The notes beneath the pieces were generated by a model. The model was given only the letters and a program-made list of their open reading frames with translations. It had not been told where the DNA came from and did not search any database. From Gammaproteobacteria bacterium (GTDB taxonomy: Bacteria > Pseudomonadota > Gammaproteobacteria > Pseudomonadales > Pseudomonadaceae), in the NCBI GenBank assembly GCA_023475025.1, contig JAMCWB010000004.1:1-64000 (forward strand): a DNA stretch of 64,000 nucleotides, in the 5' to 3' direction. A program made the translations under genes and the position numbers. The first letter of the stretch is position 1, and each line of letters starts with the position of its first letter. Positions 1 to 64,000 of this stretch are shown in pieces.

Positions 1-16
1 TGGACACACTCCCAGC

Positions 17-183
17 GTCATCGCGAGCCGCGTAGCGGCGTGGCGATCCATTGCTGCGCACTCAACCCTGGTCAACATGGATGGCCACAGGCCTACGGCC
101 TTCGCCATGACGGTGAGAAGGGCTGGAGGCTGTAGGCTTGACGCCACTTGGATTGCCACAGGCCTACGGCCTTCGCAATGACA
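17..183. repeat. Three copies of a ~34-nt REP-like palindromic repeat in alternating orientation
   Basis: gtcatcgcgagccgcgtagcggcgtggcgatcca (17-50), tggatggccacaggcctacggccttcgccatgac (78-111) and tggattgccacaggcctacggccttcgcaatgac (149-182) share the TGGAT-GCCAC....CGC-ATGAC ends around a palindromic core. Confidence 0.7.
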
Positions 184-261
184 GCAGGGACACAAAAATC
201 TGACACGCCCCTGACACTCCCCTACGCCATACACCAAAACCTGCAACCATGCAAATCTCAA

Positions 262-293
262 CCTTCCAGCTTCCAGCTTCCAGCCTTCAGCCC
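262..293. repeat. Heptad-like CTTCCAG tandem run
   Basis: CCTTCCAGCTTCCAGCTTCCAGCCTTCAGCCC. Confidence 0.6.
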
Positions 294-354
294 CTAGACC
301 CCAAAACCCGCAACCACACTTGGCCACCGTTTACGCCGGCGCCGCAAGCGGCAC

Positions 355-585
355 CTAACCACCACCCTTTTCGATAAGATAACGAAACTCCCCCTCCACC
401 TCTTCCTGTGCCAGCAGCTGGTGGCCGAGGAATTGGCAGAAGCGGGGTATGTCGCGCTGGGTCGAGGGGTCCGTGGCGAGGACTTGCAGGCGCTCTCCGG
501 GCTGGATATCACGCACTGCATTGTGCAGCAGCATCACAGGTTCCGGGCACAACAGTCCCCGCGCATCCAGTTGTTGATCACTCAT
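355..585 (-). CDS. tusA: Sulfurtransferase TusA family protein
   Basis: MSDQQLDARGLLCPEPVMLLHNAVRDIQPGE: conserved (L)DxxGLxCPEPVM motif, 76 aa. Confidence 0.9.
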   Translation of the reverse strand: MSDQQLDARGLLCPEPVMLLHNAVRDIQPGERLQVLATDPSTQRDIPRFCQFLGHQLLAQEEVEGEFRYLIEKGGG

Positions 586-750
586 GAGGTCAGTCCAATC
601 CGTTTGCCAGCGAAGGGGTTATTATCGCCAAAGGCGGCGCTGACAACCAGCAAGGATGTGGGCAAAAATTCTTTGCCATGTTGCGCAAAACCCTGCTCAC
701 AAGACCTATAATCGGGGTGTCAACACCACTGCCTGAGCTAAGGAACCAGC

Positions 751-1035
751 ATGATCAAAGTCCTGATCGAGCGCATTATCGCCGAAGGTCTCGAACAACC
801 CTACGAAGAAATCGCCCGCAAGATGCTACAGAAGGCTATTCAATCACCCGGGTTCATCTCCGGGGAGTCGTTTCAGGATCTGGAGCGGCCAAATCACCGC
901 GTTATCATGGTGACCTGGCAGAATCGGCACTCCTGGGAGCGTTGGGAAAACTCATCCGCGCGTCAGGAAAGTATTGGCGCTTTTTCGGCCATTCTGCAGC
1001 AGGAAGAGCGCATTACCTTGCTGGAACCCATCTGA
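751..1035 (+). CDS. Antibiotic biosynthesis monooxygenase (ABM)-like dimeric alpha/beta barrel protein
   Basis: MIKVLIERIIAEGLEQPYEEIARKM...GFISGESFQDLERPNHRVIMVTWQNRHSWERW: ABM-like pattern. Confidence 0.7.
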   Translation: MIKVLIERIIAEGLEQPYEEIARKMLQKAIQSPGFISGESFQDLERPNHRVIMVTWQNRHSWERWENSSARQESIGAFSAILQQEERITLLEPI

Positions 1036-1045
1036 ATCATCACAC

Positions 1046-1070
1046 AGGCAAGCCCCTTGAGGGCTTGCCT
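1046..1070. terminator. Bidirectional terminator-like hairpin between convergent genes
   Basis: AGGCAAGCCC-CTTGA-GGGCTTGCCT perfect 10-bp stem between the ABM gene (+) and rlmM (-); no long T tract. Confidence 0.6.
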
Positions 1071-1071
1071 G

Positions 1072-2127
1072 TCAGCGTTTGACCCGGGCGTGACAGGTCA
1101 CTTCCTCGCGATCACTGTAGAGCTGCTTGCAGGACAAGGTCGCCACGACGCCCGCCGCGTCCAGCTCGTCCTGCACGTGTTCCAGGCACTGCATCACCTC
1201 TTCATAGCGGCGCTTCATCGGTAACTTGAAGTTGATCACGGCTTCACGGCACCAGCCACGGCTCAACCAACGGCCCAAGAGCGCACTGCTGCGGGCGGGC
1301 TTGTCGACGATATCGCAGACCATCCAGTTGACCGGGCGCTTGGGTTTGAACAGGTAACCGTCGGCCTGGATATGTTCGACCTGGCCACTGTCCATCAGGC
1401 TCTGGGCCATAGGCCCGTTATCTACTGCGGTGACTTTCATCAACCGGTTGACCAGCTGCCAAGTCCAGCCGCCCGGGGCAGCACCCAGATCGACGGCGGT
1501 CATACCCGGAGCCAGCCGGCTATCCCACTCATCCCGTGGAATGAAGTGATGCCAGGCCTCTTCCAGCTTGAGGGTGGATCGACTGGGTGCCCCTTTGGGT
1601 ACGCGCAGACGCGGAATACCCATTGGCCAGGGCGCGGCATTATTCGCCCAGGACCAGCCGACAAAGACCCGCTCGCCACTCTCGAAGCACAGGTGCAAAC
1701 GTGGCAAGTCGGTTTTTTTCGGGCGCAGGAAGCGGGTTTTTTCCAGCGCCGACTGCAAGGGGGCACGCAGCTTTTTCAGCAGTGCCGCCATGGCCTTGCC
1801 GTCGTTGGTGTCGGCGGTCTCCAGCCACAATTCCGCGGCCAGCGGCCCCTGTGAGCAGGCGCTGAGAATCGGGCTGATACGGTCATCGGCTGGCACCTCA
1901 AGCCAACTCCCGAGCGCCCACTGGCGGACAAAAATCAGCGAACGAAAGTCCAGCTGGCGCATCAGGCGTTCGGCATCACCCGGCTGCGGGCAAACAAAGC
2001 GCGCGACAGCCTGGCCCGCCTTGGCCACCGGGTAGCCGGAAATCCCGACGTCTGCGGCACGCTGCTGCAGCTCTGCAGCCACTTCACCTTCAAACCCCGG
2101 ACGACAATGCAGCAAGAGTTCCTGCAT
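1072..2127 (-). CDS. rlmM: 23S rRNA (cytidine-2'-O)-methyltransferase RlmM
   Basis: MQELLLHCRPGFEGEVAAEL...AVDLGAAPGGWTWQLVNR...VCDIVDKPARSSALLGRWL. Confidence 0.93.
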   Translation of the reverse strand: MQELLLHCRPGFEGEVAAELQQRAADVGISGYPVAKAGQAVARFVCPQPGDAERLMRQLDFRSLIFVRQWALGSWLEVPADDRISPILSACSQGPLAAELWLETADTNDGKAMAALLKKLRAPLQSALEKTRFLRPKKTDLPRLHLCFESGERVFVGWSWANNAAPWPMGIPRLRVPKGAPSRSTLKLEEAWHHFIPRDEWDSRLAPGMTAVDLGAAPGGWTWQLVNRLMKVTAVDNGPMAQSLMDSGQVEHIQADGYLFKPKRPVNWMVCDIVDKPARSSALLGRWLSRGWCREAVINFKLPMKRRYEEVMQCLEHVQDELDAAGVVATLSCKQLYSDREEVTCHARVKR

Positions 2128-3344
2128 CAGTTGCGCACCGCGGCCAGACCCAATGCCAGGTCGGCCTGAATATCACTGACCTCTTCCAGGCCGACCGCGA
2201 CCCGGATCAGGCTGTCCTTGATGCCGGCGTCAGCACGGGCTTCCGGGCTCAGGCGACCGTGAGTGGTGGTTGCCGGGTGGGTGATGGTGGTTTTGGCGTC
2301 ACCCAGATTGGCGGTAATCGACAACAGGCGCGTGGCATCAATAAAACGCCAGGCCGCCTCTTTACCGCCTTTCACTTCAAAGCTGACCACCGCACCAAAG
2401 CCGCTCTGTTGCCGTCTGGCCAGCTCATGCTGCGGATGCGAAGGCAAGCCGGCGTAATACACCTTGTCCACTTGCGACTGCTGCTCCAGCCAGGTGGCCA
2501 GCTGCAGCGCACTGGCGCAGTGGGCCTGCATGCGCAGACGCAAGGTCTCCAGGCCCTTGAGAAACACCCAGGCATTGAACGGGCTCAAGGTCGGCCCGGC
2601 GGTGCGCAGAAAGCCGACAACCTCGGTCATCTGCTCACGCCGACCGGCCACGATGCCGCCCAGGCAGCGGCCCTGGCCGTCGATATATTTGGTCGCCGAG
2701 TGAATGACGATATCCGCACCCAGTTCGATCGGTTTTTGCAGCGCCGGGGTACAGAAGCAGTTGTCCACCGCCAGCCAGGCACCCTGCTCACGGGCAACCC
2801 GCGCCAGCTCAGCAATATCCACCAGCTCCGCCAGCGGATTGGATGGCGATTCGACAAAGAACAGCCGGGTATTGGGTTTGCACGCGGTCTGCCAGGCCTG
2901 GGTATCGGCCAGGGTTACGTAGTCCACTTCGATCCCAAAGCGCTTGAAGTACTTTTCAAACAGGGTAACCGTGGCGCCAAACACGCTGCGTGAGACCAGA
3001 ATATGATCACCGGCTGAACACAGGCTCATCACAGTGGCCAGAATCGCTGCCATGCCTGATGCCGTCGCCACTGCCTGTTCGGCGCCTTCGAGCGCGGCGA
3101 TACGCTCTTCGAAGGTGCGTACTGTCGGGTTCATGTAGCGTGAATAGACGTTGCCCGAGGCTTCGCCGGCAAAGCAGGCAGCCGCATCGGCGGCACTGCG
3201 AAACACATAGCTGGAGGTCAGGTACAGTGCTTCGCCATGCTCGGCTTCAGGCCCGCGGCGCTGGCCGGCACGAACCGCCAGGGTATCAAAGCCTGCGGCC
3301 AGCAGGTCACTGTCCAGCCGGCCGGCATCCCATTCGTTACTCAT
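2127..3344 (-). CDS. metZ: O-succinylhomoserine sulfhydrylase
   Basis: Cys/Met metabolism PLP enzyme: AVRAGQRRGPEAEHGEALYLTSSYVF..., HSATKYIDGQGRCLGG; adjacent to purF; start set at MSNEWDAG. Confidence 0.92.
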   Translation of the reverse strand: MSNEWDAGRLDSDLLAAGFDTLAVRAGQRRGPEAEHGEALYLTSSYVFRSAADAAACFAGEASGNVYSRYMNPTVRTFEERIAALEGAEQAVATASGMAAILATVMSLCSAGDHILVSRSVFGATVTLFEKYFKRFGIEVDYVTLADTQAWQTACKPNTRLFFVESPSNPLAELVDIAELARVAREQGAWLAVDNCFCTPALQKPIELGADIVIHSATKYIDGQGRCLGGIVAGRREQMTEVVGFLRTAGPTLSPFNAWVFLKGLETLRLRMQAHCASALQLATWLEQQSQVDKVYYAGLPSHPQHELARRQQSGFGAVVSFEVKGGKEAAWRFIDATRLLSITANLGDAKTTITHPATTTHGRLSPEARADAGIKDSLIRVAVGLEEVSDIQADLALGLAAVRN

Positions 3345-3450
3345 AATAAACCTCTGAATCAGATCTGATCGACGGGATGCGGGTAGCTGGCAACTGCAGG
3401 GCATCAACTACCCGTGATCATCCGGGTTGCCAGGCGTGGCTATCTGTCGA

Positions 3451-4956
3451 TCAGTTATTGTGCAGCTCGATCACCGCATTACCGGTATCGGTCAGCGCCT
3501 TGGCAGAATCATTGCGCGCCTGCTCGATCTTGCCGAGATAGGCCTCGTTGACATCGCCGGTCACGTACTCGCCATTGAACACCGAGCAGTCATAGTGGTG
3601 AATGTCCGGATTGCCTTCGCTGACGGCTTCGACCAGGTCTTCCAGATCCTGATAAATCAGCCAGTCGGCCCCGATCAGTTCAGCCACTTCTTCGGTGGTA
3701 CGTCCATGGGCAATCAGCTCATGGGCGCTGGGCATATCAATGCCATAGACGTTGGGATAACGCACCGCGGGGGCTGCCGAGCAGAAGTAGACATTCTTCG
3801 CGCCGGCTTCGCGCGCCATCTGGATAATCTGCTTGCAGGTGGTACCACGCACAATGGAATCATCCACCAGCATCACGTTCTTGCCACGAAACTCCAGCTC
3901 AATGGCATTCAGCTTCTGGCGCACGGATTTCTTGCGCGCTGCCTGACCGGGCATGATGAAGGTGCGGCCGATGTAGCGGTTCTTGACGAAGCCCTCGCGG
4001 AACTTGACGCCCAGATGATTGGCCAGCTCGACCGCCGAGGTACGGCTGGTATCCGGAATCGGAATCACCACATCAATATCATGTTCAGGGCGCTCGCGCA
4101 GAATCTTCTCGGCCAGCTTCTCACCCATGCGCAGGCGTGCCTTGTACACCAGCACCTTGTCGATCATGGAGTCCGGGCGAGCCAGGTAAACATGCTCGAA
4201 AATACAGGGTGAAAATTCCGAGTACTCCGCACATTGACGCGTGTGCAGCTCACCGTTTTCGGTGATATAGACCGCCTCACCGGGCTCCAGATCACGGATC
4301 AGATCAAAGCCCAATACATCCAGGGCAACGCTTTCCGATGCCACCATATACTCGGTGCCATTCTCGGTTTCGCGCTTGCCGAACACGATCGGACGGATAG
4401 CACGCGGATCACGGAAACCGACAATGCCATAACCGGTGATCATCGCCACCGCAGCATAGCCGCCCTTGCAGCGCTTGTGTACGGCACGCACGGCCTTGAA
4501 GATATCTTCTTCATTGGGTTGCAGCTTGCCGCCCAGGGCCAGCTCGTGGGCGAACACGTTGAGCAGGACTTCGGAATCCGAATTGGTGTTTACGTGGCGC
4601 AGGTCGGATTCGTAGATTTCGCGCGACAACTGCTCGACATTGGTCAGGTTGCCGTTATGCGCCAGAGTGATGCCGTAGGGTGAGTTGACGTAGAACGGCT
4701 GCGCCTCGGCTGAACTGGAGGACCCTGCAGTCGGGTAACGCACGTGACCGATACCCATACTACCGACCAGGCGCTGCATGTGCCGCTGATGAAACACATC
4801 CCGTACCAGGCCATTGTCCTTGCGCAGGAACAGGCGACCACGGTCGCAGGTCACTATGCCGGCGGCGTCCTGGCCGCGATGCTGCAGGACGGTCAGGGCA
4901 TCATAGAGCGCCTGATTGACGTTCGACTTGCCCACTATGCCAACAATGCCACACAT
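3451..4956 (-). CDS. purF: Amidophosphoribosyltransferase
   Basis: [34 protein letters not shown], PRTase motif [13 protein letters not shown]. Confidence 0.97.
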
Positions 4957-5006
4957 GACTCACACCTTCTGTCGTCGATCAGGGCACGCGCCGGGCGCGC
5001 ACCCAG

Positions 5007-5492
5007 TTACTCAAAAAAACCCAGCGCCTCGGCCTTGGACCAGTCGGCAACCAGGAGGAAATGCGGGATCAGCGACGACTGGCGCCACCAGTCGTCCTCT
5101 TCAACCGGGCCCAGACTGAGCAGGCCAACCGCAACCACCACCAGCAAGACGCCGCGAGCGGCGCCGAAAATCATACCGAGAAAGCGATCCGTGCCACTAA
5201 GGCCAGTAAAAACGACCAATTGACCAATCATGTAGTTGATCAGCCCACCAATAATCAATGTCAGAACAAACAGCAGCACGCAGGCCACAACCACCCGTAC
5301 TGACGGTGTTTCAATCCAGGGCGTGAAATGTTCTGCCAGTGCGCCACCAAAGAGCCAGGCCACCAGGCCGGCAAGCAGCCAGGTGATCAGCGACAGGGCC
5401 TCCTTGACGAAGCCTCGCGCCAGACTGATCACTGCGGATATCGCAATGATGGCGATTATCGCCCAGTCAACCCACTCAAGCGCCACGGCCAC
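5007..5492 (-). CDS. cvpA: CvpA family membrane protein
   Basis: MAVALEWVDWAIIAIIAISAVISLARGFVKEALSLITWLLAG; upstream of purF. Confidence 0.92.
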   Translation of the reverse strand: MAVALEWVDWAIIAIIAISAVISLARGFVKEALSLITWLLAGLVAWLFGGALAEHFTPWIETPSVRVVVACVLLFVLTLIIGGLINYMIGQLVVFTGLSGTDRFLGMIFGAARGVLLVVVAVGLLSLGPVEEDDWWRQSSLIPHFLLVADWSKAEALGFFE

Positions 5493-5551
5493 AACCCCTG
5501 CTGGAAAAGTGCGTCATTCTAACAGAGCCCTTGGCGTGGTCGAAACACAAA

Positions 5552-6151
5552 TCACGGCCGCTGCGTGTTCTCATCGTGCGCAACCACAAAACCTTCTGCC
5601 TCGTGATTGCGTTTGAGTTCATCACGCAGGCGAGTTGCTGCGTCGCGGGTCTGCAAGGGGCCGACAAATACCCGGGTAATACTGCGGCCATCCGTCTCGG
5701 CGCTGCGTGCATAGGCATTGTATCCCTGCTCGGTGAGCCGGCTGACAAAACTGCGCGCATTATCGGCATTGGAAAAGCTGCCCAGCTGAATCACCCAGTC
5801 ACCGGTTACTGCTGCCGTCGTCCCGGAGGGTTCGCTGGGAGTGGTCTCTGCCGGCGCAGCGGGCGGTTCAGGTTCGGCGGGGGCAGGCTCTGGCTCAGGT
5901 GCGGGGGCAGGCGTGGGCGGAACGGGGTCTGGCTCACGCGACGGCAGCTCGGCTACCGGCTCCGGATCGCGCGGCTGGATTTCTGGCGGTGCGCTCATTT
6001 CCGGTGCCGGCATGGTGCTCGGCTCGGGGGCCTCGATATCGACTTCGACGGTTTCATCCTGCCCGGTCAGCAGCATGGGCAGGAAAATAACCGCTGCTAC
6101 TATGAGCACCAGGGCACCGATAACCCGCTGTTTGAGTCCGCTATCCATCAT
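5552..6151 (-). CDS. SPOR-domain protein (DedD-like)
   Basis: Single N-terminal TM, Pro/Glu-rich linker, C-terminal SPOR WVIQLGSFSNADNARSFVSRLTEQGYNAY; folC-dedD-cvpA context. Confidence 0.85.
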   Translation of the reverse strand: MMDSGLKQRVIGALVLIVAAVIFLPMLLTGQDETVEVDIEAPEPSTMPAPEMSAPPEIQPRDPEPVAELPSREPDPVPPTPAPAPEPEPAPAEPEPPAAPAETTPSEPSGTTAAVTGDWVIQLGSFSNADNARSFVSRLTEQGYNAYARSAETDGRSITRVFVGPLQTRDAATRLRDELKRNHEAEGFVVAHDENTQRP

Positions 6152-7426
6152 TCAACTCCTTTGGGCGAGCCATTCAAGGGCTGCCGCGACGGTAAAAAAT
6201 GAGCCAAAAATCATGATCGCACTCTTATCGTCAGCGTCAAGCTGTGCGCTGATGGCGGCAGCGACACTGGTATGACAATGGGCCCTTTCGCCCTGCCCGT
6301 CCAGCAGTTGCTGTAACTCGCTCGCACTGCGGCTACGTGGTGAGGGTAAGGGTGCTAGCGCCCAGTCGAGAAAGCAGCCACGTAGCGCCTGCACAATGCC
6401 GCTGACATCCTTGTCATCCAGCGCAGAGAATACGGCGCGCATGGGTTGCTCGCGCTGCGCCAGAGTACTGGCCAGCCAGCTGGCTGCATGCGGGTTATGC
6501 CCAACATCCAGGCACAGGCTGCGCGTCTGGCCGCGCCACTGGATCTGCCGCCAATCCATGCGGCCGGTCAAACGCAAACCCTGCAGGGTCTGGCTGACCT
6601 GTTCGGCCGATAGCTGACAGCCGGCCAGCACACAGGCCTGGATGGCCAGCAACAGATTGTCACGCGGCAAACTGACTGCAGCTAATGGACCCAGCGTCTG
6701 GCTAACGGCCGACGGAGTCTGGATACTCACCTGCCAGCGGCCATCGGCACCCAGTAACTGCCAGTCCAGATCCTTGCCACGCTGGAAAACCTGTGGTCCG
6801 ATGTCTGCCAGAGTGCTGACAAAGCGCGGCGGCACATCTGTTTCGCCGCAGATCAGTGGCCGACCTTGCCGAGCTATTCCTGCCTTCTCAAACCCCACCG
6901 AGTCGCGGCTATCACCGAGGAACTGCTGGTGGTCCAGACCAATGCTGGTGACGATGGCAATATCGGCGTCAACCACGTTGACCGCATCCAGCCTACCGCC
7001 CAGGCCGACCTCCAGCACCACCGCATCCAGGTCAGCGCGCTGGAACAACCAGAGAGCAGCCAGGGTGCCGTATTCAAAATAGGTCAGGGAGATGTCATCG
7101 CGCACGGCATCAATGGCGGCAAAGGCGCTGCACAGCTCTTCATCCGTGGCGAGGCGATCCTGGATGCGGACCCGCTCGTTGTACTGCAGTAAGTGCGGTG
7201 AAGAGTAACAGCCGGTGCGTTTACCCGACGCCTGCAGCAAGGCCTGCACAGCAGCACAGGTAGAGCCTTTGCCGTTGGTGCCGGTAACCGTAATGACCAG
7301 CGGGGCTGGCTGCAGGACATCCAGACGCCGGGCGACCAGACTGACCCGCTGCAGCCCCATGTCAATTTCCTTGGGGTGCAGCTGTTCCAGGCGAGTCAGC
7401 CAGTCGGCCAGTGAGCGCGCTTGCAT
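6152..7426 (-). CDS. folC: Bifunctional dihydrofolate/folylpolyglutamate synthase
   Basis: LVITVTGTNGKGSTCAAVQALL, DHQQFLGDSRDSVGFEKAGI; adjacent to accD. Confidence 0.95.
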   Translation of the reverse strand: MQARSLADWLTRLEQLHPKEIDMGLQRVSLVARRLDVLQPAPLVITVTGTNGKGSTCAAVQALLQASGKRTGCYSSPHLLQYNERVRIQDRLATDEELCSAFAAIDAVRDDISLTYFEYGTLAALWLFQRADLDAVVLEVGLGGRLDAVNVVDADIAIVTSIGLDHQQFLGDSRDSVGFEKAGIARQGRPLICGETDVPPRFVSTLADIGPQVFQRGKDLDWQLLGADGRWQVSIQTPSAVSQTLGPLAAVSLPRDNLLLAIQACVLAGCQLSAEQVSQTLQGLRLTGRMDWRQIQWRGQTRSLCLDVGHNPHAASWLASTLAQREQPMRAVFSALDDKDVSGIVQALRGCFLDWALAPLPSPRSRSASELQQLLDGQGERAHCHTSVAAAISAQLDADDKSAIMIFGSFFTVAAALEWLAQRS

Positions 7427-8328
7427 CAGGGCGCGGCACTCTCCGCGCTGTCTTCATCAGCCACTTGAGGTGCGGGCTGTGCAGTCAGCATGGCCAGCGC
7501 ACTGGCCAGACGATCACGCATCTGATAGCGCGGGACAATCAGATCGAGGGCGCCGTGATCGAGCAGGAATTCACTGCGCTGGAAACCGGCCGGCAGCTTC
7601 TCGCGCACCGTTTGCTCGATGACCCGCGGGCCGGCAAAGCCGATCAGCGCATTGGGCTCGGCAACGTTGAGATCACCCAGCATGGCCAGGCTGGCCGACA
7701 CACCACCATAGACCGGATCAGTCATCACCGAAATATAGGGGATGCCCTCCTCACGCAAACGCGCCAGTGCAGCACTGGTCTTGGCCATCTGCATCAGTGA
7801 AAACAAGGCTTCCTGCATCCGCGCACCACCAGAAGCAGAAAAACAGATGTAGGGAATACGTTGTTCCAGGGCTGCTTCCGCGCCGCGCACAAAGCGCGCA
7901 CCAACCACACTGCCCATGGAGCCGCCCATAAAGTTGAATTCAAAGGCACTGGCAACCACCGGCATGCCCTTTAGCGCGCCTTGCATGACCACCAGAGCAT
8001 CTTTCTCGCCGGTGTCCTTTTGCGCTGCACTCAGGCGGTCCTTGTACTTCTTGGTATCACGGAACTTGAGCTTGTCGACCGGCTCCAGCTCGTCGGCAAT
8101 TTCCTTGCGACCTTCGGGGTCAAGGAACAGCTCGAGGCGACGCCGTGCATTGATGCGCAGGTGATGATCGCACTTCATGCAGACATCCAGGTTCTTTTCC
8201 AGCTCTGGCCGATAGAGCACCGCATCGCAGGATGGGCACTTGCGCCACAGACCTTCCGGCACGCTGCTCTTCTGTGCTTCCGAGCGCACAATCGAGGGAA
8301 TCAGTTTGTCCACCAGCCAGTTGCTCAT
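7426..8328 (-). CDS. accD: Acetyl-CoA carboxylase carboxyltransferase subunit beta
   Basis: Zn ribbon [26 protein letters not shown] and carboxyltransferase [11 protein letters not shown]. Confidence 0.97.
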
Positions 8329-8373
8329 TGCCGTTCCTTATCCTAATCCGGGTTCCGAATAAAAAGTGCTCGT

Positions 8374-9183
8374 TCAGCGGTCCATAGCCGCGCGCATATC
8401 CGCAATAATAGTGCTGATTGCACGACGCGCCTGCTCCGGCGCCTGTTCGTGGGTGGCAATCTGATTCACCAGAACCGAGCCAACCACCACACCATCAGCG
8501 ACTGCTGCGACTGCCGCAGCCGATTCACCGTCACGGATACCAAAGCCAACACCAATTGGCAAATCCGTCACGCTACGCAGCTGTTCGAGCTTGTTTGCTA
8601 CTGCATTGACGTCCAAGGTACTGGAGCCGGTCACACCCTTTAATGAAACATAGTACACATAGCCGCTGGCGAGCGCACAAATCTTGCGTGCACGCTCAAG
8701 AGTGGTGGTCGGTGACAGCAGAAAAATGCAGTCAAGACCCTTGGCGCGAAACAGCTCGGTGACTTCGGCAGCCTCTTCCGGCGGCAGGTCGACAGTCAAG
8801 ACTGCATCCACCCCGGCCGCAGAGGCAGCTTCGGCAAACTCGGCATAGCCCATGCGCTCGACCGGGTTCAGGTAGCCCATCAATACCACTGGCGTCGCAT
8901 CGTCGGTACGACGGAACTCCCGCACCATATCCAGCACCTGCGTCAGGCTGACATTGTGTGCCAGCGCACGCTCCATCGCCTGTTGAATTACCGGGCCATC
9001 GGCCATCGGGTCGGAAAAAGGAATCCCCAGTTCGATGATGTTGGCCCCTGCGCTGACCAGGTCATGCATCAAGGGTAGCGTCATCTGCGGATTCGGGTCT
9101 CCGGCTGTCACATAGGGGATCAGGGCCTTGCGACCCTGGGTGCGCAGCGCGGAAAAACAGGCTTCAATTCGACTCATGTTCAA
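8374..9183 (-). CDS. trpA: Tryptophan synthase alpha chain
   Basis: [48 protein letters not shown]. Confidence 0.97.
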
Positions 9184-9188
9184 CTCTT

Positions 9189-10406
9189 TCAGATGCTGAT
9201 GCCGTCAATACCGGCAACCGTATGGATATCCTTGTCACCACGCCCGGAGAGGTTGATGACAATGTGCTGGTCCGGACGCATGGTAGCGGCCAGTTTCATC
9301 GCATAGGCCACCGCATGGCTGGACTCGAGCGCTGGCATGATGCCTTCGACCCGAGTCAGTTCACGGAAGGCAGCGAGCGCTTCGTCATCGGTGGCATCCA
9401 CATAATTGACCCGACCAACATCCTTCAGCCAGCTGTGTTCTGGGCCAACACCAGGGTAATCAAGACCAGCAGACACTGAATGCGTCTCGATGATCTGGCC
9501 ATTGTCATCTTCCATCAGATAGGTACGGTTGCCGTGCAGCACACCCGGACGACCGGCATTCAATGGTGCGGCATGCTGGCCGGTGGCAATGCCCAGACCG
9601 CCCGCTTCAACACCATACATGGCTACCTCGGTATCCTCGAGGAAGGGATGAAACAGGCCAATGGCGTTTGAGCCGCCACCGACACAGGCCACCAGCGCAT
9701 CCGGCAGGCAACCCGCCTGGGCCAGCATCTGGGCCCGCGCTTCACGGCCGATCACGCACTGGAAATCGCGTACCAGTTTCGGGTAGGGGTGCGGCCCGGC
9801 CACAGTACCAATGATGTAGAAGGTATCATCAATGTTGGTCACCCAGTCCCGCATGGCCTCGTTCATTGCATCCTTGAGGGTTTTCGAGCCTGAGGTGACC
9901 GGAATTACCTCAGCACCCAGCAACTTCATGCGGTAGACATTGAGTGACTGTCGCTTGACGTCTTCGGCGCCCATGTAGACCTGGCACTTGAGCCCCAGGC
10001 GCGCAGCCACAGTGGCGGTAGCCACGCCGTGCTGGCCAGCGCCGGTTTCAGCAATCACCCGCGGCTTGCCCATATGCTTGGCCAGCAGGGCCTGACCGAT
10101 GGTGTTGTTCACCTTGTGCGCGCCGGTGTGATTGAGATCTTCACGTTTGAGCCAGATCTGCGCACCGCCAACTTTCGCCGTCAGACGCTCAGCCAGGTAC
10201 AGCGGTGATGGTCGCCCGACATAATGCGCCAGATCACGATCAAATTCGGCCTGGAACGCAGGATCGGCGGAAAGCTTGTTGTACAAGATCTCCAGCTCGT
10301 CCATCGCATCCATCAGGGTTTCAGATACAAAGCGGCCACCGTAGGGGCCAAAGTGGCCACGCGCATCCGGTACCGCTGCATAATCGATCGGGGTTGTCTC
10401 AGACAC
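9189..10406 (-). CDS. trpB: Tryptophan synthase beta chain
   Basis: [13 protein letters not shown]...[25 protein letters not shown]. Confidence 0.97.
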
Positions 10407-11016
10407 GCTTCACCTCTTGCACAAATGCTTGAATTTTTTCACTGTCCTTGATGCCTTTGGATGCCTCTACTCCGCCACTGACATCCACTGCCCAGGGACG
10501 GGTTGCGGCAATAGCACTCACCACATTGGCAGCATCCAGACCACCTGCGAGCACCAGCGGCCATTTACGTTCGGCCGGGATTGCTGACCAGTCGAAGGTC
10601 TCGCCAGTACCGCCAGGCACACCGGCCTTGTAACTGTCCAGCAAGATGCCCGCTGCATCAGGCCAGCGGGCGGCCAGCTGATTCAGGTCATCACCCGGGC
10701 GCACCCGCAGCGCCTTCATCCAGGGGCGTTGAAACTGGCGGCAATAAGCGGCCGGCTCATCACCATGAAACTGCAGCAGATCCAGCGGCACCTGCCTCAG
10801 CACCCGGCGCACGTCATCAGCCTCAGCATCGACGAACAGACCAACAGTGGTCACAAAGGGCGGCAAGGCACGGACTATATCAGCCGCCTGCTCGGCGCTG
10901 ACAGCGCGTGGACTGGGCGGGTAAAACACCAGCCCGATGGCATCGGCACCCGCCTCGGCTGCTGCCAGCGCATCCTCCACGCGGGTAATGCCACAGATCT
11001 TGATTCGCACCGACAT
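10399..11016 (-). CDS. trpF: Phosphoribosylanthranilate isomerase
   Basis: [52 protein letters not shown]. Confidence 0.95.
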
Positions 11017-11047
11017 GACTGTCATTACCTGGATAAAAAACAGCAGT

Positions 11048-11917
11048 TTAACAGATGCGCGGCAGGCGTTCATTCAGCCCGGAGAGAAAGTGCGGCCCCA
11101 GGTAACGCTCGGGTAGATCGAAGTGTTGCGGGTAGGTCACATCAACCAGATAAAGACCGTAGCCCGGCGCCGTCAGGCCGCCACTGCGACGGTCCTTGCC
11201 CGCCAGCACTTCCGCGGCCCAGGCAACCGGCTTTTCACCACAGCCTATCTGCATAAGCACGCCGGCAATGTTGCGCACCATGTGGTGCAGAAAAGCGTTG
11301 GCACGTATATCCAGCACAATGAACTGGCCGAAACGCACCAGCTCAAGGTGATGAATAGTCTTGATCGGCGACTTGGCCTGGCAGGCAACGGCACGGAAAG
11401 CGCTGAAATCGTGCTGCCCCAGGAGCGCCTCAGCAGCGAGTTGCATGCGTTCCAGATCCAGCGGGCGATAGTTCCAGGTCACTTCATGGGCCAGGTGTGC
11501 CGGCCTTATAGGGTCATTGTAGATGACATAACGGTAACGCCGGGCGCTGGCGGAAAACCGCGCATGAAAATCCTCAGGGACTTTTTTAACCCAGCTGAGA
11601 CTGATATCGGCCGGCAGATTGGCATTGGCACCGTGAATCCAGTTAAGCGGTTCACGCTGGGCATCACTGTCAAAGTGAATGACCTGGCCGGAGGCATGCA
11701 CGCCAGCATCCGTACGCCCGGCGCAGAACAGCGTCACCGGGTGATTGGCTACCCGGCTGAGCGCCTTTTCCACCGCCTCCTGCACACTGGGCACACCGGG
11801 TTGCTGGCGTTGCCAGCCTCGGTAGGCGGTACCTCGATACTCAACTCCGGCAGCAAGCCTGGAAACTACAGCGGCCGCCCCGGGGGCGGCCGCTGAAACT
11901 ACATTGTCACTCATCAC
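11048..11917 (-). CDS. truA: tRNA pseudouridine(38-40) synthase TruA
   Basis: [15 protein letters not shown]...[19 protein letters not shown]. Confidence 0.96.
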
Positions 11918-11919
11918 AT

Positions 11920-14805
11920 TCAGCTATCGAGTTGCTCAAGCAGACTGCGCGCTTCCTGCTGCTGCTGTTCGTTACCCTCATCAACCACTTCATTGAGAAT
12001 GTCGCGGGCACCTTCCTGATCACCCATTTCAACATAGGCACGCGCCAGATCCAGCTTGGTTGCGGTTTCATCGGTACCAGAGAGGAAGTCAAAATCATCA
12101 TCGCCCATGCTTGCATCCATGTCTGCAGCCTCCTCCCTGGTGGCTTCAGTGTCGACAGCCTCAGGCTGCTCAGGGGTTGCTTCAAGATCATCCGCGGCAG
12201 ACTCGCCGGTCTGCTCGGCATCCAGGCTGGCGCTGGCATCATCCTCGGACATGGCTGCATTGAATTCGCTCTCAAAGTCCAGCAGCTCATCATCGGACAG
12301 GCTGAAGCCCTCATCGGGTTCATCAGCCCGCGCCGTTTCCAGCGTCTCAGGTGCAGCAGCCGGTGTTTCTTCAGCACTGCTTTCGGCGTCATCCAGTGAC
12401 CAGTCCAGCATCAGGTCATCGTCTTCCGGCAAGGACAGCTCATCCGCCGCATCGGCTTTGGACTCTGGCTCGGCCGGCTGCAGATCATCGGTCAGCGACA
12501 GGTCAAAATCATCATCCAGGCTGGCAAGCACAGCAGCATCATCATCTGCCTTGGCGTCAGCTTGACTCTCATCGTTTGTCAGCGGGCTACCGATTTCAGC
12601 GGCCAGGTCGTCAGCCTCCAGATCAAGGCCAGCAGCATCGGCATCCAGCTCATCACTGGCAAGCGCATCGCCCAGGTCCTCATCAAGATCAAAGTCCAGA
12701 TCCAGGTCATCAGAACCCGTGTTGTCGCCACTGTCAGCCAGATTGGCCAGCTCGTCGTCACCGCCCAGGTCAGACAAGTCGAACTCGGCATCGAGCTCAT
12801 CAACGGCCTCGGTCTCAGTGCTTTCATCGTGACTGAACAGATCAATATCAGCCAGCTCGGTATCGGTTTCTGCAGCCAGAGCACCGCTTCCGGCCAGCGC
12901 TGCAGCGGCAGCAGCCATTGCCGGGAAACGCTGATCGAGCGCCGACAGTGACGAATCATGACCACCCTCTGCACGCAATGCCGTGGCCTGCTCGGCATAA
13001 CCCGGCGCATTCTCGCGCAGCGCCTCGACTTCCATCAACTTGAGGCGCAACTCACTGCGTTCCGGCTGCTGTTCCAGCGCCTTGATCAGGGTGTCGCGCG
13101 CTTCATCGAGCTTGCCATAGGCAATCAGGCCTTCGGCGGCCACCAAAGCATCTTCTTCATCGCCAGTGCTGGCCTCATCATAGTCAGCCAGCGCGACATT
13201 GAAGTCGTCGTCCTGTTCGGCGGCATCCACCTGCTCGCGGCTGGCCTGAGCGATAAAGTTATCGGCCATTTCCTCTTCACGGCGGGCGTTACGACGCGAC
13301 AGTGCCATCAGGATCAGCAGCAATACAATCAATGCCAGACCCGCACCGGTATAGAGCAGCGCCGGATTCTGCAGCAGTCGCTGCAACATGGCTTCGGCGC
13401 CGCCATCCTGAGCCGGGGCTGTCGTGTCTGCAGCCGGAGTGCCTGGCTCATCCGCAGCAACCACCTCTGCGTCAGCGGCTGGGGCCGCAGCAGCCGGTGC
13501 TTCTTCGTCAACCACAGCGTCACTGGCGGTCATCTCGTCACTGACGACATCAAGTTCGGCAGTCGATGCACGGGGATCTTCCAGCGTCTGTATCGCAGTC
13601 AGGTCCAGTGCCCGTGCCTCGGCTTCGACATCAGCCAGCTCGGCATCAACTTCCGGCAGGATATCCGGCATCTCCGGTGTGCTGGCAATTTCCTGCTGCA
13701 GAGCCGCTAACTGCGCATCCTTGAGTTCGAGCAGACGCTGCAGGGTCTCCAGTTGACCTTGTACATCGGCCAGACGCTCACCCATGTCGGCTTTTTCACG
13801 CTCCGCAGCATCCAGCTGTTCTTTGGTCTGGTCGAGCTGGTCGCGCAGCGCAGCCTGGTCGGTACCCTCGGCGCTATCGGCCGCGGCACTGGCTGAGCTG
13901 TCGCTGCCGGCTACCAGGCGCAAGGTATCGCCATTATCGACAGCAGCCGGTGCGGGTGCGGCGCTATCACGCTGACGCGCATCGATCTGGCGTTGACTGG
14001 TGCTCTGGCGCGCAGCTTGCCAATCAGCATTTTGCTGGGCTACCGCAGCTACCGCCTGGGCCTGGCTACGCTGGGTCGCCTGTGCGCTGTCAGGCATCTG
14101 CAGGCGCTGCCCACTGCGCAGCCGGTTGATATTGTTGTCAATAAAGGCATCCGGATTCAGGTCCTGGATGGCCAGCATGGTCTGATGCACAGAGGCATTC
14201 TGCGGCCGGTTACGCTGCGCCAGTACCCACAGGGTGTCATTGGCTCCGACCGTCACGGTACCCGGCTCAGCAGGTCGCGTCGCGCTGGTCGCCGGACGCG
14301 TAGCCGGGGCACTGGGGCGGGCTGCAGGTTGTTCACTGCGCGTGGCGGGCGCTGGCGCTGCCGCGGCTGGCGGAGTAACTGGTGGTGCAGTGACCGGGCG
14401 AGCCTGATAGGTCGGCGGGTCGATCAGCAGGGTAAATTCACGCAATACGCGACCCGAGGGCCAGCGCACTTCCAGCAGGAAATTGACAAAGGGTTCACGC
14501 ACCGGCTGGCTGGAGGTAACCCTTATGTAGGAGCGGCCATCAGACCCGATCACCGGGGTAAAGGACAAATCAGTCAGAAAGAACGGGCGTTCGATGCCTG
14601 CGCGACCAAAGTCATCGGGGGACGCCAGGCGAGGAATGATCTCGGTACTGTCCAGGTCACGGACTTGAAGCAGTTGAATCTCGGCATTGAGTGGCTGATT
14701 CAACGCGGAACGCAGGTTGATATCACCAACGCTCAGAGCATGAGCCATATTTCCAGAGAGCAGAGCACTTGCTGCGGCTACAGCGACAACTAGTTTGCGT
14801 ACCAT
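11920..14805 (-). CDS. fimV: FimV/HubP family polar landmark protein
   Basis: Signal peptide, LysM-like GTVTVGANDTLWVLAQRN, coiled coil, TM, long acidic repeats and C-terminal FimV domain (TKLDLARAYVEMGDQEGARDILNEV). Confidence 0.95.
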   Translation of the reverse strand: MVRKLVVAVAAASALLSGNMAHALSVGDINLRSALNQPLNAEIQLLQVRDLDSTEIIPRLASPDDFGRAGIERPFFLTDLSFTPVIGSDGRSYIRVTSSQPVREPFVNFLLEVRWPSGRVLREFTLLIDPPTYQARPVTAPPVTPPAAAAPAPATRSEQPAARPSAPATRPATSATRPAEPGTVTVGANDTLWVLAQRNRPQNASVHQTMLAIQDLNPDAFIDNNINRLRSGQRLQMPDSAQATQRSQAQAVAAVAQQNADWQAARQSTSQRQIDARQRDSAAPAPAAVDNGDTLRLVAGSDSSASAAADSAEGTDQAALRDQLDQTKEQLDAAEREKADMGERLADVQGQLETLQRLLELKDAQLAALQQEIASTPEMPDILPEVDAELADVEAEARALDLTAIQTLEDPRASTAELDVVSDEMTASDAVVDEEAPAAAAPAADAEVVAADEPGTPAADTTAPAQDGGAEAMLQRLLQNPALLYTGAGLALIVLLLILMALSRRNARREEEMADNFIAQASREQVDAAEQDDDFNVALADYDEASTGDEEDALVAAEGLIAYGKLDEARDTLIKALEQQPERSELRLKLMEVEALRENAPGYAEQATALRAEGGHDSSLSALDQRFPAMAAAAAALAGSGALAAETDTELADIDLFSHDESTETEAVDELDAEFDLSDLGGDDELANLADSGDNTGSDDLDLDFDLDEDLGDALASDELDADAAGLDLEADDLAAEIGSPLTNDESQADAKADDDAAVLASLDDDFDLSLTDDLQPAEPESKADAADELSLPEDDDLMLDWSLDDAESSAEETPAAAPETLETARADEPDEGFSLSDDELLDFESEFNAAMSEDDASASLDAEQTGESAADDLEATPEQPEAVDTEATREEAADMDASMGDDDFDFLSGTDETATKLDLARAYVEMGDQEGARDILNEVVDEGNEQQQQEARSLLEQLDS

Positions 14806-15026
14806 TTGCGAAGATCCTTTGCCTTATCGTTTTTCTTGTGCGCCTGCAGCTCCGTTGGCTGCGCCGGTCATTGTCCTGCCCCCATCCGACGTAGCAACTT
14901 CTGACTCCGGAACCGGCGCGCCAGCACGCCGGTCACTGCAAACCCATGGCGCAAACTACTCTTTCATACTGATGGAATCCATCCTCAGACTTGCGCCGCT
15001 TACTACAAATCAGCAGCAAGTATCGG

Positions 15027-16046
15027 TTACAAATAGTCTTTTATCAACAACTCAGCAAGCTGCAAGGTATTTCTCGCGACCCCGAGGCGTAAATTGTCCG
15101 CTACTGACCACAGACTGACCCGTTTCGGGTCGATCTCATCCTGACGGATACGCCCTACCCACAGGTGCTCATCACCGGCGGCTTCGGTGACCGGTGTCGG
15201 ATAACCACCGGCAGCTGGCTTGTCGAGGATCTTGATGGCTGGCACCTTGCGCAGCAGGCTGGCCAGCGCCTTGCGGTCAACCACAGTATCCAGCTCCAGC
15301 TGCAGGCTGTGGCCGCTGCCATAGAACACCGGCACCAGGACAGCAGTCACGCTCACGGGCACCCGTTCCAGCGGCAATACCCGGCGCAAGCCGGCTACCA
15401 GGCGCGCTTCGGCAGCGCTACTGCCATCATCCTGCGCCGCGCCAATGCGTGGCAGCAGATTGAATGCTGCCTGTTTCTCGAAATGACCACCCTCAACCGG
15501 CTGACCATTGAGCAACTTGCCGGTTTGCAGGGCCATGGCTTCCAGCGCACTGCGCCCGAGGGTTGATACCGACTGATAGGTACTCAGGCTGACTGCGCGC
15601 ACGCCTTTGGCCAGCAAAGGCTGCAGCACCAGGGCTGCCTGCACCACCTGGCTGTCCGGACTGACCAGCAAGCCTGGCTTAAGGCCCGGCAAGACACCGA
15701 CTGCATTGACATCAGCCACCAGCATGGGCACCTGCGGATCGTCCTGCCAATGCTCACTGGTGTCGATAACCCAGCACCCGGCTTCCACCGCTCGGGGCGC
15801 CCACTCGGCACTGACGGCTGCATCGGTGGCAAAAATGACCACGGCAAACCGGCTGAAATCGGCCTTTTCCAGGGGCTCGATGCGACGACTCTCGCCACCG
15901 ATCATCAACCGACCGCCGGCCTCTTCGGCGGGCTCGAACAAGGCAAGACTGGCATGATCGATGCTGAGTTCATCCAGTAGTGCTATCAGGTTTTCGCCAA
16001 CCATGGAGTTGACGCCGACAATTGCCCATGCTGCTGATGCTGCCAT
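15027..16046 (-). CDS. usg: Aspartate-semialdehyde dehydrogenase paralogue (USG-1 like)
   Basis: AWAIVGVNSMVGENLIALLDELSIDHASLALFEPAEEAGG; next to asd; start set at MAASAAW. Confidence 0.85.
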   Translation of the reverse strand: MAASAAWAIVGVNSMVGENLIALLDELSIDHASLALFEPAEEAGGRLMIGGESRRIEPLEKADFSRFAVVIFATDAAVSAEWAPRAVEAGCWVIDTSEHWQDDPQVPMLVADVNAVGVLPGLKPGLLVSPDSQVVQAALVLQPLLAKGVRAVSLSTYQSVSTLGRSALEAMALQTGKLLNGQPVEGGHFEKQAAFNLLPRIGAAQDDGSSAAEARLVAGLRRVLPLERVPVSVTAVLVPVFYGSGHSLQLELDTVVDRKALASLLRKVPAIKILDKPAAGGYPTPVTEAAGDEHLWVGRIRQDEIDPKRVSLWSVADNLRLGVARNTLQLAELLIKDYL

Positions 16047-16096
16047 TACTCTGAATCCTTGCTTGAGGCCGGTATTCGCCGGCCTGACTGAAACAC

Positions 16097-16127
16097 AAAG
16101 GGCACCGGATTTGACCCCGATGCCCTT
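16097..16127 (-). terminator. Terminator downstream of asd
   Basis: Minus strand reads AAGGGCA-TCGGGGTCAAATCCGG-TGCCCTTTGTGTTT; 7-bp stem then T-rich. Confidence 0.55.
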
Positions 16128-16161
16128 GCAACTTACCTGTGACGGTGGGCCGTCACCGCAT

Positions 16162-17274
16162 TCAACCTTCCTGCAAAATCCGTAGCATGCGGCGCAGTGG
16201 CTCAGCCGCACCCCACAACAGCTGATCACCAACAGTGAAAGCGGACAGATACTGCGAGCCCATATTCAGCTTGCGCAAACGCCCGACTGGAACGGTCAGG
16301 GTGCCGGTTACCGCAGTGGGCGTGAGGTCGGTCAGGGTGACCTCCTTCTCATTGGGGACCACTTTCGACCAGGCATTGTGCTCATCCAGCATGGCTTCGA
16401 TGTCCGCGATAGGCACATCCTTGTTCAGCTTGATGGTCAACGCCTGGCTGTGGCAACGCATGGCACCGATGCGCACACAGATACCATCAACCGGGATCGG
16501 GCGGCCGCTGCGGCCGATGATCTTGTTGGTCTCGGCCTGGGCCTTCCACTCTTCACGGCTCTGGCCGTTGGTCAGCTGCTTGTCGATCCAGGGGATCAGA
16601 CTGCCGGCCAGGGGTACACCAAACTGGTCGACCGGGAAGCTGTCGCTGCGCATGGCCTCTACTACCTTGCGATCAATCTCCAGAATGGCGCTGGACGGGT
16701 CGCTCAGCTCAGGGGCTACCGACTGCTGGATAGCACCCATCTGGTTGATCAGCTCGCGCATGTTCTGCGCGCCGGCGCCACTGGCTGCCTGATAGGTCAT
16801 GGCGCTGGCCCACTCGACCAGGCCTTGCTCGAACAGACCACCCAGACCCATCAGCATCAGACTGACGGTACAGTTACCGCCAACATAGGTCTTGACGCCG
16901 TCACGCAGGGCTTGATCAATATTGCGGCGGTTGACCGGGTCCAGCACGATGACCGCGTCATCTTCCATACGCAATGTGGATGCTGCATCAATCCAGTAGC
17001 CTTTCCAGCCGGCTTCACGCAGCTTGCCATAGACCGCCTTGGTGTAATCGCCACCCTGACAGGTGATGATGACATCCAACGGCTTGAGTGCCTCGATATC
17101 AAAGGCATCCTGCAACGGCGGCGTGTCCTTGCCGACGTCCGGCCCCTGGCCGCCCACATTGGACGTGGTGAAAAATACCGGCTCAATGGCAGCAAAGTCA
17201 TTTTCTTCGCGCATGCGCTGCATCAGCACGGAACCGACCATGCCACGCCAGCCAACCAAACCTACTTTTTTCAT
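16162..17274 (-). CDS. asd: Aspartate-semialdehyde dehydrogenase
   Basis: [45 protein letters not shown]. Confidence 0.97.
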
Positions 17275-17355
17275 GACAACAGCCCCATAGGGTGAACAAA
17301 TTCAAAGACAGCAACGCCCAACACGGAGTCGGGCGCAGCAAAATAGCACTACAGA

Positions 17356-18432
17356 CTACAGGTTTTTCAGCGCCGCTACCACGGCAGCACCCATTTCAGC
17401 AGTACTGACCTGACGGCAACCTTCAGCCATGATATCGCCGGTACGCAAGCCCTGGTCGAGGACCTGACTGACCGCCTGCTCGATCGCATCAGCGGCTTTC
17501 ACTGCATTGAAGCTGTAACGCAGCAGCATGGAAACCGAGAGAATAGTAGCCAGCGGGTTGGCGATACCCTGCCCGGCGATGTCCGGCGCACTACCGTGGC
17601 AGGGCTCATACATGCCCTTGTTGTTGGCATCCAGGGACGCCGAAGGCAGCATGCCGATGGAGCCGGTGAGCATGGAAGCCTGATCGGATAAAATGTCACC
17701 AAACATGTTATCCGTGACAATAACGTCAAACTGCTTGGGCGCACGCACCAGCTGCATGGCCGCGTTATCGACATACATGTGCGACAGCTCGACCTCGGGG
17801 TAGTCCGCAGCGACTTCTTCAACCACTTCACGCCATAACTGGCTGGAGGCCAGCACGTTGGCCTTGTCCACGGAACACAGCTTCTTGTTGCGCACCATGG
17901 CCATGTCAAAACCGACCTTGGCAATCCGGCGCACTTCATGCTCGCTGTAGGGCAAGGTGTCGTAGGCCATGCGCTGACCGTCCTTGACCAGACGCTCGCG
18001 CGGCTGCCCGAAATAGATACCGCCGGTCAGTTCCCGCACAATGAGGATATCCAGCCCGGATACCACCTCCGGCTTCAGGGTCGACGCTGCCGCCAGCTGC
18101 GGATACAACAAGGCCGGACGCAAATTGCCGAACAGGCCCAGTTCAGAGCGGATTTTCAGCAGGCCGCGCTCAGGTCGCAGTGCCGGATCAATGGTATCCC
18201 ACTGCGGACCACCCACAGCACCAAGCAGGATGGCATCGGCAGCACGCGCACGCTCAAGGGTTTCATCCGCCAGTGGCACGCCATACTTGTCATAGGCCGC
18301 ACCACCCAGCTCGTCACGGCTCAGCTCGATATCCAGGGCAAACTTCTCGTTGGCCAGTTCGAGCACCTTGACCGCTTCAGCCATGATCTCCGGGCCGATA
18401 CCGTCGCCGGGGAGGATAAGGATATTTTTCAT
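17356..18432 (-). CDS. leuB: 3-isopropylmalate dehydrogenase
   Basis: [46 protein letters not shown]. Confidence 0.97.
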
Positions 18433-18460
18433 TATTTACGTTACTCCAAAAAGAATGAAC

Positions 18461-18534
18461 TGGCTGAAGGCTGCTGGCTGAATGCGGAAAGATCTCTACC
18501 TTCCAGCATCCAACCTTGAGCATTCAGCCTGAGG
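18461..18534. repeat. Inverted GCTGAAGG/CTTCCAGC-type intergenic element between leuB and leuD
   Basis: TGGCTGAAGGCTGCTGGCTGAATGCGGAA ... CTTCCAGCATCCAACCTTGAGCATTCAGCCTGAGG. Confidence 0.55.
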
Positions 18535-18549
18535 ACGCAGGCGCCGCTA

Positions 18550-19197
18550 TTACTTGATGGCACCAAACAGCCAGGGCTGAGCGGCCTGGTGTTTTCTTTC
18601 GAACGCTTGAATGGCGTCGGCGTCCTGCAGGGTCAGGCCGATATCATCGAGGCCGTTGAGCAGGCAGTGCTTGCGGAAAGCGTCCACCTCGAAGCTGTAC
18701 TGCTTGCCATCGGGCCGGGTGACTGTCTGCGTGGCCAGGTCGATGGTCAGCTGATAACCCTCTTCGGCTTCAGTCTGCTGGAACAGATCTTCCACTTCTT
18801 CTTCAGCCAAAACAATAGGTAACAAGCCATTCTTGAAACTGTTATTGAAGAAGATATCGGCAAAGCTGGGCGCAATCACGCTGCGAAAGCCATACTCTTC
18901 CAGTGCCCAGGGCGCATGCTCGCGACTGGAGCCGCAGCCGAAGTTCTTGCGCGCCAACAGCACACTGGCGCCCTGATAGCGCGGCTGGTTGAGCACAAAT
19001 TCTGTATTCAGCGGCCGCTTGGAGCAATCCTGGCCGGGCAGGCCCTCATCCAGGTAGCGCAATTCGTCAAACAGGTTCTGGCCAAAGCCGGTGCGCTTGA
19101 TCGACTTGAGAAACTGCTTGGGGATGATCAGGTCGGTATCCACATTGGCTCGATCCAGCGGAGCTACCAGGCCAGCATGTTGGGTAAAGGGCTTCAT
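18550..19197 (-). CDS. leuD: 3-isopropylmalate dehydratase small subunit
   Basis: [48 protein letters not shown]. Confidence 0.97.
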
Positions 19198-20627
19198 ACG
19201 TGGGCCTCCTCGTTAAGCATCTCGCGAACATCGACAAAATGACCGGCAATCGCTGCCGCCGCGGCCATAGCCGGGCTGACCAGGTGCGTGCGCCCGCCAT
19301 TGCCCTGGCGACCCTCGAAGTTACGGTTCGAGGTTGAGGCGCAATGCTCGCCTGACTGCAAGCGGTCCGGGTTCATCGCCAGGCACATCGAGCAACCGGG
19401 GTCTCGCCATTCAAAGCCGGCAGCCAGGAAGACCTTGTCCAGCCCTTCGCGCTCGGCCTGCTCCTTGACCAGGCCCGAGCCCGGGACCACCATTGCCTGC
19501 TTGATCGTAGGCGCTACCGAACGGCCCTTGGCCACGGCGGCAGCTGCACGCAAGTCTTCAATCCGCGAGTTGGTGCAGGAGCCGATAAACACCCGATCCA
19601 GCTTGATCGAGGTAATCGGCTGATTGGCTTCCAGCCCCATATATTGCAGGGCACGCTGATAGCCGCTGCGCTTGACGGCATCGGTTTCGGCGGCCGGATC
19701 GGGGACGCTGGCATCCACAGCGACGACCATCTCCGGCGAGGTGCCCCAGGAGACTTGTGGCTTGATCGCAGCGGCATCCAGCTCGACCACGGTATCAAAG
19801 TGCGCATCCGCATCAGACTTGAGGTCCTGCCAGGCGCTGACCGCCTGCTCCCAGTCAGCCCCCTTGGGCGCATAGGGGCGGTCTTTCACATAGGCGATGG
19901 TTTTCTCGTCACAGGCCACCAGACCCACACGGGCGCCGGCTTCAATGGCCATATTACAGATGGTCATGCGCCCTTCGATCGACAGATCGCGAATGGCTGA
20001 ACCGGCAAACTCGATGGCATGGCCGTTACCACCAGCGGTACCAATCTTGCCGATCACGGCCAACACGATATCCTTGGCGGTGACGCCAAAGCCAAGCTGA
20101 CCATCGACCTGCACCAGCATGTTCTTCATCTTCTTGGCCACCAGGCACTGGGTCGCCAGCACATGTTCCACTTCCGAGGTACCAATACCGTGGGCCAGGG
20201 CCGCGAAGGCGCCATGGGTGGCGGTGTGCGAATCACCGCAGACCACCGTCATACCCGGCAGGGTTGCGCCCTGCTCCGGACCGACCACATGCACAATACC
20301 CTGACGACGATCGGTCATCTGGAATTCGAGGATACCGAAATCACGGCAATTGTCGTCGAGGGTGACGACTTGCAACTTGGACACCTGGTCCTCGATACCT
20401 TCAACCCCCGCACTGCGGTTGGTGGTCGGTACGTTGTGATCCGGCGTCGCCAGGTTGGCGTCGATACGCCAGGGCTTGCGGCCCGCCAGACGCAAGCCTT
20501 CAAAGGCTTGTGGCGAAGTCACTTCGTGCAACAGGTGACGGTCGATGTAGATCAACGCGGAACCATCATCGCGCTGCTTGACCAGGTGGTTATCCCACAA
20601 CTTGTCATAAAGGGTTTTGCCGGACAT
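19194..20627 (-). CDS. leuC: 3-isopropylmalate dehydratase large subunit
   Basis: [59 protein letters not shown]. Confidence 0.97.
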
Positions 20628-20733
20628 GCGCTTACTCCTGCAAGGGCTTATTTGCGTGGATTGAGCATATCGACTGGCAACTCATAAAACAAATTCATAA
20701 TATTTATCCATTGCATAACCAGATGGAATCATT

Positions 20734-21615
20734 ATGGATAGCGCCAACCTGCAGGCTTTTCTCGCCGTTGCTCACAGCGGCTCGTTTTCCCGCGCAGCAG
20801 AGCAGCTGCACCTGACCCAACCGGCTATCAGCAAACGTATTGCCAGCCTGGAACAGCAGCTGGACTGCCAGCTATTCGATCGCATGGGGCGCAGCATTAC
20901 CCTGACAGAAGCCGGGCGTGCCCTGAAGCCCCGCGCCGAACACTTACTCAACCTGCTGCATGATACCCGCCGCGCCCTGGGCAACCTGTCGCGCCGGGTC
21001 CAGGGCCAGCTGAGTATCGCCACCAGCCATCACATCGGCCTGCACCGCCTGCCGCCAGTACTGCGCCGCTTCAGCAAGGCCTTCCCCGGGGTGGCCCTGG
21101 ATATCCGTTTTCTCGATTCCGAAGTCGCCCATGAACAAGTTCTGCACGGCGCTATCGAACTGGCAGTGGTCACCCTGCCTCCCCACAGCGAGCCACCGCT
21201 GAGCAGCACCCATATCTGGCACGACCCCCTGGCCGTGGTGGTCGCGCCGGAGCATCCGCTGGCCAACCAGAGCCGGGTCAGCCTGCAGCAACTGGCCGAA
21301 CACCCTGCCGTCTTGCCGGAAAGCCATACCGTTACCCACAGGATCGTCAGTGAACGCTTTGCCCGTCACCAGCTGACGCCCCGGGTCAGCATGACTACCA
21401 ACTATATGGAGACACTGAAAATGCTGGTGTCCATTGGTCTGGCCTGGAGCGTACTGCCGCAGACCATGCTCGACGGCCAGGTACGGCGCTTGCCGATCAA
21501 CGGCCTTGATCTGCAGCGCGAACTGGGCGTTGTGCGGCATACGGGGCGCACCCTGTCGAATGCCGCCCATGCATTTATCCAGACACTGCAACAAGATCGC
21601 GAAGAACAAAAGTAA
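20734..21615 (+). CDS. LysR-family transcriptional regulator, divergent from leuCDB
   Basis: MDSANLQAFLAVAHSGSFSRAAEQLHLTQPAISKRIASLEQQL: LysR HTH. Confidence 0.92.
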   Translation: MDSANLQAFLAVAHSGSFSRAAEQLHLTQPAISKRIASLEQQLDCQLFDRMGRSITLTEAGRALKPRAEHLLNLLHDTRRALGNLSRRVQGQLSIATSHHIGLHRLPPVLRRFSKAFPGVALDIRFLDSEVAHEQVLHGAIELAVVTLPPHSEPPLSSTHIWHDPLAVVVAPEHPLANQSRVSLQQLAEHPAVLPESHTVTHRIVSERFARHQLTPRVSMTTNYMETLKMLVSIGLAWSVLPQTMLDGQVRRLPINGLDLQRELGVVRHTGRTLSNAAHAFIQTLQQDREEQK

Positions 21616-21750
21616 GCCCGGGCAGCAATACCGGCAAAAAGCCAGCTCAGGTAACAATCGAGGGCTTGTCGTGGCGACCATCTAGGGCTATGTTGAAGGC
21701 ATTACAAAGGCAACCTGCCAGATCCAATCAGCCTCCATGAGGTCGTACCG

Positions 21751-24621
21751 ATGGGGCAAAGTTTCAATCATACGCCCGCGGCTGCACCACCTTCAGCCGG
21801 TGATGCGGCGTTCAAGCGTCTCTTCTACCGCATGCCAGTGGCCAGCATGGTGGTGGATGCTGCCAACGGCTGTGTCATCGACATCAACCCCGCTTTCCAG
21901 AAACTCTTCGGCTGGTCCCATGAAGACTCGCTGGGACGTGACAGCGGCCGCGAGTTTCCGCTCTGGCGTAATAAAGAACAGCGCGAGCTCATGCTCCAGC
22001 ACTTTCATCAGCATGGCCGTATGGATCACTTTGAAGCCGAGCTGATGTGCCGTGACGGCAGCCTGAAAACCTGTCTGGTATCCGTGGAATACATTGAACT
22101 CGACGGCATGCTCTGCCGCCTGTCGATGGCTTACGACATTACCGAACAAAAGCGTTTTGGCGCCGAACTCAAAAAAAGCCAGGAGCGGCTTAACCTGGCC
22201 CTGGATGCCAGCCAGATGGGTATCTGGGACCTGGATCTGAGCAACCGAATGCTGCATTGCTCATCCCGCGCTGCCAGCCTGCATGGCTTTCACCCTTACC
22301 CCTGGGAAGGCCCGTTGAGCTATGTAACCCGCAGCATTCATCCGCAGGACCGCAAAGCCATGCGCCGGGCTTTTATTGCTATCTGCCGTGGTGAACAACA
22401 GCGTTACCGGCTGACCTATCGCCGACTCAATGAAACCCAGCAGCCCCGCTGGCTGGAGGCAACCGCGACCTTGCATCGCGACCCGGACGGCACACCGATG
22501 CGCATGGTTGGCACTCTGAAGGATATTACTGACCGCCGACGCAACGAGCAGGCACTGATCGACAGTGAATTCAAGTTTTCCAGCCTGTTCCAGGGCGCCC
22601 CCGAGCCCTATTGCCTGCTAAACCGCGACAATCTGGGTGTTATCGAGATCAACCGTAGCTTTTCCGAGCAGCTGGGCTATCTGCCGGAGAAAATCATCGG
22701 CCAGACCCTCGAGCAGGCCGGCTTCTGGATCGACGCACCGCGCGCTCGCGCCCTGTTGACGCAAATGTTCGACAGCGCACAGGCCAAGGGCATCGAACTG
22801 ACAATCCGGCATCGCCAGGGCCACGATCTGATCTGTGAGATCTCCACCGCCGTACTGACCATCAACCACCAGCCCTGCCTGCTGCTTGGTTTCAAGGACA
22901 TCAGCGCTCGCAAACGTGCGGAGCAGGCCCTGCGCGCCTCCGAACAGAAGTTTGCCCTGGCCTTCAAGGCCAGCCCGGACTCCATCAGCATCACCGAACG
23001 CGATACCGGCCGGTATATCGAGGTCAATGAAGGCTTTACCCGCCTGACCGGCTACACGGCAGAAGAAGCCATCGGCCAGACTGCCCTGGAGCTGGGCATC
23101 TGGTGCGACTTTCAGCAACGTGAGGAAATGATTGCCGAGCTACAGGCCAATGGCCAGATTCGTGACCGTGAAATGCGTGTCCGGGGCAAATTCGGCCAGG
23201 AGTTGCTGGTATCGGTGTCAGTTCAGCCACTGGTTCTTGATGCGCTCAATTGCATGCTGATGACTGCCCGCGACGTGACCGAGCAAAAGCTCATAGAGGC
23301 GCGCATCAAGCATCTGGCCTACCATGACGCCCTGACCGACCTGCCAAATCGCACCCTGCTCGCTGACCGCCTCGATCAAAGCATCAAGCTGTACAACAGG
23401 GTCAACCTGCGCGGCGCCCTGATGTTTTTCGACCTTGACCACTTCAAGCATATCAACGATTCGCTGGGCCACTCTTGCGGGGATGCCGTTCTGCAAACCG
23501 TTACCCGGCGCCTGCTGGCAACGGTGCGCAAGCAGGACACCGTCGCGCGATTGGGCGGTGATGAATTTGTCATCCTGCTCAGTGGCCTTGAATCCGATCA
23601 GGCCGACTGCCTGCAGCATATCCAGCACACCGCAGAAAAGCTGCGCAACGCACTGGCGCAGCCCATGCAGATTGAAGGCCACGCCCTGGAGCTGAGCGTC
23701 AGTATTGGCATCGCCGTTTTTCCCGATCATGGTGACAACCCGGAAGATCTGCTCAAGCGCGCGGATATCGCGCTTTATCGGGTCAAGGAGAGCGGCCGCA
23801 ATGGCATTGCCTTCTTCGAGCAAGCCATGCAGGTTGCTGCCAGTGAACGCTTGTCCATCGAATCAGAATTACGCCAGGCCATGGCCCAGAATCAGTTCCA
23901 ACTGCACTATCAACCCCAGCTGGTCGCCAGTAATCACCGTATCCTTGGCGCTGAAGCCCTGCTGCGCTGGCAGCATCCGGAGCGTGGACTGATCAGCCCG
24001 GCCAGCTTTATCCCGGTGCTGGAGGAAAGCGGCATGATTCTGCCTGTAGGGCGCTGGGTGGTTGGGGAAGCCTGTGCCCAGATCCGCCGCCTGCTGGATA
24101 AGCAGACAATCACGCCCGAGTTCCGTCTGTCTATCAACATCAGCCCACGCCAATTCCGTCAGCTGGATTTTGTCGAACAGGTACAGCAGGCCATTACTGG
24201 CAACGGCATTCCGGCTGGCCACCTGGTACTGGAAATCACCGAAAACATCGTGATTCAGGATATCAACGATACTATCGCCAAGATGCAGCAGCTGCGGCGC
24301 CTGGGCGTCGGTTTTGCGATTGATGATTTCGGCACCGGCTATTCCTCGTTGAGTTACCTCAAACGCCTGCCACTGGACACCCTGAAAATTGACCAGTCAT
24401 TTGTGCGTGACTGCACCAAGGACCCGAACGATGCTGAAATCATCCGGGCCATCATAGCGCTGGGCCTGAACCTGCAGCTCAAGCTGGTCGCCGAAGGCGT
24501 CGAGCAGCAGGAGCAACTGGATTTCCTGATCCGGCTCAGTTGCCATGCCTATCAGGGCTACCTGTTCAGCCCTGCGCTGGCCGAGGCCGACTTTGTCCAG
24601 TTGCTGAATACTGCCAAATAA
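21751..24621 (+). CDS. Multi-PAS GGDEF/EAL c-di-GMP signalling protein
   Basis: Repeated PAS/PAC segments, ARLGGDEFVILL, EALLRWQHP, FAIDDFGTGYSSLSYL; both catalytic signatures look intact. Confidence 0.94.
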   Translation: MGQSFNHTPAAAPPSAGDAAFKRLFYRMPVASMVVDAANGCVIDINPAFQKLFGWSHEDSLGRDSGREFPLWRNKEQRELMLQHFHQHGRMDHFEAELMCRDGSLKTCLVSVEYIELDGMLCRLSMAYDITEQKRFGAELKKSQERLNLALDASQMGIWDLDLSNRMLHCSSRAASLHGFHPYPWEGPLSYVTRSIHPQDRKAMRRAFIAICRGEQQRYRLTYRRLNETQQPRWLEATATLHRDPDGTPMRMVGTLKDITDRRRNEQALIDSEFKFSSLFQGAPEPYCLLNRDNLGVIEINRSFSEQLGYLPEKIIGQTLEQAGFWIDAPRARALLTQMFDSAQAKGIELTIRHRQGHDLICEISTAVLTINHQPCLLLGFKDISARKRAEQALRASEQKFALAFKASPDSISITERDTGRYIEVNEGFTRLTGYTAEEAIGQTALELGIWCDFQQREEMIAELQANGQIRDREMRVRGKFGQELLVSVSVQPLVLDALNCMLMTARDVTEQKLIEARIKHLAYHDALTDLPNRTLLADRLDQSIKLYNRVNLRGALMFFDLDHFKHINDSLGHSCGDAVLQTVTRRLLATVRKQDTVARLGGDEFVILLSGLESDQADCLQHIQHTAEKLRNALAQPMQIEGHALELSVSIGIAVFPDHGDNPEDLLKRADIALYRVKESGRNGIAFFEQAMQVAASERLSIESELRQAMAQNQFQLHYQPQLVASNHRILGAEALLRWQHPERGLISPASFIPVLEESGMILPVGRWVVGEACAQIRRLLDKQTITPEFRLSINISPRQFRQLDFVEQVQQAITGNGIPAGHLVLEITENIVIQDINDTIAKMQQLRRLGVGFAIDDFGTGYSSLSYLKRLPLDTLKIDQSFVRDCTKDPNDAEIIRAIIALGLNLQLKLVAEGVEQQEQLDFLIRLSCHAYQGYLFSPALAEADFVQLLNTAK

Positions 24622-24662
24622 GTGCTCAAGCGCTTGTCAGCCGCCCGGCAATTCATGCCAGA

Positions 24663-26639
24663 ATGCAGTTATTTACCAAGGACATAACTGTGACCCTGCA
24701 TACCCAGGCACTGGTGGTTTACCCCGCCGAACAAGCGCAACACCTGGACAGCCTGCGTGCTTTCGCAGAATCAGCCGATATCACCCTGCACGAGTTCACC
24801 AGCGCGGAGTTTCTCAGCGAACCAGGCCGCTGCCTTGATCACGCCCAGCATGTGATCGTATTGACCGACGAGGATGAGTTCAGCGAATACGTCAACCTGG
24901 CAAAAACCCTCAACTTCTCACTAGGCATCATTCCCCTGCAGGCGAAAAGCCGCCTGCACAAGTGGTTCGGTATTCCAGCCACACTGGAAGATGCCATCAC
25001 ACTGGCCTTCGCCGCTGACACCACAGCCCTGGATGTTGCCCGCTGCAATGATGAGGTGGTGCTGGGCATGGTCATGCTGGGCGAAACCCCTTTTCTTGAT
25101 CAGCGCAGCAAGACCTACCAGAACCGGCAGTCTTCAAGCTATGAGCATCTGGTCTACTGGCTGGCGCTGGTATGGACCAGCCTGCGCAACCTGATGGCGA
25201 TCAAACCCTTTGCGGTAACCCTGACCACTGGCAAGGATGTCACCATCAGAACCGCCATAACCGGCCTGGTGGCGATCGAAAACGATATCAACAGTGCTGC
25301 AGCCCGGCTGATCAACACCACACTCTCGGCGCAGGATGGCAAGGTTTCGACCATCCTGATTGCACCGAAATCGATCAAGGATTATCTGTCTTTCCTGCTG
25401 ACCAGCCTGTTCAAGGGGGAGCAGCAGGTCAAGCGCCTACCGCCGACGGTAAGCTACATCAAGAGCCAGTATTTACGCATCGAAGCCAGCCAGCCACTGG
25501 TGTATTTCGTCGATGGCCGGCGACGCGAGTCTGCCAGTATCGAGCTGCACTTGTATCCGGAGGCGGTGCACATCAATGTCGGCGAGATCCAGCAGACCGG
25601 TCAGCCAGGCCAGAGCAACGGCAAGGACACCATGAAAGTGGACAACCTGCCCGTCAATCAGGACCGCCTGGACATGATCCAGTCTCATTTGCCGCTGTTC
25701 ACCCGCGCACTCGAAGACGAGTTCAAGGACCTGTTCCTGCAATTGCGCATCAATGCCCAGGCCCACCCCCACTATGTTGCGCTCATGGTGCTCAGCGTGA
25801 TTGTAGCCAGCCTCGGTCTGTATCTGTCCAGCGCCGCGGTGATCATCGGCGCCATGGTACTGGCCCCGCTGATGTCGCCGATCATCTCCCTGTCAATGGG
25901 CTTATTGCGCGGAGACCGGGTTTTGCTGCAACGCTCCTCGCTGACCATAGGCCTGGGTGTTGGGCTGGCGCTACTGACCGCAGCCGTGCTGGCGCTGATT
26001 ATTCCAATTAACCGCATCACACCGGAAATGGCCGGTCGCCTGCACCCCAACCTGCTGGACCTGGGCGTCGCAATTGCCTCCGGTATTGCTGGCGGCTACG
26101 CGCATGCGCGTGAAAGCGTGATGAAAAGCCTGCCCGGTGTTGCCATTGCCGTTGCCCTGGTGCCGCCGCTGTCAGTCGCCGGCATTGGTATTGGCTGGTG
26201 GCAGTGGGATATCTTTGCCGGCGCCATGCTGCTGTTTCTCACCAACCTGGTGGGCATTGCCCTGGCTGCCGCCTTGACCTTTCTGGTGCTGGGATTCGCC
26301 CCCTTGCTCAAAGCCAAGCGTGGTCTGGCTATCTCCGCGGCGCTGCTGACGGCAGTAGCCATTCCACTGACCCTGGCTTTTCTGGACATCAACCAGCGCT
26401 GGCAGCTGGAGCGCGACCTGACCGACGCACCACTGCAGGTGCACGGCAAACTGATGACCATGCACGCGCCACAGGTATCCAGGCAGGGTCGCGGCGTGGT
26501 TATACAAGGCGACCTGGTTGCCAAGCAACCGATACTGATGGCGGACTTACGTGCCCTGCGCACGCGCCTGGAATCCCAGTGGAACCGACCGGTCACGCTG
26601 GAGCTCAATACCCGGGTGCGGATTGGCGACAGTCCGTGA
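24663..26639 (+). CDS. Diacylglycerol/sphingosine kinase-like N-terminal region fused to a DUF389 (TIGR00341-type) membrane domain
   Basis: SQPLVYFVDGRRRESASIELHLYPEAVHINVG resembles the DAGK C-terminal fold; HPHYVALMVLSVIVASLGLYLSSAAVIIGAMVLAPLMSPIISLSMGLLRGD is DUF389; start set at MQLFTKD. Confidence 0.8.
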   Translation: MQLFTKDITVTLHTQALVVYPAEQAQHLDSLRAFAESADITLHEFTSAEFLSEPGRCLDHAQHVIVLTDEDEFSEYVNLAKTLNFSLGIIPLQAKSRLHKWFGIPATLEDAITLAFAADTTALDVARCNDEVVLGMVMLGETPFLDQRSKTYQNRQSSSYEHLVYWLALVWTSLRNLMAIKPFAVTLTTGKDVTIRTAITGLVAIENDINSAAARLINTTLSAQDGKVSTILIAPKSIKDYLSFLLTSLFKGEQQVKRLPPTVSYIKSQYLRIEASQPLVYFVDGRRRESASIELHLYPEAVHINVGEIQQTGQPGQSNGKDTMKVDNLPVNQDRLDMIQSHLPLFTRALEDEFKDLFLQLRINAQAHPHYVALMVLSVIVASLGLYLSSAAVIIGAMVLAPLMSPIISLSMGLLRGDRVLLQRSSLTIGLGVGLALLTAAVLALIIPINRITPEMAGRLHPNLLDLGVAIASGIAGGYAHARESVMKSLPGVAIAVALVPPLSVAGIGIGWWQWDIFAGAMLLFLTNLVGIALAAALTFLVLGFAPLLKAKRGLAISAALLTAVAIPLTLAFLDINQRWQLERDLTDAPLQVHGKLMTMHAPQVSRQGRGVVIQGDLVAKQPILMADLRALRTRLESQWNRPVTLELNTRVRIGDSP

Positions 26640-26706
26640 CGGAACTAAGGCGTCAAACGCCAGTCTGATTTGCTGAGATTCATGGAGCCGCGCAGGAGCA
26701 AGCAGA

Positions 26707-27261
26707 ATGAACAAGACCATGATCAGCGTATTGGTGGTAAGTGGTGTTGCCGTTATCGGCGGAGTCGCCATTGCCAATTATCAGGTACAGAGCGACCCTG
26801 AAGTACAACAAGCGCAGGCACCGACCCACGCCGAGGTGATCCGGGTAGCCGACATTACCCACACCGAGCAAGTACCTCGCGAGGTGTGCCGTGATGTCGA
26901 AGTTACCCGGCAAAAGCCGGTTCAGGATGAGCACCGGATAACGGGCTCTGTCGCTGGCGCCATTGTCGGCGGTGTGCTCGGCAACCAGGTCGGTGGCGGC
27001 AGCGGCAAGAAGCTGGCGACCATTGCCGGTGCCGCAGCAGGGGGTTATGCCGGCAACAAGACCCAGGAACGTATCCAGCAGAGCAATACCTATACCACCC
27101 TGGAAACCCGCTGCGAGATGCAATACGAGTCCAGGCAACGGCATGACGGCTACCAGGTTGATTACCGTATTGGTGAAGAAACCGGCAGTGTGCGCATGCA
27201 GCATCACCCCGGCGACCGCATCCCCCTGAACAACGGCGAGCTGGTGCTGAGCCAGCAGTAA
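26707..27261 (+). CDS. Glycine-zipper 2TM domain protein
   Basis: ITGSVAGAIVGGVLGNQVGGGSGKKLATIAGAAAGGYAGNK. Confidence 0.88.
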   Translation: MNKTMISVLVVSGVAVIGGVAIANYQVQSDPEVQQAQAPTHAEVIRVADITHTEQVPREVCRDVEVTRQKPVQDEHRITGSVAGAIVGGVLGNQVGGGSGKKLATIAGAAAGGYAGNKTQERIQQSNTYTTLETRCEMQYESRQRHDGYQVDYRIGEETGSVRMQHHPGDRIPLNNGELVLSQQ

Positions 27262-27280
27262 CCTCCACTCCCCCGAACCA

Positions 27281-27308
27281 GCCCGGCAGCGCTTTGCCGG
27301 GCTTTTTT
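27281..27308 (+). terminator. Intrinsic terminator
   Basis: GCCCGGCA-GCGCTT-TGCCGGGC-TTTTTT after the glycine-zipper gene. Confidence 0.88.
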
Positions 27309-27382
27309 CCTTGCATATTGCGCCCGATACTCACGCCTCGGCATAATGCCCTGCTTTCACATCCATCCCGCAGGAGTTCAGC

Positions 27383-27664
27383 ATGTTCAAGGTAAACCAG
27401 TATTTCGACGGCAAGGTTGCATCCATTGCCCTGCAACAACCCGAGGGCGCAGCAACCGTAGGTGTCATGGCCGCCGGTGACTATGAATTCGGTACCCAGC
27501 AGCTGGAAATCATGCACGTGGTAGACGGCAGCCTGACCGTCAAACTGCCTGACACCGACCAATGGCAAACCTTTAGCAACGGCGAACAGTTTACTGTGCC
27601 TGCCAATAGCCGTTTTCAGGTCAAAGTAGAGCGCGATACCGCCTACTTCTGCGAATACCGCTGA
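27383..27664 (+). CDS. ppnP: Pyrimidine/purine nucleoside phosphorylase (DUF1255)
   Basis: [18 protein letters not shown]...[34 protein letters not shown]. Confidence 0.92.
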
Positions 27665-27678
27665 TCAGGCAAACCCGG

Positions 27679-28527
27679 TCAGATCAATCGCTGGCCGGGT
27701 TGCAGAGACTCTGCCGGATCGGCTTCCGGCACCCCGGTGTCCAGCTCGATATCCTGCTGCTCACCCGACCAGATCCGCAAGCGAGCTGACTCACCCTCCG
27801 GCGTTGCCTGAACCTGACGCAAGAAATCCATGACGGCGCGCACCGGCTCGCCATTGACCGATTCAATCACAACACCCGCCTCGATACCCTGCTCACGTGC
27901 GGCACCCCGGGCACGCACAACCAGCAACCCCTCTCGCTCGGCAGGGAGTGACAAGGCCTCACGCCGCTCATCACTCAAAGCCACCACACTGATCCCCAGC
28001 GCTGTGACTACCTGATCATCGCCCAGAGCGGAAAATGCCTGCTCGCGACTTGCCTGCAGAACCGCCGGCGCAACCAGAATACGCGCGCCGGTGCGCACGG
28101 CCAGCGCCAGTCCGTCGGAAGGCCGGGTGTCGACATACACAGGCGTGTCAGGCTCTGCCTGGCGGCGAATATCCAGTACACCCAGATAGCTCCCGTCAAC
28201 CAGAGCATCGACCAGCACCTGATGCAACTCACCGCCGAGCGCATCGAGCATGGCAACCGCCGTGTCATGCGTCATCGGCCGCGGGGTTGTCACCTCTTCC
28301 ATGGCGCGCATGATTGCCATGGCTTCATGGGTACCAATACTGATCAAGACAAAATCGCCGGAATCCGGCTCGCGCAATACCACCAATGGCGCACCGGAAA
28401 ACGGATCAACCCCGACCGTCGCCAACTCGACAGCCACCAGATCGTCCGGAGCCTGCATGGGGACACGGGCCTGCGCTGCCACTACCAACAGCAATGACAA
28501 ACCGATACCCATCATTGATTTCAACAT
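27679..28527 (-). CDS. Exported bifunctional-nuclease (DUF151) family protein with C-terminal PDZ-like domain
   Basis: Signal peptide; ISIGTHEAMAIMRAMEEVTTPRPMTHDT..., TRPSDGLALAVRTGARILV (DUF151); EQGIEAGVVIESVNGEPVRAVMDF (PDZ). Confidence 0.8.
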   Translation of the reverse strand: MLKSMMGIGLSLLLVVAAQARVPMQAPDDLVAVELATVGVDPFSGAPLVVLREPDSGDFVLISIGTHEAMAIMRAMEEVTTPRPMTHDTAVAMLDALGGELHQVLVDALVDGSYLGVLDIRRQAEPDTPVYVDTRPSDGLALAVRTGARILVAPAVLQASREQAFSALGDDQVVTALGISVVALSDERREALSLPAEREGLLVVRARGAAREQGIEAGVVIESVNGEPVRAVMDFLRQVQATPEGESARLRIWSGEQQDIELDTGVPEADPAESLQPGQRLI

Positions 28528-28629
28528 GAAAAGCTCCTGCCAGGGCGATGAATCAGCCTAGCATGGGAGCTTGAGCGGGGAAACACAGCAGGCAAGCGGT
28601 AGCCAGCACAAGGCTGGCTGTGCGCAGGA

Positions 28630-28956
28630 TCAGTAATTGGCTGCCTGTGGCAGGGACTGACGCTGCATGGTGTTGTTTGAGCCCTTGTCAGCCAAACGCC
28701 CACTGAGTGGCGTCACTTCAGCCTGCCGGCTTTCACGCTGCGCTTGAGCCTGCTGCTCAGCCTGTTGCCGACGTTCGGCCTGCAGGCCAGCCAGCATAAG
28801 ACGTTCGTTGCGATTCAGGCACTTGACCATTAAACGGTGCTTGAACGAGCGCGCAACGACGTGAATGCCATCCGGGCGACCTTCTACACGAATCAATCCT
28901 TTGACCAGTAATGTCTGACATGTCGAGTAGAACATCAGTTTCCTCTGGGCAAACAT
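28630..28956 (-). CDS. Hypothetical protein
   Basis: ORF with Pseudomonas-like codon usage; basic N-terminal region and Gln-rich middle; true start may be MFYSTCQ. Confidence 0.5.
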   Translation of the reverse strand: MFAQRKLMFYSTCQTLLVKGLIRVEGRPDGIHVVARSFKHRLMVKCLNRNERLMLAGLQAERRQQAEQQAQAQRESRQAEVTPLSGRLADKGSNNTMQRQSLPQAANY

Positions 28957-29075
28957 GTTATGAGCGATAATTCTGACGGTTTGTCATTAATTCGTCAAAT
29001 AGCTAGCGCCGAGAAGCCGACATAACCCCTATGGGTGAGCAGCACAGATGTCAGCGACCACTGGAACAGCTGCCG

Positions 29076-30500
29076 TCAGTCATGCTCGGGATGAGCAATG
29101 CTTCCGCGGTAGAAAGTGTCACAGTCAGAGCCCTGATCAAGCGCATTCAAGCCACGCTCGAGCAGATCGAGCACTGGCCCCATGGCTTCCACCAACACAT
29201 TGGGCCGGGCCACCTGCGGCGCCCTGAAGGGGCCATCAATGCGCTGTTCAATAATGGCGCAACCATCCACATCGATGACCGCGACGCGCATATCGGCAAA
29301 GGCATAGTCGATAAAGTCCAGCTCGCCCGCCAATGCAAGCCGGCTCTGCTCGGTGCGCATGGCAACATCGTCGGCCCTGGCTCGGCCTTGAGCAATCGAC
29401 CACTCGGACGACATCGCCGACACCGGTGTTTGTTCGCCACTTCCGCGTAGCATGCCGGTAAAAGAATAGCCCCGGCTGGCGGCCAGGCCCATAGGGCCGG
29501 CCAGGAAAACAGCGCCCACATCAACCAGATTGAAACGCTGGGTCGCCGCATAGCTGTCCAGCTCCTCATCCAGATCGACGCCGTAGAGCACCAGATCACT
29601 GCCCGTAAGACTGAGTGTACCCGCTGCACTCTGCCGCAACTGCAACCAGTCAGCGCCCTCTCCTTCCAGCTCAAGCGCCAGTGTCAAGCGCCCTGAGCCC
29701 TGCTGATCCTCATCGAGTGCAGCCAGAAAGTCATCGAGGGAGAAATCATCCAGCCCCAGCTGCAGGCTGTATTGCGCAGGCTGTGCAGCCAGGTCAAGCC
29801 GCAGACGCCCGGCCAGCTGACCCGCAAAGGCCTGCCCCGTGAGCGGCTCTGCCAACAGCTGACCGTCCTCGCCTGCAAATTCCACAGTGACCGCCGAAGC
29901 GCGCAGACGCCCCTGCTCGATATCATCACAGGCCAGCCTGCCCTGCATGGCGAGGCTGCCCAGCCAGTCCGACTGTTCACCACCGGCATGCTGGAGATCA
30001 TCCAGTTGCAACCGGCAGCCGCGCAGCAGCCACTGGCGATCACCCGGACGGTCATGAAACTGGACAACAGCGTCACGCACGCGCACACGGGGAATCATCA
30101 AGGGTGCCAAGCTACCTTCACCACGACCACCCAGTGCCGGCCTGAACACTCCGTCATCAATACGCTCAATATGCACTTGCGGCGCATCCAGCAGCAGCGC
30201 CTGCAGCGCAATTTCACCACGCAACAATGGCAGCAGGCGCAAACGCACCAGGGCCCGCTCAACGCGCGCAACCTCTTCACCCTCTGCAGACAGTGTCAAC
30301 TGCCCCGCGCGCACCTGTGGACCGCGCCACAGGCTGATATGCAAGGATTGCTCAAAAACCACGTCCAGACCGAGCAGGTCACCCATCTCATCCTGCACGC
30401 GCGTCGTCAGCTGCTCACGATCAAGCAGCAGATTAACTATCACGCTTGCCAACAGGAGCACGCCGATAAGCGAGGCCAGAACCCACAGTATTTTTTTCAT
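29076..30500 (-). CDS. AsmA-family protein
   Basis: N-terminal TM MKKILWVLASLIGVLLLASVIVNLLL; LSLTGSDLVLYGVDLDEEL typical of the AsmA C-terminal region. Confidence 0.8.
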   Translation of the reverse strand: MKKILWVLASLIGVLLLASVIVNLLLDREQLTTRVQDEMGDLLGLDVVFEQSLHISLWRGPQVRAGQLTLSAEGEEVARVERALVRLRLLPLLRGEIALQALLLDAPQVHIERIDDGVFRPALGGRGEGSLAPLMIPRVRVRDAVVQFHDRPGDRQWLLRGCRLQLDDLQHAGGEQSDWLGSLAMQGRLACDDIEQGRLRASAVTVEFAGEDGQLLAEPLTGQAFAGQLAGRLRLDLAAQPAQYSLQLGLDDFSLDDFLAALDEDQQGSGRLTLALELEGEGADWLQLRQSAAGTLSLTGSDLVLYGVDLDEELDSYAATQRFNLVDVGAVFLAGPMGLAASRGYSFTGMLRGSGEQTPVSAMSSEWSIAQGRARADDVAMRTEQSRLALAGELDFIDYAFADMRVAVIDVDGCAIIEQRIDGPFRAPQVARPNVLVEAMGPVLDLLERGLNALDQGSDCDTFYRGSIAHPEHD

Positions 30501-30532
30501 TTTTCCAGCATAACAGAGCACCTGCAGACAGC

Positions 30533-30558
30533 AAAAAGGCCACCCGAAGGTGGCCTTT
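30533..30558 (-). terminator. Intrinsic terminator downstream of the MMPL gene
   Basis: Minus strand AAAGGCCACC-TTCG-GGTGGCCTTTTT. Confidence 0.88.
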
Positions 30559-30578
30559 CTGTTACTGCAGTGGTGCTT

Positions 30579-32924
30579 TTACTTGCGCAGCTTGTCCGGA
30601 CGGATCAGGAAGCGGGCAAGGGCTGGCAGCAGCCACAGGGCGCCGAACATGTTCCACAGGAACATAAAGGTCAGCAGGATACCCATATCGGCCTGGAACT
30701 TGATATCAGAGAAGATCCAGGTAGCAACACCAATGGCCAGGGTGAAGCCGGTAAAGGTTACCGCCTTACCTGTGGTTTTCAGTGTTTCGTAATAGGCTTC
30801 CTGCAGCGGCAGACCCTGACGCAGGTAGGTTTCCAGGCGACTGTAGATATAGATGCCGTAGTCAACCCCGATACCCACACCCAGCGCAATTACCGGCAGC
30901 GTTGCCACTTTCACCCCGATACCCATGAAGGCCATCAAGGCATTGGCAAGGACTGAGGTCAGCGCCAGCGGCACGATGATACAGATCACGGCACGGACCG
31001 AGCGGAAGGTGATCAAGCACATGAAGATCACGACCGAGTATACGGTCAGCAGCATCTTCAGCTGAGAAGCCTCGATCACTTCGTTGGTCGCCGCTTCAAT
31101 GCCAGCGTTACCCGCAGCCAACAGGAACTGCAGATCCTCGGTGTTGAACTCCTCGGCAAAAGCTTCCACTTCACTGGTCGCGCGGATCAGGGTGTCGGCC
31201 TTGTGGTCGTTGAGGAAGATCATTACCGGGGCCAGTGAACAATCCTGGTTGAACATGCCTTCAGCACGGCTGATGGCTGTATTCAGGTTGTCCTGGTTGC
31301 GTGAGATACCCAGCCACTTGAGGTTACCCTCGTTGTTGCCCATGATCACCTGCTTGGCAACGGTCACCAGCGAAACCGCGGACTGTACCCCTTCCACGTT
31401 CAGCATGCGCCATTCCAACTGATCGATGGCATCCATGGTGTCAAACATCGAACAGCCTTCATTCGGTGTCTTGACCATGACCACCAGCACATCAGAGCTG
31501 GTCGAGTAGTTGCTGATAATGAAGTCATTATCCAGGTTATAGCGCGAATCCGGACGCAATTCGGGCGCCCCTGGATCCAGATCACCAATCTGCACGTTCT
31601 TGCCGTGGTAGATACCAAAGCCAAAGGCGATGATAGCCAGCACGACAGAGACCGGAGCGACACTCGGGTGCGAGAACTTGGCAATGGTCAGCCAGAGTTT
31701 TTGCGGACGCTCGGACAACTCGCGCTTGCGCTCGATAGCCTTCTTGCTGATACCGATGTAAGACATCAGGATCGGCAGCAGGATCAGGTTGGTCAGGATG
31801 ATGACGGCCACACCGACCGACGCGGCAATACCCAGCTCACGGATAACCGCAATCTCGATCAGCAGCAGGGTCAGGAAGCCGACACCGTCCGAAATCAGGG
31901 CCACAATACCCGGGATGTACAGCGAACGGAACGCGCGACGGGCAGCCGTCAGCGGACCGTCAGCCTTGACGGATTCCAGCGCCATGGCGTTGATGATCTG
32001 CACCCCGTGGGAGATACCGATCGCAAACACCAGGAAAGGAACCAGGATCGAGTAAGGGTCGAGACCAAAGCCCATGGTGCGCAGCAAACCCAGCTGCCAG
32101 ATCACCGCAATAACCGAGCAGACCAGAGTAATCACCGAGCTCTTCAGACAGCGCGTGAACATCAGCAGCAGGAAAAAGGTAATCAGCAGCGCGACGCCAA
32201 AAAACATGACAACGCCAATGATACCTTCGATCAGGTCACCCACAATCTTGGCAAAGCCGGTAATGTGGATGCTGATGTTGTCATTTTCGTCCTGGAAGCT
32301 GCGAATGCGCTCTTCCAGCAAGCGGGAAAACTCGCCGTAATCCAGACGAATCAGATCACTGGGGTTGTCCGGATTGGGGTAGCTTTCCTGCAGCGGCACT
32401 TCGATGATCGAAGACTTGAAGTTGTTGGCAACCAGGCGGCCGATTTCACCGGAACGCAGTACGTTCTCGCGCAGATCTTCCAGCTGGTACTCTTCCAGAT
32501 AGGACGGGTGGCTGGTAACCGGGCCGCCGTCAAAACCGAACTCGGTGACCGCGGTCCAGCGCACGTTGGGCGTCCACAATGAACGCATGCCGGAACGATC
32601 AACACCAGGCAGGAAGAACACCTCATCGTTGATGCGCTTGAGGGTTTCCATGTACTCGGTGGTGAAAATATCGCCGTCTTCAATCGCTACAGCGATACGC
32701 ACCCGGTTACCCAGATTGGGCATATCGTCCTGATGCTCGAGCATATTGACGATATAGGGGTGGTTGGTCGGAATCATTTTTTCGAAGCTGGCATCCGGCT
32801 TGACCTGGGTGGCCTGATAGCCAAAGAACAGAGTCAGCAGAAAGATCGGAAGAGCGTCGTGTATTCGATTGTTGAAAATGACCCGCTCGATAAAGGGGGC
32901 AGTTTCCTGATGATGCTTAGACAT
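30579..32924 (-). CDS. MMPL/RND-family transporter
   Basis: Two sets of TM helices with large periplasmic loops; GVGIGVDYGIYIYSRLETYLRQG; PIFLLTLFFGYQATQVKPDASFEKMIP. Confidence 0.9.
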   Translation of the reverse strand: MSKHHQETAPFIERVIFNNRIHDALPIFLLTLFFGYQATQVKPDASFEKMIPTNHPYIVNMLEHQDDMPNLGNRVRIAVAIEDGDIFTTEYMETLKRINDEVFFLPGVDRSGMRSLWTPNVRWTAVTEFGFDGGPVTSHPSYLEEYQLEDLRENVLRSGEIGRLVANNFKSSIIEVPLQESYPNPDNPSDLIRLDYGEFSRLLEERIRSFQDENDNISIHITGFAKIVGDLIEGIIGVVMFFGVALLITFFLLLMFTRCLKSSVITLVCSVIAVIWQLGLLRTMGFGLDPYSILVPFLVFAIGISHGVQIINAMALESVKADGPLTAARRAFRSLYIPGIVALISDGVGFLTLLLIEIAVIRELGIAASVGVAVIILTNLILLPILMSYIGISKKAIERKRELSERPQKLWLTIAKFSHPSVAPVSVVLAIIAFGFGIYHGKNVQIGDLDPGAPELRPDSRYNLDNDFIISNYSTSSDVLVVMVKTPNEGCSMFDTMDAIDQLEWRMLNVEGVQSAVSLVTVAKQVIMGNNEGNLKWLGISRNQDNLNTAISRAEGMFNQDCSLAPVMIFLNDHKADTLIRATSEVEAFAEEFNTEDLQFLLAAGNAGIEAATNEVIEASQLKMLLTVYSVVIFMCLITFRSVRAVICIIVPLALTSVLANALMAFMGIGVKVATLPVIALGVGIGVDYGIYIYSRLETYLRQGLPLQEAYYETLKTTGKAVTFTGFTLAIGVATWIFSDIKFQADMGILLTFMFLWNMFGALWLLPALARFLIRPDKLRK

Positions 32925-32951
32925 CCAGTATCTCCTGGCGCTTAATCATTA

Positions 32952-34076
32952 TTATGGGAGGACGTCGGGCATGACGACAGAATCCATACGCACACTTCCA
33001 CGCTGCCCCAGCAGCAGGAAAGAGCCGTCGGGCAGCGGCCTGCCGGTAGCCAGGTTGGCACGATCCGGGCGGGTCATGATCTGGAAGCTGTTGCCTCCAT
33101 CGAGGCTGGTTACCACAGTGCCGCCCAGGCCGGTTACTACCAGACGACCATCGTCGGTCTTGTGACCACCCAGCAATGTGGATTCCAGAGGACCGTTGTC
33201 AGCCGTCATCAGCTCAACCTGCTCCCAAGTATCGCCAAAATCGGTAGAACGGAACATATTGCCACGCAGACCCCAGGCCAGAACTTCACCCGGTGTGTCA
33301 GTACCCACCACACCGAACAGTGACCCTTCATAGGGCTGGTCTTCTTCCGGAATGGTTTCCCAGGTATCGCCATAATCGAAGGAGCGGAACATGGCGCCCA
33401 TCTCGGCTACCAGGAACAGACCGGTATCGGCCACTTCAGTAATGGCGCTGTAGTGGAAGCCGAAATCATTCTCGATATCGTCGGTGCGGTCTTCCCAGGT
33501 CTGCCCGCCATCATCGGTACGCAGGAACAGGCCATAACCACCCATGGCAAAACCGGTTTGGGTGTCACGGAACCAGACATCCATCAGCGGCTTTTCCAGC
33601 AGGCCGAACTCATCGACCGGCTGATCCAGTGCCGGATCACGGTATTGCAGCTCCCAGGTTTCACCGGCGTCACTGCTATGCAGAATCAGCGAGTCATGCC
33701 CTACTGCCCAGCCGTGCTGCTCATCCACGAAATAAACCGCTGTCAAGACCTGACGCACGGGTGACGCTGCCTGGGTCCAGGACTGACCCAGGTCGTCGGA
33801 GTAGATAATGTGGCCACGCCCACCGACGGCAACCAGACGATCGCCTGCCTGGGCGACATCCAGCAACAGGGCACGGTGGGCCAGTTCGGTTGCCATGGCA
33901 GGCTCGGTACTGGGCACCTCGGTTTCCTGGGCGAAAGAAAGCGGCATGCATGCCAAGGCTGTGGTAAGGCCCAGGGCAGTCAGAACCTGACGTGTCAGAG
34001 ATAATTTGCGACCCTTGCCGGACAAGCTTGTTGTCAGGCCAAAGGATGGAGCGTGCCGCTCAATCGGCTCACGCAT
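32952..34076 (-). CDS. Ycf48/BNR-repeat exported protein
   Basis: Repeated SxDxGxTW blades (YSDDLGQSWTQ, HSSDAGETWEL, RTDDGGQTWED, RSFDYGDTWET). Confidence 0.88.
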   Translation of the reverse strand: MREPIERHAPSFGLTTSLSGKGRKLSLTRQVLTALGLTTALACMPLSFAQETEVPSTEPAMATELAHRALLLDVAQAGDRLVAVGGRGHIIYSDDLGQSWTQAASPVRQVLTAVYFVDEQHGWAVGHDSLILHSSDAGETWELQYRDPALDQPVDEFGLLEKPLMDVWFRDTQTGFAMGGYGLFLRTDDGGQTWEDRTDDIENDFGFHYSAITEVADTGLFLVAEMGAMFRSFDYGDTWETIPEEDQPYEGSLFGVVGTDTPGEVLAWGLRGNMFRSTDFGDTWEQVELMTADNGPLESTLLGGHKTDDGRLVVTGLGGTVVTSLDGGNSFQIMTRPDRANLATGRPLPDGSFLLLGQRGSVRMDSVVMPDVLP

Positions 34077-34276
34077 ACACCATTCCCCCTTATTCTTATG
34101 AATACCTGCCCTGCCGGGCAGGACGCTGATACCTCGATGACCGCAAGGGCAAAGACAATAACTGTCTCAGTCAAGCAGAGGCTTGCTAATAGTAACGGGG
34201 TTTTGCACTGCCTGCCAACAGCATCGCCTTATCTTGCACCAATCAGCAGATGGATTGGCGCAAGCAGTGCCTTCCC

Positions 34277-36925
34277 TCAGGCCAGCGACTTGCTGACCAC
34301 CTCATAGACATCGGCAGACAGATCTTCGGTCGACCTGATCCGCTGCAACTGCGCCTGCATCAAGCCCTGACGCACCGGATCATATTTGCGCCAGCGTGTC
34401 AGCGGGGTCATCAGTCGCGCGGCAATCTGCGGATTGAGACGGTTCAGGGTGATGATCTGGTCGGCCAGAAATACATATCCGGCACCATCCAGGCGGTGGA
34501 AGTTGACCAGGTTCTGGTTGGCAAAGGCACCTATCACAGCGCGCACCTTGTTCGGGTTACGCAGGGTAAATGCCGGGTGCTGCATCAAGGCCTGTACGCG
34601 CTCCAGGCCGCCCGGCAAGCTGCAGGCTGCCTGCACACTGAACCACTGATCCATGACCAGGGGATAGTTCTGCCACTGCGCGGCAAACTCCGTCAGCGCT
34701 GCCTGCTTCTGCTGTTCAAAGCCAGAATTGACCAGCGCGATCAGGGCAGCCTGACGATCGGTCATGTTGTTGGCCTCGATAAACTGGCGCACGCAGGCAG
34801 CAACCACCTCCTCCGACCGGGTCAGCATGAGGTAGCCCAGCAAAGTGTTTTTCAGACTGCGGCGGGCTACCGACGCGGCATCCGGCGAATAGGGCTGTGG
34901 CACCGCCAGGCGCTGCCACACCGCCAGCATGTCATCCTGCAGAGCCAGGGCAAGTTCATGCCGCATGGCTTCGCGCACTTTGTGGATGGCATCAATATCC
35001 GCCTGTTCAGCCAACTCGACCAGATAGGCCTCGGACGGCAAGCGGATAATTTCAGCCACCATGGCAGGGTCCAGCTCGGGATCGCTGAGCACGCTGCGGT
35101 AGACATCGACCATGCGCTGGTCCAGCATCAAGGGGCGGCCTGCCTGAGCCATGGCTACCAGGCCCTGCATCACTTCGACTGCCAGGGCCTGGGCCGCTTC
35201 CCAACGGTTGAAACCGTCCGGGTCATGCTTGGCCAGAAACACCCTGTCATCGCGGCTGTAGGGGTAGCTCATTTTCACTGGCGCGGAAAAGCCACGCAGC
35301 AATGAAGGCAAGGGCTCTTCAGTAAGACCGGAAAACACGAAGACCTGCTCGGCTTCGGTAACTGCGAGAACGGTTTCCTTGCCGCAAGCTTGCGCCTCAC
35401 CAGCCAGCTGCAAGGGCATTTCCTGGCCCTGGCTGTCCAGCAGCGCCATCCTGAGTGGAATCACAAAGGGCAGCTTCTCGCTCTGCCCCGGCGTTGGCGG
35501 GCAACTTTGGCGACATAGCAGGCGGAATTCACCACTGCTGGCGTCCCAGTGGCCATCAATATCCAGGCGCGGCGTACCGGCCTGACTGTACCAGCGCTTG
35601 AACTGGGTCAGATCGAGATCGTTGGCATCTTCCATGGCCTTGACGAAATCGTCACAGGTCACTGCCTGGCCATCATGGCGCTCAAAATACAGGTCGGTTC
35701 CCCGACGAAAACCGTCAGGTCCGCACAGGGTATGCAGCATACCCACGACTTCAGAGCCCTTCTCGTAGACGGTCAGGGTATAGAAGTTGGAGATTTCAAT
35801 GAAAGAATCCGGACGCACCGGATGCGCCATAGGGCCAGCATCTTCGGCAAACTGGTTGGCGCGCAGGGAGGTCACATCCTCGATGCGTTTTACCGTGGCC
35901 GAGTTCATATCAGCACTGAACTGGGAATCACGCAGGACGGTAAAGCCCTCTTTCAGCGACAGCTGGAACCAGTCACGACAGGTCACCCGGTTGCCCGACC
36001 AGTTGTGGAAGTATTCATGCGCCACCACTGATTCGACGCGCTGGAATGCCATGTCAGTCGCGGTATCCGGATGCGCCAGCACACAACTGGAGTTGAAGAT
36101 ATTCAACCCCTTGTTTTCCATCGCGCCCATATTGAAATCATTCACCGCAACGATCATGAAGATATCCAGATCGTACTCACGACCATAGACCTCTTCATCC
36201 CAGCGCATCGAGCGTTTGAGGCTGTCCATGGCATGCCCGCACTGCTCGCGATTTTCCGGTTCGACATAGATACGCAGATCAATCTCGCGGCCGCTCATGG
36301 TGACAAAACTGTCCTGGATCAGCACCAGGTCACCGGCTACCAGGGCAAACAGATAGGCCGGCTTGGGGAACGGGTCTTCCCAGGTCACCCAGTGCCGACC
36401 GCCCTCGTGCTCGCCGGATGCAACCGGGTTGCCATTGGACAACAGCACCGGGTAATCACCACGGTCGGCAATCACTGTCGTGGTAAAGCGGCTCATGACA
36501 TCCGGCCGGTCCAGGTAATAGGTGATCTTGCGGAAACCCTCGGCTTCGCATTGGGTACAGAACATGCCACCGGACTTGTACAACCCTTCCAGCGCGGTAT
36601 TGTTCTGCGGTTCTATGCGGGTAGTGATCGCCAGCTCGAACTCTGCGCTGGCAGGATGCAGGGTCAGGTGCTCGGCATCCAGCTGATAATCAGCAGCAGC
36701 CAAGGGCCTATCATCCAAGGCCACGCTGACCAATTGCAGATGCTGGCCATCCAGCACCAGCGCGGGAAGCGACGCGCCCTGCTCCGAATTGCGCCGCACG
36801 CTCAGGCGACTGTGAACCAGGGCATGATCCTCGAACAGCTCGAAGGTCAGGTGCGTCTCGTCGATCCAGTAGTCGGGCTGCCGGTAATCCTTGAGGTAAA
36901 TAGTCTTCGGTTGTTCGGTGCGCAT
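34277..36925 (-). CDS. pepN: Aminopeptidase N
   Basis: GAMENKGLNIF, VVAHEYFHNWSGNRVTCRDWFQLSLKEGFTV. Confidence 0.97.
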   Translation of the reverse strand: MRTEQPKTIYLKDYRQPDYWIDETHLTFELFEDHALVHSRLSVRRNSEQGASLPALVLDGQHLQLVSVALDDRPLAAADYQLDAEHLTLHPASAEFELAITTRIEPQNNTALEGLYKSGGMFCTQCEAEGFRKITYYLDRPDVMSRFTTTVIADRGDYPVLLSNGNPVASGEHEGGRHWVTWEDPFPKPAYLFALVAGDLVLIQDSFVTMSGREIDLRIYVEPENREQCGHAMDSLKRSMRWDEEVYGREYDLDIFMIVAVNDFNMGAMENKGLNIFNSSCVLAHPDTATDMAFQRVESVVAHEYFHNWSGNRVTCRDWFQLSLKEGFTVLRDSQFSADMNSATVKRIEDVTSLRANQFAEDAGPMAHPVRPDSFIEISNFYTLTVYEKGSEVVGMLHTLCGPDGFRRGTDLYFERHDGQAVTCDDFVKAMEDANDLDLTQFKRWYSQAGTPRLDIDGHWDASSGEFRLLCRQSCPPTPGQSEKLPFVIPLRMALLDSQGQEMPLQLAGEAQACGKETVLAVTEAEQVFVFSGLTEEPLPSLLRGFSAPVKMSYPYSRDDRVFLAKHDPDGFNRWEAAQALAVEVMQGLVAMAQAGRPLMLDQRMVDVYRSVLSDPELDPAMVAEIIRLPSEAYLVELAEQADIDAIHKVREAMRHELALALQDDMLAVWQRLAVPQPYSPDAASVARRSLKNTLLGYLMLTRSEEVVAACVRQFIEANNMTDRQAALIALVNSGFEQQKQAALTEFAAQWQNYPLVMDQWFSVQAACSLPGGLERVQALMQHPAFTLRNPNKVRAVIGAFANQNLVNFHRLDGAGYVFLADQIITLNRLNPQIAARLMTPLTRWRKYDPVRQGLMQAQLQRIRSTEDLSADVYEVVSKSLA

Positions 36926-36943
36926 AAAACGTCCTCAAAGGGA

Positions 36944-37777
36944 TTAGTTGACACTGACCGCGAGGCTGTAGGCCGTGTACTTGCGAATATTGATGACGGC
37001 GGTATCCAGCAACAGATACTGCCCCTTGATACCCAGCAAGGTGCCTTCCAGCAAGGGCTCCTTGTCCAGGTTGGCCGACTGCGGTTTGCTGGCGTATTCC
37101 AGCACCGGATAATGAATGCTCAGTGGCTCGGCATCCGGCAGCGGCTGGATCGCTTGCAGACCAAAACGCTGCTGCAACTCGGCAATACCTGCGGCGGCTG
37201 GCTCCAGCAAGCGATCACGTTCGGCGCGCATATCCAGCTGCGGCGGTTCACCCTTGAGCAAGGTGCGCCAGTTGGTCTTGTCGGCTACCTGCTGACGCAG
37301 CAGATCTTCGACCAGACCGGATTGTTGACGGGTCGCCACCCTCAGAATCGGCAGCGCCTGGCTGGCACCCTGATCGATCCAACGCGTTGGGACCTGGCTG
37401 GCCCGGGTGATGCCGACCTTGAGCCCGGAGGAGTTGGCCAGATAGACCACATGCTCGGTCATGCAGAACTGCTCACCCCAGGCCGGTTCGCGGCAGGTTC
37501 CTTCGGCATAATGACACTTTTCCGGGCTCATGATGCAGGTATCGCACTGGGCCAGTTTCTTGAAGCAGGGGTAGCAGTAGCCCTGGTTGAAGCTTTTTTT
37601 TGTGCGCCGTCCGCAATGGGTGCAGTGAATGTCACCCAGCGCCTTGAGGCTGACCGTTTTACCCAGCCATTCATTCATCGGCACCTGCTCGTCACCAATC
37701 GGCAACTGATAGGCCACCGGCTCTGCCAGGCTGCCCACCATCTTGCGGACCGGCCCACTCGCTTGTAGCAAAGCCAT
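36944..37777 (-). CDS. DUF2797 family protein
   Basis: Cys-rich THCGRRTKKSFNQGYCYPCFKKLAQCDTCIMSPEKCHY; WIDQGASQALPI; start set at MALLQASG. Confidence 0.85.
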   Translation of the reverse strand: MALLQASGPVRKMVGSLAEPVAYQLPIGDEQVPMNEWLGKTVSLKALGDIHCTHCGRRTKKSFNQGYCYPCFKKLAQCDTCIMSPEKCHYAEGTCREPAWGEQFCMTEHVVYLANSSGLKVGITRASQVPTRWIDQGASQALPILRVATRQQSGLVEDLLRQQVADKTNWRTLLKGEPPQLDMRAERDRLLEPAAAGIAELQQRFGLQAIQPLPDAEPLSIHYPVLEYASKPQSANLDKEPLLEGTLLGIKGQYLLLDTAVINIRKYTAYSLAVSVN

Positions 37778-38043
37778 CAGTGCAGGGTATCCGAGCCGGT
37801 GGAAAACAGGATGTTGGGCACCTCTTTTTGCTCTGACTTGCAGCTTTGCGGCCCCATGTAACCGGTGCGTTCTTCTTCCGGCAGATTGTCCGTTTCCCAG
37901 GCGATCATAGCCTGCAGGCAGAGCTCCTTCTGCTCCTGGGTCAACTTGCGGCCATCCGACCACTTACCAATTTCTACGGCCTGTTTGAGGCTGGCATAGA
38001 TCTCGGGGGTAATATTGCGCAGCATGTCGATAAAGCCTGTCAT
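37777..38043 (-). CDS. YeaC-like DUF1315 family protein
   Basis: MTGFIDMLRNITPEIYASLKQAVEIGKWSDGRKLTQEQKELCLQAMIAWE. Confidence 0.88.
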   Translation of the reverse strand: MTGFIDMLRNITPEIYASLKQAVEIGKWSDGRKLTQEQKELCLQAMIAWETDNLPEEERTGYMGPQSCKSEQKEVPNILFSTGSDTLH

Positions 38044-38145
38044 GGCAGTACTCCGGTGAAAGCTGTTGGTGCTGGCGGACTGACACGCCAGCGATAAATG
38101 AATGCACGGCAAGAAAACCGGGTAAACACGTTGTGTGTACGGGGC

Positions 38146-38243
38146 ATTGCCAGCCACCTGCCACAGACACGCTACGAGCCATCCATGGGGCTCGACGATG
38201 CACTTCCCTGTGCATTGACGGTCTGTGGCAGGTGACTGGCAAT
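38146..38243. repeat. Palindromic element with predicted three-way-junction fold
   Basis: Outer arms ATTGCCAGCCACCTGCCACAGAC / GTCTGTGGCAGGTGACTGGCAAT (22 of 23 paired) enclosing CGAGCC...GGCTCG and CGATGCAC-TTCCCT-GTGCATTG hairpins. Confidence 0.75.
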
Positions 38244-38260
38244 ACCCCTATATCGAGCAC

Positions 38261-39112
38261 TTAATCCGATCTGTCAGAGCCCGTTTGCCGCTGCCGTTGC
38301 AGACCACCAGCAACCAGACCGGCCAGGCCGCCAATGACCAGACCACCCACGTGGGCCGCATTGGCAATGGCACCGAAGCCCAGCATGGTAACCAGACCAC
38401 TGAGGCAGAGTACCAGCCAGACCAGCATCAGCACGACGACACCCTTGGGCAGGTCAAAATGAACATTGGGGCAGAGCCACTGGTATAGCCAGCAATAGCC
38501 AAGCAAACCGTAGAGCACACCGGACAAACCGCCAAAGAGCCCCGGCGCACCGAACAGCCACTGACTGGCATTGGAAACCAGGGCAAACAGAATGGTCACC
38601 CCCAACAGAAACAGACTACCGGAACGAATCTCGATGCGCCGACCCAGCTCCCAGTACCAGAGCGCATTGAAGGCCAGGTGCAGCATGCCAAAATGGATAA
38701 AGATCGGCGTTACCAGACGCCACCACTGGGCCATATCCGGATAAGCGGCCAGACGCCCTTCCGGCGTCACCGGGGTAAAGGTCAGATGGATCAGCACGCT
38801 GGCATCACTGCCCAGACGACTGAGCACGGCCACCAGAGCGGTAATGGCCAGCACGGCCAGCGTCATCGGAATATGTTGCAGGGTACGTTGCCAGGCTGTC
38901 GCCCCGCGCACGCGTGCAGGCGCGGGGTCAGCAATCTCCGGTACGCCATCACGGTACAGCGCCTGAATCACCTGGGCATCAGATTCATCGATGGCCCAGA
39001 CCACTTGCTGCGCGCCCTCTTCGGTCACCCGATGGACCACGCCACGCGCGCGCAGAAAGCGCGCCAACTGGCTCAGGTCTTCTTCTATCGGACGCTTTAA
39101 CGCAGGAATCAT
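38261..39112 (-). CDS. Rhomboid-family intramembrane serine protease (GlpG-like)
   Basis: GlpG-like N-terminal cytoplasmic domain; HLAFNALWYWELG, LFGGLSGVLYGLLGY (GxSG), AHVGGLVIGGL. Confidence 0.92.
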   Translation of the reverse strand: MIPALKRPIEEDLSQLARFLRARGVVHRVTEEGAQQVVWAIDESDAQVIQALYRDGVPEIADPAPARVRGATAWQRTLQHIPMTLAVLAITALVAVLSRLGSDASVLIHLTFTPVTPEGRLAAYPDMAQWWRLVTPIFIHFGMLHLAFNALWYWELGRRIEIRSGSLFLLGVTILFALVSNASQWLFGAPGLFGGLSGVLYGLLGYCWLYQWLCPNVHFDLPKGVVVLMLVWLVLCLSGLVTMLGFGAIANAAHVGGLVIGGLAGLVAGGLQRQRQTGSDRSD

Positions 39113-39126
39113 GCAGGCTCCCAGAA

Positions 39127-40095
39127 TCAGGCCAGACGCGGCACATCGACCCAGACAAAGTGATCACGCTCCAGATGGCGTTCACCCTGCCAACGGTAAG
39201 CGACCAGTTTGCCATATTTCACCGCACTGTAATCCAGACAAGCCAGATTCGGGCGGATCGGATGCGGTTTACCTTGTTGCCAATAATGTCCAACAAAGAG
39301 AATCGGCTGCTCCTGCCCGTATACAAGCAGTTCGGCCTTCTGCGTATCGCTGAGTGGGCGTGCAGCAATCTCGTCCGGCAACCCGTCGGGCTGAAAAACG
39401 ATATCCCCGTAGGTCTGCGGGTTTTCTTCCCAGAACTTGGTACGAAAGAAGGCGCGGGTGAACCCGTCCTTGCCGGTCATGGTCATGCCATGCGGCAGCC
39501 GCATGTCGGTTCCGCGCAGCAAACGATCCAGCACCTGGGCGGCAAAACTGTCCTTGTTTACCGCATTGCGCACAAAGTCATCATCAATGCAGGCATCCGG
39601 GTATTGATGAATGAAGGGTGTGATCAACCCCTGATCCCAGCATGCATGTACCAGGCGTATATCACCCAGATCCAGCAGCAGGGGTAACTCATAGAACCAG
39701 TCAAGAAACTCTGACCACTCATCCGGCCAGGCCGCAAACTGCTGCAGGGTTTCACTGATCTGGCGCTGATTACGCTCGTTATGCTCACGCACAAAGTGCT
39801 GGCCGCTACCCGCGGGGGCCTGGGTCGACCAGGCCAGAGCATTGAACTCATGATTCCCCATGATGCAGCGGGCGTGGCCCGCCTCGACCATGTCACGCAC
39901 CAGGTGCAGGGCTTCGCGAATACGCGGCCCGCGATCAATGATGTCGCCGAGAAACAACGCCTTGCGTTGCGGGTGCTGCCAGACGCCCGCGAGGCAGCGA
40001 TAGCCCATCTGCTCCAGTAAGCGCTGCAGGGTGTGCCCGCAGCCGTGCACATCGCCGATAATGTCGTAACCCTGAACGCCGTTCGCGGAGGCCAT
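39127..40095 (-). CDS. Calcineurin-like metallophosphoesterase
   Basis: YDIIGDVHGCGHTL, FLGDIIDRGPRI, MGNHEFNAL. Confidence 0.92.
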   Translation of the reverse strand: MASANGVQGYDIIGDVHGCGHTLQRLLEQMGYRCLAGVWQHPQRKALFLGDIIDRGPRIREALHLVRDMVEAGHARCIMGNHEFNALAWSTQAPAGSGQHFVREHNERNQRQISETLQQFAAWPDEWSEFLDWFYELPLLLDLGDIRLVHACWDQGLITPFIHQYPDACIDDDFVRNAVNKDSFAAQVLDRLLRGTDMRLPHGMTMTGKDGFTRAFFRTKFWEENPQTYGDIVFQPDGLPDEIAARPLSDTQKAELLVYGQEQPILFVGHYWQQGKPHPIRPNLACLDYSAVKYGKLVAYRWQGERHLERDHFVWVDVPRLA

Positions 40096-40097
40096 GC

Positions 40098-40982
40098 TCA
40101 ACCCTCCGTAAGACGACTGGACCAGCCCAACTTTTCCCGACAGATGCCATAGAAGTTGTGATCCAGCGGGTGCAGCAAGCGCAACTTATGCGGTTTCTTG
40201 CGAATGGTCAGGCTGTCGCCAGGCGCACAGGTAATGTGCACCTGGCCGTCACAACTGACCTGCGGGTAGATGCCGCTTTGCTTGGACACGATGATCTTGA
40301 GTTCACTGTTGCTGTCTACCACGATAGGCCGACTGGACAGGGTGTGCGGAAACATGGGCACCAGTACCATGGCTTCCAGCTTTGGATGCATGATGGGACC
40401 ACCAGCCGACAGCGAGTAGGCCGTTGAGCCGGTCGGAGTAGCCACGATCAGCCCATCGGATTTCTGACTGTAGACGAACTGACCATCAATATGGAGTTCG
40501 AATTCGATCATGCGGGCTGATTTGCCCGGATGCAGTACCACATCATTCAAGGCTTCGCTGCTGCCGAGCTGCTCCTCGTCACGGCGCACAATGGCGTCCA
40601 GCAGAAAGCGGGTTTCCATCATGTATTCGCCGGCCAGCACACGCCCGACCCGGGTTTCCAGCTCGTCAGGGGAAATATCCGTGAGAAAGCCCAGGCCGCC
40701 GCGATTGACACCCAGTACCGGCACGTTGTAACGGCACAGGGCACGTGCTGCGCCGAGCAGGCTGCCATCACCGCCCACCACAATGACCAGATCACAGATC
40801 TCGCCCATCATCTTGCGCGAACAAACCTGCAGGTTGTGGCCAGGCAAAAGATCCGCTACCGCATCTTCGAGAATAACGGTATGGCCACTATCGAGCAGAA
40901 AGCGCTTGAGACGTTTGAGGGTATCGACCACCTTGCCACTGCCAAGACGACCAATCAGGCCGATATTGCGGAACTGCTCCAT
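40098..40982 (-). CDS. nadK: NAD kinase
   Basis: VVGGDGSLLGAAR, NRGGLGFLTDI, DGLIVATPTGSTAYSLSAGGPI. Confidence 0.97.
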   Translation of the reverse strand: MEQFRNIGLIGRLGSGKVVDTLKRLKRFLLDSGHTVILEDAVADLLPGHNLQVCSRKMMGEICDLVIVVGGDGSLLGAARALCRYNVPVLGVNRGGLGFLTDISPDELETRVGRVLAGEYMMETRFLLDAIVRRDEEQLGSSEALNDVVLHPGKSARMIEFELHIDGQFVYSQKSDGLIVATPTGSTAYSLSAGGPIMHPKLEAMVLVPMFPHTLSSRPIVVDSNSELKIIVSKQSGIYPQVSCDGQVHITCAPGDSLTIRKKPHKLRLLHPLDHNFYGICREKLGWSSRLTEG

Positions 40983-41068
40983 ATCACCTCGCTAGACTGC
41001 ATGGGCTGACCGGCATGCTCGGCACAGCTGGAAGCGCAATTATTCCGCAGCCGCGGCAAGGAGGCAAA

Positions 41069-41890
41069 TCAACCGGGGTCGACCGGGTGCTTTTGCTGCA
41101 ACTTTGACAGCTCGCGCTTGAGCCCCTGATTGAGTTGTTGCTGCTCTTCAAGAGACTGCTTGATATCCAGCATTTCACCCTGCAAGACCGCCAGATGCTC
41201 GCGATGCGATTGGCGCAGCATTTCAATGTCGTTGTCACGCGCCTGCTGCACGATCTGCAACTCGGTTTGCAGGGCATCAATCTGCTGGCGCAATTCTGCG
41301 CTTTCGCGCTGGTGTTTTTCCCGCTCCTCATCAAGCGCGGCATCTCTATCGGTCGCCGTGGCACGCTGTTCCTGCTCACCAAACCAGGCGTCCTCGGCAG
41401 CCATGTGCAGCTGCCCGGCGGCGAGCATGGCCAGCGCGTTGTCATCCTCGCTGAGAATACCCAGCGTATTGCGGGTCACCGCATCCTTGATGTGCAAGAG
41501 GTCGGAGCGCCCGCCACGCTGGCCAGGCTTCCACAGGTGCGCCTTGTGCTGGGGATGGCGGGTAAAGCCGGCACAGGCAAGACGGATGGGGCCGCCACCC
41601 ATATCGGGGCCTCGGCCAGCCTTGTCGGCCATCAGCCGCAGCGGCAGGTTCCAGAGTGAACTGATGTGACCTTCCTGGTCGAAATCGATGGTAAAAAAGA
41701 CCGCGCCGCGAACATGCAGCCGCGAACTGATCTGCAGAAAGACAGCCTCAACGGTTTCGTCGGCAAACTCGGGGGTATTTACCATACCGTCGAGCAACGC
41801 CTCGAATTCGGGGAACAGCATCTGCTTGCAGATACCCCATTGGGAGAAAAACATGACCGCTTCTGTGAGTGGCCGGCCTGGCTGACTCAT
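41069..41890 (-). CDS. Conserved hypothetical protein with C-terminal coiled coil
   Basis: MSQPGRPLTEAVMFFSQWGICKQMLFPEFEALLDGMVNTPEFADETVEAVFLQI; long heptad-rich C-terminus. Confidence 0.75.
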   Translation of the reverse strand: MSQPGRPLTEAVMFFSQWGICKQMLFPEFEALLDGMVNTPEFADETVEAVFLQISSRLHVRGAVFFTIDFDQEGHISSLWNLPLRLMADKAGRGPDMGGGPIRLACAGFTRHPQHKAHLWKPGQRGGRSDLLHIKDAVTRNTLGILSEDDNALAMLAAGQLHMAAEDAWFGEQEQRATATDRDAALDEEREKHQRESAELRQQIDALQTELQIVQQARDNDIEMLRQSHREHLAVLQGEMLDIKQSLEEQQQLNQGLKRELSKLQQKHPVDPG

Positions 41891-42118
41891 GCTATTTCCT
41901 CTGACAATCCTGTTTGCCGCTTTCCGTGGCTGGCAATCCTGCGTAGATGAATCAACGGACAGATTGCATACCATCAATGAGTGTAAGCCATATTCAGAAA
42001 AAGTACCGTGAACCAGTTGGCACTTTCGAGAATAATACTCTGACGTACTTTGCTACTTGAGTCCGGCATCACCGCGACCGGATAATGCGCATCCTTCTCA
42101 GACACCCGGTAGCCCTGC

Positions 42119-43954
42119 ATGTTCCGCTGGTTTGAACGCCGTCTTGACCCCTTCCCCGCTGAAGAGCCCGGCGAGCCGCCGCGTACCCTGCTCGCCTTCT
42201 GCCTGCATTACACCCGTGGTGCCTGGCCTGCCCTGGTCATGGCCGCCCTGCTGATGGCCGCCATTGCCCTGATTGAAGTATGGCTGTTCAGCTTTCTCGG
42301 CAATATTGTTGACTGGCTGAGCGAGCAGAACCGCGAGACCTTCCTGCAGAACGAAGGCGGCAAACTGTGGCTGATGGGCATTGTCGTACTCGGCCTGCTG
42401 CCAGCGCTGATTCTGTTCAATGCGCTGTTCAGCCACCAGACGCTGATGGGCAATTACCCCATGCGTATTCGCTGGCTGGTACACCGTTACCTGTTACGCC
42501 AGTCGATGGGCTTCTACCAGGATGAGTTTGCCGGGCGCATTGCCACCAAGTTGATGCAGACCGCTCTGGCTGTGCGCGAGTGTGTGATCAAGTTGATCGA
42601 TGTGCTCAATTACGTTGGTGTCTACTTCCTCGGTACCTTGCTGGTTGTCGGCCTGGCTGACTGGCGACTGATGCTGCCGCTGATTCTCTGGTTGGTCGGC
42701 TATATCCTGTTGATGCGTCACTTCGTGCCCCTGCTGGGACAGGTGGCCGAGCGTCAAGCCGACGCGCGTTCACTGATGACCGGGCGCATCGTTGACAGCT
42801 ACACCAATATCCAGACGGTCAAACTGTTTTCTCACGCCCAACGCGAGTCCAGCTATGCCCGTGAGGGCATGCAGGACTTCATGCATACCGTCTACCGGCA
42901 GATGCGCCTGGTTACCCTGGTGTACACCCTGCTCTACCTGCTCAACGCCGTACTGCTGGCCAGCGTCACCGGCCTGGCCATCTGGCTCTGGCTGCACGAG
43001 GCTGTCAGTGTTGGCGCGGTAGCGGTGGCCGTGGGTCTGGTCTTGCGTTTGTGGGGCATGTCGCAGTGGATCATGTGGGAGCTCTCCGCGCTGTTCGAGA
43101 ATATCGGTACCGTGCAGGACGGCATCAGTACCATCTCCCGCCCACACCAGGTGGATGACGCCGCTGAGGCCCAACCGCTACAGGTAACCCAGGGCGCTAT
43201 TCGCTTTGAGCAGGTCAACTTTCATTACGGCAAGGGCAGCGGCGTGCTGGAAGACTTCAACCTGGATATTCGCCCCGGCGAAAAAATCGGCCTGGTAGGC
43301 CGCTCCGGGGCCGGCAAATCTACCCTGGTCAACCTGCTGCTACGCTTCTATGACCTCGAAGGCGGTCGTATCCTGATCGACAATCAGGACATCAGCCAGA
43401 TCACCCAGCAATCCTTGCGTGCCAATATCGGCATGGTCACTCAGGATACGGCCCTGCTGCACCGGTCAGTCCAGGAAAACATTGCCTACGGCCGCCCCGA
43501 TGCCAGCCAGGCCATGATTGAGCAGGCGGCCAGACAGGCACAGGCGGACCAGTTCATCCCCGAGCTGCACGATGCCGCCGGGCGCCAGGGTTATGCGGCA
43601 CATGTTGGTGAACGCGGGGTCAAACTCTCTGGTGGCCAAAGGCAACGTATTGCAATTGCCCGCGTGATGCTCAAAGATGCACCCATTCTGATTCTTGACG
43701 AGGCCACTTCAGCGCTGGATTCGGATGTTGAAGCCGCCATTCAGGACACGCTCAATCAGCTCATGGAGGGCAAAACCGTGATTGCCATTGCACACCGCCT
43801 GTCGACCATTGCGGCCATGGATCGCCTGATCGTGCTTGATCAGGGGCGCATCATCGAACAGGGCAGCCATAGCGAACTGCTGGCCCACAATGGTCTCTAC
43901 GCCCGTTTATGGGCGCGCCAATCCGGTGGATTTATCGCCGAGGAAATCCAGTGA
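42119..43954 (+). CDS. ABC transporter, fused permease/ATPase (multidrug/lipid exporter type)
   Basis: GLVGRSGAGKSTLVNLLLRFYD, VGERGVKLSGGQRQRIAIARVMLKDAPILILDEATSALD, six-TM N-terminus. Confidence 0.95.
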   Translation: MFRWFERRLDPFPAEEPGEPPRTLLAFCLHYTRGAWPALVMAALLMAAIALIEVWLFSFLGNIVDWLSEQNRETFLQNEGGKLWLMGIVVLGLLPALILFNALFSHQTLMGNYPMRIRWLVHRYLLRQSMGFYQDEFAGRIATKLMQTALAVRECVIKLIDVLNYVGVYFLGTLLVVGLADWRLMLPLILWLVGYILLMRHFVPLLGQVAERQADARSLMTGRIVDSYTNIQTVKLFSHAQRESSYAREGMQDFMHTVYRQMRLVTLVYTLLYLLNAVLLASVTGLAIWLWLHEAVSVGAVAVAVGLVLRLWGMSQWIMWELSALFENIGTVQDGISTISRPHQVDDAAEAQPLQVTQGAIRFEQVNFHYGKGSGVLEDFNLDIRPGEKIGLVGRSGAGKSTLVNLLLRFYDLEGGRILIDNQDISQITQQSLRANIGMVTQDTALLHRSVQENIAYGRPDASQAMIEQAARQAQADQFIPELHDAAGRQGYAAHVGERGVKLSGGQRQRIAIARVMLKDAPILILDEATSALDSDVEAAIQDTLNQLMEGKTVIAIAHRLSTIAAMDRLIVLDQGRIIEQGSHSELLAHNGLYARLWARQSGGFIAEEIQ

Positions 43955-45240
43955 GGCAGCTGCGCAGCACTTTGACGCTGCTGCTGGCATTCTGCGCCGC
44001 ACCAGCATGGGCAACCAACTTCAGCTTTACCGAAAGTAACGCCCTGGTAGCCAGCATTGCCGGTACACCGGCGCAGCAACGCGCTGACCATGCTGACGTG
44101 CCGGCGGCGCAGCAACGCGACCTGCGTTTGCAGGCGCTGCCCGAGCGGCAATTGCCGCGCTTCATGCGTGAACTCAACCAGCTGACCGTGCGCCTGGCCT
44201 GGCAAAACGAACCCGCGCCGCTGGTATTCCTGATTGCCGGTACCGGTTCACGCTTTGACACGCCGCGCCTGGAAAGCCTGAAAAACGCCCTTTGGCACGC
44301 CGGCATGCATGTCATGCTGCTATCATCCCCGACCAACTATGATTTTATCGCTGCGGCCTCCGCAAATGGTCGCCCCGGGCTCGGCCCGATAGATGCCGAA
44401 GACCTGCACCGGGTTATGCGCATGGCGGCTGAACAGGCTGAACAGCAGGTGGGCCTGGAAGTAACCGACTACCGGCTGGCCGGTTTCAGCCTTGGCGCCC
44501 TGAATGCAGCCTGGCTCGATCACTGGGATCATGAGCAGGGTTCCTTCTTCGACTTTCAGCGCGTGCTATTGATGCACCCGCCAGTGGACCTGCTGACATC
44601 TATCCGTCGTCTTGACGGTATGGCGCAGGTGCGGCTGGACAATCTGGATAACCAGGACGGCTTTTTCGAACATATCTTCGAAAAGCTGGTGAGCTACTAT
44701 GCCGAGGGCGGCGGAACCGATATCGGCACCGGCCTGTTCTATGACTTTCAGGCCAGCAACAATGCGCTGACCGATGGCGAACTGGCGCTGCTGATAGGCG
44801 CGGTATTTCGCTTCTCTGCCGCTGACATTACCTTTATGAGCGACCTCATCAGCGGTCAGGGTGTCTTTGCTCCCGCCATGCATGGGCTTAATGCCAGCAC
44901 CCCGCTGACGCCCTATTTGCGCCGGGCCTTGCAGTGCAACTTTGGCTGTTACATCGACAACCTGCTGTGGCCCTGGTGGCAACAGCAAAACCCGGACGGC
45001 AGTTTTGAGCAGATGGCCGCACTGGGCAGCCTGCGTACCCTGAGTGAGCAACTGGCCGACCCGCGTTTCGGCGTCATGACCAGTGCCGATGACTTTATTC
45101 TCAGCGCCGATGACTACCACTTCCTGCGCGACACCTTTGGCCCCCGCGGGCGCTTTTACCCGCGCGGTGGGCATGGGGGCATTCTTGATCATGCCGACGT
45201 GGTCGACTGGATGGTCGGGTTTCTCGAGGGCAGCCCATGA
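43951..45240 (+). CDS. Exported alpha/beta-hydrolase-like protein
   Basis: GTG start overlapping upstream TGA (GTGA); signal peptide ...LLLAFCAAPAWA; LVFLIAGTGSRFD and nucleophile-elbow-like LAGFSLGALNA. Confidence 0.75.
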   Translation: MRQLRSTLTLLLAFCAAPAWATNFSFTESNALVASIAGTPAQQRADHADVPAAQQRDLRLQALPERQLPRFMRELNQLTVRLAWQNEPAPLVFLIAGTGSRFDTPRLESLKNALWHAGMHVMLLSSPTNYDFIAAASANGRPGLGPIDAEDLHRVMRMAAEQAEQQVGLEVTDYRLAGFSLGALNAAWLDHWDHEQGSFFDFQRVLLMHPPVDLLTSIRRLDGMAQVRLDNLDNQDGFFEHIFEKLVSYYAEGGGTDIGTGLFYDFQASNNALTDGELALLIGAVFRFSAADITFMSDLISGQGVFAPAMHGLNASTPLTPYLRRALQCNFGCYIDNLLWPWWQQQNPDGSFEQMAALGSLRTLSEQLADPRFGVMTSADDFILSADDYHFLRDTFGPRGRFYPRGGHGGILDHADVVDWMVGFLEGSP

Positions 45241-46031
45241 CATCGTTCCACTGCAGCCCCCTGCTGATCGCAGCCTGCCTGGCTGCGCTGCTTCCCGCCA
45301 GCCTGCACGCCGAGCCGGTTCCGCTGGATCTGAGCTTGCCCGAGTTTCGCGACCCGCTGCTGGAGCTGGATATTGCCTACAGTGACAGCGACTGGGAATT
45401 TCAACGCTCCAGCCTGCGTGCACTGGATGTGCATGACCCCTTTGAGGTCATCAACCGGCGCACCTATCGCTTCAATGCCCGCTTCGATGAGTACGTCTAC
45501 CTGCCGGTCATCGATGGCTACCGCAAGGTAACACCAAGGCCCATCCGGCGCGGCATCTCCAACGTATTCAGCAATTTTGCCGACGTACCCAATCTGGCCA
45601 ACAGCGCCCTGCAAGGCCAGAGCGAGAAAGCCATGCGCACCACGGCCAGGCTGCTGCTGAACAGCACCCTGGGGGTCCTCGGGATCTTTGATGTGGCCGA
45701 AAAAATGGGCCTACCGCAGGAAACGGAAGACTTCGGTCAGACCTTGGCCCATTACGGTGTGCCGCCCGGCCCCTACCTGGTATTACCCTTTCTCGGGCCC
45801 TCTACCCTGCGTGACACCAGCGGCCTGGCAGTGGACTGGAGTATCGAAGACCGCGCCAACTTTCTGCGTTACCGCGACGGCATGAATAATTACCCGGTTG
45901 CTTACGGTATCTACGCCATCGACCTGCGTGAGCAGAACGGTTTTCGCTACGGCGCACTGGACAGTCCCTTCGAATACGACCAGGTGCGCTATCTGTATAT
46001 CAAATTACGCGAGCTGCAGACACGCAACTGA
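45237..46031 (+). CDS. mlaA: MlaA (VacJ) family protein
   Basis: DPFEVINRRTYRFNARFDEYVYLPVIDGYRKVTPRPIRRGISNVFSNFADVPNLANSALQG. Confidence 0.93.
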   Translation: MTSFHCSPLLIAACLAALLPASLHAEPVPLDLSLPEFRDPLLELDIAYSDSDWEFQRSSLRALDVHDPFEVINRRTYRFNARFDEYVYLPVIDGYRKVTPRPIRRGISNVFSNFADVPNLANSALQGQSEKAMRTTARLLLNSTLGVLGIFDVAEKMGLPQETEDFGQTLAHYGVPPGPYLVLPFLGPSTLRDTSGLAVDWSIEDRANFLRYRDGMNNYPVAYGIYAIDLREQNGFRYGALDSPFEYDQVRYLYIKLRELQTRN

Positions 46032-46041
46032 GCAGAGGGTA

Positions 46042-46494
46042 TCAGCCAACGCGAAAGATAATGCGCTCTTCCCAGTCATCCGGCGCGATGCTGTCCTCGG
46101 CCTGCATGCGGCCGGCGCGGGAAATACCTTGCCGGTGCACCTCACGCGGGTCGCCACAGACCAGATGATGCCATGCCGGCAACTCCTCACCCTCAGCCAG
46201 CAGACGATAAGCGCAGGTGGCCGGTAGCCAGGCAAAGGCCGCCGCATCGGCTGGAGTCAACTGCACACAGTCTGGCACCTTGGACTTGCGCCCGGGGTAG
46301 TCACGACACTGGCAGCTGTTGCGATCGAGCAACTGACAGGCAATATCGGTGTAATAGACCGCACCGGGCTGATCCTCATCTTCCAGTTTTTGCAGGCAGC
46401 ACAGACCACAACCATCGCAGAGCGCCTCCCACTCGGCTGGATCCATATCCGCCAGCGTCTTGCGGCGCCAGAAAGGCTGCGTCAGGTCAGCCAT
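46042..46494 (-). CDS. YcgN family cysteine-cluster protein
   Basis: [24 protein letters not shown]...[29 protein letters not shown]. Confidence 0.93.
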
Positions 46495-46495
46495 A

Positions 46496-46759
46496 TCAGT
46501 GGCCTTCCTGCAACAGGTCGCGCAACCAGTCCATCACCTGCGACAGGGTGAAAGGAAAGTCCAGCTCGGCGCCATTATCGGTGCGCTGCAGCACCGGAAT
46601 ACGCAGCTGATAGCGTTCCAGCAACAACGGATCATCGCTGATATCCACCTCACGCACATGCACACCATTACCCTTGAGCGGTTCAAGCACAGCCAGTGCC
46701 GATTCGCACAGGTGGCAAGCAGAGGTTCCATACAGGGTCAGTACAAAGGGGGCGCTCAT
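46496..46759 (-). CDS. Glutaredoxin-family (DUF836-like) protein
   Basis: [25 protein letters not shown]...[23 protein letters not shown]; start set at MSAPF. Confidence 0.88.
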
Positions 46760-46886
46760 GGCGGCATACTCACAAAACAGGGTGTTGCTGTATTTTATCA
46801 TCAGCGGCCACGGCCTGCCGCCATGATTGCGACACTGACCTGCATGCCACATACTCCAGACTTCATGGTAACCATCAGGGAACAGA

Positions 46887-48215
46887 ATGGATTGGGAAAC
46901 CTTGCTATGTCGCGAACGTCTGGGCAAACCCGTCGCCAGCAGCGAAGAACTCGGCCGCACACCCTTTCATAAGGACCATGATCGGGTCATCTTTTCCGGT
47001 GCTTTCCGCCGCCTGGGCAAGAAGACCCAGGTACACCCGGTATCCAGCAACGACCATATCCATACCCGCCTGACCCACAGTCTGGAAGTGGGCTGCGTCG
47101 GCCGCTCACTGGGTATGCGCGTTGCGGAGCAGCTGCGCGATGAATTGCCTGACTGGTGCCAGCCGGCCGATATTGGCGTGATTGTCCAGGCTGCCTGCCT
47201 GGCCCATGATATCGGCAACCCGCCCTACGGCCATTCCGGTGAAGATGCCATCCGCCACTGGTTCAAACAGGCCGCCGAGCAGGGCTGGCTCGACCCATTG
47301 AGCGAAGCCGAGCGGGCTGACCTGATGAATTTCGAGGGCAACGCGCAGGGTTTTCGCGTACTTACCCAGCTGGAATACCACCAGTTTGAAGGCGGCATGC
47401 GCCTGACCTATGCCACCCTGGGTGCCTATCTGAAATACCCTTGGACTGCCCGCCATGCCGACAGTGCCGGCTACAAAAAACACAAATTTGGTTGCTACCA
47501 GGCTGAGTACCCGCTGCTGGAACAGATCACCGACAAGCTGGGCATGCCCCTGCTGGAAGAGCAATGCTGGGCGCGCCACCCGCTGGTTTACCTGGTCGAA
47601 GCCGCGGACGATATCTGTTACGCCCTTATTGACCTGGAAGACGGCCTGGAAATGGAGCTGCTGGATTATCACGAGGTCGAAAAACCCTTACTGGCCCTGG
47701 TCGGTGATGACCTGCCAGAGACCTACCGGCAACTGGGCGCAAGCGATTCAACCCGGCGCAAACTGGCCATTCTGCGTGGCAAGGCCATTGAGCACCTGGT
47801 CAATGCCGCTGCCGATGCCTTTATTACCCAACAGCCGGCATTGCTGGCCGGTGGCCTGCAAGGGGATCTGGTTGAGCACATGCATCCGGCCGCCCGCGAC
47901 TGCGTGCTCAGTGCCAAGCAGATGGCTCGCGAGCGTATCTTTCAGGACAAGCGCAAGACGCTGCATGAAATCGGCGCCTACAGCACACTGGAAACCTTGC
48001 TGGATGCCTTCTGTGGCGCAGTCAATGAACTGCATACCGGGCATTCACTGAGCTTCAAGCACAGGCGCATTCTCGACCTGATGGGCAGCAACGCACCACA
48101 GCACAGCTGGGGACGCTATCGTTGCTATCTGCGGGTGGTGGATTTTATCGCCGGCATGACGGATCTCTATGCCGCCGACATGGCCTCACGGATCCGTGGC
48201 ATCCACCCCGGCTGA
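46887..48215 (+). CDS. dgt: Deoxyguanosinetriphosphate triphosphohydrolase family protein
   Basis: [51 protein letters not shown] (HD motif). Confidence 0.95.
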
Positions 48216-49049
48216 ATCTGGCTGCATGCGCTCCAGCAGCATGTCAGCCAGGGCATACTGGGCACCGATCGCCTGGGTAGCGACGGTAAAAAAGGCGCTC
48301 GAATGCAATCGCCGGTCAGACTGCAGCAGGTTGTCGATATCGACCAGATAGCGATCCAGCGCTTCTTCGGCTTCACGCACTGCACTGGCGACGGTTGGGC
48401 GAAGAGCAGGCTCGGCGTGCAGGCGAACCAGCACCAGATAAGCTTCCTGACGAATCCGCTGCGCCAGCCGGAGCAATTCTTCGCGCTGCATGGCGGTGTT
48501 TTGCCGCCGGGCGGCGATGCCGGTACCAATAGCCCGGGCTCGACCAAGCAGCTCGGTATTCTGCAACAACTCGAACCAGTGCCCGTCACCATTGGCAGCC
48601 AGCTGCCCGAAGCGAACCAGATCATTGCGCTCGGCAATCGCGCCGATAGTATCCAGCAGATGAGCTATCAGACGATTGTGCAGTGTCAGCACCTGCTCCG
48701 GGCTTGCCACCTCAAGCCCCACCTCGATATCTTCCCAGAGACTCTGCATATGGTGCCAGGAGGCATACCAGAACAATGACGCTTGATGGGCCTGGGCCTG
48801 CTTGAGTAGCTGGCCCACTTGCTGGTAAGTCGTCCAGCGTTGACTGGCCAGGCTTTCTTCGCCCGACATCAGACCGAAGCTCAGGCCACGATGATGCTGC
48901 ATGTGCTCAAGCAGGGTGCGCAGCAACAGAATTTGCTGTAACCCCCGATCACGCTCTTGTTGCAGCGCCCGCCGGCGACGCACACGACTGGCGTGCCAGA
49001 GCAAGGCAAGCAGCAGAACCAATAGTGCCGGCAACAACAGTGGACTCAT
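48186..49049 (-). CDS. Membrane-anchored helical protein, possibly NIT-domain-like
   Basis: N-terminal TM followed by all-helical region with [32 protein letters not shown], resembling the first NIT helix. Confidence 0.55.
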
Positions 49050-49071
49050 GCCCAGGCCTCGGTGATGCCAC

Positions 49072-49458
49072 TCAAGGTTGTGCTGAGAGCAGCTCTATCT
49101 TGTATCCGTCAGGGTCTTCCACAAAGGCCAGAATGCGCTGGCCGTGCTTCATCGGGCCGGCATCACGGGTAATTTTGCCACCGGCGGAACGAATCTGCTC
49201 ACAGGCTTTATAGACGTCGAGCACTTCAATAGCAATATGCCCGTAGCCATTACCCAGGTCATAATGTTCGGTGTCCCAGTTATGGGTCAACTCCAGCACC
49301 GCATGTTCAGCCTCATTACCATAACCGACAAAAGCCAGGGTAAAGCGACCTTCCGGGTAATCCTTGCGACGCAGCAGCGTCATGCCCAACACCTCGGTAT
49401 AGAAAGCGATGGACTTGTCCAGATCGCCAACCCGCAGCATGGTGTGAAGAATACGCAT
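49072..49458 (-). CDS. gloA: Lactoylglutathione lyase (glyoxalase I)
   Basis: [47 protein letters not shown]. Confidence 0.97.
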
Positions 49459-49472
49459 AGAACCTCCTTAAG

Positions 49473-49553
49473 AAGGCTGAAAGCTGAAAGCTGGAAGCCA
49501 ACCTCTGGTACTGCTTCAGAGTGTATCTTCCAGCCTCAGGCCTTCAGCGGCTT
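49473..49553. repeat. Inverted GCTGAAA/CTTCCAG heptad element between gloA and argG
   Basis: AAGGCTGAAAGCTGAAAGCTGGAAG ... CTTCCAGCCTCAGGCCTTCAGCGGCTTTT. Confidence 0.6.
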
Positions 49554-49560
49554 TTGCGCG

Positions 49561-50775
49561 TTACAGCAGTTTGCGCCCTTTGCTGGCGGCGATGCGCATG
49601 CGCAAGGCGTTGAGCTTGATAAAGCCAGCGGCGTCGGCCTGGTCGTAGGCACCGGCGTCGTCTTCGAAGGTCGCAATGGCGGCATCGAACAGGGAGTCAT
49701 CCGACTTGCGGCCGACGACGATGACGTTGCCCTTGTAGAGCTTGAGGCGGACTACGCCGTTGACGTTGGCCTGGGAGGCATCAATCATCTGCTGCAGCAT
49801 GGCGCGCTCGGGGCTCCACCAGAAACCGTTATAGATGATTTCGGCGTAGCGCGGCATCAGCTCGTCTTTCAGGTGCGCTACCTCTCGGTCCAGGGTAATG
49901 GACTCGATGGCACGGTGCGCCTTGAGCATGATGGTGCCACCGGGGGTTTCGTAACAACCGCGTGATTTCATGCCGACAAAGCGGTTTTCCACGATATCGA
50001 GACGGCCGATACCGTTGGCGCCGCCAATACGGTTCAATTCGGCCAACACGGTCGCCGGGCTCATCGGCTGGTCATTGATGGCAACGATATCACCCTGACG
50101 GTAAGTCAGTTCCAGGTAAGTCGGCTGATCCGGAGCAGCTTCCGGAGACACACTCCAGCGCCACATTTCTTCCTCATGCTCGGCCCAGGTGTCTTCCAGC
50201 ACGCCGCCTTCATAGGAGATGTGCAGCAGGTTGGCATCCATTGAGTAGGGTGACTTCTTGCCGTGACGCTCGATCGGGATATTGTGCTCGGCGGCATAGT
50301 TGAGCAGTTTTTCCCGCGACAGCAGGTCCCATTCACGCCAGGGCGCAATTACCTTGACGCCGGGCTTGAGCGCATAGGCGCCCAGCTCGAAACGTACCTG
50401 GTCGTTACCCTTGCCGGTCGCCCCGTGAGAGATGGCGTCAGCACCCGTTTCGTTGGCAATTTCAATCAGACGCTTGGCAATCAGCGGGCGTGCAATCGAG
50501 GTGCCCAGCAGGTACTCGCCTTCGTAGACGGTATTGGCACGGAACATGGGGAAAACGAAATCACGTACAAACTCTTCACGCAGATCTTCGATGTAGATTT
50601 CCTTCACGCCCATGGCTTCTGCCTTGGTGCGCGCCGGCTCCAGCTCCTCGCCCTGGCCCAGATCAGCGGTAAAGGTAACTACTTCACAACCGTAGGTATC
50701 TTCCAGCCACTTGAGAATAACCGAGGTATCCAGACCGCCCGAGTAGGCGAGGACGACTTTCTTTACATCAGACAT
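49561..50775 (-). CDS. argG: Argininosuccinate synthase
   Basis: [49 protein letters not shown]. Confidence 0.97.
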
Positions 50776-50879
50776 TGCGCGCTCCCTTGATGAACCCTTG
50801 CCCTGGCCAACCAATGGCCAATGCTCAAAGAGTCCATTCTAGCGCTGAAAGCACAGGATTCACAGGGGACAGAAGGGAA

Positions 50880-51728
50880 CTACTTCTCCAGCTGCAGGGT
50901 GACCCGTCGGTTCGCCGCGCGCCCCTGGGCACTCTGGTTGCTGGCCACCGGGTAACGCTCACCGTGAAAGCGCAAACTGAACAGGTCGTCATCGATGCCA
51001 CGCTCGACCAGGTAGTCACGCACCGACAGCACGCGCTGTCGAGAAAGCTCGCGGTTATCCAGACGGTTGCCGACGTTATCCGAATGGCCGTCGAGCTGAA
51101 TGCGACTGATCTCCTCATCGGCCATCAGGTAGACCAGCACCGTATCCAGTACGCTGCGCGCCTCGCTGGTCAGGCTCGAGCCACCGGTGGCAAAACTGAT
51201 GGTGGTATTGGAGGCCTGCTCGAAATTCAGCGGCAGCAGGCCGGTAATGCATTCCTGGAACTCGTTCCAAGCCGCACCATAACCGACATTGGACACCACC
51301 ACCTGCAAGGGCTGCGTGGTGCTGGACCAGCTGTCGCCAAGAATGGTCGGCTGCATGCCCTGCGCCAGGCCGGCGAGCATCTGCCCGGCCTGCTGCTGGG
51401 GCAAACGCAGTACCGGCTGGTTATCGCCCAGCTGCACATGCCCGAGGGTCTGGCTGCGGGCATCCGGACGCCAATGCGGCGGCTGATTATAGACATGCAC
51501 ACGTCCGGGACGCAGCAGATTGCTCCAGGCGTTGAGCTCGAAGACCGGCCGCTCACCGGCGCGGCGCACAAATACGGCTTCGCCGTAACCACTGACCGTT
51601 TGCGCCAGGCGACAGGCAAACTGATCCCCTTCCACCGACCATTGCACATCTTCCATGCGGGTCTGGAATGTCATTGCCTGGGCTGAAAGCGCCAGACTAC
51701 ACAGCGGCAGGGTAAACCATTGCTTCAC
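50880..51728 (-). CDS. motY: OmpA-domain protein, MotY-like flagellar stator-associated protein
   Basis: C-terminal OmpA motif IQLDGHSDNVGNRLDNRELSRQRVLSVRDYLVERGI; MotY-like N-terminus; gloA-argG-motY-pyrC-rnt order as remembered in Pseudomonas. Confidence 0.85.
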   Translation of the reverse strand: MKQWFTLPLCSLALSAQAMTFQTRMEDVQWSVEGDQFACRLAQTVSGYGEAVFVRRAGERPVFELNAWSNLLRPGRVHVYNQPPHWRPDARSQTLGHVQLGDNQPVLRLPQQQAGQMLAGLAQGMQPTILGDSWSSTTQPLQVVVSNVGYGAAWNEFQECITGLLPLNFEQASNTTISFATGGSSLTSEARSVLDTVLVYLMADEEISRIQLDGHSDNVGNRLDNRELSRQRVLSVRDYLVERGIDDDLFSLRFHGERYPVASNQSAQGRAANRRVTLQLEK

Positions 51729-51897
51729 CGAGTTACTCCACGGATGAACAGCGCCAGCAAGGAAGCAGTGCCGGCCTACAGGACTGCATCGGCCTGCCAG
51801 CGGAAAACTTTAGGACAAACAGGCAACCGGGCGCACATGTCAAAGCAGCGTCTTTTCCGGTAGCATAGGCGCCAGTTTAACCGCCCGGAATCACCCC

Positions 51898-52938
51898 ATG
51901 ACTGATCGCATCACCCTGACTCGCCCGGATGACTGGCACATTCACTTGCGCGATGGTGACCTGTTGCCGCATACCGTGCGCGATGTCGCCCGGGTATTTT
52001 CCCGCGCCATCATCATGCCGAATCTGGTACCCCCGGTTCGCGACGGTGCCGAAGCCGACGCCTACAAGGCCCGCATTCTGGCCGCCCGGCCGAAAGAGTC
52101 CGGCTTTGATCCACTGATGGTGCTCTACCTGACTGACCAGACCACCCCCGAGATCATTCGCCAGGCCAAACGCCAGGGTCAGGCGGTAGCCGCCAAGCTG
52201 TATCCGGCCGGTGCCACGACCAACTCCCAGTCAGGCGTTACCTCGCTGGATAACATCCAGCCTGCGCTGGAAGCCATGGCCGAAGTGGATATGCCACTGC
52301 TGGTGCATGGTGAGGTCACCCACGGCGATGTGGATATTTTTGACCGGGAAAAGGTTTTCATCGATCAACACCTGGTTCGGGTTGTCGAGCGCTACCCCAC
52401 CCTGCGCGTGGTGTTCGAGCACATTACGACCGCCGATGCGGTGGACTTTGTGCGCCAGGCCCCCGAGCGTGTGGCGGCCACCATCACCGCGCACCACCTG
52501 CTGTTCAACCGCAATCATATGCTGGTCGGCGGCATTCGCCCGCATTATTACTGCCTGCCGATCCTCAAGCGCCAGCGCCATCAACAGGCGCTCTGTGACG
52601 CGGTTGCATCCGGTTCCAGCAAGTTCTTCCTCGGGACCGACTCTGCACCCCATGCCCGCCACGCCAAGGAAGCGGCGTGCGGCTGCGCTGGTTGCTACAG
52701 CGCCCATGCGGCGATCGAGCTCTATGCTGAGGTATTTGATGAATTAGGCGCACTGGACAAACTGGAAGGCTTTGCCAGTTTCCATGGCGCGGACTTTTAT
52801 CAACTGCCACGCAACCAGGATCAGATCACGCTGGTGCGTGATGCCTGGACAGTGCCGGACAGCCTGCCCCTGGGCGAGCAAAATGTTGTGCCTTTGCGCG
52901 CTGGTGAATCCATTCATTGGCGCGTGCTGACCACCTGA
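51898..52938 (+). CDS. pyrC: Dihydroorotase
   Basis: [50 protein letters not shown]. Confidence 0.97.
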
Positions 52939-52956
52939 GTCGCCTAAGGAATATCT

Positions 52957-53622
52957 GTGACCGAGTTTGATTTTGATGCTGAACCCGCACGCGAGCCAGG
53001 CAAGCCCAAACCGCCAATGGCTTATCGTTTCCGGGGTTTTTTGCCGGTGGTGGTCGATGTGGAAACCGGCGGCTTCAATGCAGCAACTGATGCCCTGCTG
53101 GAAATTGCCGCTACCCCCATCCTGATGGACGAAGACGGCATGGTCTATCCGGACGATACCAGCTTTTTCCGTGTGGAACCCTTTGCCGGGGCCAATATTG
53201 AAGCCGCCGCACTGGAATTTACCGGCATCAAACTGGATCACCCACTGCGCATGGCCGTGAGTGAACAGGAAGCGCTGACCGACATCTTCAAAAATGTCCG
53301 CAAGGCGGTAAAATCAGCCGGTTGCAAACGCGCTGTGCTGGTCGGCCACAATGCCTTTTTTGACCTTGGCTTTCTCAATGCTGCGGTCGAGCGCTGCGAA
53401 ATCAAACGCAACCCCTTTCACCCCTTCTCTTGTTTCGATACCGCGACCTTGGGTGGCCTGGCCTACGGGCAAACTGTGCTGGCCAAGGCCTGCGCCGCTG
53501 CCGGCATCGACTTTGATGGACATGAAGCGCATTCGGCACGTTATGACACCGAAAAGACCGCTGAGCTGTTCTGCGCCATCGTCAATCGCTGGCGGGAAAT
53601 GGGTGGCTGGCCGCTGGACTGA
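52957..53622 (+). CDS. rnt: Ribonuclease T
   Basis: [58 protein letters not shown] (DEDDh). Confidence 0.96.
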
Positions 53623-53732
53623 TCACCTGCCCAACTTGCCTGTTCGGCATCAGGGGTTTATGTTCACTAGGGTGCAATGAGGGCAAACCCGCTACCGGGC
53701 CAGCCCCGCCCATTGAACAAGGAGCCCCACTG

Positions 53733-54707
53733 ATGAAACGTACAACCCTTGCCGCTGTCTTTTCCGCCCTGCTCGGCGGCGCGCTACTGAGCTCTACCCC
53801 CGCCATCGCCGAACAGAAATTCGTCACCATTGGAACCGGCGGCCAGCAAGGCGTCTATTACCGTGTTGGTCAGAGCGTCTGCCGTCTGGTCAACCGGGGT
53901 GCCAGCGAGCATGGCTTGCGCTGCAACGCACCTTCAACCGGCGGCTCAGTGGCCAACGTCAACGCCATGCGCACCGAGAGCATGTATCTGGGCGTGGTGC
54001 AGTCAGACGTGCAATACCAGGCTGCGCAAGGCGTTGGCAACTTCGAACAACAAGGCCCGATGGACAGCATGCGTGCCCTGTTCTCGCTGCATGGCGAGCC
54101 GCTGACCGTGGTCGCGCGCAAGAGTGCCAACATCAGTGAACTGGCAGACCTCAAAGGCAAGCGGGTCAATATCGGCAATCCTGGCTCAGGCCAACGCAAC
54201 ACCATGGATGTGGTGATGCAATATCTGGAATGGACCACCGATGATTTTGCCCTGGCCTCGGAACTGACGGCGAATGAACAGGCCTCGGCGCTCGGTGACA
54301 ACAATATTGATGCCATGGTCTATGTAGTGGGTCATCCCAATGGCTCGATCCAGGAAGCCACCACTACCGTTGATGCCAACCTGGTCAATGTCACCGGCGA
54401 AGCCATCGACCAGTTGGTAGACAATTACCCCTACTATTCGCGCGCCACCATCCCCGGCGGCATGTATCGCGGCAACCCCGATGATGTTGAAACCTTCGGT
54501 GTCAGTGCCACCCTGGTCACCACCACGGCCACCGACGAGGAAACGGTCTACCAGATCGTCAAGGCCGTGTTCGACAACTTCGACCGCTTCCGCCGTCTGC
54601 ATGATGCCTTTGCCAACCTGGAACCGGAAAGCATGATCACCGATGGCCTGAGCGCGCCCCTGCATGATGGCGCCGTACGTTACTACAAGGAACGCGGCTG
54701 GATGTAA
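53733..54707 (+). CDS. TAXI-family TRAP transporter solute-binding protein
   Basis: QKFVTIGTGGQQGVYYRVGQSVCRLVNRGASEHGLRCNAPSTGGSVANVNAMR. Confidence 0.95.
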   Translation: MKRTTLAAVFSALLGGALLSSTPAIAEQKFVTIGTGGQQGVYYRVGQSVCRLVNRGASEHGLRCNAPSTGGSVANVNAMRTESMYLGVVQSDVQYQAAQGVGNFEQQGPMDSMRALFSLHGEPLTVVARKSANISELADLKGKRVNIGNPGSGQRNTMDVVMQYLEWTTDDFALASELTANEQASALGDNNIDAMVYVVGHPNGSIQEATTTVDANLVNVTGEAIDQLVDNYPYYSRATIPGGMYRGNPDDVETFGVSATLVTTTATDEETVYQIVKAVFDNFDRFRRLHDAFANLEPESMITDGLSAPLHDGAVRYYKERGWM

Positions 54708-54773
54708 GCAGCCGATACATGCTTTACCCCTCTCTGCGCCAGGCTGATTCGCCTGGCGCAGACACTGACCGGG

Positions 54774-57395
54774 ATGTTCTGCCCCATGGCCACTACCGAC
54801 AGCACGCGACAGGCTGAACTGGATGCGCTGGTCGCCAGCGTCGAGTCAGGGCCACGCCAGCCAACAGGGCTCGGCAAAACCGTTTTATTGACCCTGGCCG
54901 CGGCCTGGTCATTGTTTCAGCTCTGGATCGCCTCACCCCTCCCTTTTGTATTCAATATCGGTGTATTCAACAGTACCGAGGCGCGCTCGATCCACCTCGC
55001 CTTTGCCGTCTTTCTCGGCTTTATAGCCTTTCCGGCGCTGCGTCGCTCACCACGTCAACACATACCGCTGACCGACTGGGCGCTGGCCCTGCTGGCCAGC
55101 TTCTGCGCGGCTTATCTGTATCTTTTCTATCAACAACTGTCGCAACGCCCCGGCGCGCCCACCACCCTGGATGTGGTGGTAGCCCTGAGCGGCCTGGCGT
55201 TGCTGCTGGAAGCCACCCGCCGCACTCTCGGCCCACCACTGATGCTGGTCGCCCTGGTATTTCTGCTCTACTCCCTGCTCGGGCCACATATGCCGGGTAT
55301 TCTCGCCCACCGCGGGGTCGGCTGGCAGTCGTTGGCCAATCATCACTGGCTGACCACCCAGGGCGTGTTCGGGATCGCATTGGGCGTGTCCACCAGCTTT
55401 GTCTTCCTTTTCGTACTCTTTGGCGCCCTGCTGGAAAAAGCCGGTGCTGGCAATTATTTCATCAAGGTAGCCTTTTCCCTGCTCGGGCATTACCGCGGTG
55501 GCCCGGCCAAGGCTGCCGTCGTCGCCTCTGGCATGACCGGGCTGATTTCCGGCTCCTCGATTGCCAATACGGTGACTACCGGTACCTTCACCATTCCGCT
55601 GATGAAGCGCGTGGGTTTCAGTGCAGAAAAAGCCGGTGCCGTTGAAGTGGCTTCCTCGGTCAACGGCCAGATCATGCCGCCGGTCATGGGGGCCGCGGCC
55701 TTCCTGATGGTCGAGTTTGTTGGCATCAGTTATGTCGAGGTCATCCGCCACGCCTTCCTGCCAGCACTGATTTCCTATATCGCGCTGATCTATATTGTTC
55801 ACCTCGAAGCACTCAAGGCCGGTACGCAGGGCATCCCCAGCAGCAATCCACCGCGCCCGCTGATACGCAAGCTGCTGGGTTTTCTGACCGGCCTGTTGCT
55901 ACTGATGGCCTTGTCTTTTGCCGTCTATTACGGTCTCGGCTGGCTCAAACCCTTGCTCGGCGGCCATGCCGGCTGGGTGGTAGCCGCTGCCCTGGCGCTA
56001 GCCTATATCGGCCTCTTGCGCCTGGCCGCCCAAGTACCCGAACTGACCCTGGATGATCCAAGCAGTCCGATTGATGAGTTGCCGCAAACCCGACCCACGG
56101 TATTGGCCGGCTTGCATTTCTTGCTGCCCGTGGTGGTGCTGGTCTGGTGCCTGATGGTCGAGCGCTTGTCGCCCGGCCTGTCAGCCTTCTGGGCCACAGT
56201 CTTCATGATCGGCATCATTCTGACCCAGCGACCGTTGACGGCACTCTTTCGCCGCAACACCTCCTTGCGTTCAGCCAGCCTGCAAGGGCTGGATGACTTT
56301 TTCCAGGGTCTGGTCACCGGTGCGCGCAACATGATCGGCATCGGCATTGCCACGGCAACGGCTGGAATTATCGTTGGTGCTGTGGCCCAGACCGGTATAG
56401 GCCTGGTGCTGGCCGAGGTGGTGGAGTGGCTGTCCATGGGCCACCTGCTGTTGATGCTGCTGCTGACCGCCGTTCTCAGCCTGATCCTTGGCATGGGGCT
56501 GCCAACCACAGCCAACTACATTGTGGTTTCAGCCCTGTTGGCCCCGGTCATTGTTACCCTGGGCCAACAAAATGGCTTGCTGGTGCCGCTGATAGCGGTA
56601 CACCTGTTCGTGTTCTACTTCGGCATCATGGCGGATGTCACGCCCCCGGTCGGGCTGGCCTCCTTTGCTGCCTCGGCAGTCTCTGGTGGCGACCCGCTGC
56701 GCACCGGCTTTCAAGCCTTTTATTACAGCCTGCGAACCGCCGCCCTGCCTTTCCTGTTCATCTTCAATACCGACCTGTTGCTGATTGATGTCAGCTGGCT
56801 GCATGGCATGGTGATTTTTGTCGTTGCCACGCTCGCCATGCTGATGTTCGCAGCCGCAACCCAGGGCTGGTTTCTGGTGCGCAGCCGCTGGTATGAAAGC
56901 CTGCTGCTGTTACTGGTCGCCTTCACCCTGTTTCGTCCCGGCTACTGGATGGACCTGCTCCATGACCCTTACCAAGATGTGCCACCGAGTGAGTTGGCCC
57001 AGGTCATGGACCAGATCGACCGCGATAATTACCTGCGCATGGAGATTTCCGGTGAGGATGAGTTTGGTGATCCCCGGCAGTTTTTCCTGCTGGTACCGAT
57101 TCCGGAAGGCACTACCGGCGCCGAGCGCATGCACAACCTGGGGCTGGAACTGATTGAAGAAGACGGACGTACCCTGGTCGACCAGGTGCGCTTTGGCAGT
57201 CTGGGCGAAGAGCTGGGCTTTGACTGGGACCAGGAAATAGTCCAGCTGCAAGCGCCGGTCGACCGCTGGCGCAAGGAGTGGATGTGGTTGCCGGGGCTGG
57301 CTCTGCTGGGGCTGGTTACTGGTCTACAATGGAAGCGTCGCCGCCTGACTTGGCAAGGAGATGGATATGCTCAAACATCTGCTACTCCCCGTTGA
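54774..57395 (+). CDS. TRAP transporter fused permease (4TM-12TM) with C-terminal DUF3394-like domain
   Basis: MTGLISGSSIANTVTTGTFTIPLMKRVGF, QIMPPVMGAAAFLMVE, ILGMGLPTTANYIVVSAL; start may be MATTDS (54786). Confidence 0.94.
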   Translation: MFCPMATTDSTRQAELDALVASVESGPRQPTGLGKTVLLTLAAAWSLFQLWIASPLPFVFNIGVFNSTEARSIHLAFAVFLGFIAFPALRRSPRQHIPLTDWALALLASFCAAYLYLFYQQLSQRPGAPTTLDVVVALSGLALLLEATRRTLGPPLMLVALVFLLYSLLGPHMPGILAHRGVGWQSLANHHWLTTQGVFGIALGVSTSFVFLFVLFGALLEKAGAGNYFIKVAFSLLGHYRGGPAKAAVVASGMTGLISGSSIANTVTTGTFTIPLMKRVGFSAEKAGAVEVASSVNGQIMPPVMGAAAFLMVEFVGISYVEVIRHAFLPALISYIALIYIVHLEALKAGTQGIPSSNPPRPLIRKLLGFLTGLLLLMALSFAVYYGLGWLKPLLGGHAGWVVAAALALAYIGLLRLAAQVPELTLDDPSSPIDELPQTRPTVLAGLHFLLPVVVLVWCLMVERLSPGLSAFWATVFMIGIILTQRPLTALFRRNTSLRSASLQGLDDFFQGLVTGARNMIGIGIATATAGIIVGAVAQTGIGLVLAEVVEWLSMGHLLLMLLLTAVLSLILGMGLPTTANYIVVSALLAPVIVTLGQQNGLLVPLIAVHLFVFYFGIMADVTPPVGLASFAASAVSGGDPLRTGFQAFYYSLRTAALPFLFIFNTDLLLIDVSWLHGMVIFVVATLAMLMFAAATQGWFLVRSRWYESLLLLLVAFTLFRPGYWMDLLHDPYQDVPPSELAQVMDQIDRDNYLRMEISGEDEFGDPRQFFLLVPIPEGTTGAERMHNLGLELIEEDGRTLVDQVRFGSLGEELGFDWDQEIVQLQAPVDRWRKEWMWLPGLALLGLVTGLQWKRRRLTWQGDGYAQTSATPR

Positions 57396-57804
57396 TCTGC
57401 AACATCCCAGCTCCTGGGGCCATGCCTTACCTACAGCGATAACGCTGGCGCGGCAGAATCGGGCACAACTGACGCTACTCAGTGTCACGCCCCACTTTGG
57501 TACCCCGCTGGTGGCCGGCTATTTCCCGCAGGATTATGCCGAAGAAACCCGCAAGGCCTTGCATGAACGCCTCCGGGTATTTGTCGAAAGCCATTTGCCG
57601 GCAGACTTGCAGAGTGATTTCCTGATCGCCGGCGGCAAGGTCTGGGAAGCCGTTCTCGAGAGTGCCGAGAAACTCGGTGTGGACCTGATCGTTATGGCCT
57701 CGCACAAGCGACCCAAACTGGAGCGCATGCTGCTGGGCACCAATGCCATGCGCGTGGTGCAGCAGGCACCACAATCCGTGATGATCGTGCGCAACCCGCC
57801 GTGA
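57361..57804 (+). CDS. Universal stress protein (UspA family)
   Basis: MLKHLLLPVDLQHPSSWGHALPTAITLA...GVDLIVMASHKRPKLERMLLGTNAMRVVQQAPQSVMIVR; overlaps TRAP permease 3' end. Confidence 0.93.
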   Translation: MDMLKHLLLPVDLQHPSSWGHALPTAITLARQNRAQLTLLSVTPHFGTPLVAGYFPQDYAEETRKALHERLRVFVESHLPADLQSDFLIAGGKVWEAVLESAEKLGVDLIVMASHKRPKLERMLLGTNAMRVVQQAPQSVMIVRNPP

Positions 57805-57836
57805 GTGGGGTATCATCCCCGCACAACCGGAATTGA

Positions 57837-57892
57837 CGACAATGGCGTCGCGCTCTGCGGGCCCTGAGGCTGGCGGACGTGGCGCCTTTTTT
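57837..57892 (+). promoter_or_regulatory. Candidate ANTAR-type leader: hexaloop hairpin overlapping an intrinsic terminator, upstream of nasS
   Basis: CGAC-AATGGC-GTCG (A1/G4 hexaloop, 57837-57850); terminator GGCGTCGCG...CGTGGCGCC-TTTTTT (57844-57892); nasS ATG at 57904. Confidence 0.5.
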
Positions 57893-57903
57893 GATGGAAC
57901 ACC

Positions 57904-59118
57904 ATGACTGATCACCACCCGCCACTACCCGCCAACCTCGCCTGGGCCGATGGCAGCGATGCACCGGAAAAAAGCCTGCTGAATATCGGCTTTATGCCAC
58001 TGACCGACTCGGCCTCCCTGATCGTGGCGGCAACCCAGGGTTTTGGCCAACCCTATGGGCTGAGCCTGCAGTTGCGACGCCAGTCCTCCTGGTCTGCGTT
58101 GCGCGACCGCTTGCTCACCGGTGAACTGGATGCCGCTCAGGGACTTTATGGTCTGACCTACGGCATGCATCTGGGACTAACCGCCCAGCAGACACCCATG
58201 ACGGTGCTTATGGGGCTGAACCAGAACGGGCAAAGCATCCACCTGTCCAAAGCCTTGCTGGAGGCTGGCGTTACCGATGGCATCTCACTTGCGCGCCATA
58301 TCCGGCAATCGCCACACCGCCTGACCCTGGCGCATACCTTTCCCGGTGGCACCCATGCCATGTGGCTGCATTACTGGCTGGCGACGCACGGCATTCATCC
58401 AATGCGCGACGTGGATATGCAGGTGGTACCACCGGCACGCATGGTCGAGCATATGCAGGCCGGGCGCATTGATGGTTTTTGTGCCGGTGAACCCTGGGGC
58501 GCCCAGGCAGTCAGTGAGGGCCTGGGCTTTACAGTTACCACCAGTCAGGCCATCTGGCCGAATCACCCGGAAAAAGTGCTGACCTGCACCCAGGCATTCG
58601 TCGATCAGTATCCGAACACAGCACGCGCTCTGATCATGGCAGTGCTGGATGCCAGTCGTTTTATCGATGCCGATGCCGCCAACCGCGACAGCACCGCACA
58701 ACTGATCAGTGGCGACGCCTTTCTGGCGACCCCGGCGGCCACCTTGCTGCCGCGCTTGCAAGGTGACTACAGCGATGGCCGTGGACAGCAATGGGTTGAT
58801 CAGCATCCCCTGCGTTTTTTTGCCGAGGGCGAAGTCAATCCACCCTACCTCTCTGATGGGCTCTGGTTCCTTACCCAGTTCCGCCGCTGGGGCTTGCTCA
58901 AGCAGGACCCGGATTACCTGGCAGTGGCGCAGCAAGTACAACAGCTGGATATCTACCGCGAAGCAGCCGCTGCACTGGGCATTGCCCTGCCATCCAGCCC
59001 GCTACGCGAGAGCCGCTTGTTCGATGGCAGCCTCTGGAATGGAACAGAGCCGGCCACCTATGCCGACAGTTTTCCCATTCAGGCTCGCAGCCCATTGACC
59101 AGACCGGAGCAGGATTAA
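57904..59118 (+). CDS. nasS: NasS-like nitrate/nitrite-binding regulatory protein (NrtA/CmpA family)
   Basis: SLLNIGFMPLTDSASLIVAATQGFGQPYGLSLQLRRQSSWSALRDRLLTGELDAAQGLYGLTYG; no signal peptide; followed by nasT. Confidence 0.92.
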   Translation: MTDHHPPLPANLAWADGSDAPEKSLLNIGFMPLTDSASLIVAATQGFGQPYGLSLQLRRQSSWSALRDRLLTGELDAAQGLYGLTYGMHLGLTAQQTPMTVLMGLNQNGQSIHLSKALLEAGVTDGISLARHIRQSPHRLTLAHTFPGGTHAMWLHYWLATHGIHPMRDVDMQVVPPARMVEHMQAGRIDGFCAGEPWGAQAVSEGLGFTVTTSQAIWPNHPEKVLTCTQAFVDQYPNTARALIMAVLDASRFIDADAANRDSTAQLISGDAFLATPAATLLPRLQGDYSDGRGQQWVDQHPLRFFAEGEVNPPYLSDGLWFLTQFRRWGLLKQDPDYLAVAQQVQQLDIYREAAAALGIALPSSPLRESRLFDGSLWNGTEPATYADSFPIQARSPLTRPEQD

Positions 59119-59121
59119 GCA

Positions 59122-59700
59122 ATGCGTATTCTGCTGATCAATGATACCGAGAAAAAAGTTGGTTACCTGAAAGCCGCACTGACCGAAGCAGGCTTTGATG
59201 TCGTGGCTGAATCCGGGCTGGCCATCGACCTGCCTGAGCGGGTCGCGGCCTGCACACCGGATGTCGTGCTGATCGACAGCGACTCACCCGGACGCGATGT
59301 CATGGAGCAGGTGTGCCTGCTGACCCGCGACCAACCGCGCCCGATCGTGCTCTTTACCGATGAGCATGATCCCGGGGTAATGCGCCAGGCGATCAGCTCC
59401 GGGGTCAGCGCCTACATTGTTGAAGGCGTCGACAGCAGCCGCTTGCAGCCCATCCTCGATGTAGCCATGGCGCGCTTTGAAACCGACCAGCAGTACCGCG
59501 CCGAAATTCAGGCCCGTGAGCAGCAGCTGCATGAGCGCAAACGCATCGAAAAAGCCAAAGGTCTGTTGATGACTATGAAAGGTTGCACCGAACCCGAGGC
59601 CTACACCCTGATGCGTCGGCAAGCGATGAGCCGCCAGCAGAAACTGATTGATGTCGCCGAACAGATCATTGCCATGTCCGATATGCTGGGTACCCTCTGA
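59122..59700 (+). CDS. nasT: ANTAR-domain response regulator NasT
   Basis: MRILLINDTEKKVGYLKAALTEAGFDVVAE receiver; ERKRIEKAKGLLMTMKGCTEPEAYTLMRRQAMSRQQKLIDVAEQII ANTAR. Confidence 0.95.
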   Translation: MRILLINDTEKKVGYLKAALTEAGFDVVAESGLAIDLPERVAACTPDVVLIDSDSPGRDVMEQVCLLTRDQPRPIVLFTDEHDPGVMRQAISSGVSAYIVEGVDSSRLQPILDVAMARFETDQQYRAEIQAREQQLHERKRIEKAKGLLMTMKGCTEPEAYTLMRRQAMSRQQKLIDVAEQIIAMSDMLGTL

Positions 59701-59719
59701 AGGCCTTGATCCTTGAGGC

Positions 59720-59735
59720 TGGCATGCTTCCTGCT
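59720..59735 (+). promoter_or_regulatory. Candidate sigma54 (-24/-12) promoter upstream of nasA
   Basis: TGGCATG-CTTC-CTGCT: GG-N10-GC spacing; about 12 nt before the first leader hairpin. Confidence 0.65.
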
Positions 59736-59747
59736 TTATTCATGGCA

Positions 59748-59784
59748 AGCAGCCAACGGCGGTTGCTGACCAGACAACGACGTC
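59748..59784 (+). ncRNA. ANTAR-target two-hairpin leader of nasA
   Basis: P1 AGCAGCC-AACGGC-GGTTGCT (59748-59767) and P2 GAC-AACGAC-GTC (59773-59784); both hexaloops have A1 and G4. Confidence 0.78.
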
Positions 59785-59833
59785 ACTCCCTGACCCGGAC
59801 CAGTTCCGGGGTGGGGGGTGGCGTTTTTTTTTT
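59781..59833 (+). terminator. Intrinsic terminator (attenuator) in nasA leader
   Basis: CGTCACTCCCTG(A)CCCGGA-CCAGT-TCCGGG(G)TGGGGGGTGGCG followed by 10 T; ~18 pairs including G-U with one A/G mismatch. Confidence 0.85.
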
Positions 59834-59894
59834 GCCGAAACCATCGGGCAAAAATGGCTGGAACCCCGACACTTCGCACTTTGAGGGACCTTGC

Positions 59895-61106
59895 ATGAAT
59901 AAAAGTTTCTGGCAGGCCGGGCACACCCCGACCCTGTTCGCCGCCTTTCTCTACTTCGATCTCAGCTTTATGGTCTGGTATGTACTAGGCCCTCTGGCGG
60001 TGCAGATCGCAACTGATTTGGGCCTGAGCGCACAAGAACGGGGCATGATGGTCGCCACGCCTATCCTTGCGGGTGCCATTCTGCGTTTACTGCTCGGTTT
60101 TCTCGCTGACCGTACGTCACCGAAAGCTGCCGGCATCTTTGGCCAGATCGTGGTTATATTTGCCCTGCTGGCCGCCTGGATACTCGGCATCAACAGCTAT
60201 CACCAGGCACTCCTCCTCGGCCTCGGCCTCGGTTTTGCCGGTGCGGCATTTGCTGTCGCCTTGCCGCTGGCTTCACAGTGGTACCCCGCAGAACACCAGG
60301 GTAAAGCCATGGGCATTGCTGGCGCCGGCAATTCCGGTACCGTGCTGGCCGCCCTGTTTGCCCCGGGCCTGGCTTACCTGTTTGGTTGGCAGAATGTCTT
60401 CGGTCTGGCGCTGATTCCTTTGGTTGCCACGCTGATCATTTTCATCATGGTCGCCCGCAACGCACCACAACGCCCCAAGCCCAAGGCCGCCAAGGATTAT
60501 CTGTTGGCATTGAACGACCGCGACAGCTGGTGGTTCATGTTTTTCTACAGCGTGACCTTTGGTGGTTTTATTGGCTTGGCCAGCGCCCTGCCCGGCTATT
60601 TCAATGATCAGTACGGCCTCAACCCCGTGATTGCAGGCTATTACACGGCCGCCTGTGTCATGGCCGGCAGTCTGATGCGGCCGCTGGGCGGCGCGTTGGC
60701 AGACCGTATCGGCGGCATTCGTTCGCTGCTGTTCATGTACGCCATCGCAGCCACCTGTATTGCTCTGGTCGGCTTCAATCTGAACAGCTCCTATGCCGCC
60801 TTGGCATTATTTGTCATTGCCATGCTCGGTCTGGGTGCCGGCAACGGTGCCGTGTTCCAGCTGGTACCACAACGCTTCTACCGTGAAATCGGCGTGATGA
60901 CTGGCCTTATCGGTATGGCCGGCGGGGTCGGTGGTTTTGCCCTGGCAGCTGGCCTGGGTGCGATCAAGCAGCACACGGGTGAATACCAGTTGGGCCTATG
61001 GCTGTTTGCTGTACTCGGCGTACTGGCACTGATCGGCCTGTACAACGTAAAGCGCCGCTGGCGCACCACCTGGGGTTCGTCCTCAGCGACCTCAGCAAGG
61101 GTCTGA
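59895..61106 (+). CDS. nasA: NarK/NasA-type MFS nitrate/nitrite transporter
   Basis: MNKSFWQAGHTPTLFAAFLYFDLSFMVWYVLGPLAVQIATDLGLS..., GFAGAAFAVALPLASQWYPAEHQGKAMGIAGAGNSGTVLAALFAPGLA; start reset to ATG at 59895. Confidence 0.93.
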   Translation: MNKSFWQAGHTPTLFAAFLYFDLSFMVWYVLGPLAVQIATDLGLSAQERGMMVATPILAGAILRLLLGFLADRTSPKAAGIFGQIVVIFALLAAWILGINSYHQALLLGLGLGFAGAAFAVALPLASQWYPAEHQGKAMGIAGAGNSGTVLAALFAPGLAYLFGWQNVFGLALIPLVATLIIFIMVARNAPQRPKPKAAKDYLLALNDRDSWWFMFFYSVTFGGFIGLASALPGYFNDQYGLNPVIAGYYTAACVMAGSLMRPLGGALADRIGGIRSLLFMYAIAATCIALVGFNLNSSYAALALFVIAMLGLGAGNGAVFQLVPQRFYREIGVMTGLIGMAGGVGGFALAAGLGAIKQHTGEYQLGLWLFAVLGVLALIGLYNVKRRWRTTWGSSSATSARV

Positions 61107-61107
61107 T

Positions 61108-62757
61108 ATGGGCCTGCAGATACGCACTGACGAGGCCAGCGCCGCTGGCCCACGCAAAGACAATCAGGATGCCCTGCGCGTGGCTACGCCTGCGCCAGCA
61201 CTGGCAACCAGCAAGGGGCACCTGGCGGCACTCGCCGATGGTGTCAGCCAGTGCCGCGATGGTGGCCTGGCCGCCAGGGCAACCCTGCAGGCACTGGCGC
61301 TGGATTATTATTCAACGCCAGAAACCTGGTCGGTTACCCAGTCACTTGAGCGCTTGTTGAATGCGCACAATCGCTGGCTGCGCGCCAACGGCGGTGGCCA
61401 GCCTCTGTTGACCACCCTGAGCTGCCTGATATTGCGAGGACGGCGCTATACCCTGGCGCACATTGGTGATTGCCGGGTCTACCTGCTGCGTGATGGACGC
61501 CTGCAACGACTGACCCAGGAGCACGTATGGGAACAGCCGGACATGCAGCATGTACTCAAGCGTGCCCTGGGTCTGGATGAGTACCCGCTGATTGATTACC
61601 TGGAAGGTGAACTGGAAGCCGGTGATTGTTTTTTGTTGCTCAGCGACGGCGTCTGGGGACACCTCAGTGATAGTGACATTCTGAGCTGCCTGCACCAGAG
61701 CGAACCCTGCAAGGAGCTGGTCAGCCGTGCTTATGCGGCAGGCAGTGAAGACAATGCCAGCGCCTTGCTGATCAGCCTTGACGCCCTGCCAAATGCCAAT
61801 CTGGACGATGTGCTCGGACCAGTCGACGACTATGCCGTACCGCCCAGGCTGAAAGCCGGTCAGCTCTTTGAAGGCTGGCAGGTGCAAGGATTGGCACACA
61901 GCTCACAGCAGTCGCTGTGCTATCAGGTCTCCGATAGCGGGGGCCAACCCTGGCTGTTGAAGACCTTGCCGCCCAACCAAACCGATATCGCCAAGGCTGG
62001 CCGCGAACTCCTGCAAGAGGAATGGTTCTTGCGCCGGGTTGCCAGCCAGTCGGTGCCCGAGCTGCATCCGCTGCCTGAACGCAAGCACCTCTATCTGGTG
62101 ATGCGTGATTATTCCGGTCGCACCCTGGCAGATGCCCAGGCCAGCGAAGGACTCTGGTCGTTGGCGCAACTGCAGCAGCGGGCACCGGCCCTGATCCATG
62201 CCATGGGACTCTTGCATCGGCGCAACCTGATCCACCGCGACATCAAGCCAGACAATGTGCACATCGATAACGATGGCACCCTGCGACTGCTCGATTTTGG
62301 TCTGGCCTGGTGTCCCGGGCTGACCGATTGGCAGCCTGGCTTGCCCGCCGGCACGCCGAGCTATATGGCACCCGAGGTGTTTCAGGGTGCCGAACCCGAC
62401 CCCCAGCAGGATATTTACAGCACGGGTGTCACCCTGTATTACCAACTCACCGGTCACTTTCCCTACGGTGAGATCGAAGCCTTCCAGCGTCCACGCTTTG
62501 GCCGTCCGACACCACCCAGCCGCTATCGTCCGGACCTGCCCAACTGGGTGGACAACTGGTTGCTGAAAGCGCTGGCGAAAGACCCCGAAGACCGCTACGA
62601 GACAGCCGAGGAATGGTTATTGGCCCTGGCACGTGGTGAGGACCTGCTGACCCCGCAAAAACCGCTCATTGAGCGCGAACCGCTGCTGGTCTGGCGAACG
62701 CTGGCGCTGGTTTCGCTGGGCATCAACCTGGCTGGTGCGATTGCCTGGCTGTACTGA
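61108..62757 (+). CDS. Bifunctional PP2C-type phosphatase / Ser-Thr protein kinase with C-terminal TM helix
   Basis: PP2C: RKDNQDALRV, ALADGVSQCRDGG, AHIGDCRVYLLRDG, LLLSDGVWGHLSD; kinase: HRRNLIHRDIKPDNVHIDNDGTLRLLDFGLAW, GTPSYMAPE; terminal LVSLGINLAGAIAWLY. Confidence 0.94.
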   Translation: MGLQIRTDEASAAGPRKDNQDALRVATPAPALATSKGHLAALADGVSQCRDGGLAARATLQALALDYYSTPETWSVTQSLERLLNAHNRWLRANGGGQPLLTTLSCLILRGRRYTLAHIGDCRVYLLRDGRLQRLTQEHVWEQPDMQHVLKRALGLDEYPLIDYLEGELEAGDCFLLLSDGVWGHLSDSDILSCLHQSEPCKELVSRAYAAGSEDNASALLISLDALPNANLDDVLGPVDDYAVPPRLKAGQLFEGWQVQGLAHSSQQSLCYQVSDSGGQPWLLKTLPPNQTDIAKAGRELLQEEWFLRRVASQSVPELHPLPERKHLYLVMRDYSGRTLADAQASEGLWSLAQLQQRAPALIHAMGLLHRRNLIHRDIKPDNVHIDNDGTLRLLDFGLAWCPGLTDWQPGLPAGTPSYMAPEVFQGAEPDPQQDIYSTGVTLYYQLTGHFPYGEIEAFQRPRFGRPTPPSRYRPDLPNWVDNWLLKALAKDPEDRYETAEEWLLALARGEDLLTPQKPLIEREPLLVWRTLALVSLGINLAGAIAWLY

Positions 62758-62776
62758 GCCAGGCAATCGCACCAGC
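62731..62776. repeat. Perfect 19-bp inverted repeat spanning the kinase stop codon
   Basis: GCTGGTGCGATTGCCTGGC-TGTACTGA-GCCAGGCAATCGCACCAGC. Confidence 0.9.
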
Positions 62777-62783
62777 GCGGTGC
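62769..62783. promoter_or_regulatory. Candidate NtrC-binding site upstream of nirB
   Basis: GCAC-CAGCGCG-GTGC, matching GCAC-N7-GTGC dyad spacing; about 85-100 bp upstream of the -24/-12 element. Confidence 0.6.
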
Positions 62784-62855
62784 AGACTGCTTCATCAGGG
62801 TGCGAAAAACCCGCCGCCTGAGCCTGCAAACCCTTGAATCCTCAGGATTTTGAAG

Positions 62856-62872
62856 TTGGCACAAAGACTGCA
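62856..62872 (+). promoter_or_regulatory. Candidate sigma54 (-24/-12) promoter for nirB
   Basis: TTGGCACAAAGACTGCA: TTGGCAC...TGCA with exact GG-N10-GC spacing. Confidence 0.8.
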
Positions 62873-62905
62873 TTAATACTCTTAGCTAAGGCAGCTATTA
62901 CATAC

Positions 62906-62967
62906 AGTGCCATTGTCAACGGCGACAGTGCACTCCTGATCTGATCAGGAACCGGACAAAGGCGTCC
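62906..62967 (+). ncRNA. ANTAR-target two-hairpin leader of nirB
   Basis: P1 AGTG(C)CATTGTC-AACGGC-GACAGTGCACT (62906-62934); P2 GGAC-AAAGGC-GTCC (62954-62967); both hexaloops A1/G4. Confidence 0.85.
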
Positions 62968-62998
62968 TTACCGTGTGAACGGTGGGGACGCCTTTTTT
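62958..62998 (+). terminator. Intrinsic terminator (attenuator) in nirB leader, overlapping P2
   Basis: AAAGGCGTCCTTACCGT-GTGA-ACGGTGGGGACGCCTTTTTT. Confidence 0.92.
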
Positions 62999-63027
62999 GT
63001 TATGCGCTCAAGACTATGGAGCTCAGG

Positions 63028-64000
63028 ATGCAAAAGCTCAAATTGGTGATGGTAGGCAACGGCATGGCAGGGGTTCGTACCCTGGAAGAATTGCTCAAGC
63101 TGACGCCCGATATGTACGACATCACGGTGTTCGGGGCTGAACCGCACCCGAACTACAACCGCATCCTGCTTTCGCCAGTGTTGGCTGGCGAGCAGAATTT
63201 TGATGACATTATTCTCAACCCGCTGGACTGGTATGCCGACAACGGCATCACCCTGCACACTGGCCGCAAGATCGTCGAGATCGACCGCCGCAACTGCAAG
63301 GTGATCGCCGACGATGGCACCGAGGCAGAATATGACCGCTTGCTGCTGGCCACTGGCTCCAACCCTTTCATGCTGCCGATTCCCGGCAATGATCTCGAAG
63401 GGGTAATCGGCTACCGCGATATTGCCGATACCCAGCAAATGATGGACACCGCCAAGACGCACAAACATGCGGTGGTTATCGGTGGTGGTCTGCTCGGCCT
63501 GGAAGCGGCCAACGGTCTGATGATGCGCGGTATGGACGTGACCGTGGTCCACATTGGCGAATGGCTGATGGAGCGCCAGCTCGACCGTAACGCTGGCGAA
63601 CTCTTGCAACAATCGTTGGAAGAGCGCGGCCTGAACTTCCTGTTGCCACAATTTACCAGCGAACTCGTGGATGATGGTCAAGGCCGGGTCAAGACGGTGC
63701 GCTTCAAGGATGGTACTGAGGTACCTGCGGATCTGGTGGTCATGGCTGCCGGTATCCGGCCCAATACCGAACTGGCGGAAAGTGCGGGCCTTGCCTGCAA
63801 CCGCGGCATTCTGGTCAGCGATACGCTGCAGACATTTGATCCGAAAATCTACGCCATCGGCGAATGCGCCAGCCACCGGGGCATCGCCTACGGGCTGGTT
63901 GCCCCCTTGTTTGAGCAGGCCAAGGTCTGTGCCAATCATCTGGCCATGCTCGGCTATGGTCGTTACGAAGGCTCAGTCACCTCGACCAAGTTGAAGGTAA
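63028..64000 (+). CDS. nirB: Nitrite reductase [NAD(P)H] large subunit, 3' end beyond window
   Basis: MQKLKLVMVGNGMAGVRTLEELLKLTPDMYDITVFGAEPHPNYNRILLSPVLAGEQNFDDIILNPLDWY; ORF open to the window edge and absent from the supplied + strand ORF track. Confidence 0.95.
   Translation, partial: MQKLKLVMVGNGMAGVRTLEELLKLTPDMYDITVFGAEPHPNYNRILLSPVLAGEQNFDDIILNPLDWYADNGITLHTGRKIVEIDRRNCKVIADDGTEAEYDRLLLATGSNPFMLPIPGNDLEGVIGYRDIADTQQMMDTAKTHKHAVVIGGGLLGLEAANGLMMRGMDVTVVHIGEWLMERQLDRNAGELLQQSLEERGLNFLLPQFTSELVDDGQGRVKTVRFKDGTEVPADLVVMAAGIRPNTELAESAGLACNRGILVSDTLQTFDPKIYAIGECASHRGIAYGLVAPLFEQAKVCANHLAMLGYGRYEGSVTSTKLKV

Follow-up and report, generated by a model that had tools for sequence, protein, structure and literature searches.

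The nirB leader of a Halopseudomonas nas locus as a probable orthologue of the NalA (P11) attenuator

The leader preceding nirB in the window (the whole 64 kb stretch of DNA analysed here) is very probably an orthologue, in Halopseudomonas, of NalA (Rfam P11), a transcription attenuator dependent on the antiterminator NasT. It is almost certainly not new in kind, being an orthologue of a known Pseudomonas attenuator; the host genus of the window we infer to be Halopseudomonas. What is added to the known NalA is a middle hairpin, here named PX, a further leader before nasS and a set of natural losses. Directly established are the anatomy of the leader, the mutual exclusivity of two of its folds, their predicted order of folding, the conservation and covariation of its hairpins, and the loss of the attenuator alongside ANTAR genes.

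Anatomy of the nirB leader

All window features given below lie on the forward strand, apart from one palindromic site and one inverted repeat that are given without a strand. The first antiterminator hairpin, P1 (CATTGTC-AACGGC-GACAGTG, core 62911-62930, hexaloop 62918-62923), is extended by an outer AGTG/CACT pairing (62906-62909 with 62931-62934) with a bulged C at 62910. The second, P2 (GGAC-AAAGGC-GTCC), lies at 62954-62967, and both hexaloops, AACGGC and AAAGGC, are of the A1/G4 type. The intrinsic terminator follows at 62958-62995, a 17-bp hairpin whose arms read AAAGGCGTCCTTACCGT-GTGA-ACGGTGGGGACGCCTTT, with its U-tract at 62993-62998. Direct reading of the sequence and folding place P1, P2, the terminator and the U-tract exactly where the preliminary description had located them. 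The terminator 5' arm opens with ten bases (62958-62967) that also form the loop and 3' arm of P2, and on account of these common bases the two folds are mutually exclusive, as had been proposed; a fold switch is also predicted. The distance from the U-tract to the nirB start codon, given earlier as about 30 nt, was measured as 29 nt from the last U, with the ATG at 63028 and a GGAG sequence 7-10 bases 5' of it. The 5' part of nirB, encoding the assimilatory nitrite reductase, occupies 63028-64000, and the gene continues beyond the end of the window.

The two-hairpin module of the preliminary description is present with respect to P1 and P2; overlooked was the middle hairpin PX at 62934-62950 (TCCTG-ATCTGAT-CAGGA, with an alternative pairing of 7 bp and a 3-nt loop). 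PX occupies the P1-P2 linker of 19-23 nt and leaves 3 nt before P2. The nirB leader as a whole has a fold energy of -55.8 kcal/mol (z = -5.6 against shuffles). When the module was defined as an A1/G4 hexaloop hairpin followed 15-60 nt on by a second such hairpin, the loop of which starts a terminator, a search of the two strands of the 64 kb window found it a single time in total, and 200 dinucleotide shuffles of the window yielded no instance.

Promoter and upstream DNA

A sigma-54 promoter with -24/-12 boxes TTGGCACAAAGACTGCAT (GG-GC spacing 12) lies at 62856-62873 and is kept in the orthologous leaders, and transcription is predicted to start near 62883. The earlier start coordinate of the leader, 62856, thus delimits a region that does contain the leader; the position itself is in the promoter and not in the RNA. 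A scan for sigma-70 promoters gave no match, as expected with a sigma-54 promoter. The strandless palindrome, a putative NtrC-like enhancer site (GCACC-AGCGC-GGTGC, 62769-62783), is situated about 107 bp before the predicted transcription start. The pattern was also found upstream in two relatives (L013 and L010) and was absent in two others in which it was looked for (L001 and L016). As judged from these sequences, the sigma-54 promoter would be the one in use, and expression of nirB would require nitrogen limitation AND nitrate. A sigma-54 promoter has been reported for NalA (PMC3973561; PMC12830290).

Further upstream, 62726-62781 is taken up by a 25-nt inverted repeat (92% complementary, arms 6 nt apart), which spans the point where the kinase reading frame stops. 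The repeat overlaps the NtrC-like site with its 3' arm and is not followed by a U-tract.

Identity and comparison with known systems

The covariance model of Rfam P11 (RF00625) matches the forward strand at 62845-62992 with 73.4 bits, above the gathering score of 70. P11 we take to be NalA, the leader of nirBD, for which antitermination by NasT has been reported in P. aeruginosa and P. putida; the position of the match supports the equation. NalA is said to have been originally described by Romeo in 2012 and by Nie in 2024. In Pseudomonas, NasT is needed for nirBD expression and binds NalA, which has a sigma-54/NtrC promoter (reviewed in PMC12830290), and NalA also occurs in P. protegens (PMC3973561). 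In the search of the whole window against Rfam, P11 and narK (RF03032) were the only matches above threshold; the nirB leader itself scores 23.5 bits with the narK model, under the threshold of 43.2 bits.

The window leader resembles NalA/P11 of P. aeruginosa and P. putida in its place before nirB, its sigma-54 promoter, its terminator and the presence of nasT in the genome. It differs from them in PX, the loop of which has 7 nt in the window and in the close relative L013, whereas it is usually an A1/G4 hexaloop. The Rfam structure of P11 begins with promoter DNA and depicts P1 and the middle hairpin, while the P2 hairpin is not drawn. Both Rfam models, P11 and narK, start with a sigma-54 promoter (62845-62873 and 59719-59736 in the window), and the promoter geometry suggests that the 5' part of each model is probably untranscribed DNA.

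The narK RNA, represented in the window by the nasA leader, shares with the nirB leader a sigma-54-type promoter, an A1/G4 P1 and a P2 of the form GAC-[A..G..]-GTC that overlaps the terminator; unlike the nirB leader, it has no middle hairpin, and in the nasA copy of the window the linker is a short one of 5 nt. A literature search for the narK motif found no source paper. More broadly, the dual-hairpin ANTAR targets (eut for EutV, nasF for NasR and amiE for AmiR; PMC3369931) likewise have two A1/G4 hexaloop hairpins, the second being exclusive with a terminator. In EutV leaders, however, the linker is 5-12 nt, and one of 14 nt impaired induction (PMC3369931), whereas that of the nirB leader is 19-23 nt with a third hairpin inside. 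The nirB leader thus works like a dual-hairpin ANTAR target, in which the P1-P2 pair alone is atypical.

Folding and proposed mechanism

Stepwise folding of the growing transcript gave P2 a pairing probability of 0.98 at 62967 and 0.95 at 62986, falling to 0.03 at 62988, and the terminator reached 0.98 once the transcript extended to 62992. As the terminator is far stabler than P2 (-30.0 vs. -4.0 kcal/mol), P2 needs a holder, that is, a protein, within a synthesis window of about 20 nt. The ANTAR mechanism, in which a protein holds the second hairpin against the terminator, has been set out previously (PMC3369931).

Applied to the nirB leader, the mechanism would start with nitrogen shortage, upon which the sigma-54/NtrC-type promoter would initiate the leader transcript. 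P1, PX and P2 would fold first, and P2 would persist only up to the emergence of the terminator 3' arm. By default the 17-bp terminator would then capture the P2 sequence and transcription would stop. Nitrate or nitrite would free NasT from NasS, and the freed NasT would bind P1 and P2 at their A1/G4 loops, and possibly PX as well, keeping P2 in place and allowing readthrough into nirB. That the leader of the window binds NasT and responds to nitrate is what would be expected by analogy to Pseudomonas, in which experimental support for the orthologous leader has been described (PMC12830290).

Conservation of P1 and P2

The preliminary description had named orthologous leaders lacking A1/G4 hexaloops as an observation that would speak against an ANTAR target; in the alignment of 30 orthologous leaders, P1 has A1/G4 in all 30. 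Among these related leaders, four of the seven core pairs of P1 have changed on both sides and the stem of P2 is invariant. When the hexaloop of the best P1 stem was picked without any sequence rule, it conformed to A..G in 103 of 110 cases. The reading of the leader as an ANTAR/NasT attenuator, proposed earlier, is supported by this conservation together with the P11 match, the presence of nasS-nasT in the locus and the loss of the attenuator from genomes without an ANTAR gene.

The middle hairpin PX

PX was followed in 165 distinct leaders from Pseudomonas and Halopseudomonas loci, a few of which, such as L025 and L158, are not nirB leaders. The PX arms close a six-base loop in 117 of the 165, and these hexaloops have A1 in 113, G4 in 115 and both in 111 cases, so that most relatives have an A1/G4 hexaloop of the form ANNGAW. 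The changes at loop positions 1 to 6, counted on a tree constructed with the loop excluded, number 4, 20, 15, 2, 2 and 7, respectively, compared with 14-20 at the positions of the PX-P2 linker. The low counts indicate that positions 1, 4 and 5 are held, and positions 2 and 3 drift. Spacing is rather uniform as well: the loops of P1 and PX are 23 nt apart in 87 of 103 leaders, and those of PX and P2 18 nt apart in 96 of 117. In one group (g17) PX is absent from most members, and here 25-26 nt separate the P1 loop from the P2 loop.

Given that the P1-P2 linker is beyond the EutV range, PX probably bridges the gap or takes part in recognition. PX may be a third NasT contact; in the window lineage, with its 7-nt loop, it may be a mere spacer. 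A wider reading can be put forward only tentatively, as we consider it somewhat less probable than its negation: in both Pseudomonas and Halopseudomonas, the nirB leader would be an ANTAR target of three hairpins (P1-PX-P2), NasT would read the A1/G4 loop of PX too, and recognition would accordingly engage more than one dimer or a shared hairpin; the attenuator before nasS would provide positive feedback on NasT; and PX of the window lineage would have become a spacer after the loss of the six-base loop.

Leader parts and ANTAR genes across Halopseudomonas

Of 37 Halopseudomonas genomes surveyed, 22 have a P11 match, and ANTAR genes occur in precisely these 22, although the genomes are related and counts of co-loss are not counts of independent events. 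This nirB was found in 26 genomes, comprising the 22 with an ANTAR gene, all of which keep a P11-type leader, and four without one. In these four, nirB is 84-87% identical and the TGGCAC-type promoter is kept, and P2, the terminator and the leader U-tract are gone. For the remaining 11 of the 37 genomes, the matches listed include no nirB with more than 75% identity to that of the window.

It is conceivable, if rather unlikely, that the attenuator is served wholly or partly by a second ANTAR protein of the NIT-ANTAR (NasR) type and not by NasT alone. The genome of the window has two ANTAR genes and no more, one for NasT and one for a NIT-ANTAR nitrate sensor. The latter gene, on another contig, precedes a nasF-like gene, the leader of which has a terminator and a P2 (GGAC-AACGGC-GTCC) nearly equal to that of nirB. 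The NIT domain was assigned by a domain scan in the genome of the window and by similarity in the other genomes. In addition, eight of the 22 ANTAR genomes encode the NIT-ANTAR protein only, and all eight retain P2 and the terminator before nirB. Against NIT-ANTAR as the partner, however, the P1 A1/G4 hexaloop is unrecognisable in seven of these eight, and all of them have either lost PX or altered its loop, whereas P1 is kept in each of the 14 congeners that encode NasT; the leader of the window belongs to the NasT type and is situated inside the NasT locus. The eighth NIT-ANTAR-only genome (G031, 79% complete) has a 3-bp P1 with the loop ACAGGC. Six leaders of NIT-ANTAR-only genomes (L016-L021) were read for P1, and no convincing common hairpin was found. 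The nasF-like leader (L036, 1061-1190; about 176370-176500 of contig C59 of the same genome) has a sigma-54-type promoter.

Rfam gives the type of P11 as "Gene; Pseudomonas sRNA P11", and termination of the leader would yield a stable transcript only about 115 nt long, both of which are in line with a stand-alone small RNA that has a plain terminator and acts on other transcripts. As the main role this is very improbable and was rejected, considering the exclusive folds of P2 and the terminator, the fixed place before nirB, the A1/G4 loops and the loss in ANTAR-less congeners; a trans role for the terminated product is possible. A protein-free riboswitch for a small molecule such as nitrate or a cofactor, which the alternative folding of a leader ahead of a metabolic gene might suggest, is scarcely credible and was likewise rejected, since there is no conserved aptamer core, the sequence outside the hairpin loops, the PX arms and P2 varies freely, the above-threshold Rfam matches of the window are limited to P11 and narK, and the leader depends on ANTAR genes across the genus.

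The nas locus and its three leaders

The probable NasT-dependent attenuator before nirB belongs to a locus with the order nasS-nasT-nasA (MFS transporter)-phosphatase-kinase fusion-[leader]-nirB, in which nasS (57904-59118) encodes a nitrate/nitrite sensor of the NMT1_2 family and nasT (59122-59700) a receiver and ANTAR antiterminator, the likely trans-acting partner. The nasA leader (59719-59833; narK model, 48.3 bits, above the 43.2-bit threshold) comprises a sigma-54-type promoter (59719-59736), P1 (59748-59767), P2 with the loop AACGAC (59773-59784) and a terminator (about 59779-59825). The loop of its P1 (59755-59760) is AACGGC, confirming that it is common to the P1 hairpins of nasA and nirB.

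The two NasT-type leaders noted earlier, those of nasA and nirB, are therefore present, but the locus has three. The third, before nasS (about 57800-57892; fold z = -3.4), consists of a P1-like hairpin (57806-57821) with the loop UAUCAU, without A1/G4, a P2 (CGAC-AATGGC-GTCG, 57837-57850) that overlaps the terminator, and the terminator itself (57844-57886, U-tract to 57892). The arrangement is kept in relatives within Halopseudomonas and Pseudomonas, several of which have an A1/G4 P1 and some a sigma-54-type promoter. On the basis of this arrangement, nasST may be autoregulated via the attenuator before nasS; in a full-text literature search, autoregulation of nasST by attenuation was absent from the titles and abstracts of the results. 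Independent tuning of transporter and reductase, suggested previously from the presence of separate leaders, is not shown, because a single NasT would govern all three leaders, and those of nirB and nasA both have sigma-54-type promoters.

In one NIT-ANTAR-only congener (L016, G028:C201) the gene directly before the nirB leader has an end matching that of the uspA-like gene found ahead of nasS in the window. The sequence looks as though a deletion between the uspA-like gene and nirB had removed nasS-nasT-nasA-kinase.

Implications

The analysis gives a definite identity to an element still catalogued by Rfam as a small RNA. The closely related Halopseudomonas genomes with NasT, with NIT-ANTAR only or with neither form a compact natural experiment, revealing on which regulator each part of the leader depends. 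The conserved PX, in turn, poses a testable question, namely how ANTAR proteins read hairpins that are too distant for the EutV model.
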